Assembly (NCBI GenBank): GCA_937132085.1
Contig: CAKZNV010000133.1
Location: 1 to 51,721 of the forward strand
Direction: 5' to 3'
DNA: 51,721 bases
Origin: an uncultured Rubritalea sp.
GTDB lineage: Bacteria; Verrucomicrobiota; Verrucomicrobiia; Verrucomicrobiales; Akkermansiaceae
The notes beneath the pieces are model-generated. The model did no database searches. It was not told where the DNA came from and saw only the letters and a program-made list of their open reading frames with translations. Shown piece by piece: positions 1-51,721 of the stretch. A program made the translations under genes and the position numbers. The number at the start of each line of letters is the position of its first letter. The stretch's first letter is position 1.

Positions 1-93
1 ATAGCGCTTCACCTAGATGATCATGAGTTCGGCGCAGAGATGCTCCGCTGTGCAGGCGTCAAGGTGCTGTTCCAGTGTGATCTGTCTAGATAG
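1..93 (+). CDS. 3' end of an unidentified gene
   Basis: Frame 1 is open from the window edge for 30 codons and ends at TAG (91-93). The other two forward frames meet stops within the first 20 bases. The visible tail, ending LFQCDLSR, does not identify a family. It converges on darG, whose stop lies 52 bases away. Too little is visible to give a function, and an accidental open frame cannot be excluded. Confidence 0.35.
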   Translation: MALHLDDHEFGAEMLRCAGVKVLFQCDLSR

Positions 94-145
94 AGCTTAG
101 TTAGAGATTACGCGTTCCTTTAAGCCGAGGTCGATGCTTTGAGGG

Positions 146-1204
146 TTAAATGACAGCGATGTGCTGTAGATGTTTGATCGTTCTGTCGACTAGTGGTTTC
201 TTCATCAGTGCTATCTTACGCTCATTCCAAGATGCTGTTGAACTCCAGTTTTTAATAGCATGATAGACTTTTTCTAGGTCATAACTTTTCACTTCCTTCG
301 TTACGATCCAGTGGACTGTGGCAAGAAGTTCCATGCCAAATGGGGTTTCAAAACCGTCAATGAGGCGACTTAACGCAGGGAGTCTGTCGAGTGTTTCTGA
401 GTCTTCCTTTAAACAATCATCAGCTTCAGTAATTACACCATCGGTAAGAGCCAAGTTCATGTCAGATGTATCATGATCTCCCACTCCTTTGATGAAGTGT
501 CCATCAATTGCATTTAGAACATGTCTGAGGTTGTCAGCATAGGGGCCAAATTGATTCTTAGTGTAGTTTAACCTTAAAGGTTGTCCTAATTCTTGAGCGA
601 AATAACATAGTTTCTGAATCTCAATTTTACTCAGTGAATAGTTTAACTGACTATATGATTCAATGAGTTTCACAAGAACTGCTCTACCAGTGGTCATTTT
701 AGGACGCTTTGTTTTCACTACCATGTCCATGGCTTGAGGAGCTCCAGCGGGAGGGTAAATGTAGATGTTAATCTCTTCGCCAAGATCCTTCAGGTAATGC
801 TGCAATTTTTCAGAAATCATTTTCCACTCAAGCCCTCCATTACCACATCCCAGTGGAGGTATAGCGATAGATTTAATGTTATGCTGCTTGATCGTTTCGA
901 CGAGTGCGACTAAGCCGGCATCAATATATTCTATCTTAGATTTACTTCTCCAGTGATCTTTGGTGGGGAAGTTAATGATATAATGAGGCTTCTCAGCGAT
1001 CTGACCACGTTCGAATACATGCATCATACCTGGACGTAGCTTTTTTGCATCACATAGCTTCTTGTATTCTTTAAATGCAGTAGGCCATTTCTTTTTAAAC
1101 TGTAGAGCAATACCTTTACCCATCACACCAACGCAGTTCACTGTATTGACGAGTGCATCAACGTCTGCTTTAAGTAAGTCTCCTGATGTTATTTTAATGC
1201 TCAT
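146..1204 (-). CDS. darG: DarG: macro-domain DNA ADP-ribosylglycohydrolase antitoxin
   Basis: This is the antitoxin of a DarTG system. The N-terminal macro domain (about residues 1-155) removes ADP-ribose from thymidine in DNA. The C-terminal domain (about 160-352) resembles SocA/DUF4065-type modules and in known DarG proteins binds and blocks the toxin. Visible macro motifs are GDLLKADVDALVNTVNC near the start, INFPTKDHW, where Lys82 matches the catalytic lysine I recall from the Thermus DarG, and PPLGCGNGGL (116-125), the phosphate loop. The length of 352 residues is normal for two-domain DarG. It follows darT with only one base between the darT stop and this ATG, so the two are co-transcribed and probably translationally coupled. 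Assignment as antitoxin is firm from domain order plus partner. Confidence 0.93.
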   Translation of the reverse strand: MSIKITSGDLLKADVDALVNTVNCVGVMGKGIALQFKKKWPTAFKEYKKLCDAKKLRPGMMHVFERGQIAEKPHYIINFPTKDHWRSKSKIEYIDAGLVALVETIKQHNIKSIAIPPLGCGNGGLEWKMISEKLQHYLKDLGEEINIYIYPPAGAPQAMDMVVKTKRPKMTTGRAVLVKLIESYSQLNYSLSKIEIQKLCYFAQELGQPLRLNYTKNQFGPYADNLRHVLNAIDGHFIKGVGDHDTSDMNLALTDGVITEADDCLKEDSETLDRLPALSRLIDGFETPFGMELLATVHWIVTKEVKSYDLEKVYHAIKNWSSTASWNERKIALMKKPLVDRTIKHLQHIAVI

Positions 1205-1205
1205 G

Positions 1206-1880
1206 TTAATAATACCATTCTGGTTTAATCAATACCTTAAGCTCGCTACCATGTGCTTGTAAAGTAGCTTCTACTGCTTCTTTCATAGTCCTATTGCTTA
1301 CTGCGATTGTCTCAATAGCTTCGATGTCTAGTTGCTGATGAACTAAGAATTCAGCCTGCCTGACTTCCATTCTGTAGATCCATGTGGGATGTGCTGCATC
1401 AGAGCGGTCTTGCCAATATTTAGAAAATCCATCTAGTGTGGGAGGTTCGAAAAAGAGTGACCATTCGATCTCCTCTAGGTCTGATAGTTGATTAAAGCTC
1501 TGAGCGTGGGTTAAAATAGCATGGCGATCATAAAATAGATACTGGTGATTTGCAGCTACATTTTGAGCGGTTGTGCAGAGATAAATGATTTCCTCTTGTG
1601 GAGAAGCGTCTGCGTGAGTTCCTTTATAGTTGCAAAAAAGCATTGGCGAACGTGGAGCAAAATAGAAGGGAACGTAGTCGTGTAAATTTCCAGCTGGTGG
1701 CAGGGGAACTAGTGTTGCCGCACGTCTTCTCTGCACATCTTCATTCGCTATCGTATGTATTTTTTCCGCTTTGATTGCATTCTTGGGGTAGAGATTGCCG
1801 TCACTCAGGATAGATTCTAGGTTTCCCACATGCGTAATGTGAAATAGCTTGGTTCTTGTGAGCTGGTCAGTGGGTATCAT
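1206..1880 (-). CDS. darT: DarT: ssDNA thymidine ADP-ribosyltransferase toxin
   Basis: This is a DarT-family (DUF4433) toxin that uses NAD+ to attach ADP-ribose to thymidine bases of single-stranded DNA, stalling replication. Some homologues act in phage defence. Family marks are LFHITHVGNLESIL at the N terminus (His14 probably contacts NAD), an arginine cluster at 51-53, the signature YVPFYFAPRSPMLF (69-82), and AEFLV with Glu177 in the position of the catalytic glutamate. All expected key residues are present, so the toxin looks active. The 224-residue length is typical. It is the first gene of the darTG pair on the minus strand, with 182 bases upstream to the next gene. I could not define a clear promoter there. 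Confidence 0.94.
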   Translation of the reverse strand: MIPTDQLTRTKLFHITHVGNLESILSDGNLYPKNAIKAEKIHTIANEDVQRRRAATLVPLPPAGNLHDYVPFYFAPRSPMLFCNYKGTHADASPQEEIIYLCTTAQNVAANHQYLFYDRHAILTHAQSFNQLSDLEEIEWSLFFEPPTLDGFSKYWQDRSDAAHPTWIYRMEVRQAEFLVHQQLDIEAIETIAVSNRTMKEAVEATLQAHGSELKVLIKPEWYY

Positions 1881-2062
1881 CTGCGCTGTGTAGACTACTG
1901 ATCAATTTCTAGTTTAGGAAGGTTATTCACTATCTTTTGGATATCTAGCTAGAGGGTGACATGGCATAATGTCTATCGGAGGAGATTGCTGTTGGCTAGT
2001 AGGAAAAGTGGGTAGACTAGAAATGTAGTTCGTTGTTTACTGTTAGGAGTGATGATTTAGAA

Positions 2063-3283
2063 TCACACTTCTAACAGGGCGAGTGTGTCTGGGGTGCTGG
2101 GTGATTGGGTGGAGGTTTCGAGGATGTAGAATTGGTGGCCCATGATGGTGGGGTGGGTGAGGGTTTGGAACTGGCGGATGCTTTTCATGGCTAGTTGCTG
2201 CTGCTGGGGGCTTGCGTCTTCGTCAGTTAGTTCGTTTTCTAGCTGGATGAGCCAGTCTCTGGCATGGGTGGTGAGGTAGTGGCTCTGGGCTGAAAAGTGG
2301 GTGAGGTAGTGGTCTGCGTTGAGGTAGGAATTAGCAAGCTGGGTGAAGTCAACGTGTGCGGTGATGTCTTTGAGTCCCGGTAGATCTAGCGGTGCTTCGT
2401 CGGCCTGATGCTGGTGGTAGCAGCGGAGGGTTCCGGTGGATCTGGATGGTTGGTAGTAGGCGCTATGGGTGTGACCGTAGTCTATGGTGATGGTGGTGGA
2501 GTGCTGGAGTGCATTACGAGCAGCTTGGGTGAATGAGTCTATGGCTGGGCGGTATTCTGTCTGGTAGCCCTCGGGTAAATCTTGTGGAAGTGTCTGAGTG
2601 AATGCTTCTAGCTCTGGGCTGAGATTTTCTGAGAGGATGAAGGTGAGTTCATCATTTTCTACAGTGACTAGACGTTCGTTCCATTGGTTATTCTGTAGCT
2701 GTAAGAGGTGGACTGGGAAGGCGTCGATGAGTTCATTGCTGATGATGATGCCTTGGGTTTCTGAGATTTCAGCTAGCTCGGTATGGTGGGTGAGGCGGTC
2801 TTGATGATTTTTTAGGGTGTTGAGTTGTGAGAGCTTAGCTGCTTCTAGGTGCTCGGCGATGTGGTAGCGGAGCTGAGTGTAGAGATTAGGGAATTGTTGT
2901 TGGATGGTGTCGAGTATGTCTTTCGCGAGTTGTCCGCTGTTGGCGCCGATTTCTATGAGGTGGAAGGGGGCAGCTTGGTTGAAATTTGGCTGATTTTCCC
3001 AGAGTGAATGAATGCGGTGAGCGAGGATGATGCCGAAGCATGAGCCTACGCTGACGCTGGTGAAGAAGTCGCCAGATTTGCCTACATTTTGCTGACCACG
3101 GGTGTAGTATCCTAGCTCTGGGTGGTAGAGAGCCAGTTGCATGTATTGGGCAAAAGAGATGTCTCCATGCTCTGCGATGCAATGTTTTACGTGAGATTGT
3201 AATCTGAGGGTTGCGTCTTGGGCTATCTCAGAGTATAGATTGGTTAGTTCGGTAGGCATAGTGGTCTGCTGAGAATAAAACAT
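2063..3283 (-). CDS. MidA/NDUFAF7-family SAM-dependent methyltransferase (COG1565)
   Basis: Class I methyltransferase-fold protein of the COG1565 family. Its mitochondrial member NDUFAF7/MidA methylates an arginine of complex I. Bacterial substrates are largely unknown. Diagnostic stretches are FAQYMQLALYHPELGYYTRG, SGDFFTSVSVGSCFG and the SAM-binding LIEIGANSGQLAKDIL, followed by NELIDAFPV. The length of 406 residues fits the family. An ATG eight codons inside (3257-3259) is an alternative start and would widen the gap to the divergent penicillin-binding protein gene from 8 to 32 bases. Either way the promoters of the two genes must lie within each other's coding sequence or start region. 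The family is clear; the substrate cannot be named. Confidence 0.88.
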   Translation of the reverse strand: MFYSQQTTMPTELTNLYSEIAQDATLRLQSHVKHCIAEHGDISFAQYMQLALYHPELGYYTRGQQNVGKSGDFFTSVSVGSCFGIILAHRIHSLWENQPNFNQAAPFHLIEIGANSGQLAKDILDTIQQQFPNLYTQLRYHIAEHLEAAKLSQLNTLKNHQDRLTHHTELAEISETQGIIISNELIDAFPVHLLQLQNNQWNERLVTVENDELTFILSENLSPELEAFTQTLPQDLPEGYQTEYRPAIDSFTQAARNALQHSTTITIDYGHTHSAYYQPSRSTGTLRCYHQHQADEAPLDLPGLKDITAHVDFTQLANSYLNADHYLTHFSAQSHYLTTHARDWLIQLENELTDEDASPQQQQLAMKSIRQFQTLTHPTIMGHQFYILETSTQSPSTPDTLALLEV

Positions 3284-3291
3284 TATTGCTC

Positions 3292-5790
3292 ATGGGCTGG
3301 AAGAAGTTTAACTCTCGAAGAAAAGTTCGCAAGAAATCATTATTTCTGCGGAAGTGGTTTTTGATGTTCTGTGGCACAGGTTTTTTGCTTCTCGTGATCG
3401 CTGTTTTGATCGCTTATTTCTGGTCGGCTAAATTTAGAGAACGTGCTAATAATAATACTCTGTATGATCTAGCTGATATTAACGAGATCGAGCAACCGAA
3501 TAAAATTTTAGATAGATCGAATAGAGAAGTAGGCAGAATTTTCTCTGAGAACCGAGATCCAGTTCCTGTGGAAGATGTTCCGCAAATTTTGATAGATACG
3601 TTGATTGCGGCGGAGGATGCAAGATTTTTCAGTCACGATGGTTATGATGTTAAAGGTATTGTCAGGGTGGCGAAGGAAGAGATATTCCAAGGTGGTAGTA
3701 AGTCTGGTGGAGCGTCGACTCTGACTCAGCAGCTAGCTCGAAATGCTTACCATCTGCAGGATGAGGCAAATCGTAGAGAGGAGAGCACGCATGAGCGCAA
3801 GGTGGTGGAAATCTTCCTAGCGATGAGAATCGAGGAAGAATATACGAAGCATGAAATCTTAGAATTCTACCTAAACAGGGTGAACTTTGGTGGCGGTTAT
3901 CACGGTATCCGTTCAGCTTCATTAGGTTATTTCGGTAAAGAGCCTAGAGATCTTGAGGTGCAGGAATGTGCGTCGCTAGTGGGGGCAATTCGTAACCCAG
4001 CTGTCTTTTCTCCAACAAGATTTAACAAGAATGAGAAGGGTGAGCGAGAGCAAGGTTATCAGAATATGCAGGTGAGAAACCGAGTTCTTTATAGAATGTC
4101 TGTCGAGGGTATGATCACTGAGGCTGAAGCTGCTGAATATCAAAAGAGGCCATTGGGGCTGAATCCTAAGCCTATTCAGCGAGGAACTTCACATTTTCAT
4201 GATCGTGTGGATGAGAAATTCAAGGAATTGCTGAAAGATAACAATATAAGTGAGTCGGATTTAGCGAAAGGTGGATTTAAAATCTTTACCAGTATTGATA
4301 AAGATATTCAGGATAAGCTGGAGAGTAAGATCAGAGAAAATCTAGCGAGAGTAGAATCCAGAGAGGGCTACGCTCATGCTAAGAAGCGAGACTACGTGCG
4401 CACAGAAGACAGTGTGCCAAAGTATTTGCAAGGTGCTGGAATGATGATAGATCACCATACAGGGGAGATCCTTGCCTACGTAGGTGGTAGAGATTTCACG
4501 GATTCACAGTATGACTTTATTCAGTCAGGTAAGAAGCCATTAGGGACTGCGTTTTTCCCCTTTATCTATGCATCTGCTTTAGAAAATGGCATGAATAGCT
4601 CGGAGAAATTGATCGATGAAGCAATGGATAACCGCCGCGTGATGATCAATGGTGTGGAAGGTGTGCTCGGAGAATGGGGCAATGAAGTGCTAGATCCACG
4701 CTATGAAGGAAGTATATCAATGCGCCGAGCTTTGGCTGCCTCTAAAATAGCGGCAACTGTGCGCCTCGGACGTAAAGTGGGCTTAGATAAAATTTGGAAA
4801 ACAGCTGAGAAGTTTGGTTTTGAAAGACCGAAAGGGAGATTGCTCAATAAGACCTTACTTGGTGCTGAGGAGGCTTCGCTGGAAACGGTCGTCCGTGCTT
4901 ATGGAGTGTTCGCTGAGCAAGGAATGGAACAGAAGGAATTAGTGTGGATTACTAGGATTGAGGATGCTGATGGGAATGAAGTTTATAAATGGGAAGGCAA
5001 AGGGAAAACTGAACAAGTGATTGATCAATCAAGCGCATTTCTAGTGCATACAATGCTGGAAGACGCTCTAAAAACCGGTAGCGGGATGTCTCTGTATGAA
5101 GGAAAAGGGAAGAGTTTATTAGGTGATTTTTCAGGCGCTGGTAAGACTGGCACAACGAGTGATTTTAGTAATCATTGGTTCGCTGGGTATAATGATCGAG
5201 TAACTTGTGCTCTCTGGACTGGTTTTTATGAAGGGTCACTGACCGAAATTTACCCTGAGGCATTTAGTAAAGACACGATTATGCCAGCGTGGATAGATAC
5301 GATGGCAGTAGCTCAGAAGAAGTTTGGTGATGATAAGATTGCGATGCCTAAGGATATTGTGAAACTCAGGATTTGTAAGCATTCAGGTAAGCTAGAGACT
5401 AAGTCGTGTGAGGAGTTTAAGCACAATCTGGTGACTGGAGAGAAGAGTTATGTAAGCACTGGCTACGATGAGTATTTTCAGAGATCAAAGCGTCCTAGAG
5501 GCTCATGCCCTGTGCATGGAGCGAGTTTAGGCAATTTTCATGACATTGATTTTGGTTCTGGTATGACAGCGATGGAGAGGTTGAATACAGTGCCGATTAA
5601 GCCTCAGGAGCCAACACTTATCGGAGAAGATCCTTATAAATCCGAGGCGCCAGTTTACGCTCCGCAGGAGAAAAATCTATACATGGTCGGACGAGGCCTA
5701 AATTCGTTGGATTTCGATAATTTAGCCGAAGAAAATAAGTCAGCTGAGATAGCGATCCCTGAGCTAGGGCGTCTTGATATTACCGAATAG
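3292..5790 (+). CDS. Class A penicillin-binding protein, GT51 transglycosylase with a degenerate transpeptidase site
   Basis: Bitopic peptidoglycan synthase: a basic cytoplasmic start, one membrane helix (about residues 24-44), a GT51 glycosyltransferase domain (about 75-265) and a penicillin-binding domain (about 375-680). The GT51 domain is intact: Glu108 in AAEDARFF, GASTLTQQLARN and EFYLNRVNFGGG. The transpeptidase domain is not. Where the family has SxxK there is Thr419-Ala-Phe-Phe422 (PLGTAFFPFIY), and SxN reads Ser484-Lys-Ile486. Lys618-Thr-Gly-Thr is retained. I read these codons directly. Inference: it polymerises glycan but may not crosslink. The C-terminal tail holds four cysteines (ICKHSGKLETKSC and GSC). 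The ATG at 3292 is chosen over a TTG two codons earlier. Divergent from the MidA-like gene. Confidence 0.9.
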   Translation: MGWKKFNSRRKVRKKSLFLRKWFLMFCGTGFLLLVIAVLIAYFWSAKFRERANNNTLYDLADINEIEQPNKILDRSNREVGRIFSENRDPVPVEDVPQILIDTLIAAEDARFFSHDGYDVKGIVRVAKEEIFQGGSKSGGASTLTQQLARNAYHLQDEANRREESTHERKVVEIFLAMRIEEEYTKHEILEFYLNRVNFGGGYHGIRSASLGYFGKEPRDLEVQECASLVGAIRNPAVFSPTRFNKNEKGEREQGYQNMQVRNRVLYRMSVEGMITEAEAAEYQKRPLGLNPKPIQRGTSHFHDRVDEKFKELLKDNNISESDLAKGGFKIFTSIDKDIQDKLESKIRENLARVESREGYAHAKKRDYVRTEDSVPKYLQGAGMMIDHHTGEILAYVGGRDFTDSQYDFIQSGKKPLGTAFFPFIYASALENGMNSSEKLIDEAMDNRRVMINGVEGVLGEWGNEVLDPRYEGSISMRRALAASKIAATVRLGRKVGLDKIWKTAEKFGFERPKGRLLNKTLLGAEEASLETVVRAYGVFAEQGMEQKELVWITRIEDADGNEVYKWEGKGKTEQVIDQSSAFLVHTMLEDALKTGSGMSLYEGKGKSLLGDFSGAGKTGTTSDFSNHWFAGYNDRVTCALWTGFYEGSLTEIYPEAFSKDTIMPAWIDTMAVAQKKFGDDKIAMPKDIVKLRICKHSGKLETKSCEEFKHNLVTGEKSYVSTGYDEYFQRSKRPRGSCPVHGASLGNFHDIDFGSGMTAMERLNTVPIKPQEPTLIGEDPYKSEAPVYAPQEKNLYMVGRGLNSLDFDNLAEENKSAEIAIPELGRLDITE

Positions 5791-5855
5791 AATGAGGGCA
5801 TAGATTCCTCAATTGCTGGCTTGTTAAAGTCTAAATCTGTAGTTAGCCTACCTCG

Positions 5856-6956
5856 GTGAACACTGACTCTATTTCGACATCTCCAGAACAGAAGGAAGGC
5901 TATATTTGTCCTAGTTGTAGGTTACTATTCTCTATTATTCCGAATGTGGGTGGTAATGGAGTGGTTTGTCCAGGTTGCTCAAAGTTGCTGACTGTCCCTT
6001 CTCCAGAAGATGGTGTGGCTTCTCAAGAAACTAGCCAAGTGAGATATAAGCAGGCAGGTCTCGCGTCTGTTGATAAATTAGAAGATGCGTATCGCCGTGA
6101 GCGTCAGTGGGAGCAGCAGAGACATCAACAAATGGAGGAAATCGAGACCCAAGATAAGGAGCTTCGATGGATGGTTCCATTGGCTTTGATCGCAATAGTG
6201 CTTCTAGGTGGTCTGGGCTATGTATTGGTGAATTCCTCCCAGAATAAGCCAATAGTAGCTTCATCGCAAGATGTAGACACACAAGATTCAATCGATGAAG
6301 CTAGAGGTTTTGGCCACAGTAACCCTGAAGACCGTAAGAAACTTGAGAATTTCTTAGAGAAGTTCTTAGCTGCTGAATCTGTTGATGATCTAATTCCGTA
6401 TGTTGTTAATGTTGAGAGTTTAAGAGAGAAAATGATTGCTTATTATGGCGGTGAGAAAATCAAGCAATCAAAATTAATTGAAGCCAAGCAAACTGGTGAT
6501 CTAGGTCTCCATCCAGGGTATATAATCACTACTTTTGAAGATCAAGATTTCAAAATGCAGAGAGCATTAATCAAATATGATGATGGTGCATTTAAATTAG
6601 ATTGGGAGAGCTATGTTGGCTATTCAGAAATCAGTTGGGAGGAAATGAAGAGGCTTAAGCCTGTTCAGCCGTTTACGATGAGAGTCGTCCTTTCAGTTAA
6701 AGATTTCTATCTTTATGATTTTAGTGACGAGAAGCTGTGGCAGTCTGTCTCTCTGACTAATCCTAACGTAGATGTAACAATGTATGGCTATGTGAAAAGA
6801 GGATCTGCTGTGGAGCAACTGGTGTCTAACTTCGGGATGACAACTGCTAATTACTATCTAACTGTGAAAGCGAGATATCCTGAGAATGCTACACGTGATG
6901 ATCAGTTTGAGATCGTTGAGGTCATCAGTAACTCTTGGCTCGTAGAGGAAAAATAA
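5856..6956 (+). CDS. Zinc-ribbon, single-pass membrane protein of unknown function (paralogue A)
   Basis: Function unknown. A zinc-ribbon-like knuckle pair, C18-x2-C21 and C38-x2-C41, opens the protein. A charged, glutamine-rich segment follows (about 75-104), then one membrane helix (105-126, WMVPLALIAIVLLGGLGYV) and a soluble extracytoplasmic domain of about 240 residues. The start is GTG at 5856. No Shine-Dalgarno sequence is evident. It lies 65 bases after the penicillin-binding protein gene and may share its transcript. The protein at 45476-46576 has the same length (366) and layout, and related motifs such as a DW..V....E..W block before a long beta-rich end, so the two are probably paralogues. 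No enzymatic motif was seen. Confidence 0.8.
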   Translation: MNTDSISTSPEQKEGYICPSCRLLFSIIPNVGGNGVVCPGCSKLLTVPSPEDGVASQETSQVRYKQAGLASVDKLEDAYRRERQWEQQRHQQMEEIETQDKELRWMVPLALIAIVLLGGLGYVLVNSSQNKPIVASSQDVDTQDSIDEARGFGHSNPEDRKKLENFLEKFLAAESVDDLIPYVVNVESLREKMIAYYGGEKIKQSKLIEAKQTGDLGLHPGYIITTFEDQDFKMQRALIKYDDGAFKLDWESYVGYSEISWEEMKRLKPVQPFTMRVVLSVKDFYLYDFSDEKLWQSVSLTNPNVDVTMYGYVKRGSAVEQLVSNFGMTTANYYLTVKARYPENATRDDQFEIVEVISNSWLVEEK

Positions 6957-6998
6957 GACCTCACTGACTAACCCACAATTTAACAATTTTTTTAAGTA

Positions 6999-8390
6999 AT
7001 GATAAGTGATAAAGAAGCAAAGAGCACGTATGATAAAGTGCTTAGAATCAATCTAGATGATGCTAAGTATGGAACATTCGCTGAAATAGGGGCTGGGCAA
7101 GGAGTCGCAGAATGGTTTTTCAAGGCCTCTGCATCTGCGGGCACTGTAGCGAAGACTATCTCGGCGTATGACATGACGATGAGTGATGAGATCTACGGCA
7201 AATGCAGCCGTTATGTCTCAAGGGAACGAGTTCTCTCAATGTTAGATCACGAATACTCACTTCTAGAAGAACGTCTATCTGAGCAGAGGGGGGATAGTTC
7301 TACTTTTTTCTCATACTGTAATACTGTTAGAGCGAGAGGGTATAAAGATACTGGAGAGTGTCACGGCTGGATGGGTGTAAGGCTTCAGCTTAGGCCGAAT
7401 GAAGAACCTTGTGATATTCTGTGCCACGTGCGTCTGTTAGATAAAGAAAATGTAGACCAAATGGATGCTCTTGGAACATTCGGTGTGAATTTTATTCATG
7501 CCGCGTTCTATCATAGAGATAACTTAGAGAACTTCGTGAATTCGCTGATGGATGGGATTCACTCAGAAAGCGTAGAAGTGGATATGCTCAAGTTCTTAGG
7601 TAAAGGCTTTAGGTTTGTAGATAACCGTTTGTGCTCACTACAGCTAGTTCAGAGCGGTCTAACAGATGCGGCAATGTTCATGCCAGATGGCGAAGTAGTG
7701 CAACCAGCAGAAGTTCTCTATAAACGCCCGATTGCTTTGCTCAGAGGTAGCTTTGAGCCAGTAACTAATCTGCATCTGGATATGATGGAGCAGACTAAAA
7801 AAGAGTTCTATAAGCATCTAGATGAAGTGCAGCAAGGTCGCTATATCGGGATTTGTGAGATCTCTATGAATAACCTGCTTCGTGGAAACTTAGTGGATCA
7901 CCTTGAGTTTCTAGACAGAGCTGATGCGCTTCAGGCATTAGGAAAAACAGTGCTTATTTCACGTTGCCCAGAGTTCCACCGAATCGCTACCTACCTGAAT
8001 CGCTACACTAATCAACCGATTGCGATCTCACTGAGTATAGGACTTCTTAACGAATTATTTAAAGAGAAGTGGTCTGAGAACCTGGCTGGTGGAATTTTAG
8101 AATCTTTTGGAAGGTTGTTTAAAAATGAACTTAGCCTCTATGTTTATCCATGGAAAAATAGGCAGACAGAAGAATCAGTAACAGGGAAGACATTTAAAGT
8201 AGCTGATGATCTACAGCATCTCTACCAGTATTTCCTTCATAATGAAATGATCTGTGATGTGGAATGTGGTGATGAAGAATTACTCAGATACACAGGACGA
8301 GATATTCAGAAAATGATCAAGAATGGTGATGCTAACTGGAAAAACTATGTTCCTGCTGTGGCTCATAAAGCAGCTCTCCACATCCAATAA
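6999..8390 (+). CDS. Conserved protein of unknown function (463 aa), paired with argA
   Basis: I recognise a widely conserved bacterial family by its N-terminal block, with GTFAEIGAGQGVAEWFF, GTVAKTISAYDMTMSD and RYVSRERVLSMLDHEY. Members carry inconsistent automatic names and, as far as I know, no established function. No signal peptide or membrane helix is seen, so it is probably cytoplasmic. A second conserved region, GTFGVNFIHAAF, lies mid-protein, and the C-terminal half has no motif that I can tie to a reaction. It ends six bases before the N-acetylglutamate synthase gene, which suggests one transcript and perhaps a link to arginine or nucleotide metabolism (inference only). The leader is T/A-rich without a Shine-Dalgarno sequence. 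Confidence 0.82.
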   Translation: MISDKEAKSTYDKVLRINLDDAKYGTFAEIGAGQGVAEWFFKASASAGTVAKTISAYDMTMSDEIYGKCSRYVSRERVLSMLDHEYSLLEERLSEQRGDSSTFFSYCNTVRARGYKDTGECHGWMGVRLQLRPNEEPCDILCHVRLLDKENVDQMDALGTFGVNFIHAAFYHRDNLENFVNSLMDGIHSESVEVDMLKFLGKGFRFVDNRLCSLQLVQSGLTDAAMFMPDGEVVQPAEVLYKRPIALLRGSFEPVTNLHLDMMEQTKKEFYKHLDEVQQGRYIGICEISMNNLLRGNLVDHLEFLDRADALQALGKTVLISRCPEFHRIATYLNRYTNQPIAISLSIGLLNELFKEKWSENLAGGILESFGRLFKNELSLYVYPWKNRQTEESVTGKTFKVADDLQHLYQYFLHNEMICDVECGDEELLRYTGRDIQKMIKNGDANWKNYVPAVAHKAALHIQ

Positions 8391-8396
8391 TTCAAT

Positions 8397-9455
8397 ATGC
8401 ACCCGTTAGCAGACATAAGGGGATTACTCCAATATGTTCCTCAATTCAGAGGCAAAGTTTTTGTGCTTGAGATTGACTGGGCATCACAAAATGATGCGAT
8501 TAAGGCTGAGGTTCTGATGGATCTAGTAGCTCTTCAGTCAATCGGTGTGAAGCTAGTGTTGTCGATGAGTGAAGCTCAGGCGGATGATTTTTTTGATTAC
8601 TCTTCTGAGGTTGAACTACGAGTTTCAGCTACAGTAAAGTCCGTGGATGACTCCGCGATAAAAGAGATTTTAAACCGTGGGCAGGCAGTGATCGTGACTA
8701 GGGGTGCTGATCTATTTGATGATGGATTGATCGATTTATCTATCCAGTTAAATGCGGGGAAAATGATTTTAGTGTCAGATGGAGCAATGATCAAAGGTAA
8801 GGATGGTGAGGTAGTGAAATTCATCCATATCAGTGATCTGAGTGGTGATCTGAGCAACCGTATTCTTAGCCAAGCAGCTAAAGCGTGCAGCGAAGGTGTG
8901 CCACGTATTCATCTGTTAGAGGGGAATCGTCATGGAGTGATCGTGGACGAGCTGTTCTCTTCTGAAGGTGTAGGGACTATGATCTACAAAGATAGCTATA
9001 GATCTATTAGAAAGATCGTTGAGGACGATATTTCCGAGATGCTTTCAATGATTGGTAGATCTGTTAGAAACACACATTTAGTTCCTAGAACGTATGAAGA
9101 TGTTAGAGATCGGCTCAGTGCTTACTATGTTATGGAAGTGGATGAGAACGCCGTAGGATGCGTTGCACTGTATGAATATGATGACTGTGCTGAAATAGCT
9201 TGTCTGTATGTGAAGCGTTCCCATGAAGGCATTGGTTACGGAGCTGATATGGTGGAGTTTATCCATGAGATAGCTCGTAAGAAAGGGATCAAGGAAGTGT
9301 TTGCTTTGAGTAATAGAGCTGCAGATTTTTTCCAGAATAGATTAGGCTATAGTCCAATGAATCTAGAAGACCTACCTGAGTCACGCTATCAGCTCCTTAG
9401 AGAAAGCGGGCGAGATTCTCAAGCGTTCATCAAGCTACTTGATAATGATCACTAG
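8397..9455 (+). CDS. argA: N-acetylglutamate synthase-like protein (short amino-acid-kinase domain + GNAT)
   Basis: Probable first enzyme of arginine synthesis, acetylating glutamate with acetyl-CoA. The linker RIHLLEGNRHGVIVDELF followed by EGVGTMIY, the GNAT core EIACLYVKRSHEGIGYG and the end LPESRYQLLRESGRDS are all typical of ArgA. The N-terminal amino-acid-kinase-like domain is only about 200 residues, and the whole protein is 352 against about 430-450 for classical ArgA, so the kinase-like part is reduced. That domain normally binds arginine for feedback inhibition, so control may differ here. It starts six bases after the preceding conserved gene. Its last 21 bases overlap the end of the convergent minus-strand gene. 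Confidence 0.8.
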   Translation: MHPLADIRGLLQYVPQFRGKVFVLEIDWASQNDAIKAEVLMDLVALQSIGVKLVLSMSEAQADDFFDYSSEVELRVSATVKSVDDSAIKEILNRGQAVIVTRGADLFDDGLIDLSIQLNAGKMILVSDGAMIKGKDGEVVKFIHISDLSGDLSNRILSQAAKACSEGVPRIHLLEGNRHGVIVDELFSSEGVGTMIYKDSYRSIRKIVEDDISEMLSMIGRSVRNTHLVPRTYEDVRDRLSAYYVMEVDENAVGCVALYEYDDCAEIACLYVKRSHEGIGYGADMVEFIHEIARKKGIKEVFALSNRAADFFQNRLGYSPMNLEDLPESRYQLLRESGRDSQAFIKLLDNDH

Positions 9456-10460
9456 TGCTCTGTGGTCACTGGCTGTATCTCCACGTGGTGTGTCTAATAC
9501 ATAAGATTTCTTCTGAACTATTTTAGGTAGTAATTGGTCAGAGACGAAGGCAAAGTCAAATCGAGAATAGATATCTTCAGCGGCCCAATATTGAGTCCAT
9601 TTAGTGCCGTCTTCTGCTGCTAGCTCTAGTGGCTTGAGCGAGTTTTTACCATGGTATGGGCCTTTGATGGTCCGGATAGTTTGAGAGCGCTTAGTGTCGT
9701 TCATGTCACCGTATACGAGGAGCATTGGTGGGTTCTGAGCACCTAGTATCTCAGTAGCTCGCTTGCGCAAGATTAGAGCCTCATGGCGTCGGATTACGGC
9801 TTGGTCGTAGTGTTTGACTGGGCGTTTTGATTTTAAATGAGCTCCTAGAAGACGGATGTCGCCGGCGGGAGTGTTAATAGTAGCGTCGAGAAATCCTCGG
9901 CTTACTTTGAATTCTTCGTTTCCTATTTTATAGGAGCGTAGCGGGGAAGGATGCTCAGTGATCGGGAAGCGGGAGAGTAGAGCTAGGCGGCGCACTGGAT
10001 CTTCGCCTGATGTGAGGTATTGGTGTGGAAGATCATGACCTGCTTTTTTCAAGCGGTCTTGGAGATCGTCTAAGTCAGCTTGGTTGCCAATTTCGCAGAG
10101 ACCTAGGACGTCTGGGGTTGTTCTGGCTAGGTTTTCTATTAAATCATCAATTTCAGTTTCTGGCTTAGGTCGAAGTTCTTTGCCTCTGCGCATAGTCAGA
10201 TAATTGCGTATGTTGTAGGCTACGAATCTGACTTCAGTTGTATTTTCTACTTCAGACTTGTTAGGTTGAGGGGCTCTGTCTGTGACCGTTGTTTGCTCAG
10301 ATGCTGATTGTGCTTCATTGTTCCAAGGCGGAGTGCTTGGTTCGTCTTTACAACTAGTGTTGATAAAGGCGAAAGTTAGCAGGAAAAGACCTAAGTAGTG
10401 GGCACAAAAAACCTCACGGAGAAAACTCAGCGAGGTTGAATGTTTTTGTGTTCTGATCAT
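9435..10460 (-). CDS. Endonuclease/exonuclease/phosphatase-family protein, probably exported
   Basis: EEP-fold hydrolase. The visible motifs in order are RFVAYNIRNYL, VLGLCEIGN (metal-binding Glu), LLGAHLKS, VYGDMNDT and the terminal SDHRALVI (catalytic His). The N terminus (residues 1-37) has a hydrophobic stretch ending INTSC, an imperfect lipobox, then a low-complexity linker rich in Ser/Thr/Glu to about residue 70. This points to an exported, perhaps lipid-anchored, nuclease or phosphodiesterase. The substrate is unknown. Its stop lies inside the end of the convergent argA-like gene (21-base overlap). The tatA gene lies 46 bases upstream of its start codon's far side on the same strand, out of the reading order of any obvious pathway. 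Confidence 0.82.
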   Translation of the reverse strand: MIRTQKHSTSLSFLREVFCAHYLGLFLLTFAFINTSCKDEPSTPPWNNEAQSASEQTTVTDRAPQPNKSEVENTTEVRFVAYNIRNYLTMRRGKELRPKPETEIDDLIENLARTTPDVLGLCEIGNQADLDDLQDRLKKAGHDLPHQYLTSGEDPVRRLALLSRFPITEHPSPLRSYKIGNEEFKVSRGFLDATINTPAGDIRLLGAHLKSKRPVKHYDQAVIRRHEALILRKRATEILGAQNPPMLLVYGDMNDTKRSQTIRTIKGPYHGKNSLKPLELAAEDGTKWTQYWAAEDIYSRFDFAFVSDQLLPKIVQKKSYVLDTPRGDTASDHRALVIIIK

Positions 10461-10506
10461 TTTTCTATTAGAGGAAAAGTGATTCAGAATGGTTTGGCAT
10501 GAATGA

Positions 10507-10761
10507 TTATGCTTTATCAGATTTTTCAGCTGCAGGTGCAGATTTTTCTTTCTCTGCTTGTGTTTCAGCTGTTTTTATCTCTCTTTCGAATTCGTCACGT
10601 GCACGCTTGAATTCTCCAGTGCTCTTACCAATGCCTCTAGCTAGTTCAGGGAGTTTCTTTGCTCCGAAAAGTAGTAGAATTATAATGAAAATTGCGGCCA
10701 TTTCTCCACCGCCTAAGCCCATAATGGCTAGTGTGTGTGTGATGTCAGTTATTGCGCTCAT
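10507..10761 (-). CDS. tatA: TatA/TatE-family twin-arginine translocase subunit
   Basis: Small Tat pore-forming subunit. It has one N-terminal membrane helix (about 18-33, GGEMAAIFIIILLLFG), the hinge and conserved FGAKKLPELARGIGKS, then a charged amphipathic helix and an acidic/alanine-rich tail. The length of 84 residues is typical of TatA. The N terminus before the helix is longer than usual (about 17 residues). TatB cannot be fully ruled out but its proline and acidic residues in the helix are absent. No tatB or tatC lies nearby, so the Tat genes are dispersed in this genome. Confidence 0.92.
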   Translation of the reverse strand: MSAITDITHTLAIMGLGGGEMAAIFIIILLLFGAKKLPELARGIGKSTGEFKRARDEFEREIKTAETQAEKEKSAPAAEKSDKA

Positions 10762-10823
10762 AGCTATATTTTATCTTAGTTTACCCGTTTGGCAAGCTTT
10801 ATTACGTCAGCTGAAATCAGATC

Positions 10824-11834
10824 TTACAGACGGTGAGTAGATTTATTTTCCACAGTCGTCACCCTTTTGCGTTTAGAAATAATAGCGACACCTAGTAATA
10901 CGATGAGGACGCCCAGAGCATGCCAGCGGGTGAATGGCTCATGCAGGATGATCACGGCTAGGAATATGGTGAACACTGGGCCAGCTGATCCTAGGATAGA
11001 AGTTTTAGCTGCTCCTATTCTGGAAATGGCCTCAGTAATCATGAAGCTAGGGATGACAGTGCATACGAAGGCTAGAATGGCGGTGTAAATCCAGACTAGG
11101 TTAGAGATGTGCGATAGATCGATAGGGTGACGTGTGAAGTAGTGGATGCAGACGAAGACACTGGAGCCAAGCATGGCGATACTGGTGAATAGGCGGCTGC
11201 CGTATTTCTGGATCATCGGTTTGGCTAAAATGACGTAGCATGAGTAGCTCAATGCTGAGCCTAGCACCAAGAATACGCCGAGTTGAGTGTCTGCTGCATT
11301 AGAGTTCAGAGCTTCTTCATTATACATGATCCAGAGGCCTAGATAACAGAGTAGTAGCGAGGCGAGCGTTTTCTTGGTGAACTTTTCCTTTAAAAAGATA
11401 GCGGCCAAGATGGCAATCATCGTGGGATAGGTGAATAGAGTGAGGCGTTCCAGCTGAGCTGAAATGTAGTTTAATCCCGCTAAGTCTAGAAATGACGCCA
11501 AGTAGTAGCCGAGAAATCCTAGAGCGGAGATTCGTGCTGTTGCTGCCCAGTTTAGGCTGACCTCATTTGTTGAGGAGACTACATATTTACGCAGGTAAAT
11601 GAGCATCGCCACGTAGAATGGCGCTGCGATGATCATGCGTAAGAGCAAAACTTCATCTGTATTTGCGCCCTCTGCATAGGCGAGCTTGATGAAGATGGAC
11701 TTCAGAGCAAACAAGAATGTGCCTCCTATCGCTAATAGGAGGCCGATGCTGTTAGAATGACCCTGAGCTGATGTTTCAGCGCTAGTTTTAGAACTCACAA
11801 GAGCCTGGGGTGCGGGCGAATGGGATGACGTCAC
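10824..11834 (-). CDS. EamA (DMT-superfamily) transporter
   Basis: Ten hydrophobic helices in two related halves, each an EamA domain, mark an inner-membrane metabolite exporter or importer of the drug/metabolite transporter superfamily. Tell-tale parts are [17 protein letters not shown] in the first half and [27 protein letters not shown] in the second. The substrate cannot be deduced. The ATG start places the first 47 bases inside the end of asnS. A GTG at codon 13 (11796-11798) is an alternative giving an 11-base overlap. The first 28 residues are Ser/Ala/Thr-rich and unlikely to be structurally essential, so the later start is credible. Probably co-transcribed with asnS. Confidence 0.88.
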
Positions 11835-13155
11835 GGATGTTTTTCATGCCTGTGACGAACATCAGCATACGCTCAAATCCCATGCCGAATCCAGCATGTG
11901 GACAAGTTCCGTATTTACGCAGATCCATATACCACCAGTAGTCTTCTTCGCTGAGGTTGTGTTCTTTCATGTTTGCTTGAAGCACGTCCATACGCTCTTC
12001 ACGCTGAGCTCCACCTACGATTTCTCCGATGCCTGGGACCAATAGATCCATAGCAGTCACAGTCTTGCCGTCATCATTGGTGCGCATGTAGAATGGCTTC
12101 ACAGATTTAGGGTAGTTGTAAACTGTAGTTGGGCAGTTGAAATGCTCTTCAGTGAGGTAACGTTCGTGCTCTGACTGGAGGTTGATGCCCCACTCTACAG
12201 GGTATTCGAAGGTCTGGCCGCTGTTCTGGAGAATCTCTACAGCTTCTGTGTATGTGACACGCTGGAATGGTTTTTTCGCTACATGCTTGAGGCGCTCGAT
12301 GAGGCCTTTGTCTACAAACTTGTTGAAGATTTCTAGGTCGCCTTCGTTGTTGTCGAGTGCGTCTTGGACGAGGTATTTTACAAACTCTTCAGCAAGATCC
12401 ATGTCTCCTTCGAGATCACAGAATGCCATCTCAGGTTCGATCATCCAGAACTCACATGCGTGTCTCGTGGTGTTAGAATTCTCTGCTCTGAATGTAGGGC
12501 CGAATGTGTAAATGTTAGAAAGTGCGGTAGCATACGCTTCACCTTCTAGCTGGCCAGAAACAGTGAGGTATGTGGACTTCTTGAAGAAATCGTTTTCAGG
12601 CTTCTGTGGTTTGTCAGAAGCAGGATCTTGTGTGGTGACACGAAACATCTCGCCAGCACCTTCACAGTCAGATGCTGTGATGATTGGTGTGTGGACGTAG
12701 GTGAAATCTCTTTCATCGAAGAATCTGTTCACAGCCTGTGACATGCGTGAACGCATACGGAATACTGCTCCGTAGAGGTTCGCTCTAGGACGAAGGTGAG
12801 AGATAGAGCGCATGAACTCTGGAGTGTGACCTTTTTTCTGAAGAGGATAGTCTTCAGGAGACTCACCGATGAGTTCGAGCGCAGTCGCTTGGATTTCCCA
12901 CTTCTGGCCCTTACCTGGTGACTCGATGAGTTTTCCTGTGATGCCGACCGCGGCACCAGTAGTCATTTTAGCCACATCATCGTATCCGGGAATACCTGCA
13001 TCAGCGATACACTGGATGTTTGCTAAGCATGAGCCGTCGTTCATCTCTAGGAATGAGAATGCTTTGGAGTCACGTCTGGTTCTGACCCAGCCTTTGATGG
13101 TGATAGATTCTTGAGCAGACTCACTAGTGAGAGCTCGCTTGATTAACGTTCGCAT
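11788..13155 (-). CDS. asnS: Asparaginyl-tRNA synthetase
   Basis: Class IIb aminoacyl-tRNA synthetase. The N-terminal OB-fold anticodon domain (about 1-110) begins with [19 protein letters not shown]. Class II motifs follow: motif 2 [21 protein letters not shown] and, at the C terminus, motif 3 in [15 protein letters not shown]. The run FRVTTQDPA and the ending [12 protein letters not shown] are characteristic of AsnRS rather than AspRS. The length of 455 residues is slightly short of the usual 466. It charges tRNA-Asn directly, implying that an amidotransferase route is not needed for Asn. Its 3' end overlaps the EamA transporter start. Confidence 0.96.
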
Positions 13156-13280
13156 GGCGATGTCATATCACAGATGACACAGAAAAATATAGCTCTTTTT
13201 TCAGCCTTCATCACTGAGGCTGATATGGATATTGATAAAACCGAATAGTTCAAATCTGCGGTCTGTGGTTTAATAGAAAT

Positions 13281-13754
13281 ATGAATGAACCAGAACAACG
13301 ATACGCTAGAACTTGGCAGGTGAGTTCAACGATTCTCTTGAGCTTGGCAGTCGCTGCTTTTACGTTCATGGTGAGTCTGATAATTTTTATCGCAATAGAT
13401 TGGTCAGATCTGATCAACTACGGTGATGAATACAGCTATATTCTAGCTTCTTTAGTCACGATCATTGTGTTTGGCCTCTTTCTCATTTATAAGTGGAACT
13501 CTTGCGGCTCATCTAAGCTCTACACGGTAGAGCTTATTGTTGGAGCGTTGTTCATCATAGGTGGAGGAATTTATGCGTATTATGGTTACACATTAGATAA
13601 AGCACATGTGCCAACAGGGATGCTCTCAGGATTAGAATTTTTGTTCATGATGCTAATAGGTGTTTACGTCGCATGCGTAGGCGTCTTCGCTGGTCTAGCT
13701 GGCTTCTTAGGTTGGTTGTCTAATCCACGAATGAGAGAGAACCAAAAAGACTAA
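13281..13754 (+). CDS. Four-helix membrane protein of unknown function
   Basis: Unrecognised 157-residue integral membrane protein. Four hydrophobic helices are visible at about 17-40, 52-71, 79-99 and 112-138, with short charged loops and a charged end (RENQKD). No catalytic motif was seen. It stands alone between asnS (divergent) and the GH20 gene. The ATG at 13281 has no Shine-Dalgarno sequence, only an A/T-rich leader. It is probably real because the helices and codon use are regular, but no role can be proposed. Confidence 0.7.
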   Translation: MNEPEQRYARTWQVSSTILLSLAVAAFTFMVSLIIFIAIDWSDLINYGDEYSYILASLVTIIVFGLFLIYKWNSCGSSKLYTVELIVGALFIIGGGIYAYYGYTLDKAHVPTGMLSGLEFLFMMLIGVYVACVGVFAGLAGFLGWLSNPRMRENQKD

Positions 13755-13814
13755 GAGCAAAATAGCTAACTTCTTTTAATGACACGGGTTCATTATGAAG
13801 GGAGGTTTTTAGCT

Positions 13815-13844
13815 TTGACGATACTTTAGGGAATAGCGTTTAAT
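13815..13844 (+). promoter_or_regulatory. Candidate sigma-70-type promoter abutting the GH20 start
   Basis: TTGACG (13815-13820) and TTTAAT (13839-13844) are 18 bases apart. The ATG of the hexosaminidase begins six bases after the -10 box, so the predicted start of transcription falls on or next to the A of ATG. If real, the message would be leaderless. Found by eye; consensus match is moderate. Confidence 0.3.
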
Positions 13845-13849
13845 CGGCT

Positions 13850-16327
13850 ATGATTCGAAATTCACTACTCGCTATCACTAGTCTGCTTCTAACTATGCCA
13901 CTATCGACAGCGGAAACATATTCTCTAGCTGATGCTAAAAATCTGTCGCTTATGAGCTCTGGTTGGAAATCTACACAATCGGGTAAATCCGTTGCAGGTA
14001 GGCCGCTTACTCTAGGGGGAAAAGTTTTTAAAGAGGGACTTGGAACACACGCTCCAGGATCTGGGTTGATTTTGTTAGATGGGAAAGCAGAGAACTTCAC
14101 AGCGACTGTTGGTCTGGATAGTAGTGCGAATGGAATGGTTGAGTTCATTGTGAAAGCTGATAAAAAAGTTGTTTGGAAAAGCGGCTTGCTAAAAAGAGAC
14201 GACGCAGCCAAGGAAATCAACATTCCTCTAACAGGCGTAAAAGAACTCCAACTTCTTGTTACTAATGGTGGAAATGGTAACGGGGGAGATCACGCTAACT
14301 GGTGTAATCCTGAGATCAATTATAACGGTCAAAAACCAGTTTTATCAGCTGTCGGTAGCTGGACGCATATCCATGCTCCTAGTGAACTAGCTAAAGCGAG
14401 AGCCTCACTCATTCCTTATCCAGTGAAAGCTCAGTGGGGTGAAAAAGATTTTACTCTGAATGCAATAGAACTCAGCACGATTGGTGATAAATCCAAGGCA
14501 GACAGTGCGACTAAGGCGCTCACTGGTTTGGCCGTGAGATGGAATACAAAGCTTACTTCGAACGGCAAGAACTCTAATTTAACACTGGTTCAAGAGAAGC
14601 TCAGTGAGAGTTCTAATAAGGAAGCATACAAGTTAGAGGTAACAGAAAAAGGAGTGAAAATCACTGCTAATACTTCTGCTGGACTCTTCTACGGTGTGCA
14701 GACTCTTCGTCAGCTTGCTACTGCCAAAGACGGGCTAGTTACCATTCCTCATTGCTCCATTTTTGATGAACCTGCATTTGAGGTGCGTGGTTTTATGCAT
14801 GATGTCGGCAGAAATTTCATCTCGATCAATGAGCTGAAGAAGCAAGCTGAGACCTTAGCTGCTTATAAGTTGAACATCTTCCATTTCCACCTCACTGACA
14901 CTCCAGCCTTCCGCTTGGAGAGTAAGAAGTATCCTCAGCTAAACTTAGCAAAGAATCAGAGCCGCTGGGCTGGTAAGAACTACAGTATTGAAGAGATGAA
15001 AGACTTTGTGAAGTTCTGTAGTGATCGACACATTACGATCATCCCTGAGCTCGATATGCCAGGTCACAGTGCGTATTTTAACAAGGCATTAGGTTTCGGG
15101 ATGCAGAGTGATCAAGGCGTTAAAGTGCTTAAAGAATTGGTTGATGAGTGGGTTGAGATTTTCCCAGGTAAATGGTTCCACCTAGGAACAGATGAAGTCC
15201 AGCTTACTAGGAAAGGCTTCGTCGAAGAAATGACTTATTATGTTCGCAGCAAAGGAAAGACCACTCTTAGCTGGCACCATGGTTTACACCCGGTTGATGG
15301 CAAGACGATTCACCAATGCTGGAACGACTCTAACACGAAGAACCCAATGATTGATTCATTGGGGTATATCAACACGGATGATCCAGTGATGATACCAAGG
15401 AGCTATTTCTTCCGCCAATACTGCCATGTGGCAAAGGGTAGTAAAAATCACCTTGGTGGTATTCTGTGTTACTGGCCAGATGAGCCAGTAGTGAATCAGG
15501 ATGTGGAGATGCAAATAGCGCCAGTTTATCCAGCGCTCGTTGCCTTTGCTGAAAGAATTTGGCAGGGTAATCCTAATAGCTGGCCAGTGCACAAGAGTGA
15601 GCTTAGCTTCGAAGGCACACCAATGACAGATGGCCCTCGTCACCTTGCATTTGCTGAGTTTGAGAATCGCCTCGCTGCACACCGCGATAAGTTTTTCACA
15701 GACTTCCGACCAGAGTTTTTCCAGTTCGTCAAGAATGCGGACATTCATTGGAAGACCCTTGGGCCTATCGCTATAGAAGGTGATCCTACCAAGATTTTAG
15801 CTCCTGAGAAAGGCTTGAAAGATAGCTACACGATCAATGGAGCTGTCTATAAATGGGAGAATTCATGGGGAGGAACCGTTAGTTTTAAAGAAAACTATGG
15901 ATTAGGAGGAAAGAAGTGGGAAGCAAAGCACACCGCTTATGCTGTGACTCAGATTCATTCTGATTCTGCTCAAGAAATTGATGTTTGGATAAACTTCAGT
16001 CGTAAGTTTCTAGCATGGCCACAGGGAAAAAATCCAGCTCAAGGTAACTGGGCAGGCGCTGGCAGCACGATCTGGGTGAACGGCGAAGTAATCGCCCCTC
16101 CAGTCTGGAAAAAGCCTAATCGCTACCGTGCTCCTATCACTGAGGAAAGCTATGTTTACAGAGCTCCTTCTAAAGTAAAACTAAAGAAAGGCATCAATAC
16201 GATCATCATGAAATCCACCGATGAATTTTACCCATGGACAATTACTTTTGTCCCTCTGAGTAAGAAAGGTGAGGCATTCCGAGAAGCCCCTGGAGTGCGC
16301 TTCATCAAGGATATCAAATTCAAGTAA
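13850..16327 (+). CDS. Secreted GH20 beta-N-acetylhexosaminidase with N-terminal NPCBM-like domain
   Basis: Exo-acting hexosaminidase that removes terminal GlcNAc/GalNAc from chitin- or glycan-derived chains. A signal peptide ends near residue 20 (LLTMPLSTAETYS). An NPCBM-like carbohydrate-binding module follows (about 20-145, with GLGTHAPGSGLILLDG), then the GH20b domain (about 180-290) and the catalytic barrel (about 300-620). The barrel includes HFHLTDTPAFRLE, IPELDMPGHSAYF and HLGTDEVQ with the acid/base pair Asp448-Glu449. The family's usual HxGGDE reads HLGTDE here. A further beta-rich region runs from about 640 to 825. With the minus-strand GH20 at 16791-18830 it makes a pair of hexosaminidases sharing little beyond the catalytic fold. 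A bidirectional terminator follows the gene. Confidence 0.92.
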   Translation: MIRNSLLAITSLLLTMPLSTAETYSLADAKNLSLMSSGWKSTQSGKSVAGRPLTLGGKVFKEGLGTHAPGSGLILLDGKAENFTATVGLDSSANGMVEFIVKADKKVVWKSGLLKRDDAAKEINIPLTGVKELQLLVTNGGNGNGGDHANWCNPEINYNGQKPVLSAVGSWTHIHAPSELAKARASLIPYPVKAQWGEKDFTLNAIELSTIGDKSKADSATKALTGLAVRWNTKLTSNGKNSNLTLVQEKLSESSNKEAYKLEVTEKGVKITANTSAGLFYGVQTLRQLATAKDGLVTIPHCSIFDEPAFEVRGFMHDVGRNFISINELKKQAETLAAYKLNIFHFHLTDTPAFRLESKKYPQLNLAKNQSRWAGKNYSIEEMKDFVKFCSDRHITIIPELDMPGHSAYFNKALGFGMQSDQGVKVLKELVDEWVEIFPGKWFHLGTDEVQLTRKGFVEEMTYYVRSKGKTTLSWHHGLHPVDGKTIHQCWNDSNTKNPMIDSLGYINTDDPVMIPRSYFFRQYCHVAKGSKNHLGGILCYWPDEPVVNQDVEMQIAPVYPALVAFAERIWQGNPNSWPVHKSELSFEGTPMTDGPRHLAFAEFENRLAAHRDKFFTDFRPEFFQFVKNADIHWKTLGPIAIEGDPTKILAPEKGLKDSYTINGAVYKWENSWGGTVSFKENYGLGGKKWEAKHTAYAVTQIHSDSAQEIDVWINFSRKFLAWPQGKNPAQGNWAGAGSTIWVNGEVIAPPVWKKPNRYRAPITEESYVYRAPSKVKLKKGINTIIMKSTDEFYPWTITFVPLSKKGEAFREAPGVRFIKDIKFK

Positions 16328-16351
16328 CCCTCGTGATACTTAGTAAAGAAA

Positions 16352-16384
16352 AAGCCTAAGATCAATATGGCTGATCTTAGGCTT
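16352..16384. terminator. Bidirectional factor-independent terminator
   Basis: Perfect 13-base inverted repeat AAGCCTAAGATCA / TGATCTTAGGCTT with a 7-base loop. It lies between the convergent GH20 and phnA genes, with an A-rich run on the left and T-rich sequence further right, so it can serve both. Confidence 0.8.
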
Positions 16385-16410
16385 GGTGAATTGTTATCTT
16401 TCTTTAGCTC

Positions 16411-16755
16411 TTAGCTAAGAACCTTTTTGACGAACTGTGCCTTTAGGTTGATGGCGATGCCGTTCATTCTGCAGGAGATCTCGTGATCGCCGTCTTGGAG
16501 TGAGATAGGCTTGGACTTGGTGCCGCTCTTAAGGACGTCTGATGATCCTTTGAGTTTGAGGTCCTTGATCATCTGCACTACGTCGCCTTTTTCGAGGACG
16601 TTGCCGAAGGCATCTTTGACGATGCGTTCTTCTGGTGCGTCTTCGTCTGGGAGGCCTTCGATGTCCCATTCGTGACCACAGGTCATACATTCGTGTTTAC
16701 GTGGATGATCGATAACGTCATCCATGGTGCATAGTGGGCAAGAGATCTTAGACAT
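16411..16755 (-). CDS. PhnA/YjdM-family zinc-ribbon protein
   Basis: Small cytoplasmic protein of the PhnA (YjdM) family. Despite the old name it is not part of the C-P lyase core, and its role is unsettled. It has a zinc ribbon at C6-x2-C9 and C23-x2-C26 (SCPLCTMDD, ECMTCGHEW), then the conserved PhnA domain with VKDAFGNVLEKGDVV, MIKDLKLKGSSDVLKSGTK and DGDHEISCRMNGI. The length of 114 residues is typical. It is downstream of the minus-strand GH20 (35 bases apart) and could share its transcript. It is separated from the plus-strand GH20 by the terminator. Confidence 0.92.
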   Translation of the reverse strand: MSKISCPLCTMDDVIDHPRKHECMTCGHEWDIEGLPDEDAPEERIVKDAFGNVLEKGDVVQMIKDLKLKGSSDVLKSGTKSKPISLQDGDHEISCRMNGIAINLKAQFVKKVLS

Positions 16756-16790
16756 GGTCGGAGATAAGCGTAAGTTGATGAGTTAGTAAA

Positions 16791-18830
16791 TTATTTAATG
16801 TCGAAGTCCTGAACGATAAGCCAGCTTGTTTGCGCTCCAGTGACGAGGACTCGGATGAACTTCGTTCCATCTGACAGATTACCCATCGCTTCTCCATCTT
16901 CGAAGTCTGCTATTTTCTTCCAGTCTTTACCGTCTGTAGATACTTGTAGAATTCCGTCTTTTAGGCGGTCAGCGATTTTACCTTTTACTAGACCACCAGT
17001 CGAAACGTGAACCTTGCCAGCTTTGACAGCTTGGGCCAGCTCTAGAGTGATGTGGTCATTTTCTTTTGGAGGGCTGTTCGACCAAAAGTATGTGCCTTTA
17101 GCTTCATCATAGATACAGACTGGGAGATGACCTCCGTGAGGCTGTAGACTAGAGCTGACTTTAGCTCCCTCTTTGGCTTCTACTTTTCCTTCAGTGTTAG
17201 GGTCGAAGTAGTTGATACCAGCTTTTTTGTAGCGAGCTAACATTGGCTGTAGACGAACGAAGAATTGATCGTAGTTCTTATTTTCAGTCTGAGTCCATGC
17301 ACACTCAGCAAGTGCTGCTACACGTGGGAATGCTTGGTATTCTACTTTGTCCCAAGTCTTCAGATACTCACTCCAGAGCTGTGCTTGGCAGCCGAGAATG
17401 TGCTTCGCTTTTTCCGTTCCTTTGAATTGCTTGGGCATTGGATCAAAGCTGTAAACGCTGCTGAGAGTGCGGTGACCTCCGATACATTCGTATTCTACGC
17501 CTTTAGCGAGTTCGATAGCTTTGTCGTTCTGATAGTGGTCAAAATAAGTGTGGCTACCAGGAGCCATGACGACATCGTGGCCTTCATTGACCGAAGCGAT
17601 AGCGTGATCCCATCCTCTCCAGAGCATCATGGTTGCTTTCGGTGAGAGTCCACCTTCACGGATTTCATCCCAGCCGATGAGTTTTCTGCCTTTAGCATCG
17701 AGCATTTTTTCTAGTCTACCGATGAAGTATGATTGAAGGTCGTGTTCGTTTTTGAGACCTTCACGTTTCATGACTGACTGTGCAAATGGGGACTGTTTCC
17801 ACTGTCCTTTAGGTGCTTCATCTCCTCCTATGTGGATGTAGGTAGATGGGAAAAGTTCACAGAGTTCCGTGAGCACGTCATCGATCCATTTGAATGTCTC
17901 TTCTTTAGGAGCTAGGATGTAAGGATGGACTCCCCATAGGCCGTAGACTTTAGGATTATAGTTAGGTATGTCTGTATTACCTAGTTCTGGATAGGCTGTG
18001 ATAGCGGCTGCCATGTGCCCTGGCATATCGATCTCTGGGACGATGGTGATGTGGCGTTTTTGAGCGTAGGCTACGATGTCTTTGATCTGCTCTTGAGTGT
18101 AGAATCCGCCATAGCGTTTGCCGTCTGATCCTGTTCTGTTTCCGTAAGGTGGGGTGGATGCTCGGAAGCCGCCGATCTCTGTGAGTTTCGGGTATTTCTT
18201 GATTTCGATTCTCCAGCCTTGGTCTTCTGTGAGGTGCCAGTGCATGGTGTTGAGTTTATGGACAGCTAGCTGATCGATAAATTTCTTAATGTCCTTAGGT
18301 GCGAACATGTGGCGGCCTACATCGAGATGCATACCTCTCCAGCCGAAGCGAGGAGTGTCTTTAATTTTTACACCTGGAATAGAGAATTCACCCTCTAGAG
18401 GAATTAGCTGTAGGAGGGATTGAGAGCCGTAGAATGCACCTGCTGCTCCAGCACCAGTGATGCCGATGCCGTGCTTGGATGATATCAGTGTGTAGCTTTC
18501 TGGTGATACGCCCTCTGCTGGCTTATCGTCTAGATCTAGGTAGATCTGAGAGTGTAGCATGATTCTGAGCCTCTCATCATAGAGAGCTGGCTTATGACCA
18601 GTGGCTTTCTCGATCGCTGCAGCTAGAAGTTCAGCTTCATTTCTGAGCTTGGTGTCATAGCGGATGGCTGTCTCTTTAGTGATCTCAAATTTATCATTAG
18701 CGACCTCTTCGACGTGATTCGGAAGAGGGATGATGTTCACTTGAGCGGATAAGGTGCCACTGAGAGCGACCCCAACGGCAGACATAACGCCGAGTGAACT
18801 TTTAGTTAGAAGTTGTAGTTTACGTTTCAT
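16791..18830 (-). CDS. Secreted GH20 beta-N-acetylhexosaminidase
   Basis: Exo-beta-N-acetylhexosaminidase. A signal peptide ends at about residue 29 (VALSGTLSAQ). The GH20b domain spans about 33-155 and the catalytic barrel about 160-510, with RGMHLDVGRHMF, WHLTEDQGWRIEI, VPEIDMPGHMAAA and HIGGDEAPKGQW, where Asp337-Glu338 is the catalytic pair. A C-terminal module (about 555-679) looks like an F5/8-type or CBM32-like domain, with SNSPPKENDHITLEL and LQVSTDGKDWKKIADF. All catalytic residues are present and this is the more canonical of the two GH20 enzymes here. Likely substrates are chitobiose or host/algal N-acetylated glycans. A candidate promoter with a 12-base palindrome lies just upstream. 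Confidence 0.95.
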   Translation of the reverse strand: MKRKLQLLTKSSLGVMSAVGVALSGTLSAQVNIIPLPNHVEEVANDKFEITKETAIRYDTKLRNEAELLAAAIEKATGHKPALYDERLRIMLHSQIYLDLDDKPAEGVSPESYTLISSKHGIGITGAGAAGAFYGSQSLLQLIPLEGEFSIPGVKIKDTPRFGWRGMHLDVGRHMFAPKDIKKFIDQLAVHKLNTMHWHLTEDQGWRIEIKKYPKLTEIGGFRASTPPYGNRTGSDGKRYGGFYTQEQIKDIVAYAQKRHITIVPEIDMPGHMAAAITAYPELGNTDIPNYNPKVYGLWGVHPYILAPKEETFKWIDDVLTELCELFPSTYIHIGGDEAPKGQWKQSPFAQSVMKREGLKNEHDLQSYFIGRLEKMLDAKGRKLIGWDEIREGGLSPKATMMLWRGWDHAIASVNEGHDVVMAPGSHTYFDHYQNDKAIELAKGVEYECIGGHRTLSSVYSFDPMPKQFKGTEKAKHILGCQAQLWSEYLKTWDKVEYQAFPRVAALAECAWTQTENKNYDQFFVRLQPMLARYKKAGINYFDPNTEGKVEAKEGAKVSSSLQPHGGHLPVCIYDEAKGTYFWSNSPPKENDHITLELAQAVKAGKVHVSTGGLVKGKIADRLKDGILQVSTDGKDWKKIADFEDGEAMGNLSDGTKFIRVLVTGAQTSWLIVQDFDIK

Positions 18831-18841
18831 GATTAGCTATT

Positions 18842-18869
18842 TGTATAATAAATTCCTGTTAGCTAACAA
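18842..18869 (-). promoter_or_regulatory. Candidate promoter with overlapping 12-base palindrome
   Basis: Read on the minus strand, TTGTTA (18869-18864) and TATACA (18847-18842) are 16 bases apart, 12 bases before the GH20 ATG. The perfect palindrome TGTTAGCTAACA (18857-18868) covers the -35 box, where a repressor could act. By-eye call. Confidence 0.35.
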
Positions 18870-18911
18870 GGACTTAAAATATAATAGCGTCATGAGTTGA
18901 TTAAAAAGAGT

Positions 18912-21587
18912 CTACTTCTCTATAGGATGATGGAGCTCTAGATTTTTCATTTGAGCTTCAGCAGAGGGAGTTGTTTTGAAGCTGTGAACATGACCCTGTT
19001 CTTCGATGATGACTTTATGCTCACCAGCGGCATAGGCAGGAATCGAGAATTTACTTTCAGTCATGCGCTGCGCCCATTGTAGAGTTCCGTCTGGATTGTA
19101 GACTTTTACGACTGCTCCGACGAAGTTACCTAGCTCAACTTTACCAAGGTAGCCTGTGAGTTTTCTGCCATCGTTATCAGTATCTTTTATTGTCTTTGGC
19201 CATCCTGGATATTGGTTGTTAGGCAGGCGGTCTGCTATTTTAGCTGAGCGTGGGTGGCTGTTGAAGGTGATGGTGCGAGCCTTGGTGTCGAAGTCTACGA
19301 TGCCGAACCCTGGGACTTGGTAGCCGAGGTTCTTTTGTGATTTGAGGTGGTAAGGTCCCTGAGGATCTATGTTAGGATTCGCTACTGCATGGAAGGTGAC
19401 TTTGTTCTTAAATCCATCGAGTCTTTTACCAAGATATTGGTCAGGAGTAGGTGCTGCGGCTTTATAGAAGTTTCCTTTATAGCCAGGGTAGTAACCTCGA
19501 GCGTAGGCATTGGCTGCTGCTGGGGCAGTGAATCCGAAGACTGAGTCATCATGTTTCTCGATACCGTGTTGCACAAGTGTGGAGAGGTGTTGGTCGCCAG
19601 CGATGTGTGGAGCTCTGACTGATCTCATGATGCTTAGTGCACGGTTTCTGCCGCTTTGTGGCCAGCCGTTAGAGTCTAAATCTGCGATGAGGAATTGCCC
19701 CGAATGGTGAGTAGCGAGATTTCCGAATGGTGACTGGCTGAGGACAGCTTTCATCTGAGCTCCGTGAGTCCAGTCTTGTGCCCAGTCAGCGAGGAATTTC
19801 TCCTGTGGCTTACCGAGTAGCTCTAGATGTGGGAGGTCGAGGCTAGCCGTGTCGAAGTCTGGGTTGTTGTAGTGATCTGGGCGATTGGTTCCGCTCTTAG
19901 GTAGACCATTTCCGGCAGGGCCGCTTTTGAAGAGTCGGTCACCGAGGATGGCGAAGCTGACTCCACCATAGTTCCAATCACAGAAGTAGGCTGGGATGTT
20001 TTGCTCTAGGCTATTGGGTGCAGGTGAGTCTGGTAGGTGAGCGCTCTGAGTGCGGTGGACTTGAGCGATGAATTCACCAGAATATCTGTAGCCGCCAAAG
20101 TTGGCGTTGCCTTTAGGTGCCTTACGAGCACCAGCTCCCCAGTGATTGCCTTGGTAAACATCGTGGTCATCTGGGATGGTGATGCTAGGGCGGTCACGGG
20201 TTGTTTCGTTGAATGCGACACAGTGGATGAGCCATTTGTAGAGGTAGTCCTCGTGAATGTTCTTTCCATCGACGAATGATGGAGTGCCTTCATACATCTG
20301 GTCTCCATACCAGAATATGATGTCTGGATTTTGATCTAGAGCTCGCTCTGTGATTTCGCTGTGAGGGAAATAAAGCTGTTCGTTCCAGCTTCTAACTTGT
20401 CCCCATGGACGGTGAATCACACAGCCTAATGCGGCGACACGGACTTTACCGTTAATTGGCTCTGCTGCGATGAGTCCAGTGTAGGTGGCTGGTTTTTCTG
20501 AGCTATTTAGTGGAAGTGATACTCGGTAAGGCACAGCTTTCTTTCCATCCCAGTTCTCAATTCTAAATGATGCCATTTCATCGATTTTTGCTACTTTAGA
20601 AGTAGCGGCTTGTTGCCATTTACCATCACGGTAGAATGATAGTGTGGCAGTTTTTCCAGCGTTTGGCATGCACTGAGCAGTGAGCTTGAGTATGCCGCGA
20701 TCCACTGTGTATTGAGTCATCACAATAGGTCCAACTGCTTGAGTATTCACACGTTTGACTCCGCCGATCACTTCGTAATGTGAGAAAGTGGATTCAGCTG
20801 TGGAGATGTTGTTTTTAGAGCCTTTTTTAGGTCGTGTTCCTGGGTGGGAAAGTAGACCGATAGCTCCTTTCATTCGTGCAGTTGGGACTGTTGCTGACGT
20901 TAGTGGGACAAAGTCACCTTTTTTTAAGCGTATGCCGGCAGTTAGTTTAGTTTTATCTCCATTTGTTTTAGTCGTGATTTCTAATCTATTAGATTCAAAT
21001 TTAGATTTAATGAAGTCACTAAAAGCGATAGAGGCTAGTTCTCTACCAGTATCTAGGTCAATGATTTTGAGATGATTGGCTCCCGTGATTCCGACTGCGT
21101 AGCCTGAGCCTGGGACTGCTGGGTAGGGTTTCTTTCCTTTGGTTGCGAAGTCAAAAAGTAGTGCTCTGGATTTATAGTGAGGGAGTGAGTGGCCAGCTCC
21201 GATGATGAGTCCGACAAGAGCATCATCTGCTAGTTCGGCATGGGCTCCACCTTTTGGTATTAGTTGTGCATTCACAGAAATAGCAAGTTCACCTTTACTG
21301 AGGTCAATATTCCGAGTCATGTCCATGGCTGTTCTCCAGCCTAGGAATGGTCTGTTTGGTGAGCAGAGAATCTCGCTTGTGTTATCACCATTCGAGCTCC
21401 AGTCTGCCATGCGGTTCGCCCACCAGTTAGGTCCTAGCCATTTAGAGCCTGCGGTGAGTTGAAAACCATCGATTTGCTCATCTGTTAGAGTGTCCTCGGC
21501 TTTGAGGGATTCGAGAGAAGTCTCAGCAAACGCTGTGTGAGCGATAGTGCAGGTGAGCAGTGTGGTTAGTAGAGAAAGTAGTTTCAT
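18912..21587 (-). CDS. Secreted PhoD-like metallophosphatase
   Basis: Exported phosphatase or phosphodiesterase of the PhoD-like superfamily. A signal peptide ends near residue 21 (TIAHTAFAETS). The first about 380 residues are beta-rich and probably form accessory domains. The metallophosphatase domain (about 390-700) shows FWYGDQMYEG, IPDDHDVYQGNHWG, ILGDRLF and HIAGDQHLSTLVQHG, which would supply the metal ligands. The remaining 180 residues are again beta-rich. At 891 residues it is longer than classical PhoD, as is common for such proteins in planctomycetes and verrucomicrobia. It may release phosphate or cleave other phosphoesters outside the cell. No TAT motif (twin Arg) is seen in the signal, unlike Bacillus PhoD. 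Confidence 0.85.
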   Translation of the reverse strand: MKLLSLLTTLLTCTIAHTAFAETSLESLKAEDTLTDEQIDGFQLTAGSKWLGPNWWANRMADWSSNGDNTSEILCSPNRPFLGWRTAMDMTRNIDLSKGELAISVNAQLIPKGGAHAELADDALVGLIIGAGHSLPHYKSRALLFDFATKGKKPYPAVPGSGYAVGITGANHLKIIDLDTGRELASIAFSDFIKSKFESNRLEITTKTNGDKTKLTAGIRLKKGDFVPLTSATVPTARMKGAIGLLSHPGTRPKKGSKNNISTAESTFSHYEVIGGVKRVNTQAVGPIVMTQYTVDRGILKLTAQCMPNAGKTATLSFYRDGKWQQAATSKVAKIDEMASFRIENWDGKKAVPYRVSLPLNSSEKPATYTGLIAAEPINGKVRVAALGCVIHRPWGQVRSWNEQLYFPHSEITERALDQNPDIIFWYGDQMYEGTPSFVDGKNIHEDYLYKWLIHCVAFNETTRDRPSITIPDDHDVYQGNHWGAGARKAPKGNANFGGYRYSGEFIAQVHRTQSAHLPDSPAPNSLEQNIPAYFCDWNYGGVSFAILGDRLFKSGPAGNGLPKSGTNRPDHYNNPDFDTASLDLPHLELLGKPQEKFLADWAQDWTHGAQMKAVLSQSPFGNLATHHSGQFLIADLDSNGWPQSGRNRALSIMRSVRAPHIAGDQHLSTLVQHGIEKHDDSVFGFTAPAAANAYARGYYPGYKGNFYKAAAPTPDQYLGKRLDGFKNKVTFHAVANPNIDPQGPYHLKSQKNLGYQVPGFGIVDFDTKARTITFNSHPRSAKIADRLPNNQYPGWPKTIKDTDNDGRKLTGYLGKVELGNFVGAVVKVYNPDGTLQWAQRMTESKFSIPAYAAGEHKVIIEEQGHVHSFKTTPSAEAQMKNLELHHPIEK

Positions 21588-21633
21588 GAAATTAATGTGC
21601 TTTGATGTATTCTACTGATCTCTACGCATTATG

Positions 21634-22494
21634 TTAGCAGTATTTTTCTAGAATCGGCATGAGATCCGCTTTGGTGCCTTCTGGCCAATGCTCTGGTTGA
21701 GTCACAATGGACTGAGCTAGAGCAGAATGTTCCGGCCAGTTGGCGTCAGTGGGGATATTCTGGATAGCAAATTTGACGATGTCTTGGGCATTTTGTGAGT
21801 TGGCTTTTAGATGGCCTAGAACTGTCTGTAGGCTCACTGGTTCTTCATCGGTTTTCCAGCAATCGTAGTCAGTAATCATTGCCATGGTGCAGAGTGCTAT
21901 CTCAGCTTCACGTGCTAGCTTTGCTTCTGCTACATTGGTCATGCCGATGACGTCAAAGCCGAGTTGGCGGTTGGCATTGCTCTCTGCTCTGGTGGAGAAG
22001 GCTGGGCCATCCATGTTGACGTAGGTTCCGCCATCGTGAGTCTTAGCGCCCTTTGCCTTTGCAGCATCGCTGACGATTTTACGCAGGTTTTCACTGATAG
22101 GATCTGCGAACTGGACATGAGCGGCGATTCCATTACCAAAGAATGTGTGTTCGTTTCTACGGCTAGTGCGGTCGAAGAATTGATCGAACATGACGATGTC
22201 ACGAGGAGCGTATTCTTCTTTTAAACTACCTACAGCGGTGACGCAGATGATGTAAGAAACTCCGAGAGATTTCAGCGCCCAGATGTTTGCTCTGTGGTTG
22301 ATCTCATGCGGTAAAATAGTGTGGCCTCTGCCATGACGTGGTAGAAAGAATACTCGGCGACCATCTAACAGACCGCTGATGATGGCATCGGACGGATAGC
22401 CAAACGGTGTATGAATGGTAATTTCTTCATCCTGCTGAAATCCCTTCATAGAATACAGCCCCGTTCCTCCAATGATCGCAATGTGATTTGACAT
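21634..22494 (-). CDS. mtnP: S-methyl-5'-thioadenosine phosphorylase
   Basis: Purine nucleoside phosphorylase-fold enzyme that splits methylthioadenosine with phosphate, starting methionine salvage from polyamine synthesis. Motifs: AIIGGTGLYSMKGF at the start, LPRHGRGHTILPHEINHRAN for phosphate and ribose contacts, VTAVGSLKEEYAPRDIV, NMDGPAFSTRAES and IGMTNVAEAKLAREAEI. The TDYDCWK stretch fits the MTAP branch rather than inosine/guanosine phosphorylase. The length of 286 residues is normal. No other mtn genes are nearby. A related 6-oxopurine specificity cannot be fully excluded by eye. Confidence 0.92.
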   Translation of the reverse strand: MSNHIAIIGGTGLYSMKGFQQDEEITIHTPFGYPSDAIISGLLDGRRVFFLPRHGRGHTILPHEINHRANIWALKSLGVSYIICVTAVGSLKEEYAPRDIVMFDQFFDRTSRRNEHTFFGNGIAAHVQFADPISENLRKIVSDAAKAKGAKTHDGGTYVNMDGPAFSTRAESNANRQLGFDVIGMTNVAEAKLAREAEIALCTMAMITDYDCWKTDEEPVSLQTVLGHLKANSQNAQDIVKFAIQNIPTDANWPEHSALAQSIVTQPEHWPEGTKADLMPILEKYC

Positions 22495-22632
22495 GCGCTC
22501 ACTATGGAAGCTGAAAGGCAGTCAAGTAAAGCGAGAAGCTAGCAATTTAACTTAGCAAGTAATCTTCATTCCTGCTATTTGGTGAAATTTGTAGTAGGTT
22601 ACAGATTTCAATGTGAATGATTAGAAATGGGC

Positions 22633-22661
22633 TTGAGGCTAGAGACTGATTAGTCTATTCA
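22633..22661 (+). promoter_or_regulatory. Candidate promoter containing a shared 12-mer
   Basis: TTGAGG (22633-22638) and TATTCA (22656-22661) are 17 bases apart. The spacer holds CTAGAGACTGAT, which recurs exactly at 23154-23165 inside another candidate promoter. It would serve the small membrane protein gene starting at 22676. Confidence 0.3.
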
Positions 22662-22675
22662 ATGAGAGACGCTTT

Positions 22676-22999
22676 ATGAGAACCTCTTTTATAACCTACT
22701 TTACTAGTTGCTACGGTTTGATTTGTCTGAATCTAGCAGTGTTTTCTTTTATCGTTGAGGTTAGAGTTGATATTGGGTTTTTAGGTTTTTTAGGGTTCCT
22801 CTTGGTGTCTCTTATTTACGCCATTATTCGTTGCTGTATGGACTCTACCCGAACGATCTCTGAAGATAAATTAGATGTCGTGAAGTCTGATACTTTGTAT
22901 GCGAGTTTTATCGCTGAAGATGAGTCTAGAATACACCTCTATAAAGAGGACTTGATACGGTTGTTTTATATGTGGAAAGACGAACGTTCATCGTTGTAA
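22676..22999 (+). CDS. Small two-helix membrane protein of unknown function
   Basis: Unrecognised 107-residue protein. Two hydrophobic helices are visible at about 4-27 and 33-54, followed by a charged C-terminal tail of about 50 residues (KEDLIRLFYMWKDERSSL) that would lie in the cytoplasm. No catalytic motif is present. A candidate promoter stands directly before it. It is an orphan between mtnP (divergent) and the autotransporter gene. It could be a genuine accessory gene; a chance open frame is less likely given the clear helices. Confidence 0.5.
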   Translation: MRTSFITYFTSCYGLICLNLAVFSFIVEVRVDIGFLGFLGFLLVSLIYAIIRCCMDSTRTISEDKLDVVKSDTLYASFIAEDESRIHLYKEDLIRLFYMWKDERSSL

Positions 23000-23145
23000 A
23001 TTGTTTTTGATAAAGGGATACCTGTTAGAGGAAAGATGTCTCTTCTTAGGAGCTATTTAAACGAGAGTTTAAAATGAGGTTGCCAGACTTTGAGAAACTT
23101 GATAATAGTCTTGGTTAATGTGCTTCATTTTATTGTGGATCACAT

Positions 23146-23172
23146 TTGTTAGACTAGAGACTGATGTATAGT
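23146..23172 (+). promoter_or_regulatory. Candidate promoter with the shared 12-mer, before the autotransporter
   Basis: TTGTTA (23146-23151) and TATAGT (23167-23172) flank a 15-base spacer that contains CTAGAGACTGAT (23154-23165), the same 12-mer as at 22639-22650. Transcription from here would give a leader of roughly 90 bases before the ATG at 23267. The gap 23000-23266 shows nothing else. Confidence 0.28.
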
Positions 23173-23266
23173 TAGATGAAATACTGAGGTCTACCTCCTT
23201 GCCCATTTTTTAATGAGGTATCAAACAAACATCATAACCCGATCTATTAACCCAAAATAATAAATT

Positions 23267-24823
23267 ATGACTAGAAAAACATCCTTATTCCGAAATCTAT
23301 CACTAGCGAGTGCGCTTAGTGTATGCAGTGCAGGCCTGAGCCAAGCACAGAGCATGGGCGAGACGCTGAATCTAACATTTACTGACACTGGCGCAGGCCT
23401 ACGAGTAGATGCCTCTGGCTATCTATCCTTTGATGGTGCTCGCACTGCCTTTCCTTCTCCAGGAGAGCATCGTTTTCTCACCAGAGATCCGGGTAGTCAG
23501 ACTGTGTATAGTCTAAACAGCACACACTCTGCGGGTAGCTGGGATGTATCAGGAGTTACTCTCTTCTCAGGGATGGGGCCATTAAACTTTACTGGCACTA
23601 ATGCTAGTGGAGATAGCTTCGGACTTGCTGTGATAAAGAGCGGTAGCGAATTACTACTCGCTGGGCCAGCAAGACATATCTACGCTAGTAGCGAAGGCCC
23701 TAGCTCAATATCTACGATGGGTAGCGCTCAATCAGTAAACGGCTCAGTCACCTTTGCAGGAGCCACAGTAGCCAACACTGGAGTGACTGCTCAGCAGATC
23801 GTGTTACATGGTTTTGGTGATTTTAATCCTGCTCCACCTCTAGAAGGCGGTCCTCAGAATAATGCTCTAGCTGGTTACTATCAGTATCTAAATATCATCA
23901 TTAATGCAGCAGTGATAGATCTAGAATCGCTCGCCACTACCTCTAGACCCGGCACTATTCTACCTCTAGTATCAAAGGTAACGATACATGGTGCTCACCA
24001 TAGATTACTCATGGACTCAGCGCTAGATAAAGACGGATGGCATACTTGGGCTTCGGGTGATTTTTCACGCTATGATGAGCTAGATGCTACTCAGGCAGTG
24101 GGGGAGATCGGAGCGAGTAGAAACTTCGGTATCGAAAACTTCCGTCTCGGACTAGGTGTAGGACACTCCGCTACAGACCAAGATACAACATTCGGTGGTG
24201 GATCTAGTCTCAAGGGTGATTTCCTCGTATTAGAGGCAAACTACCAGCTTAAAGGCACAAACGTATTTCTGTCAGCGCTCGGCTACTATGGTGAGTATGA
24301 TGTGGAAACCAGCCGTGGATATAGCGGCGGTGGAGCGCACTCATTTGGTAACACAGATGCAAGCAACTATGCGATCCGCCTCAGAGCAGATTGGAAAAAC
24401 GCATACGTGAATGGCAAGATGTCAGTGACTCCTCGCGTGTCCTATACATTTAGTGATACCTCAGTAGATGCATTCACTGAAGTAGGTGGCGGAACACCAG
24501 CCAGCTACGCTAAGCAAGAAAATGAAGAGCATGAATTCCGCCTAGGTGTGGATATCGATTACGCACTTTGTGAGAAAGCATCCCTTCGTGGAATTGTAGA
24601 ATTCGTTCACCTAGAAGGCGACGATGTTGGTATTAGTGGAACATCTGGTGGTGTTGGATTTAGCCTACCAGGGCAAGACCTTAAGAATAGCTGGGGTAGA
24701 GCTGGACTAGAGCTCGTTGCAGAGATGAACCCTAGCACAAACCTCCACCTAGGAGCATTTGCATCTACAGAAGGACAAGATGCTAGCTTCACAGGAACTG
24801 TAGGATTTCATGTGAAGTTCTAG
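23267..24823 (+). CDS. Autotransporter beta-domain outer-membrane protein
   Basis: Signal peptide (cleavage near residue 27, AGLSQAQS), a short Ser/Gly-rich passenger-like region (about 30-235) and a C-terminal beta-barrel of about 270 residues. The barrel begins around HHRLLMDSALDKDGWHTW and shows alternating strands such as GEIGASRNFGIENFRLGLGVG and LVLEANYQLKGTNVFLSALGYYGEYD. It ends in FTGTVGFHVKF, with the terminal Phe expected of barrels recognised by the Bam machinery. This architecture fits a type Va-like autotransporter barrel domain. The passenger is small and has no recognised enzyme or adhesin motif. A terminator follows directly, so the gene is monocistronic. Confidence 0.85.
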   Translation: MTRKTSLFRNLSLASALSVCSAGLSQAQSMGETLNLTFTDTGAGLRVDASGYLSFDGARTAFPSPGEHRFLTRDPGSQTVYSLNSTHSAGSWDVSGVTLFSGMGPLNFTGTNASGDSFGLAVIKSGSELLLAGPARHIYASSEGPSSISTMGSAQSVNGSVTFAGATVANTGVTAQQIVLHGFGDFNPAPPLEGGPQNNALAGYYQYLNIIINAAVIDLESLATTSRPGTILPLVSKVTIHGAHHRLLMDSALDKDGWHTWASGDFSRYDELDATQAVGEIGASRNFGIENFRLGLGVGHSATDQDTTFGGGSSLKGDFLVLEANYQLKGTNVFLSALGYYGEYDVETSRGYSGGGAHSFGNTDASNYAIRLRADWKNAYVNGKMSVTPRVSYTFSDTSVDAFTEVGGGTPASYAKQENEEHEFRLGVDIDYALCEKASLRGIVEFVHLEGDDVGISGTSGGVGFSLPGQDLKNSWGRAGLELVAEMNPSTNLHLGAFASTEGQDASFTGTVGFHVKF

Positions 24824-24850
24824 AATACCTTTGGAATTTATCCATCAATT

Positions 24851-24884
24851 AATGCCCTAGTAGTTTGTTCTGCTAGGGCATTTT
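24851..24884. terminator. Factor-independent terminator after the autotransporter gene
   Basis: Stem of 13 pairs (24851-24863 with 24870-24882, one G-U pair), 6-base loop and T-run. The stem word AATGCCCTAG/CTAGGGCATT is repeated in the terminator at 26315-26348. Confidence 0.85.
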
Positions 24885-24946
24885 GTATCATTTTATTGCT
24901 TGATTCTCAGAAGCCTTAGGCTGAGTATGTTAAAAAATAACTAATT

Positions 24947-26281
24947 ATGAAACTATCTCTAAAATCATTTACAACTAAATTAAGCTCGGCGCTTGCCGCC
25001 TGTCTCGTTTTAAGTTCAGTCTCCAGCTATGCGGGTGAGGAAGACTGGAAGGAGTTTGAGGCCGAAGTGAAAAAAGATCTTCGTAGCAAGGTCGTTGCAG
25101 AAAAGATTAATACGATCAATCGTTTCTCAGATCACGATCACGAAGACGGAGGTGAGTTTCTGGTTAAATACACATATAAGGAACGTAAGAACACGAGTAT
25201 AGCAGATGCTGCAGGTAAAGTTCTTGCTAAGTTTAAAAACCCAGAGACCCGTGAGCTACTACAGAAATATGCAACAAATAGCCCAGGTGCTTGCTTGCCT
25301 ATTCTGAGTGCTTATTTATCTCAGCCTAGCGAAGATACAAAGGAATTTGCTCTGAATATACTCGGTAAATCCGGAGTGAAGAGCCCAGTGATGACTCAGG
25401 CAGTGATGCATCTAGGGACTCACTCCTCTGATGATCCTAAGGTTCTGGCTAAGCTCGCTACATTGCTAGTGGATAAGAGTTTTCACTCAGTGAGACGCGC
25501 TACAGCGGATGCATTAGGCGGAATGGGGAACATTCAGGCGGTGCCAGTTCTTATTCCCTACGTAGGTGATCTAGTGATCGACACTCGTGCACAGGATGCT
25601 CTTTATAGGCTCACTGGGCAGCAGTTTAAAAAAGACAAAAAGGCTTGGACAGCATGGTGGGAGAAAAATAAAGGATCAGCAAAGCCGGCTGGTATTTCAG
25701 AGAAAGATGCTGAAGGTCAGAGAGAAGAAATTGTTGCTAAGGATGAAGCTAACGCTAAGAAGAATGGTGGGGGGCTTGAGTCATTTTATGGTGAGCCAAT
25801 TACAGGGAAGTCTATCTTGTTTGTGTTAGACCGCAGTGGCTCCATGAGCTCAGACGGTAGAATGGATAAGATGAAAGAGGAGCTCAAGTATATGATCGCT
25901 TCTATTAATGAAAATCGCAGCTTCGGATTCGTGTTGTTCCCGCTAGATTCCTATCCTGGTAAAGGTGTGGCGAAGGCAGATGCATCATTTAAGCGCCGTG
26001 CTACTTCATACGTGGATAAGTTAGAGCCTACTGGCACTACACCGATCAGTGAAGCGATGGAGCATGCCTTTAAGAGAGTAGTAGTGAAGAAGAACGTGGA
26101 CACGATTTATCTGCTCTCAGATGGAGCACCTAACAAGCCTGCTGCGGAGGTGCTAGCACTTATCAACGGTCTAAATGCTGGTTACTATGTGCAGATTCAC
26201 ACTGTTTCTATCGGTGCTGACTCACAGTTTTTGAAAGATGTGGCTGCCGATAACAATGGCAACTACAGAGCTGTAAAATAG
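24947..26281 (+). CDS. Exported HEAT-repeat / von Willebrand factor A protein
   Basis: Signal peptide (about 1-29, SSVSSYAGEE), a helical repeat region resembling HEAT/Armadillo repeats (about 35-225, e.g. RRATADALGGMGNIQAVPVL), a charged linker, then a VWA domain (about 285-444). The VWA metal site is complete: Asp295-Arg-Ser-Gly-Ser299 in FVLDRSGSM, Thr in TGTTPISEA and Asp in LLSDGAPN. Such proteins generally bind other proteins in a metal-dependent way. The partner here is unknown. The gene is flanked by two terminators with the same stem sequence, so it is a single-gene unit. The ATG is preceded by an A/T-rich leader without a Shine-Dalgarno sequence. Confidence 0.88.
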   Translation: MKLSLKSFTTKLSSALAACLVLSSVSSYAGEEDWKEFEAEVKKDLRSKVVAEKINTINRFSDHDHEDGGEFLVKYTYKERKNTSIADAAGKVLAKFKNPETRELLQKYATNSPGACLPILSAYLSQPSEDTKEFALNILGKSGVKSPVMTQAVMHLGTHSSDDPKVLAKLATLLVDKSFHSVRRATADALGGMGNIQAVPVLIPYVGDLVIDTRAQDALYRLTGQQFKKDKKAWTAWWEKNKGSAKPAGISEKDAEGQREEIVAKDEANAKKNGGGLESFYGEPITGKSILFVLDRSGSMSSDGRMDKMKEELKYMIASINENRSFGFVLFPLDSYPGKGVAKADASFKRRATSYVDKLEPTGTTPISEAMEHAFKRVVVKKNVDTIYLLSDGAPNKPAAEVLALINGLNAGYYVQIHTVSIGADSQFLKDVAADNNGNYRAVK

Positions 26282-26314
26282 ACAATTTTATCTGCCCAAT
26301 AGCTAAGAACACAA

Positions 26315-26348
26315 AAATGCCCTAGCAGAGAAATCTGCTAGGGCATTT
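26315..26348. terminator. Bidirectional factor-independent terminator
   Basis: Perfect 15-pair stem (26315-26329 with 26334-26348) closed by a GAAA tetraloop, flanked by A-run and T-run. It sits between the convergent HEAT-VWA and cysK genes and can act in both directions. Confidence 0.88.
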
Positions 26349-26371
26349 AAATTTGGTTTTAAATCTCGGTA

Positions 26372-27337
26372 TTAGATGTCTGACACTGGGAGATTTGCTA
26401 CTTCTTCACGGACTGACTCTGCAAGTGGAGTAGAGAGGTAGCGCTCAGTGGATGAACAGGCTACTGTGACGATGCGCTTGCCTTTGTTCTCTGGTAACTT
26501 AGCGAGCTGGATAGCTGCCCATACGTTAGCACCAGTGGAAATACCAGCTGGGAGACCTTCTTCCTGAGCTAGCTTCTGAGCTGTCTCGAATGCGTCTTCG
26601 TTTTCCACGAGGATGATGTCATCGATGATGTCTACGTTGAGGTTGTTAGGAATGAAGCCTGCGCCGATTCCCTGGATCTTATGTGGTCCTGGCTTGCCGC
26701 CTGAGATGACTGGGCTGTTCTTAGGCTCTACTGCGTATGTTTTCATGTCACAGCGTTGCTTGAGGACTTCAGATACACCAGTGATGGTGCCGCCTGTGCC
26801 TACGCCTGCTACGAAGATGTCGATCTTGCCGTCAGTGTCTCTCCAGATTTCTTCCGCAGTTGTTTGGCGATGTGCTTCTGGGTTAGCTGGATTGTCAAAC
26901 TGCTGAGGTCCGAATCCGCCTTCTCCGTGTTCGTCGAGAAGTTGTTTAGCTTTGGCGATAGCTCCACCCATGCCTTTAGCGGCTGGTGTGAGAACGATCT
27001 CTGCGCCGAGCATGCGGAGTAGAACTCTACGCTCTATGGACATTGACTCAGGCATAGTGAGGACGCAGCGGTAACCTTTAGCACGAGCTACGAAAGCTAG
27101 GCCAATTCCTGTGTTACCAGAAGTAGGTTCAATGATAGTTCCGCCTGGTAGTAGTTTGCCTGTGCGCTCTGCGTCTTCGATCATGGCTTTGCCGATGCGG
27201 TCTTTGACGCTGAAGAGTGGATTAAAGAATTCTCCTTTGACGAGAATTTCTGCCTCAAGTCCCGCGGTGAGTTTGGAGAGTTTAATGAGTGGTGTGTTGC
27301 CGATTGTATCGACCATGCTGTCTGCTATATTGCTCAT
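26372..27337 (-). CDS. cysK: Cysteine synthase A (O-acetylserine sulfhydrylase)
   Basis: PLP enzyme making cysteine from O-acetylserine and sulfide. Lys45 in FSVKDRIGK would bind [15 protein letters not shown] (71-82) is the substrate loop, [10 protein letters not shown] (about residues 175-185) holds the PLP phosphate, and the serine in [12 protein letters not shown] near the C terminus contacts the pyridine nitrogen. The length of 321 residues is typical of CysK. The sequence [11 protein letters not shown] differs slightly from the usual NPxxSVKDR spacing text but keeps the lysine. The upstream leader on the minus strand contains AAGGAT at a reasonable distance, one of the few Shine-Dalgarno-like sequences in the window. 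Confidence 0.95.
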
Positions 27338-27506
27338 AGTTTTATCCTTACTTATTCTCCTTTATTGTCAAATGAGCATTTTGTAAGAAGTGTCATATTT
27401 AGCTAAAAGAATAGAGCTGACGCTTGCTAGTGATGCGAAAATAGGTAGTATGCCCACTCTTACCCCGAATTTCAGCAGATTTAACAACACAAGAAGAATA
27501 GAAAAT

Positions 27507-28907
27507 ATGTTCCGCAAAACTAGTATCATTGTCACTTTAGGGCCAGCAACAGACTCGCCAAAACGCCTCGCAGAATGCATCGATGCAGGCGTGGATGTCT
27601 TCCGTCTCAACATGAGCCACGCTCAGCACGACTGGTGTAGATCAGTAGTTCACCATATAAGAAGTATCGCTAGAGAGAAGGGGACGCATGTAGCAATTTT
27701 GTTCGACCTACAGGGGCCGTCTATCCGCACAGGTGATCTTGATGAGCCATTCCAGCTCGTTGAGGGAGATAGATTTGAAATCCGTAAGCGCTCAGAAGAG
27801 CCAACGATTCCATTCTCTACTACAGTGAACTACGAAGGGATGATGGATGACGTAGCAGCGGGTGCTACTCTCGTTGTCGATAACGGCACTATGCTGATGA
27901 AGATCGTGGAAAAGAACGATAACAACCTCATCTGTGATGTTCTCACAGCAGGTAAGATCGGTAACCGCAGACACATCAACCTACCAGGAACTCGTCTTAA
28001 TCTCCCAGCTTTAACTACTAAGGATCACGAAGATCTGGCAGTGGCTGTAGAATGTAAGGCAGACTTTATTGCAGGATCATTCGTGCGTGACGCAGATCAT
28101 GTGAACGAACTCCGTAGCGAAATGGAGAAGCTCGGTGGTAACTCACAGCTTATCTCTAAAGTAGAAGACCAAGAGGCTATCAAGAATATCGATGACATCA
28201 TCGTGGCATCTGACGTTATCATGATTGCTCGTGGTGACCTAGGTATTGAAGTGCATGTTGAAGAGCTTCCAATTATCCAGCGCCAGATCGTTAAGCGTTG
28301 TCACGTGCTCGGTCGCCGAGTCATCGTGGCTACACACATGCTTGAGTCAATGATCACTAACCCTACTCCAACACGTGCGGAAGTGACTGACGTTTCTACT
28401 GCTGTGTATGAAGAGGCTGATGCGATCATGCTTTCAGGTGAGACTTCAGTAGGTGAGTATCCTATCCGCTGTATCGAGACTCTCGACCGTATCGCTATGC
28501 GTATGGAGCGTGAAGGTTCTATCGGTAACGGTGAACTAGCTGTTTATAATACAGCTAAGACCAAGGTTGTGAAGGCAGCTCTTACGCTTTCTGATTCTAT
28601 CGAAGGTGCTCAGATCGTGGTATTCACTCGTAGAGGTCACATGGCGGTGCAGGCAGCAATGCTTAGACCACAAGCTAATATCCACGCATTTGCATCGACT
28701 CCTGAGGTTTGCCGTAAGTTGGCTCTCGCTCGTGGTATCAAGCCAAACACAATTCCATTCTTCGATGATCCACTCATCACGATTGATCACGCTGTTGAAT
28801 ACATGAAGGAAAATAACTTGGTCGAAGCAGGAACTCCACTAGTGGTAGTATCTGACACGCTTCGTAAGACTAAGATGGTTGATTCTATCCTCCTTATCTA
28901 CGCGTAA
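27507..28907 (+). CDS. pyk: Pyruvate kinase
   Basis: Last glycolytic enzyme, phosphoenolpyruvate to pyruvate with ATP formation. Motifs: KTSIIVTLGPATDSPKRL at the start, FRLNMSHAQHDW, LFDLQGPSIRTGDL, the catalytic-lysine region LISKVEDQEAI (usually KIEN), MIARGDLGIEV and MLSGETSVGEYP. The frame is open upstream to an ATG at 27390, but I chose 27507 because the family starts within a few residues of this Met, and the extra 39 residues look like translated leader. The resulting 466 residues are normal. A strong terminator follows at 28940-28970. It diverges from cysK. Confidence 0.94.
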   Translation: MFRKTSIIVTLGPATDSPKRLAECIDAGVDVFRLNMSHAQHDWCRSVVHHIRSIAREKGTHVAILFDLQGPSIRTGDLDEPFQLVEGDRFEIRKRSEEPTIPFSTTVNYEGMMDDVAAGATLVVDNGTMLMKIVEKNDNNLICDVLTAGKIGNRRHINLPGTRLNLPALTTKDHEDLAVAVECKADFIAGSFVRDADHVNELRSEMEKLGGNSQLISKVEDQEAIKNIDDIIVASDVIMIARGDLGIEVHVEELPIIQRQIVKRCHVLGRRVIVATHMLESMITNPTPTRAEVTDVSTAVYEEADAIMLSGETSVGEYPIRCIETLDRIAMRMEREGSIGNGELAVYNTAKTKVVKAALTLSDSIEGAQIVVFTRRGHMAVQAAMLRPQANIHAFASTPEVCRKLALARGIKPNTIPFFDDPLITIDHAVEYMKENNLVEAGTPLVVVSDTLRKTKMVDSILLIYA

Positions 28908-28921
28908 GATACGGCTTTCTA

Positions 28922-29752
28922 ATGAAAGAAAATTTACATAAGCAGGCTCTGATAAGGAGCCTGCTTTTTTCGTCTCTGTTAGTGAAGGAGATGAAGGGTG
29001 CGGCGCAGTTTGATTTAGGTCTGTTAGAAATTCCTACTGAGATGCCTGAGATCAGTTTCGAACAGAAACTAGGGCATGTCTATGAGGATGCGCTTGCGGC
29101 GCTGTTTGAGAGTTCTAGTGAGGTTGAGCTATTGGCAAAGAGCTTGCAGATATTTAACGATAAAAGAATTACACTAGGTGAGCTAGACTATCTAGTGAAG
29201 CATGGTGAACGTGTGCTACATGTAGAGCTGGCTGTCAAATTCTACATGGTTCACTATGACGGTGAGGTGGCACATTTTCCAGGGCCAGACCCTACTGATA
29301 ACTGGTTGAACAAGCTTGAAAGGCTAGAGAGCCACCAGCTACAGATGTCGCAGAATGATTACGCTCAAAAGGTTCTTTTAGAAAACTATGGAGTAGAAAA
29401 TGTTGAGGTCGAGCATTTGATCTATGGACGATTGTTTGATCACATTGCTGAAAAACGTAGACCAATACCTAGGGGGATGTCTGAAAATGCTCAGCGATCA
29501 ATCTGGCTATATGTCTGTGAATGGGAGCAGTATTTTCCGACTGAAGAAAATGTTTACATGGTGCCAAAGCAGCTCTGGCCAGTGCCTGTTAGTGAGTTCA
29601 GCCAAGACTTGTTAGAGTCATTGCGAATGCTGAGTGTCTCTGATTTAAAAGACGAAGTGACTGAGCTGGGACGGTGCGTGATGGTGCATCGAGATACTTG
29701 GGAGGCACCAGTATTTGTTGTGCCTAAACTTTGGCCAAGAAGTTCGAACTAG
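28922..29752 (+). CDS. DUF1853-family protein
   Basis: Member of the DUF1853 family, function unknown. The core GELDYLVKHGERVLHVELAVKFYM, then HFPGPDPTDNWLNKLERLESHQL, is characteristic. The G-E-x-D ... V-E-x-x-x-K pattern resembles the active site of PD-(D/E)XK nucleases (inference). The N-terminal helix ALIRSLLFSSLLVKEM matches the usual start of the family, which supports the ATG at 28922 even though the pyk terminator hairpin lies within codons 7-17. A later ATG (28991) would avoid the hairpin but lose that helix. No Shine-Dalgarno sequence is seen at either. The gene ends three bases before the convergent CAP-protein stop. Confidence 0.8.
   Translation: MKENLHKQALIRSLLFSSLLVKEMKGAAQFDLGLLEIPTEMPEISFEQKLGHVYEDALAALFESSSEVELLAKSLQIFNDKRITLGELDYLVKHGERVLHVELAVKFYMVHYDGEVAHFPGPDPTDNWLNKLERLESHQLQMSQNDYAQKVLLENYGVENVEVEHLIYGRLFDHIAEKRRPIPRGMSENAQRSIWLYVCEWEQYFPTEENVYMVPKQLWPVPVSEFSQDLLESLRMLSVSDLKDEVTELGRCVMVHRDTWEAPVFVVPKLWPRSSN
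28940..28970 (+). terminator. Terminator of pyk, inside the next reading frame
   Basis: Ten-pair stem AAGCAGGCTC / GAGCCTGCTT (28940-28949 with 28957-28966), 7-base loop and a T-run to 28970. It is 33 bases after the pyk stop and lies in the first codons of the DUF1853 gene. Confidence 0.85.
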
Positions 29753-29755
29753 AGT

Positions 29756-30349
29756 CTATTTAGCAAATAGCTGAGTGGCGTAGATAGTCCCGTCTGCTGC
29801 AACGAGGACGTCAATACCTGTGTGAGTGAAGTCGCCAGTGATGTTTTGAAAGTGGCCTGGTGAGCCGATCCAATTATTCACAAATGTGACTGAGACATCG
29901 CTTGCTGCGTAGCCTCTTATGCCTGCGACGTTTTCACCAAATCTCGTGAAGCCAAAGCCGAAGGCTGCGTTTGCTCTAGATTGTGCGTTGTCGTGTGAGA
30001 TTTGAATCGGGGTAGAATTCGCTGGGGCTTGCTGTCTCATGTAAATATTATGAGATGCCGCTAGTGCGTCTAGCTGGGACGAACGAGTCAGAGGCGATAG
30101 GCTGTTAGAGTTACGTTCAGTATTTATTCTGGTGAATACCTGAGCTTCGTAGAGGTTTTGATTCGCAGAGACGGCACCACTAGTGGATGTTGTGCCAGAA
30201 GTAGATGTAGCTATAGTCGGGTCAGCCGGTGGGGTGATGAAGGTGGTGAGATTGTCGTCGTCACCACCGCCTTCACAGGCGCTGAGTATTCCGCAAGCTA
30301 GGATACAGCTGAGTTTAAAACGGAAAGATTTTATGATTTTTTGGTTCAT
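29756..30349 (-). CDS. CAP/SCP-domain lipoprotein
   Basis: Lipoprotein with signal ending GILSAC (lipid-bearing Cys25). An acidic and Thr/Ser-rich linker runs to about residue 65, then a CAP (SCP/PR-1-like) domain. CAP marks are FTRINTERNSNSLSPL, LDALAASHNIYM, the histidine in ISHDNAQ, FTRFGENVAG and NNWIGSPGHFQNI with the second histidine. Bacterial CAP proteins are surface proteins of mostly unknown role, some binding lipids or acting on peptides. The length of 197 residues is normal. It converges on the DUF1853 gene with a three-base gap and diverges from rsuA. Confidence 0.9.
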   Translation of the reverse strand: MNQKIIKSFRFKLSCILACGILSACEGGGDDDNLTTFITPPADPTIATSTSGTTSTSGAVSANQNLYEAQVFTRINTERNSNSLSPLTRSSQLDALAASHNIYMRQQAPANSTPIQISHDNAQSRANAAFGFGFTRFGENVAGIRGYAASDVSVTFVNNWIGSPGHFQNITGDFTHTGIDVLVAADGTIYATQLFAK

Positions 30350-30431
30350 AGTATTTTAATACTAACATTCTTCTTCAGCAGACGTCAAGGTAGTGGTTGC
30401 AAAATGACTTGGATGTGATCTGCTAGTGGCG

Positions 30432-31127
30432 ATGCGACTCGATAAATATATTCAAAAGCTGACGGGCTCAGGAAAGTCAGAAGCGCGACTAAGAATAGCG
30501 AGAGGAGATGTCTGTGTGGAAGGTGAACAGATCAGGGATAACCTCCATGAAGTAGCGAAGCTGGATCGTGTGGAGGTGAGAGGGATAGATACGGATCTAA
30601 CTAAGACAGAGAAACGCAGATACATCATGCTCAATAAGCCTGCTGGTTGTGTCAGTGCAACAACAGACCCTGAGCATGAGACTGTGATCGACCTCATAGA
30701 CACGGATTATGCAGAGTCTCTACATATAGCAGGTAGGCTCGATAAGGAGTCTACAGGGTTAATCATTTTGACCAATGACGGTCAGTGGTCGAGACGGATT
30801 ACAGAGCCGGTAGAGTCTGTAGCTAAGAGGTATAGAGTAGAAACTGAAAAGGAGATAGCTCCAGAGACTGTAGTTAGCTTCTCAGAGGGATTTTATTTTG
30901 CTTACGAAGATATCACTACTTTGCCAGCAGAGTTAGAAATACTGGGTGAAAAGTCGGCAATCGTGACGATCTGTGAGGGGAAGTATCATCAGATCAAGAG
31001 AATGTTCCATGCTGTGGGAAATCGAGTGGTCTCCCTACATAGACAGTCTGTAGGTAAATTAGTTATGGATAAATTGGCGATTGGTGAGTATCGTGAATTA
31101 AGCAAAGAGGAAATTGCTTTTTTTTGA
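30432..31127 (+). CDS. rsuA: 16S rRNA pseudouridine-516 synthase (RsuA family)
   Basis: An S4 RNA-binding domain (about 1-48, MRLDKYIQKLTGSGKSEA) and a pseudouridine synthase domain. The catalytic Asp104 lies in HIAGRLDKESTGLIILTNDG. The C-terminal EGKYHQIKRMFHAVGNRVVSLHR closely matches E. coli RsuA as I remember it, which argues for 16S U516 over RluB/E/F targets. The start at ATG 30432 is preferred to a GTG two codons earlier because the family begins MRLDK. The length is 231 residues. No partner genes are in the neighbourhood. Confidence 0.88.
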   Translation: MRLDKYIQKLTGSGKSEARLRIARGDVCVEGEQIRDNLHEVAKLDRVEVRGIDTDLTKTEKRRYIMLNKPAGCVSATTDPEHETVIDLIDTDYAESLHIAGRLDKESTGLIILTNDGQWSRRITEPVESVAKRYRVETEKEIAPETVVSFSEGFYFAYEDITTLPAELEILGEKSAIVTICEGKYHQIKRMFHAVGNRVVSLHRQSVGKLVMDKLAIGEYRELSKEEIAFF

Positions 31128-31159
31128 ATGGTATGATATAACTAGATTTCTAATACGCT

Positions 31160-31951
31160 ATGAGTCAGTCTCAAATACAATATTGGCTAGCGCCAGCCGG
31201 AACTATTTTGGATGGAAATATCCCAGCTAACTTGCAGGGACCATTTTCTGTAACAGATATATCTCAGATGGTGTCGAATGGGACAGTGTTGACGAATGAT
31301 TTGGTTTGTCCTGCTGATGGTAGCTATAATTGGATGGAAGTAGAGGTCCTGTTAGTAGCGGCTTCATATGGAGAAATATTGTATTATGATCCAATGGATG
31401 CGATTAATTATGGGGTGCCTCAGGTGCCGCAATATATGCCGACAAATGTCGGTGTTCCTCGTTCTAATTTGTCTAATGGTGGACAGTCGGATCGTTCTAA
31501 AACCAAGTCCTCTGACTCAAGTGCGACTCTCAAGATGATCTCTTATGCTGCGTTGACTATTGGTTTAATTGTTCTCTTAGTATGGGCGGTTAAGAATAAG
31601 GGTAGCGGTGATGTTGTGAAAACAGAAACTACTAGTGATATTGAGAAAGAGCTGTTTAGTGAACCTAAAAAGAAGTCAGTGGTGAAGACTGTGGACTTCA
31701 TGATTAACGGTGGTCAGACTAGGATGATTCAGCTTCCTCTGGGAGCTAGTTCGATGACGATAGATTGCCCTCTAGGCTGTAAGTATCTACTGTTGCAACG
31801 TGAGGTCTCAGAGAATCAAATAGATAAATACGCACTGATCAATCTCAAGGGGTCTAAGAAAAGGCGTATTACGATAGGTGTTAGAGATCGTTTTTTGTTC
31901 CTCAGCCCTGGTGCTCGTGATAGGACCTCAGGAGTGGTGGAAATAAAGTGA
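31160..31951 (+). CDS. GYF_2-domain single-pass membrane protein
   Basis: The N-terminal about 65 residues match the GYF_2 pattern (QYWLAPAG..., LQGPFSVTDISQMVSNG, SYNWMEVEVLL), a proposed protein-recognition module. A polar linker rich in Ser/Asn follows, then a membrane helix (about 133-153, ISYAALTIGLIVLLVWAV) and about 110 residues of beta-rich extracytoplasmic sequence. The layout of a cytoplasmic adapter domain, one helix and an outside domain parallels the two zinc-ribbon proteins at 5856-6956 and 45476-46576. Function unknown. Lies 32 bases after rsuA, possibly in one unit. Confidence 0.78.
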   Translation: MSQSQIQYWLAPAGTILDGNIPANLQGPFSVTDISQMVSNGTVLTNDLVCPADGSYNWMEVEVLLVAASYGEILYYDPMDAINYGVPQVPQYMPTNVGVPRSNLSNGGQSDRSKTKSSDSSATLKMISYAALTIGLIVLLVWAVKNKGSGDVVKTETTSDIEKELFSEPKKKSVVKTVDFMINGGQTRMIQLPLGASSMTIDCPLGCKYLLLQREVSENQIDKYALINLKGSKKRRITIGVRDRFLFLSPGARDRTSGVVEIK

Positions 31952-31992
31952 GTTGATCTTGTGATAAACTGAACAAGATATGCTAAATATGA

Positions 31993-32946
<954 letters not shown>

Positions 32947-32997
32947 CACTGGTAACTATTTCATTGTCACTAGGGTGTGCTAATCCTATGGTGAGTC

Positions 32998-33858
32998 ATG
33001 TGTTATGTGAAATTAGGTTTATTGTGCTCAGTAATGTTTGCTCTTAGTTCTTGTGAGCAGAAGGGTGATGTGACTGAGCAAACGTCTGAAAAAGTAGAGA
33101 TCGTTGAATTGGCTCCACCAAGTGCCGAGGCGTATTTCTCTAAAGAGGCTCAGGTAGCATTACCAGCGGTGAAGTGGGCGATCCGGCAGAAGGATGCAGA
33201 TTTGATCAAGAAAGTGTGGCTTAAGGGCGAGAATAGTGAAGCGAGAAGTCTGGCGATACATTATCTACTGCAATGGGTGGATTCAGATAAAACTAAATAT
33301 TCTAAACAGATACGAAGTTCTGATTATGAAGAGGCAGACTCAAATTCTCGTGAAAGTGAACTGTATATAGCCTACGAAAAACTACGATCAGATTACTCTA
33401 AAACCAGCCAGTATTATAAGGATTTCGTTGAAAAGTTTTTTATTAGTGAGGCTAATAGAAAGCATATAGAAACAGCGGATAAAGTTTTACTAAGTAGGAT
33501 AATCCTTCCTGAGGATAAGAGTAACCAGTGGCGAGAGTTTGATAGCTATGTGGTTAGTTTGACGAGAGAGATAAGTTCTCAGCAAAACACTATACTTCTT
33601 AAAAATGTTTTTGATGCAGGAAACGATGACCCCTTTTCTAGCAAAGGTTGTATACCCAACTTTGGATTTCGAGTTTCTTTTGTAAAAGATGGTAAGGTCT
33701 TAGATATAAATTTCTGTTTTCAGTGTGGTATAATGTGCCTATCAAAAAATAGTAAGTTTATTTCAGGTAGTGATTTCAATAGAAGTGAGGAGGAGTTGTT
33801 AGCATTGATGAAAACTATCTTTAAAGAAGATAAGGCGATTCAAGATCTCGATTTATAA
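32998..33858 (+). CDS. Lipoprotein of unknown function
   Basis: A lipoprotein signal ends FALSSC (Cys19) in a 286-residue protein. The mature part is mostly helical and charged to about residue 210, then a beta-rich end containing several cysteines (GCIPNFGFRVSF, FCFQCGIMCLS). No known domain was recognised. The cysteine cluster C-x2-C-x3-C near the C terminus (CFQCGIMC) could hold a metal or disulfides (inference). Lower GC than its neighbours, as for many species-specific genes. Stands alone between hemF and leuD. Confidence 0.72.
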   Translation: MCYVKLGLLCSVMFALSSCEQKGDVTEQTSEKVEIVELAPPSAEAYFSKEAQVALPAVKWAIRQKDADLIKKVWLKGENSEARSLAIHYLLQWVDSDKTKYSKQIRSSDYEEADSNSRESELYIAYEKLRSDYSKTSQYYKDFVEKFFISEANRKHIETADKVLLSRIILPEDKSNQWREFDSYVVSLTREISSQQNTILLKNVFDAGNDDPFSSKGCIPNFGFRVSFVKDGKVLDINFCFQCGIMCLSKNSKFISGSDFNRSEEELLALMKTIFKEDKAIQDLDL

Positions 33859-33927
33859 ACCGATCATGCGTGCGCCTTTCTAATAAATGAGGTGATTTTT
33901 AGCTCTAAAATGGTAAATAGAATACGT

Positions 33928-33933
33928 TATAAT
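33928..33933 (+). promoter_or_regulatory. Candidate -10 box for leuD
   Basis: A perfect TATAAT lies 38 bases before the leuD ATG, in the 113-base gap after the preceding stop. No convincing -35 hexamer is visible at 16-18 bases. Tentative. Confidence 0.25.
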
Positions 33934-33971
33934 CACTTGCATTAAGCGGTGTGATAGGGGATGTTCAGTGC

Positions 33972-34568
33972 ATGGCAATTGAAGCAGTTACAAAGATTAG
34001 TGGAAGAGCAGTTCCCGTGGCGGGGGCTGATGTGGATACAGACCGTATCATTCCAGCAAGATTTCTAAAATGTGTTACTTTTGATGATCTGGCAGAAGGT
34101 CTGTTCTATGACGAACGATTTGATTCTGAAGGTATTAGCAAAGGACACAGCATCGATAATTCAAAGTTCTCTGGAGCTTCGATCATGGTGGTTGGGCCAA
34201 ACTTTGGTTGTGGCTCTTCTCGTGAACACGCTCCGCAGTCGATCAAGCGATTCGGCTTTGATGCTATCGTAGGAGTGAGTTATGCAGAGATTTTCTTCGG
34301 TAACTCTACTAACCTCGGGATGCCATGTGTCAGCCTGACTGAGTCTGAGAATGAAGAACTCATGCAGCTCGTGGAGCAAAACCCAGAAGCTGAACTTTCT
34401 CTCAACCTCGAATCCATGAAGCTTAATTTTGCTGGTAAAGAATTTACAATAACGATGCCAGACGGTGCTCGTGAAGCTCTCGTTAGTGGGAAGTGGGATG
34501 CGATCGCTGAGCTAGTAGAGAACATGGATCAGATCGATGCTGTTGCAGACTCGTTAGCCTACGTTTAG
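33972..34568 (+). CDS. leuD: 3-isopropylmalate dehydratase small subunit
   Basis: Swivelling subunit of isopropylmalate isomerase in leucine synthesis. Marks: GADVDTDRIIPARFLKCVTFDDL and NFGCGSSREHAPQSIKRFGFDAIVG, YAEIFFGNSTNLGMP. The start at ATG 33972 is favoured over a GTG 21 bases upstream because the family starts with this block. The length of 198 residues is normal. The large subunit leuC and other leu genes are not in this window, so the two subunits are encoded apart, as happens in some phyla. The next gene (mlaF) is 19 bases away, possibly co-transcribed but functionally unrelated. Confidence 0.93.
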   Translation: MAIEAVTKISGRAVPVAGADVDTDRIIPARFLKCVTFDDLAEGLFYDERFDSEGISKGHSIDNSKFSGASIMVVGPNFGCGSSREHAPQSIKRFGFDAIVGVSYAEIFFGNSTNLGMPCVSLTESENEELMQLVEQNPEAELSLNLESMKLNFAGKEFTITMPDGAREALVSGKWDAIAELVENMDQIDAVADSLAYV

Positions 34569-34587
34569 TAGCGCTGTCCTAAACAAT

Positions 34588-35352
34588 ATGAAAAAGGAAA
34601 CTCCATTCATTGAAGTGCAAGATCTTCACCAGAGATTTGGTGATCATCATGTCCTTAAGGGGGTGACCACTCATATTAATAAAGGCGAAACTGTCGTGCT
34701 GCTGGGCGGCTCAGGTGGTGGTAAGAGCGTTTTAGTTAAGCATTTTGTAGGGCTACTCAGCCCCTACGAAGGAAAAGTCATTGTAGAAGGTGAAGACATT
34801 TCTGATATGAATGAGCGTCAGCTCGGCAAGGTTCGTAGGAAGGTGGCGATGATGTTCCAGAATGGTGCGTTATTTGATTTCCTTACTGTTGGGCAGAACA
34901 TTGCTTTTCCTCTCAGGGAACGTGGACTCAAGGATGAAGCGGAGATTGAGCGTCGTGTGATAGAGACTTTAGAAATCGTGAGGCTTCCGGGTCAGGAAGA
35001 TAAAATGCCTGCTGATCTCTCTGGAGGAATGCGTAAACGCGTGGCGCTGGCGAGAGCTATAGTGGACAAGGCTACTTGTGTTCTGTATGATGAGCCTCAC
35101 GCTGGATTAGACCCTATTACTGCGGACTCTATCGATCACCTGATCAAGGATCTGCAACGTGACCACGGAATGACTAACATCATCATTACGCACGAGATGC
35201 GCAGTGTCTTCAGAATCGCTGACCGTGTGATATTCCTCAAAGAGGGGAACGTTTACTGGGAAGGCACACCGCAGGAAATGAAAGACTCTGGAGATCCTGA
35301 GCTTACCAATTTCATCGAAGGAAGAGCAGAGCCTGAAGGGGCATGTTACTAA
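34588..35352 (+). CDS. mlaF: MlaF-like ABC transporter ATPase
   Basis: ATPase of a Mla/Ttg2-type phospholipid transporter at the inner membrane. Walker A GGSGGGKSVLVKH, signature LSGGMRKRVALARAI and Walker B CVLYDEPHAGLDP with the following glutamate are all present. MlaF-type features include FQNGALFDFLTVGQNIAFPLRE and the C-terminal LTNFIEGRAEP. The length of 254 residues fits. The MCE protein follows 31 bases downstream, supporting a lipid-transport role. No permease (MlaE) gene is beside them in this window. Confidence 0.92.
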   Translation: MKKETPFIEVQDLHQRFGDHHVLKGVTTHINKGETVVLLGGSGGGKSVLVKHFVGLLSPYEGKVIVEGEDISDMNERQLGKVRRKVAMMFQNGALFDFLTVGQNIAFPLRERGLKDEAEIERRVIETLEIVRLPGQEDKMPADLSGGMRKRVALARAIVDKATCVLYDEPHAGLDPITADSIDHLIKDLQRDHGMTNIIITHEMRSVFRIADRVIFLKEGNVYWEGTPQEMKDSGDPELTNFIEGRAEPEGACY

Positions 35353-35383
35353 ATCTAACAATAACTTTTAAACTAATAATTCC

Positions 35384-36436
35384 ATGGCAATCAAAGAAAA
35401 AAGGCATGAAGCATACGTAGGTCTGTTTCTCTTGGTAGGACTCATCATCCTAGGGGCTCTAGTGGTGAAGTTCGGCAGACTAGGTGAAAACAGCATGGAT
35501 GGAAAATATAATGTGGAGCTCGTATTCAAAGATGCTTCTGGTCTGATCAAAGGTAGTGAAGTGCGTATGGGGGGGGCGAGGATCGGTAAGGTAACGAACA
35601 CTCCTGCGCTGGCTGAAGATCTAACTGTGAGACTGAATCTCCGCCTCGATGGGAGAATCAAGATCGATAAAGACAGCATTTTCCAGATTCAATCATTATC
35701 ACTCATTGGTGACAAAATGATCGTTGTTTTACCTCCTGAGGTGAAGAGCGGTGAGTTCATCACAGATGGAGAAATGTTGATTGGTGGTGGACAGGGAGGG
35801 CTTGACGCCATCCAGTCAGATGCTGAATCTGTGGCAAAAGATGCTAGAGTTCTGATGAAAGACGCTCGGACGACTTTACTAAAAGTAGATGCCTCACTAG
35901 ACGAAATCCGTATGATCACTGGGCGTCTCGCTGAGTCTATTGATAAAGTGAATACTAGTATCTTAGATGAAAAGAACGTTAAGCACATTAGTAACTCATT
36001 GGCGAATATCGAAGAAATTACCGCAAGCTTCAAGGGGTTGAGTGATGATATCAGGCCTACGTTAAAAGAAGCTAGAGAAGCGATCGCTATAGTGAAATCT
36101 GCTGCTGGGACTGCGGAGAAAACTTTTGCCGACGCGAGTGAGCAGATTGAGAAATTAGAGCCGGTGTTAAAGGGCGTCCCATCTGCGATAGCTAGTCTAG
36201 AGACAGCGGCTGATAAAGCTGGTGAGACAATGGATTCTGCGAAACGTGCGATAGCTAAAGTGGGTGAAGGCAGTGGCTTACTAAGCACCTTATCGAACGA
36301 CAAAGAATTCGATACAGATACCAAGCAATTCGTCAAAAACCTCAAACACTATGGCATTCTACGCTATAAAGATGATGCTACTTACAACGAAAAGGACCCT
36401 AAAAAGAACCGCTATAGAAGCCCAAGAAGACGCTAG
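35384..36436 (+). CDS. mlaD: MlaD-like MCE-domain protein
   Basis: Inner-membrane-anchored substrate-binding component of the Mla lipid pathway. One N-terminal membrane helix (about 11-29, YVGLFLLVGLIILGALVV), then an MCE domain (about 37-125) with GLIKGSEVRMGGARIGKV and SLSLIGDKMIVVLPPE. A long helical, Ala/Glu/Lys-rich C-terminal region follows (about 140-325) that probably forms a helical tube or coiled coil, longer than in E. coli MlaD (183 residues). In MCE proteins such extensions can span the periplasm. Its stop overlaps the convergent sulfatase stop by four bases. Confidence 0.9.
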   Translation: MAIKEKRHEAYVGLFLLVGLIILGALVVKFGRLGENSMDGKYNVELVFKDASGLIKGSEVRMGGARIGKVTNTPALAEDLTVRLNLRLDGRIKIDKDSIFQIQSLSLIGDKMIVVLPPEVKSGEFITDGEMLIGGGQGGLDAIQSDAESVAKDARVLMKDARTTLLKVDASLDEIRMITGRLAESIDKVNTSILDEKNVKHISNSLANIEEITASFKGLSDDIRPTLKEAREAIAIVKSAAGTAEKTFADASEQIEKLEPVLKGVPSAIASLETAADKAGETMDSAKRAIAKVGEGSGLLSTLSNDKEFDTDTKQFVKNLKHYGILRYKDDATYNEKDPKKNRYRSPRRR

Positions 36437-38898
36437 TTTGTCTTCATCGGAATCGTGAAGATGCCTGTTTGATTGCCTTTTCTGTAGCTAGAGATGAAGG
36501 TGGTAGGGACGCCGTTTTTATCTGTGTAGAATGATGGTCGCTCCATGCGTTCTGCTTTGAAGGTAGATGCATCCGCTGATTTGAAGCTTTTCGCTAAGTG
36601 TGGGTGCTTGGCTTTCTCCCAATGAATACCATCTGCAGATGTGATGAATCCGTAGTGAGTGTGGGCATGGTAAGTTGCGTAGTATCGCTTACGAGTCTGA
36701 TCATACCAAATAGATGCGTCCTCAGTATCGAAGTCTTTGATCGCTAGTTTTGGCTGGATCTTGAATGGACCGATTGGATTATCTGACAGCGCTGTTGCTT
36801 GAACACGTTGGCCTCCTTTGGCTGTTTTATCTCCTTTGATGAGCATGAGATATTTCCCCTCTGGTGTCTGAACTACAGCTGGATTCACGGTGATGGTGAA
36901 AACTGGTGCAGTTGGTATCACGCTCGGCTTATCTTGGCGTTTCCACGGTCCTGAAAGGGATTTTGATACGGCTACACCAGCTCGTTGATTGTTGCGTAGG
37001 GTCGGCCAATTCTTGTGTCTGTAGCCCTTTTTAGCTGTTTCAATGAGATCTTCTGGGCTGAGGTTTTCTGCTGTGGTGGAGATATAGTAGAGATAGTAGC
37101 TGTCGCCAAACTTCTTGATTTTTGGATTGTGTGCAGTGACCGTATCCCAGTTGCCAGGTCCACGGCCTTTGAGGGCTGTGTAGGAGTATTTCCATGGGCC
37201 AGAAGCATTGTCAGATGTAGCTACAGCGATCTCTGAGTGAGTCAGCCAGCTAAGAAATCCGATGGACTTAGGAAAACGAGAGTAGAAGAGGTAGTATTTC
37301 TTATCGTCTCCTTGAATGATTGATCCGCCCCAGTTGAACCAGTCTTTGCTAGTGAAGTGGTTTTCTGGTTTGTAGTTCTCTAGCTTCGGATGCCATGTGT
37401 CCGTGGTGTTAACAGCTTTGTTGATGACTTCATCTGGGAGTGGCACAGGCTTGTTGGTTTTCTTGTCGATGAGCATGAGAGCTTTTTTCTCACGGAGATC
37501 ATCAGATAGGATTTCGGCTAGGCGTTTGACGTCTTCTGGCTTCTTGGATGCTAGGTCAGTCTTTTCGCCGATGTCGTTCTTGAGGTTGAAGAGCTGGATC
37601 TTCTGGTCTTTATGCCAGTAGATGAGCTTGAGGTCACCGAGGCGAATAGCCGAGTGAGGTGGGCGATGATAGAGGTTTGGGTAGTGCCAGACTAGGGGAC
37701 GTTTAGATCGATCTAGCTTATTATTGGTTAAGACTGGCTTGAACGAAATTCCGTCAGTCTTAGGGATGTCTTTTACTCCTGCGAACTCTAAGAAAGTAGG
37801 GAAGATGTCCTCTATTATGATTGGGGTATTGGTGCGAGTATTAGCTTTTGTGAGCGTTGGGTGCTGGACAATGAGTGGCACTCGAGTTCCACCTTCATAG
37901 GCAGAGATTTTATCGCCTTTAAGCGGTAGGTTTTGGGGATTGTTTCCCGGACTGCCGTTGTCTGACATGAAGATAATGATGGTGTTATCTGCTATACCTA
38001 GACGCTCGATGGTCTGGGTCAGATCACCGAGCGACTTGTCCATAGATTCTAGCATCGAAGCGTAGACTTTCTTATGTTTGTTCCACTTTGAGTTATCATA
38101 GTTAGGTAAGAATCTACGATCTGGCTCGAATGGAGCGTGCACACCGTAATGCGACATATAGAGGTAGAATGGTTTTTTAGCTGCTACAGTTTTTTCAAGT
38201 TCAGTGATTACTTCACGTGTGATGGCTTCGGTGAGGTTGATTTTTTGACCATGATATTTATCGAGTCCTGGGATGTCCCAAATGTGAACACCTGGTTGAC
38301 GCCAGTTCGCGGAGAAATTTTTATCACCATGATATGATCCTGGACCACCCATGTAGGATCCAGCAATATTAACGTCGAAGCCTAGATTTGCAGGGTCTGC
38401 ACCTGCTGTGTCTTTCGCTCCAAAGTGTGCTTTGCCAGCGTGGATGGTGTGGTAGCCATTTTTCTTGAGCAGTGAAGGTAAGGTCGTGGCGGCAAATGAA
38501 CGTGGCTCTTTAGAGCCTACTGGTTGAAGTCCGTTGACTGGCCATTTTGTTAATCCCAGATGTTTAGTAGCGCTCTCAGGAGATTTATTTTTTCTTAGTG
38601 TCCATGAGGTTACTTGATGGCGTGCAGCATTGTAGCCAGTCATGAGGGAAATCCTAGATGGGGAACAGGTATTACACGCATAGGCTTGAGTGAAGACTAG
38701 ACCTTTAGAGGCTAATTTCTCCATATTCGGAGTGCGATAGTCTTTGTTGAGCTGGGTGGTCTCTGAGTGAAATGGAACAGAAGTATCCTGCCAACCCATA
38801 TCATCAACGAAGAAGAATAGAATGTTCGGCTTTTCCGCTGCACTGAGTGGAAGCAATGTCAGGAGTGATGCTGATAATGTCGTGAGAAGTCTCTTCAT
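36433..38898 (-). CDS. Secreted sulfatase fused to a GH43/GH117-like beta-propeller
   Basis: Two-enzyme fusion. Signal peptide to about residue 20. The S1-type sulfatase domain (about 22-470) has metal ligands Asp32-Asp33 and the formylglycine motif Cys78-Ser-Pro-Ser-Arg82 (CNTCSPSRISLMTG), then HAGKAHFG and FMSDNGSPGNNP. It needs a formylglycine-generating or anaerobic maturase encoded elsewhere. The second part (about 500-821) has repeated aromatic blocks, such as YYLFYSRFPKSIG, SYYLYYISTTAEN and RYYATYHAHTHYG, typical of five-bladed propeller glycosidases (GH43/GH117 or related). The exact family is uncertain. Likely substrates are sulfated algal polysaccharides. A good promoter precedes it. 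Confidence 0.88.
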   Translation of the reverse strand: MKRLLTTLSASLLTLLPLSAAEKPNILFFFVDDMGWQDTSVPFHSETTQLNKDYRTPNMEKLASKGLVFTQAYACNTCSPSRISLMTGYNAARHQVTSWTLRKNKSPESATKHLGLTKWPVNGLQPVGSKEPRSFAATTLPSLLKKNGYHTIHAGKAHFGAKDTAGADPANLGFDVNIAGSYMGGPGSYHGDKNFSANWRQPGVHIWDIPGLDKYHGQKINLTEAITREVITELEKTVAAKKPFYLYMSHYGVHAPFEPDRRFLPNYDNSKWNKHKKVYASMLESMDKSLGDLTQTIERLGIADNTIIIFMSDNGSPGNNPQNLPLKGDKISAYEGGTRVPLIVQHPTLTKANTRTNTPIIIEDIFPTFLEFAGVKDIPKTDGISFKPVLTNNKLDRSKRPLVWHYPNLYHRPPHSAIRLGDLKLIYWHKDQKIQLFNLKNDIGEKTDLASKKPEDVKRLAEILSDDLREKKALMLIDKKTNKPVPLPDEVINKAVNTTDTWHPKLENYKPENHFTSKDWFNWGGSIIQGDDKKYYLFYSRFPKSIGFLSWLTHSEIAVATSDNASGPWKYSYTALKGRGPGNWDTVTAHNPKIKKFGDSYYLYYISTTAENLSPEDLIETAKKGYRHKNWPTLRNNQRAGVAVSKSLSGPWKRQDKPSVIPTAPVFTITVNPAVVQTPEGKYLMLIKGDKTAKGGQRVQATALSDNPIGPFKIQPKLAIKDFDTEDASIWYDQTRKRYYATYHAHTHYGFITSADGIHWEKAKHPHLAKSFKSADASTFKAERMERPSFYTDKNGVPTTFISSYRKGNQTGIFTIPMKTN

Positions 38899-38918
38899 GA
38901 TTATTTATACGTTGATTA

Positions 38919-38946
38919 ATTATATGTCATACAGATTATTTTTCAA
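38919..38946 (-). promoter_or_regulatory. Candidate sigma-70-type promoter of the sulfatase gene
   Basis: On the minus strand TTGAAA (38946-38941) and a perfect TATAAT (38924-38919) are 16 bases apart, 20 bases before the ATG. The best promoter match found in the window. Confidence 0.5.
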
Positions 38947-39065
38947 TCTATAATTATTTCATCGCTGGATAAGGATACTTTCACAGAAGCATGCTTGTCG
39001 TGTAGTAGTTGGATACTGTAAGCTGATGTTTAAGTGTTTCCTACATTGGAGCTACAAACGGTTAT

Positions 39066-42000
39066 ATGACTAGAGATTCAGAGAGTAAAAAATACTGGGC
39101 GTTCATTTCTTATTCCTCGAAGGATAAGAAGTGGGGATCTTGGCTGCATAAGCGTTTAGAAAACTATCCTATTCCCAAGGAATTCCAAAAGACTGAGCTG
39201 TTTGATGGAGCTATCTTAGGCAAGAATCTACGCCCAGTCTTTAGAGATCGAGATGAACTAGCGGGGTCTTCTGAGCTAGGACCAGCGATCTTTTCAGCAC
39301 TAGAGCAGTCTCGCTATCTGATCGTGCTGTGTTCTAAGAATTCTGCTCAATCTGAGTGGGTGAACAAGGAGATTGAAGACTTTAAAGATCTGGATGAGGG
39401 GAATGCCAAGTATATATTGGCGTTGATTCTAGATGGTGAACCGAACGCAACAAGTAATGCTAAGGTCGATGATTCGGAGGAATGCTTTCCACCTGCTCTG
39501 CGATATCCGTTGGAGCCACTAGCTGGTGATTTACGTAAAGAAGGTGACGGCAAGGAACGAGGTTTCTTGAAGGTGCTCTCTGGGGTAGCTCAGTTAGATT
39601 TTGATACTCTGTATCGCAGGCATGAGAGGGCGCAGAGGAAGAAACGGCTCTTTATTGGCGGTGTGGCAGCCTGTGTGATTTTCATGCTGGCAGGATTGTT
39701 GGTCTTTGCACTAAGCCAGAAGAAGCTCGCTGAGGAGAAAACAGCGGAAGTGGAAGCAGAAAGGTCAAAGACTGAGTTAGAGTTGATGAATTCTTACACT
39801 GAATCAGGCAAGAATCTGATGAAGGATAATCAGTCTTATGATGCGATCGTGAAATTACTCAAAGCAAATTCAATAGCGACCAAACATACTAAAGATACTG
39901 AAGGAATCAGAAATTTACTCCAGCAAGCAGTAGACTCAAACTACTTGATTCATCAATTCCGCCCTCATGATACAGTTATTGATCGTGTAGAGTTCTCAGC
40001 AGATTCGAAATACCTTTGTTCTGTGTCAGTAGATCGCGATGAGTTTGCGGTGTGGAGCACAGAAAGCTGGCAGAAGGTATATAGTAAAGAGCTTAAAGAT
40101 CTCGTATACGCAGGTTTCACAAAGGACGGTCAAGTCGTCAGCCTGCAATCTAATAACTTTGTGGGAGGTGATGGTTTTTACACGACTTGGAGTATGTGGA
40201 CAGAAGGAGGAGAGTTATCTAAGGCGAAGCAGTTTGATGGATGGGCGGTGCGTGTGGCCAATTTAAGCAAATTTAACCATACACTGTTTTATCTCTCTAA
40301 TTCTTCTGACAGTGGAGCAGGGCCGTTTAAAGGGATCGTCTATAGTATGGCGAGCTTAGAGAATATAACTGAATGGTCATACAGTGAGGAAAGAATGTGG
40401 TCTGAAGTTGCTGAAATACCAGGTTCTAGTCATTTTGTATTCAGGGCAAAAGAGAGCGATAGTCAGTCTGTTTTTGATGCAAAAGGGAAACAACTTTGTG
40501 AAATTGAGAAACTGAATCCCTATGCAGTAGCCGGTCTTATTTTTAGTAAAGAGCAGTCAGTCCTGATAGATAAAAGCGAATATAAGATAAAGATGTGGAG
40601 TCTTACAGATGGTAGCGTTTCTGTAGAAAAAAATATAGCAGGGCGTTATCACAGGACTTCGGATCATTCGTTCTTTTCAGATTCAAAAGAATTAGTAAAG
40701 GAGACTCAAATGCAAAATTGGATCCAAGTAAATGGTTTAGAGGATTATCCTTATACTTCAATGAGATACGGGACTGGGTCAGCTCAGTCTGAGTTGTTTG
40801 CTACTAGTGATGGTGGGACGATCTATGTTTCAGCTAAAAGTAATAAATTTGATATCACTTTTAGAAATAAAAGTCCTGTGAAACAGCTTAAAATGAGCCC
40901 CGATGGTCAGGTGTTATGCTCTGTGAATAAGGATGGATATATAGAAGTCTGGCAAATGGATCAAAGCTTAGTAACTCCAGTCAATGCGCCTGGGTTCGAA
41001 GTGAGTCACATGGAGAGTGATGCTCAATCAGATGCCATCTTAATGAGGTCTAATAGCGAACTCTGTATTTATAATACGAAGAAAGAGGCGGTTCAGTATG
41101 AATTGAAGATAGAAGGCGGCGCTAAGTTTAATAATCACGATTGGTTTCCTTATTCTAACTTGCTAGTGATCTCATCCTCTAGTGATGATAAAATCATGAA
41201 CCCGTCACCCAGGACGGTGAGAGTTTATGATACTTTGGAGAAAAAGCTAAAGTTAACGATAGAGAATTCCTTTTTCAATGCTCTGCTCCCTGACGGGAAA
41301 TCAATCCTTGTTAGATCCAATAAAAAAGTCCTTAAGTATGATTTAGAAACTGGAACCCCATTGGTATTATGGGATGAAAGTAACTATGAGAGCATTTCAG
41401 CTTCCTTTGTTTTTCGGAAAGGTGTGTTGATTCTGGTCACTCCTCAGTATGAAATACAATCGATCTCTCTTGAAGACGGCAGGATCTTATCTAGTTATAA
41501 ATTCACCAGCACAGCGGAGAAAGATGAACCAGATTATGGTTTTTCATATGCTAAGCTATCTAGAGATGAGAGATATCTATTGCTGATGTCATCTTGGCAA
41601 AGCGGACTTGTCTGGGATTTTGATAAAAAGGAATTCTCGAACATTTCTTATAAAAGTCACTATCCTGAAATCTATAATTTTGATTTCACTGGGAAAATTA
41701 TTTTTAACCATGAGGTCTATGAAAAAGGTAAAACTCTTCGTAGTATCAAGATTCAGAAGTTTCCTTCTTTTACAAAGTTGCATTCGATACCTGTAGAGGA
41801 AATAGCTAACTTATATATGCTTGATTCCAATAGAGTCGTCGTTGCTGAGAGCTATGACCAATTTGTGATTGTGGATGTAAATACTGGGGAGAAGTTAAAG
41901 CGATTTTCGGATTGCGAAACTTACGATGAAGATCTCTGTGTCTTGGTGTGTGAGGTGAATAACAATGTGGAGGTTTGGAATCTTAAAACCATGCAGATGC

Positions 42001-42170
42001 TAAATAGGCTACCCATTGATTATTTGTCTGATCCTGTTATTTCTAGCGATTCAAAGTATCTCTATTATCTAGGACGTGATCACAAAGTCTATAAGGCATC
42101 AATCCAAATAGAGGTGGAGGATCTCATTCGTAGAGCTAGTGAAGAAGTGAGATTTAAACTGCTGCGATAA
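39066..42170 (+). CDS. TIR domain - transmembrane - beta-propeller (WD40-like) protein
   Basis: Large 1034-residue protein. The N-terminal TIR domain (about 9-155) includes YWAFISYSSKDKKWGSWLHK, RPVFRDRDELAGSSELG, the core strand YLIVLCSKNSAQ and SEWVNKEIEDF, where Glu102 after Trp98 sits where NAD-cleaving TIR domains have their catalytic glutamate. One membrane helix (about 195-217) is followed by a short coiled coil (218-240), a helical hairpin, and then roughly 750 residues of repeated beta blades (e.g. VEFSADSKYLCSVSVDRDEF, LKMSPDGQVLCSVNKDGYIE) forming one or two propellers outside. Related TIR-repeat proteins are often annotated as signalling or defence proteins; activity here is unknown. 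It stands alone and is probably transcribed alone. Confidence 0.86.
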   Translation: MTRDSESKKYWAFISYSSKDKKWGSWLHKRLENYPIPKEFQKTELFDGAILGKNLRPVFRDRDELAGSSELGPAIFSALEQSRYLIVLCSKNSAQSEWVNKEIEDFKDLDEGNAKYILALILDGEPNATSNAKVDDSEECFPPALRYPLEPLAGDLRKEGDGKERGFLKVLSGVAQLDFDTLYRRHERAQRKKRLFIGGVAACVIFMLAGLLVFALSQKKLAEEKTAEVEAERSKTELELMNSYTESGKNLMKDNQSYDAIVKLLKANSIATKHTKDTEGIRNLLQQAVDSNYLIHQFRPHDTVIDRVEFSADSKYLCSVSVDRDEFAVWSTESWQKVYSKELKDLVYAGFTKDGQVVSLQSNNFVGGDGFYTTWSMWTEGGELSKAKQFDGWAVRVANLSKFNHTLFYLSNSSDSGAGPFKGIVYSMASLENITEWSYSEERMWSEVAEIPGSSHFVFRAKESDSQSVFDAKGKQLCEIEKLNPYAVAGLIFSKEQSVLIDKSEYKIKMWSLTDGSVSVEKNIAGRYHRTSDHSFFSDSKELVKETQMQNWIQVNGLEDYPYTSMRYGTGSAQSELFATSDGGTIYVSAKSNKFDITFRNKSPVKQLKMSPDGQVLCSVNKDGYIEVWQMDQSLVTPVNAPGFEVSHMESDAQSDAILMRSNSELCIYNTKKEAVQYELKIEGGAKFNNHDWFPYSNLLVISSSSDDKIMNPSPRTVRVYDTLEKKLKLTIENSFFNALLPDGKSILVRSNKKVLKYDLETGTPLVLWDESNYESISASFVFRKGVLILVTPQYEIQSISLEDGRILSSYKFTSTAEKDEPDYGFSYAKLSRDERYLLLMSSWQSGLVWDFDKKEFSNISYKSHYPEIYNFDFTGKIIFNHEVYEKGKTLRSIKIQKFPSFTKLHSIPVEEIANLYMLDSNRVVVAESYDQFVIVDVNTGEKLKRFSDCETYDEDLCVLVCEVNNNVEVWNLKTMQMLNRLPIDYLSDPVISSDSKYLYYLGRDHKVYKASIQIEVEDLIRRASEEVRFKLLR

Positions 42171-42263
42171 AATGAATGTGTGTGAACTCTGATATGTAGT
42201 TAGTCATGGCTGCGTATTGTGCTTGTAATGTATCGTTGATGTCATAAATTTTCTTCAAATATT

Positions 42264-43100
42264 ATGGAGATCTGGGAAGCGATTATAGTTGGGATAGTTC
42301 AAGGTTTGGCGGAGTTTTTGCCGATTTCTTCGTCGGGTCATATCGTGCTTACTCAGGTGTTACTGGGGATCGATGAGAAGAATTTGGCGTTTGAGGTGGT
42401 GCTGCATTTGGGAACTTTGGTGAGTGTCGTGATTTTCTTCAGAGCGAGCCTCTGGAAATTATGCCAGTCTCTGTGGACCAAAGATATGAAAGAGGAGAGA
42501 ATGAAGATTTTCTGGCTCGGAGTCGCTACGGTGCCTGCTGTTGTGGCTTATAAATTGTTTGGTGATTACTTTAAGGCTGCCTATGATAATCCGGTTTTGG
42601 TAAGTGGCTTGTTGCTACTTACTGCGGCTCTATTGTTCGTTCCTAAGATGGTGAAAGCTAAGTCGGCTGGAATCGGTGCGAAGAGTTCGTTATGGATGGG
42701 TGTAGGTCAGGCATTTGCGATTTTACCGGGGATTTCACGTAGTGGCTCTACGATCGCAGCTGGTCTAATGAGTGGTGTGAAGGCTGAGAAGGCGGCTGAG
42801 TTTTCGTTTCTGATGTCGATCCCAGCTATCGTAGGTGGATTTATTTTGACTCTGAAAGATGTGGCTGAGGAAGTGGCAGTCGTAGATGGCGTTGAAGTAG
42901 AGAAAGGCTGGAGTGCTGCGTTGGATTCATGTTTGAGTCAGTCCTATCTAGCTGGAGCACTAGCAGCAGCAGTGGTTGGGCTATTTGCGATCTATCTGGT
43001 GATGGACGTTGTGAAGCGTGGCAAGCTAGAATACTTCTCGTATTATCTGATAGCAGCAGGTATAACGGGAATGATTTATTTTTCTACTATTGGTTCATAG
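42264..43100 (+). CDS. uppP: Undecaprenyl-diphosphatase
   Basis: Polytopic BacA/UppP enzyme that recycles undecaprenyl pyrophosphate for peptidoglycan and other wall polymers. Signatures: GIVQGLAEFLPISSSGHIVL (catalytic Glu17 region) and FAILPGISRSGSTIAAGL. About eight hydrophobic helices. The length of 278 residues is standard. It is followed by the M23 peptidase gene with a 38-base gap, consistent with a wall-related pair. TTGTAA-16-TAAATT just upstream might be its promoter, but the match is weak. Confidence 0.95.
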   Translation: MEIWEAIIVGIVQGLAEFLPISSSGHIVLTQVLLGIDEKNLAFEVVLHLGTLVSVVIFFRASLWKLCQSLWTKDMKEERMKIFWLGVATVPAVVAYKLFGDYFKAAYDNPVLVSGLLLLTAALLFVPKMVKAKSAGIGAKSSLWMGVGQAFAILPGISRSGSTIAAGLMSGVKAEKAAEFSFLMSIPAIVGGFILTLKDVAEEVAVVDGVEVEKGWSAALDSCLSQSYLAGALAAAVVGLFAIYLVMDVVKRGKLEYFSYYLIAAGITGMIYFSTIGS

Positions 43101-43138
43101 TAAAGATAGACGATGAACTAACTCGAGACTGCTCAAGA

Positions 43139-43795
43139 ATGAGGCGCAACATTAGCATACAGATATTCGCTCTAATAGGGCTATTGTATTCTGGGCTGAT
43201 GGGATCATCTGTGCAGGCTCAGGTGCAGGTGACTCTGGCTGATGGATTTGATTATCCCGTGGGGAAACCAAACGCTAAAAATTATTATAAGGCGAGAGGG
43301 ATGCGGTTGCGGAGTCCAGTTCATTTCGGCGAAGACTGGAATGGAACAGGTGGTGGGAATACAGACCTGCATGATCCGATCTACGCCTGTGCGAATGGAG
43401 TGGTGACTTTTGCTCATGATATCCGTGGTGGCTGGGGTAGAGTCATTATCATTCGGCATGCTTATAGAGAGCCAGCTACTGGAAAGATAAAGTTTGTAGA
43501 TTCTCTATATGGTCATAACCGTAAGATGTTAGTGAAGAAGGGTGATCAGGTGATCCGCGGCCAGAAGATAGCAACGATGGGTAATAATAGGGGGATGTAT
43601 CCAGCTCATTTACATTTTGAAATCCGTCATAATATCAAGGTGGGAATGCAGCGCACGAGTGTCTCAAAGTCGCTAGTGAACTGGGCTGATCCTACGGCAT
43701 TTATTAAGAAATACAGGAAGCTGCAGAAGGAGTGGCGTAAGCAGGCTGTGCCGACTGGAACATACAAGGTTTACAAAGGCTTCAAGGGGTTGTAG
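43139..43795 (+). CDS. Secreted M23-family metallopeptidase
   Basis: LytM/M23 zinc peptidase that would cut peptidoglycan crosslinks. A signal peptide ends around residue 22 (MGSSVQAQ). Zinc site: HFGEDWN (His and Asp) and HLHFE (His), with LYGHN before it as expected. The frame is open far upstream into uppP, but the ATG at 43139 starts a proper signal sequence, giving 218 residues. The insert GNTDLHDPIYACANGVV is the usual strand turn before the second motif. A C-terminal extension of about 30 basic residues follows. Follows uppP closely, so the two may share a transcript. Confidence 0.9.
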   Translation: MRRNISIQIFALIGLLYSGLMGSSVQAQVQVTLADGFDYPVGKPNAKNYYKARGMRLRSPVHFGEDWNGTGGGNTDLHDPIYACANGVVTFAHDIRGGWGRVIIIRHAYREPATGKIKFVDSLYGHNRKMLVKKGDQVIRGQKIATMGNNRGMYPAHLHFEIRHNIKVGMQRTSVSKSLVNWADPTAFIKKYRKLQKEWRKQAVPTGTYKVYKGFKGL

Positions 43796-43833
43796 ACCAG
43801 TGCATACAAATCTCACATTTTACTCTCTAGAAC

Positions 43834-44640
43834 ATGGCAACAAAGAAGAAACAATCAACCTGGGCAATAGTGCTGACTATCGTGCTTTCACTAGCGGCTT
43901 GGTATATCAAGGGACAAGAGGATAAGAAACGTGAAAATGCTGGCTATGGTGATGAGGCTAAGAGCGAAAAATCTGCTAATTCTAGAGGTGCCCATTCTAG
44001 TTCAGTGTCTGATCGTCTTGCTCCACCTGATCAAGATTCAGGATCAAAACCAGCTATTTCTGGTGGACTAGTAAAATTTGTAGATAGAGATCTTCCAGAT
44101 AATTTACTACGTGAGCTCACTCCTGTAAAATTTAAGAATAGAGAGTTCGATGTGTTAAGGAACTGCACATTGATTGATCATAGAAATAATGATGGAGACA
44201 GTTTCCACGTAAAGCATAGTGGTGAGAAAACTGAGTTTCGTTTGTATTACGTAGATACACCAGAGAGTAGGAAGCACAAGCACAACGGTAAGCGTATCCA
44301 AGAACAGGGTGAATATTTTGGTGGTCTTAGTATGCAGGTCACAACTGAGGTGGGTAAAATTGCCAAATCTTTCGTCAAAGATTTACTAAAGAAGCCATTT
44401 ACGGTGGTGACGAAGTGGGAAGATGTTTATACGCCTGAGCGTAAATACTGCTACGTGATCGTGAAGTGGCAGGGGAGAGATGTTTACCTGCATGAATTGC
44501 TTGTTTTAAAAGGACTAGTGCGCATCAAGACGAGAGGTGCAGCTCTGCCTGATAATACGAATTACCATAATCAAAAGGCTAATATTCTCCGCATGGAAGC
44601 AAAGGTAAAAGCCGCCAAACTAGGAGTCTGGGGAATGTAG
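43834..44640 (+). CDS. Membrane-anchored thermonuclease (SNase)-like protein
   Basis: One N-terminal helix (about 10-25, [16 protein letters not shown]) anchors a polar linker and an SNase/OB-fold domain (about 105-268). The catalytic pattern is present: GDSF for metal binding, [12 protein letters not shown] supplying the Arg...Asp and Glu, and the second Arg in [10 protein letters not shown]. Typical of exported nucleases that degrade DNA or RNA at the cell surface. The long insertion between [11 protein letters not shown] and the ERKY strand is larger than in staphylococcal nuclease. Between the M23 peptidase and hisF with short gaps. Confidence 0.87.
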
Positions 44641-44678
44641 TTCTTGTAGTTTCAGTTATAAATTTAAAAGAAAAAACG

Positions 44679-45446
44679 ATGTTAGCAAAACGTATTATAC
44701 CATGTCTGGATGTCACTAATGGCAGAGTAGTGAAGGGGACCAATTTTGTCGATCTAGTGGATGCAGGGGATCCTGTAGAAAGTGCCATTGCCTATAATGC
44801 TCAGGAAGCAGATGAGTTAGTGTTTCTAGACATTACAGCATCTAGTGATGGCCGTGAAACGATGGTAGATGTAGTTCGTAGAACTGCTGAGCATTGTTTC
44901 ATCCCTCTAACTGTAGGTGGCGGTATCCGCACTGTAGAGGACATGCGTAGGATGTTGCTGGCTGGAGCTGATAAGGTCGGTATGAATACGGCTGCTGTCG
45001 TGAATCCTGGTGTGATCGATGAAGGCGCTAAGGCGTTTGGCGATCAATGTATCGTGGTCGCTATCGATGCGAAACGTGATGCTGATGGTAAGTGGGGAGT
45101 TTACACACATGGAGGGAGGAAGCCTGTTGGACTGGATGCTCTGGAGTGGGCGAAGGAAGTTTATAATCGTGGTGCAGGTGAAATCCTACTGACAAGTATG
45201 GATGCGGATGGAACGAAGGATGGCTATGACATAGAGCTGACTGCTGCAGTGAGTGATGCAGTAGGAATACCAGTGATAGCGAGTGGTGGAGCAGGGAATT
45301 TACAACACATGGTAGATGTGCTAGAAGAAGGGAAAGCGGATGCCGTTTTGGCAGCTAGTATTTTCCACTTTGGTCAGCATACTGTGAGAGAAGCTAAGGA
45401 TTACTTTGCAGAGAGAAACATTCCTGTTAGACCGATGGTGAGGTAA
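44679..45446 (+). CDS. hisF: Imidazole glycerol phosphate synthase, cyclase subunit
   Basis: TIM-barrel subunit that closes the imidazole ring in histidine synthesis. [17 protein letters not shown] carries catalytic Asp11, VVAIDAKRD the second catalytic Asp. Other matches: [45 protein letters not shown] and VIASGGAG. The length of 255 residues is normal. The glutaminase partner hisH and other his genes are not nearby, so the pathway is scattered. The A-rich leader AAAAAACG before ATG is mirrored in the next gene. Confidence 0.96.
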
Positions 45447-45475
45447 TCATTTGATAAAAATTTTAAAATAAAACG

Positions 45476-46576
45476 ATGTCTGAAGAAGTAAAACAAATCT
45501 ATCACTGCGACCGATGCGGTGAAGTCTTTAAGTCTACAATTAAGCCAGTTTCTGACCTGAAATGTAGCTCATGTGGAATGCCTCCAGTGAGAACAAGGTT
45601 TGCTCAGTTGACTGATATGCCAGCACTAGACCACGCAGCACTGGATCTAGATCATGGTGTGGCAGGAAAAGATGCTGCAGACTTCGTGTCTATGCAGCGC
45701 AGAGCGAAGCAGCGTAGGGCGATGGCGATGTATGCTGGGTGGGTAGTATTATTGCTAGTCATCGGCGGAGTGGGCTATTACGTAAAAGAACAAAACAGGA
45801 AAAAGAAAGATGAGAAGTCTCTGCTTTCGAGAGGTAGCTGGCAGTTTCAAGAACGTGAAAAGAAAGCAGCTAAAGAATGTGCTCGGACCTTTGGTAGATA
45901 CGCTCAAGCTACTACTGGTAACTCAAGGGCTCTCTATATGGCGGACGGGACAGACTATCTACTAGATATGCGTCGTTACTATAATAATCCTCTAAATAAT
46001 CTAGTGAAGTATGAGGCTGCAAATATGATCGAATATAGGCTAGAGGAGTCGAACGGACGTGAACGACTAGATGCCAAGTTTGAAATTCGAGAAGGTAAGG
46101 TGCTTAGAAAGCTTGAAGTTGTATTCTGGAAGCAAGATGATAAGTGGCTTGTAGATTGGGCTCACTTAGTGAGAATTGGTGAAATGCCATGGGGCGCCTT
46201 CTTGAATGATAATTCTATCACGATTCCTCAACGCTTTAGATTGTATTTCAGAGTTCCTAAGACAGAAGCTTCTGTGGTGGGCTATACTGACTTGGTGTTT
46301 GCCAAGCCGATAAACGATCACATTAAGCCGCACTTTATGCCTACGACTGTGTTGGTCAAAGATAACACACAGCTAAAACAAGATATTTTAAGGCATATGG
46401 AGGCGAAACAGAAACGCGGTTTTGATGATAATGATCAGATCTTGGGTAAAATGGATCCTAGCTTTATGGTGAGAGCTCTAGTTACTATTGGATACGAAGA
46501 CATCAAAGGTGAGAGACGACTCGTGTTGAAAGAGTTGAATCAAACTGATTGGCTTGCAGTGCCTAGGAAAAAGTAG
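45476..46576 (+). CDS. Zinc-ribbon, single-pass membrane protein of unknown function (paralogue B)
   Basis: Same build as the protein at 5856-6956. Zinc-knuckle cysteines at C11-x2-C14 and C30-x2-C33, a basic run, one membrane helix (about 85-103, YAGWVVLLLVIGGVGYYV) and an extracytoplasmic domain of about 260 residues. Both proteins are 366 residues and share the GG.GY end of the helix, a DW...V....E..W block and a DWL/SWL motif near the C terminus. Lies 30 bases after hisF; same A-rich leader. No enzyme motif. Function unknown. Its stop is one base from the convergent aroE stop. Confidence 0.82.
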   Translation: MSEEVKQIYHCDRCGEVFKSTIKPVSDLKCSSCGMPPVRTRFAQLTDMPALDHAALDLDHGVAGKDAADFVSMQRRAKQRRAMAMYAGWVVLLLVIGGVGYYVKEQNRKKKDEKSLLSRGSWQFQEREKKAAKECARTFGRYAQATTGNSRALYMADGTDYLLDMRRYYNNPLNNLVKYEAANMIEYRLEESNGRERLDAKFEIREGKVLRKLEVVFWKQDDKWLVDWAHLVRIGEMPWGAFLNDNSITIPQRFRLYFRVPKTEASVVGYTDLVFAKPINDHIKPHFMPTTVLVKDNTQLKQDILRHMEAKQKRGFDDNDQILGKMDPSFMVRALVTIGYEDIKGERRLVLKELNQTDWLAVPRKK

Positions 46577-46577
46577 C

Positions 46578-47459
46578 TTAAGAAGTAATCGCTCTGTGCA
46601 TCAAGCTGATGTCCGGAGTGCGCTCTGTCCAGATCTGAAATGAGATGGCGCCTTGGTGAATAAGCATTGATAGTCCATTGGATGTCTTGGCTCCAGCGCT
46701 CTCTGCTGCTCTTAGTAGCTCAGTCTTAGGTGGGCTATAGATAGCATCATAGACTAGGTGGTGAGGGCAGATGCTCTCTAGTGGAAACGGTGCTGCATCC
46801 TCTGGCTTCATGCCTAGTGATGTAGCATTGATGATGATCGTTACCCCTTTAGCTGCGTTACTTAGTTCTTCTGCTGAATTTCCTATGGTGTGGATGCTTG
46901 CTGCGTAATTATCACTGAGTTTCTGTGATAGATCGTCGAGCTTGCTAGCGGTTCTGTTAGAGAGATAGAGCTTATGACATCCTACTCTGGCTAGCTGGGT
47001 GGCGATGGCTTTTCCCGCACCCCCACCAGCGCCTAATAGTAGAATGTCTGAGCCTTTGATTGAGGTCTTGAAATCTTCCTCCAGTGCTTGGATCAGTCCA
47101 GGGCCATCGGTGTTGTCAGCTAGTATCTTACCGTCTTTAAAGTGGATGGTGTTCGCTACTCCAAGGGCTTTTACAGAATCAGAAATGACATGGCTATTCT
47201 CTCTAGCTTCAAGCTTGTGAGGGATAGTGACATTGCAACCTAAGAAGCCTAAGCCCTGCATGAGGGTGAAGGCTTCTGTTAGTTCGCCTGGCTTTAGCTC
47301 TAGGCGGATGTAGCTGATGTCGATGTTTAGCGCATCGAGTGCAGCTTGGTGCATCTGAGGCGATGCTGAGTGCGACACAGGATAACCTAAGACTGCTAGT
47401 TTAGCATTCTCAGGGAGTGAGTTTTCTCTCAGATCTGAAATTGTGTAAACGTGCTTCAT
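46578..47459 (-). CDS. aroE: Shikimate dehydrogenase
   Basis: NADPH-dependent reduction of 3-dehydroshikimate in aromatic amino acid synthesis. Motifs: GYPVSHSASPQMHQAAL, the catalytic lysine in NVTIPHKLEAREN, ADNTDGPGLIQAL, the nucleotide loop LLLGAGGGAGKAIATQLA, LYLSNRTASKLDD and NATSLGM. The length of 293 residues is slightly above the usual 270-280 because of an N-terminal extension. Its ATG overlaps the gltX stop by four bases, so it is translated from the same message as gltX. Confidence 0.94.
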   Translation of the reverse strand: MKHVYTISDLRENSLPENAKLAVLGYPVSHSASPQMHQAALDALNIDISYIRLELKPGELTEAFTLMQGLGFLGCNVTIPHKLEARENSHVISDSVKALGVANTIHFKDGKILADNTDGPGLIQALEEDFKTSIKGSDILLLGAGGGAGKAIATQLARVGCHKLYLSNRTASKLDDLSQKLSDNYAASIHTIGNSAEELSNAAKGVTIIINATSLGMKPEDAAPFPLESICPHHLVYDAIYSPPKTELLRAAESAGAKTSNGLSMLIHQGAISFQIWTERTPDISLMHRAITS

Positions 47460-48769
47460 GAGAGTTCTGATACGGCTCTTTGGACTCTGCGGATGCTTTC
47501 TTCTTGGCCTAGAATTTCTAGAATGACACCTAAGTCTGGTCCCCCAGACATGCCGCTGAGAGCGACACGGGTAGGGAACATGAGTTGACCTGGCTTAGCT
47601 CCATTTTCTTTAGCTGTGCTGCCGATCGTTGCTTTGGCTTCTGACCAGTCTGTTAGGGCGCTGAAGTTCGCTGTGAGTTTTTCTAACAGAGTTGCTGCTT
47701 GGTCATTCTTTTTGACCTTAGCCACTACTTCTGCATCGAATGGATAGTCAGCATCAGTGAAGAAAGCGATCTGTGCTGGGACTTCGCTGAGCAGTCTGAC
47801 CTTCTTTTGCACCGAAGCTGCGATTTGAGTGTAGTTTTCTCCGATAGGTAGGCCTGCCTCTGAGACATAAGGGAGTGCCGCTCCTGCGAATTGATCAGGA
47901 GTAAGGGCGAGGAGGTGCTGTTGGTTTACCCATGCACATTTTTCGATGTCGAACTTAGCTCCTGAGCGGTTGACGGAATCGAGGTCGAAGTTTTCGACCA
48001 ACTCGGACATGCTGAAAATTTCTTTATCACCTTTTGGCGACCAGCCTAGTAGAGCGATGTAGTTATTCACCGCTTCTGGGAGATAGCCGTGAGTGGTGTA
48101 TTCCTTGAGAGCTGCGCCTTGGTCACGCTTAGACATCTTGGAGCCATCTGGATTTAGAATCAATGGGATGTGGGCGAACTTAGGCGGCTCTACTCCGAAT
48201 GCTTCATAAAGCTGAAGGTGCTTCGGTGTGTTCATGAGGTGGTCTTCGCCTCGGATCACGTGAGTCATTTTCATCTCGATATCATCCACTACGTTTACGA
48301 AGTGGAAAACGAAGTCGCCATTGGAACGTTTGACGGTCATGTCTGGATTGATAGACTCGTCTGTGTAGTCGATAGTGATTTCTCCACAAACTAGGTCAGT
48401 CACAGTGACTGGCTTGCGATCGAAACGGAATCTCCAAGCACCGTCGTCCTCGTAGACTCGGCCAGCTGTTACTAGTTTCTGGAACCATTTTTCGTAAATT
48501 TCTTGGCGCTCAGATTGATTGTATGGGCCACAGTCTCCACCTTCGTTTGGGCCTTCGTCCGCATTCATACCTAGCCATTTTAGCCCAGAGTAGATGCCAG
48601 CGTGGGCGTCTGCTTTGTTACGTGCCTTGTCAGTGTCTTCCACTCTGAGGATGAATGCTCCGCCATGCTTACGAGCATAGAGCCAGTTAAATAATGCGGT
48701 GCGAGCTCCTCCGATGTGCAGGGAGCCAGTAGGCGATGGGGCGAAGCGGGTGCGGACTTGATTACTCAT
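47456..48769 (-). CDS. gltX: Glutamyl-tRNA synthetase
   Basis: Class I synthetase. RFAPSPTGSLHIGGARTALF includes the HIGG signature and KMSKRDQGAAL the KMSKS-like loop. Other blocks: FILRVEDTDKARN and VIRGEDHLMNTPKHLQLYEA. At 437 residues it is 30-40 shorter than most bacterial GluRS, mainly in the C-terminal anticodon region. Whether it charges only tRNA-Glu or also tRNA-Gln cannot be told by eye. The presence of asnS shows a direct route for Asn. First gene of a two-gene unit with aroE. Confidence 0.95.
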   Translation of the reverse strand: MSNQVRTRFAPSPTGSLHIGGARTALFNWLYARKHGGAFILRVEDTDKARNKADAHAGIYSGLKWLGMNADEGPNEGGDCGPYNQSERQEIYEKWFQKLVTAGRVYEDDGAWRFRFDRKPVTVTDLVCGEITIDYTDESINPDMTVKRSNGDFVFHFVNVVDDIEMKMTHVIRGEDHLMNTPKHLQLYEAFGVEPPKFAHIPLILNPDGSKMSKRDQGAALKEYTTHGYLPEAVNNYIALLGWSPKGDKEIFSMSELVENFDLDSVNRSGAKFDIEKCAWVNQQHLLALTPDQFAGAALPYVSEAGLPIGENYTQIAASVQKKVRLLSEVPAQIAFFTDADYPFDAEVVAKVKKNDQAATLLEKLTANFSALTDWSEAKATIGSTAKENGAKPGQLMFPTRVALSGMSGGPDLGVILEILGQEESIRRVQRAVSELS

Positions 48770-48853
48770 GTAGGGGAGTCAATATTTTCTAGTATAAATT
48801 GCAACGTGAAATTTTCTTTTTACAGAGTGATGTGAGCCTGTAGGATCACGCTT

Positions 48854-50167
48854 ATGAAGAAAATTGCTGCACATTGGCAGATTATCATCGCACTTGTGAC
48901 CTCGGTCATCGTGGCGACATTGTTGAAACAGATGGGTGATACACCTGAAGTAGCCCTCATTTTGAAGATCTGTAATCTCGCTGGAGATCTATTTATGCAG
49001 GCATTGAAGATGATCATTGTGCCTCTTGTGGTGTCATCGATTATTGCGGGCTTGGCTGGGATGGCTGGATTCGAGGGCTTTAAACGTATGGGGTTGAAGA
49101 CGTTGGGGTTCTATCTGCTTACGACTTTAAGTGCGGTTGTTCTAGGTTTGATTATTGTCAATGCGATGGAGCCAGGTTTAGTGGACGGTAAGCCAAATGC
49201 GGAGCTTCGTCAGGTATTTGATAACTCTGCAGAGAGTATCTCGGCTGCGGATAAGGGGAGATTTGAAGAAGGCCAGCAGGATAAAGCGAGCGACTGGACT
49301 ACGATCTTTAAAAGGATGCTACCATCAAATATTATTAAAGCAGGTGCTGAAGGCCAGTTGTTAGGTCTGCTGGTGTTTAGTTTGATCTTCGGGATAGCGA
49401 TGACTCGGTTCCCGCTGGATCAGATGGCTCCGCTGAGAAATTTCTTCCAAGGGCTGAATGATGTGATGATTAAGATTACTCAATGGATCATGGTCTGTGC
49501 GCCTATCGGTATCTTCGGAATGATGGTGAATACCGTTTATAAAAATGGAGCTTCTGTGTTTCAAGAACTGGGACCTTATTTTGTGACTGTGCTGATCGCT
49601 CTGGCTCTACATCTATTTGTCGTCTTACCTCTTATCCTGAAAGTGGTTGGTAAGATAAATCCTTTGGATCATTTCAGAGCTATGAAGACTGCGCTTCTGA
49701 CTGCGTTCTCAACAGCTAGCTCGTCTGCTACTCTACCTGTGACGATGCGCTGTGTGCAGGATAATGCGGGTGTCAGCAAGACTACCGCTAGCTTCACTCT
49801 TCCTCTCGGGGCGACTGTGAATATGGATGGAACAGCGCTTTATGAATGTATTGCGGTGATTTTTGTGGCGCAGGTGATGGATTTCCAGATGGATCTAGCT
49901 GCGCAAATGATCGTGGTGATTTCAGCTCTGCTTACGAGTATCGGGGTCGCTGGTGTGCCGTCGGCATCGATGGTAGCTATCTTAATTATCATGAATAACT
50001 CTAATATCCCTGGAGCCAATAATGCGATCTATGCATTGTTCGTAGTCGATAGATTATTAGACATGAGTCGCACTGCGGTGAATGTGTTTGGTGACTCTTG
50101 CGCAGCGGTAGTGATCGCTAAGAGTGAAGGTGAGCAGTTATATGTGAAAGAGAACGAAGCTTTTTAG
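48854..50167 (+). CDS. Dicarboxylate/amino acid:cation symporter (DAACS family)
   Basis: Sodium- or proton-coupled transporter for glutamate, aspartate or C4-dicarboxylates in the inner membrane. About eight helices plus two re-entrant hairpins: the first hairpin serine-rich motif TASSSATLPVT and the second-half NMDGTALYECI are both intact, as is the DRLLDMSRTAVNVFGD block that binds substrate. The length of 437 residues is typical. Substrate (Glu/Asp versus succinate) is not decidable by eye. rnhB follows three bases after the stop. Confidence 0.93.
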   Translation: MKKIAAHWQIIIALVTSVIVATLLKQMGDTPEVALILKICNLAGDLFMQALKMIIVPLVVSSIIAGLAGMAGFEGFKRMGLKTLGFYLLTTLSAVVLGLIIVNAMEPGLVDGKPNAELRQVFDNSAESISAADKGRFEEGQQDKASDWTTIFKRMLPSNIIKAGAEGQLLGLLVFSLIFGIAMTRFPLDQMAPLRNFFQGLNDVMIKITQWIMVCAPIGIFGMMVNTVYKNGASVFQELGPYFVTVLIALALHLFVVLPLILKVVGKINPLDHFRAMKTALLTAFSTASSSATLPVTMRCVQDNAGVSKTTASFTLPLGATVNMDGTALYECIAVIFVAQVMDFQMDLAAQMIVVISALLTSIGVAGVPSASMVAILIIMNNSNIPGANNAIYALFVVDRLLDMSRTAVNVFGDSCAAVVIAKSEGEQLYVKENEAF

Positions 50168-50170
50168 AGG

Positions 50171-50788
50171 ATGCCTGATTTAGAATACGAACAAGCGGCG
50201 ATCAAAGCCGGACATAAGCTCATCGCAGGTGTGGACGAGGCTGGACGTGGTCCATTAGCTGGGCCTGTATCTGCGGCAGCAGTGATATTGCCTAAAGGTT
50301 ATTCTCATCCATTGTTAGATGATTCCAAAAAGCTCAGTGAGAAGAAGCGAGAGCTTATCTACGAGGACATTGTGAGTGATAAACGTATCCGCTGGGCGCA
50401 TAGTTTTGCCGAGTCAGATGAGGTCGATACCATCAATGTTCTCAAAGCCACTCATGCCGCCATGGCTAGAGCAGTGAAGCAGCTAGGTGAGCCTAGTGTC
50501 TATGCTCTGATCGATGGGCTACCTGTGAAAAACTTCCCATTTGAGTCAGAGGGAATCGTCAAAGGTGATGGCAAAAGTTTATCGATAGCAGCGGCAAGTA
50601 TCATTGCCAAAGTGACCCGAGACAGAAAGATGCTAGAATATGCTGAGCAATTCCCAGAATACGGATTCGAACGTCACAAAGGCTACGGAACAAAATTCCA
50701 TCTAGAAGCTCTCCGCAAGCATGGCCCAGTCAGCATTCACCGTCAGTCATTCGCTCCAGTAGCCCAGCTGAGCTTGAAGCTAGATTAG
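50171..50788 (+). CDS. rnhB: Ribonuclease HII
   Basis: Removes ribonucleotides and RNA from DNA hybrids. The four acidic residues can be located: Asp and Glu in AGVDEAGRGPLAGP, Asp in YALIDGLPV and the C-terminal Asp in IAKVTRDRKM. LLDDSKKLSEKKRE is the substrate-binding block. The length of 205 residues is normal. It begins three bases after the transporter stop; the AGAGG directly touching the ATG is too close to act as a normal ribosome site. Probably co-transcribed with the symporter. Confidence 0.96.
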   Translation: MPDLEYEQAAIKAGHKLIAGVDEAGRGPLAGPVSAAAVILPKGYSHPLLDDSKKLSEKKRELIYEDIVSDKRIRWAHSFAESDEVDTINVLKATHAAMARAVKQLGEPSVYALIDGLPVKNFPFESEGIVKGDGKSLSIAAASIIAKVTRDRKMLEYAEQFPEYGFERHKGYGTKFHLEALRKHGPVSIHRQSFAPVAQLSLKLD

Positions 50789-50968
50789 ATTGTGTAGTTC
50801 CTCAAACATTCTCTAACTGACTACATATTATTGTATGGAGAGGATCGCGTAGGGTTTTAGAAGGGAGTAGTTAGACATTGTTTATACACAGTGACTTATA
50901 TGATCTTAAGTTCGGATCAGTGAATTAGACGTGTATTTTTCTAGGCTGTATTATTAGATGCATCCGTC
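50789..50968. other. Non-coding gap after rnhB
   Basis: A/T-rich sequence without an open frame, tRNA or clear promoter. Together with the hairpin that follows it makes a 298-base gap before the RHS gene. Confidence 0.6.
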
Positions 50969-51021
50969 GTCTAACAAAAGCGAATAAATTTGGCTGTGGC
51001 CATGTTTTCGAATTGTTAGTT
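50969..51021 (+). other. Imperfect hairpin, attC-like candidate
   Basis: GTCTAAC (50969-50975) and GTTAGTT (51015-51021) resemble the outer boxes (RYYYAAC / GTTRRRY, one mismatch in the second) of integron attC sites. The arms pair as CTAACAA/TTGTTAG, CGAA/TTCG and TGGC/GCCA with asymmetric bulges. It is at the short end of attC lengths and no integrase is visible, so it may just be a hairpin. Confidence 0.25.
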
Positions 51022-51086
51022 GTTTAAAAAATGCTTCATCTGTAACCATCAATTCTGTGTCTAAATTCTCAATCTCTTTTCCTAAT

Positions 51087-51721
51087 ATGAGGAAGAAACT
51101 TCCTGAGGTGCTGCGCCAGATTGACAGTATTAAGTTTGCTTATCAAGGCATCATCGACTCACAGGGTAAGGATTTACCTCAGATGGAGAAAGCGAAGCTT
51201 CAGCCTAAGCCGTTCGCTAGTCTACTAAAAGCGAAAGACAACTTCTCCTTCGCAGCTTCACAAGTCCTAACCTCCACCAACGCTGACGCTGAAACTACTA
51301 CCAACGTTTACGACGTAAGAAGTAGACTAGCTAGCAGCACGGATGCCAATAACATCACCACCGACTACACCTACGACGCCAACAACAACCTAGTCACACT
51401 ATCAGACGGCAAAGGCAACGAGCGTCACTGGTTCTTCGATGCACGTAACCTCAATGTAACGAAAGTTTACCCAGGCAGCGCAGGAAATGACTTCTACACT
51501 CAGAACTTCGACGCCCTCGGAAGAGTAAGCATCAAGGTCGACCAGATCGGCACCACCTGCACTATGATTTATGACCTAGCAGGCCGCATGATTGAAAAAC
51601 AATACCACACCGGAGCCACACCAGCTCAAGGAGGAATCGTAGTCCAAGGCCCAACACTAGAATCAACCGACACCTTCAGCTACGACGCAGCAAGCCGTCT
51701 AACAGCGACTAACAAAGGCCG
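51087..51721 (+). CDS. RHS/YD-repeat protein, 5' part (runs off the window)
   Basis: Open from ATG 51087 to the window end (211 codons so far), with no stop. From about residue 65 the sequence shows YD-type repeats: TTNVYDVRSRLASS, TTDYTYDANNNLVTLSDGKG, FFDARNLN, NFDALGRVS, IYDLAGRMIEKQY and SYDAASRLTA. These build the shell of RHS proteins, which often carry a C-terminal toxin. The first about 60 residues are unlike RHS repeats, there is no signal peptide, and the base composition changes near 51240 toward C- and A-rich sense codons. This may be a rearranged RHS gene rather than an intact one. Any toxin tip lies beyond the window. Confidence 0.75.
   Translation, partial: MRKKLPEVLRQIDSIKFAYQGIIDSQGKDLPQMEKAKLQPKPFASLLKAKDNFSFAASQVLTSTNADAETTTNVYDVRSRLASSTDANNITTDYTYDANNNLVTLSDGKGNERHWFFDARNLNVTKVYPGSAGNDFYTQNFDALGRVSIKVDQIGTTCTMIYDLAGRMIEKQYHTGATPAQGGIVVQGPTLESTDTFSYDAASRLTATNKG

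Follow-up and report, generated by a model that had tools for sequence, protein, structure and literature searches.

The class A penicillin-binding protein (PBP) encoded at 3292-5790 of the window, the whole stretch of 51,721 nucleotides analysed here from an uncultured Rubritalea sp., is probably a GT51 polymerase that carries a conserved, non-acylating pseudo-transpeptidase module, with its strands cross-linked by other enzymes. Judged from the sequences of its relatives, the loss of transpeptidase (TP) residues is a selected one, fixed in the sample of its own family and set inside a class-wide subfamily with a signature of its own. We propose that the GT51 domain polymerises lipid II, and that the pseudo-TP domain, having lost the residues for acylation, would serve as a folded non-catalytic module which positions or regulates the glycosyltransferase (GT) domain or acts as a binding site for nascent stem peptides or for partner proteins, the subfamily-specific GEWGxE element being the probable means. 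Cross-linking could then fall to an intact PBP1A paralogue, to class B PBPs paired with SEDS proteins, or to L,D-transpeptidases.

The frame is uninterrupted from its first possible start to its stop, and residues are numbered from the ATG at 3292 (Table 1). It has the class A layout of a GT51 domain followed by a PF00905 domain on a single chain, both scoring above the Pfam cut-offs (PF00912, E 1.6e-52, 177.9 bits; PF00905, E 1.4e-15, 57.7 bits), and the predicted N-terminal helix is taken to include the membrane anchor. The GT51 site is intact, as the earlier note had held: Glu108 lies in EDARFFSHDG and Glu173 in RKVVE, and both residues, which we take to be catalytic, occur in 137 of 137 subfamily rows.

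Table 1 Features of the PBP gene and its neighbours (window positions).
Feature	Position	Strand	Basis
Divergent neighbour, SAM-dependent methyltransferase PF02636	2063..3283	-	
Class A PBP ORF, 834 aa (TTG start, 3286) or 832 aa (ATG start, 3292)	3286..5790	+	Pfam PF00912, PF00905
Long N-terminal helix, residues 9-53, predicted	3316..3450	+	AlphaFold2 model
GT51 glycosyltransferase domain, Glu108 (3613-3615) and Glu173 (3808-3810) intact	3529..4065	+	Pfam
Transpeptidase-like (TP) domain without SxxK and SxN residues	4435..5193	+	PF00905 match, PBP fold match
Motif 1 site GTAFFPF, Ser replaced by Thr419 and Lys by Phe422	4543..4563	+	
Subfamily signature LGEWGNE, Glu461 and Glu465, between motifs 1 and 2	4666..4686	+	
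Motif 2 site Ser484-Lys-Ile486 where Ser-x-Asn is expected	4741..4749	+	
Motif 3 Lys618-Thr-Gly-Thr (618-621), intact	5143..5154	+	
Downstream protein, zinc-ribbon-like N-terminus (by eye), no Pfam match	5856..6956	+	

The TP domain has T-A-F-F at the site aligned with S-x-x-K and S-K-I at that of S-x-N, and it retains K-T-G as KTGT, a motif that varies across the family. These are the residues that the earlier note had read (T419-A-F-F422, S484-K-I486, K618-T-G-T), and the reading is borne out by the codons (Thr419 is ACT at 4546-4548, Phe422 TTC at 4555-4557; Ser484 occupies 4741-4743, Ile486 4747-4749 and Lys618 5143-5145) as well as by a structure-anchored alignment. When the family profile was aligned by HMMER to the PBP1A structures 4oon and 5u2g, GTAFFPF fell opposite GSSFKPF (4oon) or GSSIKPF, SKI opposite SRN (4oon) or SKN, and GKTGTT opposite GKTGTT, so the motifs are not misplaced relative to solved class A PBPs. 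An SxxK elsewhere in the domain, named beforehand as a finding that would overturn the claim, was looked for and rejected, since the only other strings of this form, SGKK at residue 412 and SSEK at residue 436, are not conserved (Ser and Lys occur jointly in 8 and 1 of the 48 rows of A2, respectively). No S-x-N string occurs anywhere in the TP domain of this protein.

The same losses run through the family. Here family f1 is the family of the genome database, presumably its Akkermansiaceae, and not that of NCBI, which assigns Rubritalea to Rubritaleaceae. Orthologues with T-x-x-[F/L] and S-K-[I/V] were found in all 12 genus genomes searched, one of them (L024) ending at a contig edge ahead of the GT site, which argues for more than chance or assembly error; a frameshift is likewise disfavoured by open frames in 12/12. 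Among the 143 f1 frames tabulated (91 frames come from coded genomes, 89 in number and spread over 12 genera, and 52 from named records, with identical frames merged, although one genome may still stand in both sources, and with family genera g4, g5, g6 and g15 outside the count), every one has Thr at the nucleophile position and none has the Lys or the Asn. The Lys position is filled by Phe (87), Leu (47), Tyr (6) or His (3) and the Asn position by Ile (128), Val (12) or Leu (3), whereas motif 3 reads KTG in 71 frames, KGG in 51, KSG in 17, KPG in three and YNG in one. The absence of the Ser/Lys pair and of the Asn is therefore common to all family frames tabulated, and the alignment proposed as a check of conservation agrees in 143 of 143 frames; the description of KTG as kept fits this protein and fails for the family, where just 71 of 143 frames have it. 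As a whole, the earlier interpretation is partly supported. Three records titled Akkermansia muciniphila, titles that may be wrong (L122, L145, L168), read GTAFFPY or GTAFFPF at motif 1, unlike the GTA[I/V/L]LP pattern seen in genus g3.

Whole-genome searches covered samples of the phylum to which the genome belongs. In the family sample, 194 of 195 genomes gave a match at 1e-60, six of these being no better than the canonical paralogue; for seven of the 195 (G025, G038, G067, G092, G105, G129 and G144) no match rose above the level expected of a canonical paralogue, and the orthologue may be absent from these genomes or unassembled. Matches at 1e-50 were obtained in 141/141 genomes of the order sample and 56/141 of the class sample, and matches at 1e-60 in 26/194 of the phylum sample, all 26 from the same class; canonical paralogues may be included in these counts.

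Despite its missing residues, the TP-like domain experiences purifying selection of the same strength as the GT domain. The median Ka/Ks in family f1 was 0.075 for TP (maximum 0.148) and 0.084 for GT, with the TP value the higher in 13 of 21 pairs (Wilcoxon p 0.81); these are simple counting estimates at a synonymous difference of at most 0.6, for which 38 close pairs of distinct proteins were chosen, each protein entering one pair, and 21 proved usable. Pairwise identity in the TP domain averaged 0.47 in f1, 0.50 in the other subfamily members and 0.46 in 12 canonical paralogues, and in the GT domain 0.57, 0.51 and 0.48, respectively. An AlphaFold2 model (mean pLDDT 82, most TP blocks around 90) matched the PonA1 TP domain over 346 residues (Z 40.9, 2.9 A) and Acinetobacter baumannii PBP1a over 490 residues (Z 45, 5.2 A), and a Foldseek search likewise matched PBPs. 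The domain is thus predicted to retain the PBP fold, which by itself is no proof of function. Retained length and fold, as the earlier note had described them, hold in the prediction and are accompanied by selection; with its catalytic residues lost as well, the domain shows the pattern expected of a pseudo-enzyme.

It is very unlikely, on this evidence, that the TP domain is a vanishing relic that persists solely through the need for the GT domain. The losses of Lys and Asn and the drift of KTG would fit such relaxed decay; however, neutral decay is disfavoured by a Ka/Ks that is equally low in the TP and GT domains, and length, predicted fold and subfamily signature are all maintained. What decay looks like is illustrated by a second, shorter class A paralogue in the same genome (G000:C224:5407-6513; L003, L316), a 563-aa open frame that adjoins the canonical PBP1A gene and has SAYY at motif 1 and neither motif 2 nor motif 3. 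Across eight genomes and G017, its motif 1 is without Lys in 9/9 rows, with Ser in the Rubritalea genome only, and all nine aligned rows show a deletion of motif 2 and no motif 3. It stands beside the canonical gene in L308, L309, L310, L316 and L261; the tandem with canonical PBP1A occurs in Rubritalea and in genus g7, while stretches from four g3 genomes (L311-L314) contain the short gene without a canonical neighbour. Like the PBP at 3292-5790, this paralogue joins a GT51 domain to a TP part without motifs, but it branches with the canonical proteins, is shorter, and has lost motifs 2 and 3 outright. The eight f1 genomes examined for both proteins encode three or four GT51 proteins each, and two of these are without TP residues.

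Outside family f1, the losses are a graded erosion in the aligned sequences of the wider class. For this comparison, f1 was represented by 54 rows (representatives under 68% identity plus three extra Rubritalea rows), used for alignment and tree, and the rest of the subfamily by 83 class relatives; frames under 500 aa and identical proteins were excluded, among them L129 (GTAFFPF and SKI) and L074 (GTGVFPF, SKI and GEWGSE), and L232, L262 and L304 were merged with near-identical rows. The 83 relatives have Thr (79) or Ser (4) as nucleophile, the Lys position holds Thr in 36, Lys in 23, Leu in 12, Met in five, Ile in three, Ala in two and Gln or Phe in one each, and the motif-2 Asn is retained in 72. 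In all 12 canonical paralogues from this class, SxxK, SxN and KTG are present. One subfamily member, L307, has Ser but Leu at the Lys position, and members from genus g28 of family f2 (L231, L268, L269) have the complete SxxK/SxN/KTG set. L266, a Thr-bearing second copy in G197 that is not among the 83 rows, reads GTAFLPL, GKT and WGG and has GEWGGE.

Since Thr replaces Ser across most of the class-wide subfamily, relatives exist that have Thr yet keep Lys, Asn and KTG. Rows with both T-x-x-K and S-x-N number 17 of 148 and come from several families, and in those relatives threonine may therefore pass through a stage in which it works as nucleophile. That Thr419 of the Rubritalea protein still acylates, making the subfamily a slow or specialised cross-linker, is a reading for which we see hardly any chance, because Lys and Asn are absent from 143/143 f1 frames. 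As an argument against a purely non-acylating module, the conserved Thr together with KTG could in principle bind a ligand or acylate slowly.

These changes were counted on a tree. In a second tree, with motif columns removed and L259 and L266 omitted, 136 subfamily rows were split from 12 canonical rows (SH-aLRT 98) and the neighbour family f6 (three rows) joined f1 at 94; three changes were needed for the nucleophile, 12 for Lys/not-Lys and seven for Asn/not-Asn. The simplest order suggested by these counts is an early change of Ser to Thr, several losses of Lys, and loss of Asn in f1 with f6 as well as in scattered relatives. The first tree had put the Thr-bearing long branches L258, L259 and L266 on the canonical side (SH-aLRT 92), whereas L258 groups with the subfamily in the second. 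For the Ser-bearing g28, the three S/T changes on the tree fit a reversion, but an AU test did not reject its grouping with the canonical proteins (p 0.374), and its complete motif set would be either retained or regained. A coordinated refilling of the pocket at the Lys and Asn positions was considered and is not established: a hydrophobic residue at the Lys position and loss of Asn occur together in 62 rows, the first alone in 12, the second alone in three and neither in 71, but independent pairs gave no significant association (median p 0.25). The pairing of Thr at the Lys site with Gly at the motif-2 Ser was not significant either (independent pairs, median p 1).

What the subfamily has gained lies between motifs 1 and 2, where a stretch resembling DN..VM.GG..GILGEWGxE is found across its members. 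The element GEW[G/A]xE is present in 52/54 f1 rows and 78/83 other subfamily rows against 0/12 canonical rows, and the seven subfamily rows without it still have E-[W/Y]-G-x-E. Glu461 and Glu465 are each found in 137 of 137 subfamily rows, whereas among the 12 canonical rows Glu is missing at 461 throughout and occurs at 465 in a single row. The Trp between the two glutamates also stands at that place in 9/12 canonical rows, and we take it to be the Trp that lines the active-site cleft of other PBPs. Both halves of the subfamily conserve 39 TP columns, of which 11 are subfamily-specific. Since Lys-bearing subfamily relatives also have GEWGxE, the element is not a consequence of Lys loss, and the pattern points to a positive function and not to simple loss.

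A bolder reading holds that the old active site was repurposed, with Thr419, Glu461, Glu465 and Lys618 forming a new ligand-binding or catalytic centre that makes the domain an enzyme or sensor of a different kind. The retention of Thr419 in 133/137 subfamily rows while Lys and often Asn were lost speaks for it, as do the invariant glutamates and the 11 subfamily-specific columns among the 39. However, the nearness of Glu461 and Glu465 to Thr419 is hypothetical, as the GEWGxE loop is of low confidence in the model (block means pLDDT 61 and 57), the Thr could serve packing or helix capping, and KTG is variable in family f1; we therefore regard such a centre as unlikely. A related proposal, which we put forward tentatively and rate as improbable, is that the Verrucomicrobiia subfamily was re-engineered class-wide at its origin, changing Ser to Thr, gaining GEWGxE and shedding the old residues stepwise, and that Thr419, Glu461 and Glu465 would form a site for a non-penicillin ligand or for catalysis which controls glycan polymerisation or couples to it.

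In its genomic setting, a relative of the PF02636 methyltransferase gene adjoins the PBP gene in 76 of 80 named loci, an arrangement in favour of orthology. The protein encoded at 5856-6956 has a relative in 31/80 named loci, although some of these sequences stop before the place where one would lie. It belongs to a pair of downstream proteins in 5856-8390 (+), neither with a Pfam match, which were found in 31/80 and 30/80 loci; the 463-aa one is well conserved, at 57-81% identity where found. Upstream of the PBP region, at 146-1880 (-), a DarT-like ADP-ribosyltransferase (PF14487, E 7.2e-53) beside a macro-domain protein (PF01661) resembles a DarTG-type toxin-antitoxin or phage-defence pair.

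Under the preferred reading of a GT51 polymerase with a pseudo-TP module, cross-linking would depend on other proteins, and the genome encodes candidates. An intact second class A PBP, looked for as the earlier note had advised, is there: among four GT51 proteins, the one at 3292-5790 included, a canonical PBP1A (C224:3397; 521.4 bits against the NCBIfam cut-off of 508.75) has SVFK, SRN and KTG, and a PBP1C-like gene at two contig ends has SVLK, SLN and KTG. The genome also encodes three class B-type PF00905 proteins with all three motifs complete, two SEDS (FtsW/RodA) proteins and ten YkuD (L,D-transpeptidase-like) matches above cut-off in ten places. With these predicted cross-linking enzymes elsewhere in the genome, cross-linking capacity need not rely on the PBP at 3292-5790.

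Among known families, the best NCBIfam match is the PBP1A family TIGR02074, with which the protein shares domain order, GT51 motifs and TP fold. However, its score of 419.1 lies under the cut-off of 508.75, the catalytic Ser, Lys and Asn are gone, and GEWGxE replaces the W-x-P-x-N-like stretch of canonical PBP1A paralogues. It also falls under the cut-offs of PBP1C (TIGR02073; 254.4 against 494.2) and of the monofunctional MtgA-type GT51 family (TIGR02070; 100.6 against 182.65); a polymerase-only function would be common ground with the latter, from which the attached TP-like domain sets it apart.

Precedents for a PBP acting without its own catalysis are mutants. The E. coli PBP1b variant S510A reportedly polymerises lipid II while being devoid of TP activity, and it supported YcbB-mediated resistance (PMC5089857), in which cross-linking is L,D-transpeptidase-based; the likeness is that GT activity without TP activity is tolerated when another enzyme cross-links, whereas S510A is one engineered change and the natural protein is also without Lys and Asn. 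An inactive PBP2B mutant sustains division in B. subtilis, PBP3 then being essential (PMC5656894), and C. difficile PBP3 functions without its own catalysis (PMC12539705). Both resemble the present case in that a PBP matters without catalysis, but they are class B proteins studied as mutants, while the protein at 3292-5790 is naturally without the residues. PMC12539705 also describes the TP activity of the class A PBP1 of C. difficile as strictly needed for growth, an analogy that would point in the opposite direction and, with the mutant nature of the precedents, would weigh against a pseudo-TP. Among top-ranked titles and abstract beginnings in the open PMC literature, we found no description of a natural TP-dead class A PBP in Verrucomicrobiota.

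Class A PBPs are usually read as bifunctional, as a polymerase plus a penicillin-sensitive cross-linker, and a survey places Akkermansia in the classic pathway because an aPBP is retained (PMC8406291). Class A PBPs with a dead TP domain would alter the predicted beta-lactam targets and the coupling of polymerisation to cross-linking in this lineage. The living series from TxxK through TxxT to TxxF/L, with a few relatives that have the complete motifs, would constitute a natural experiment on the non-catalytic role of a TP domain for its GT partner.
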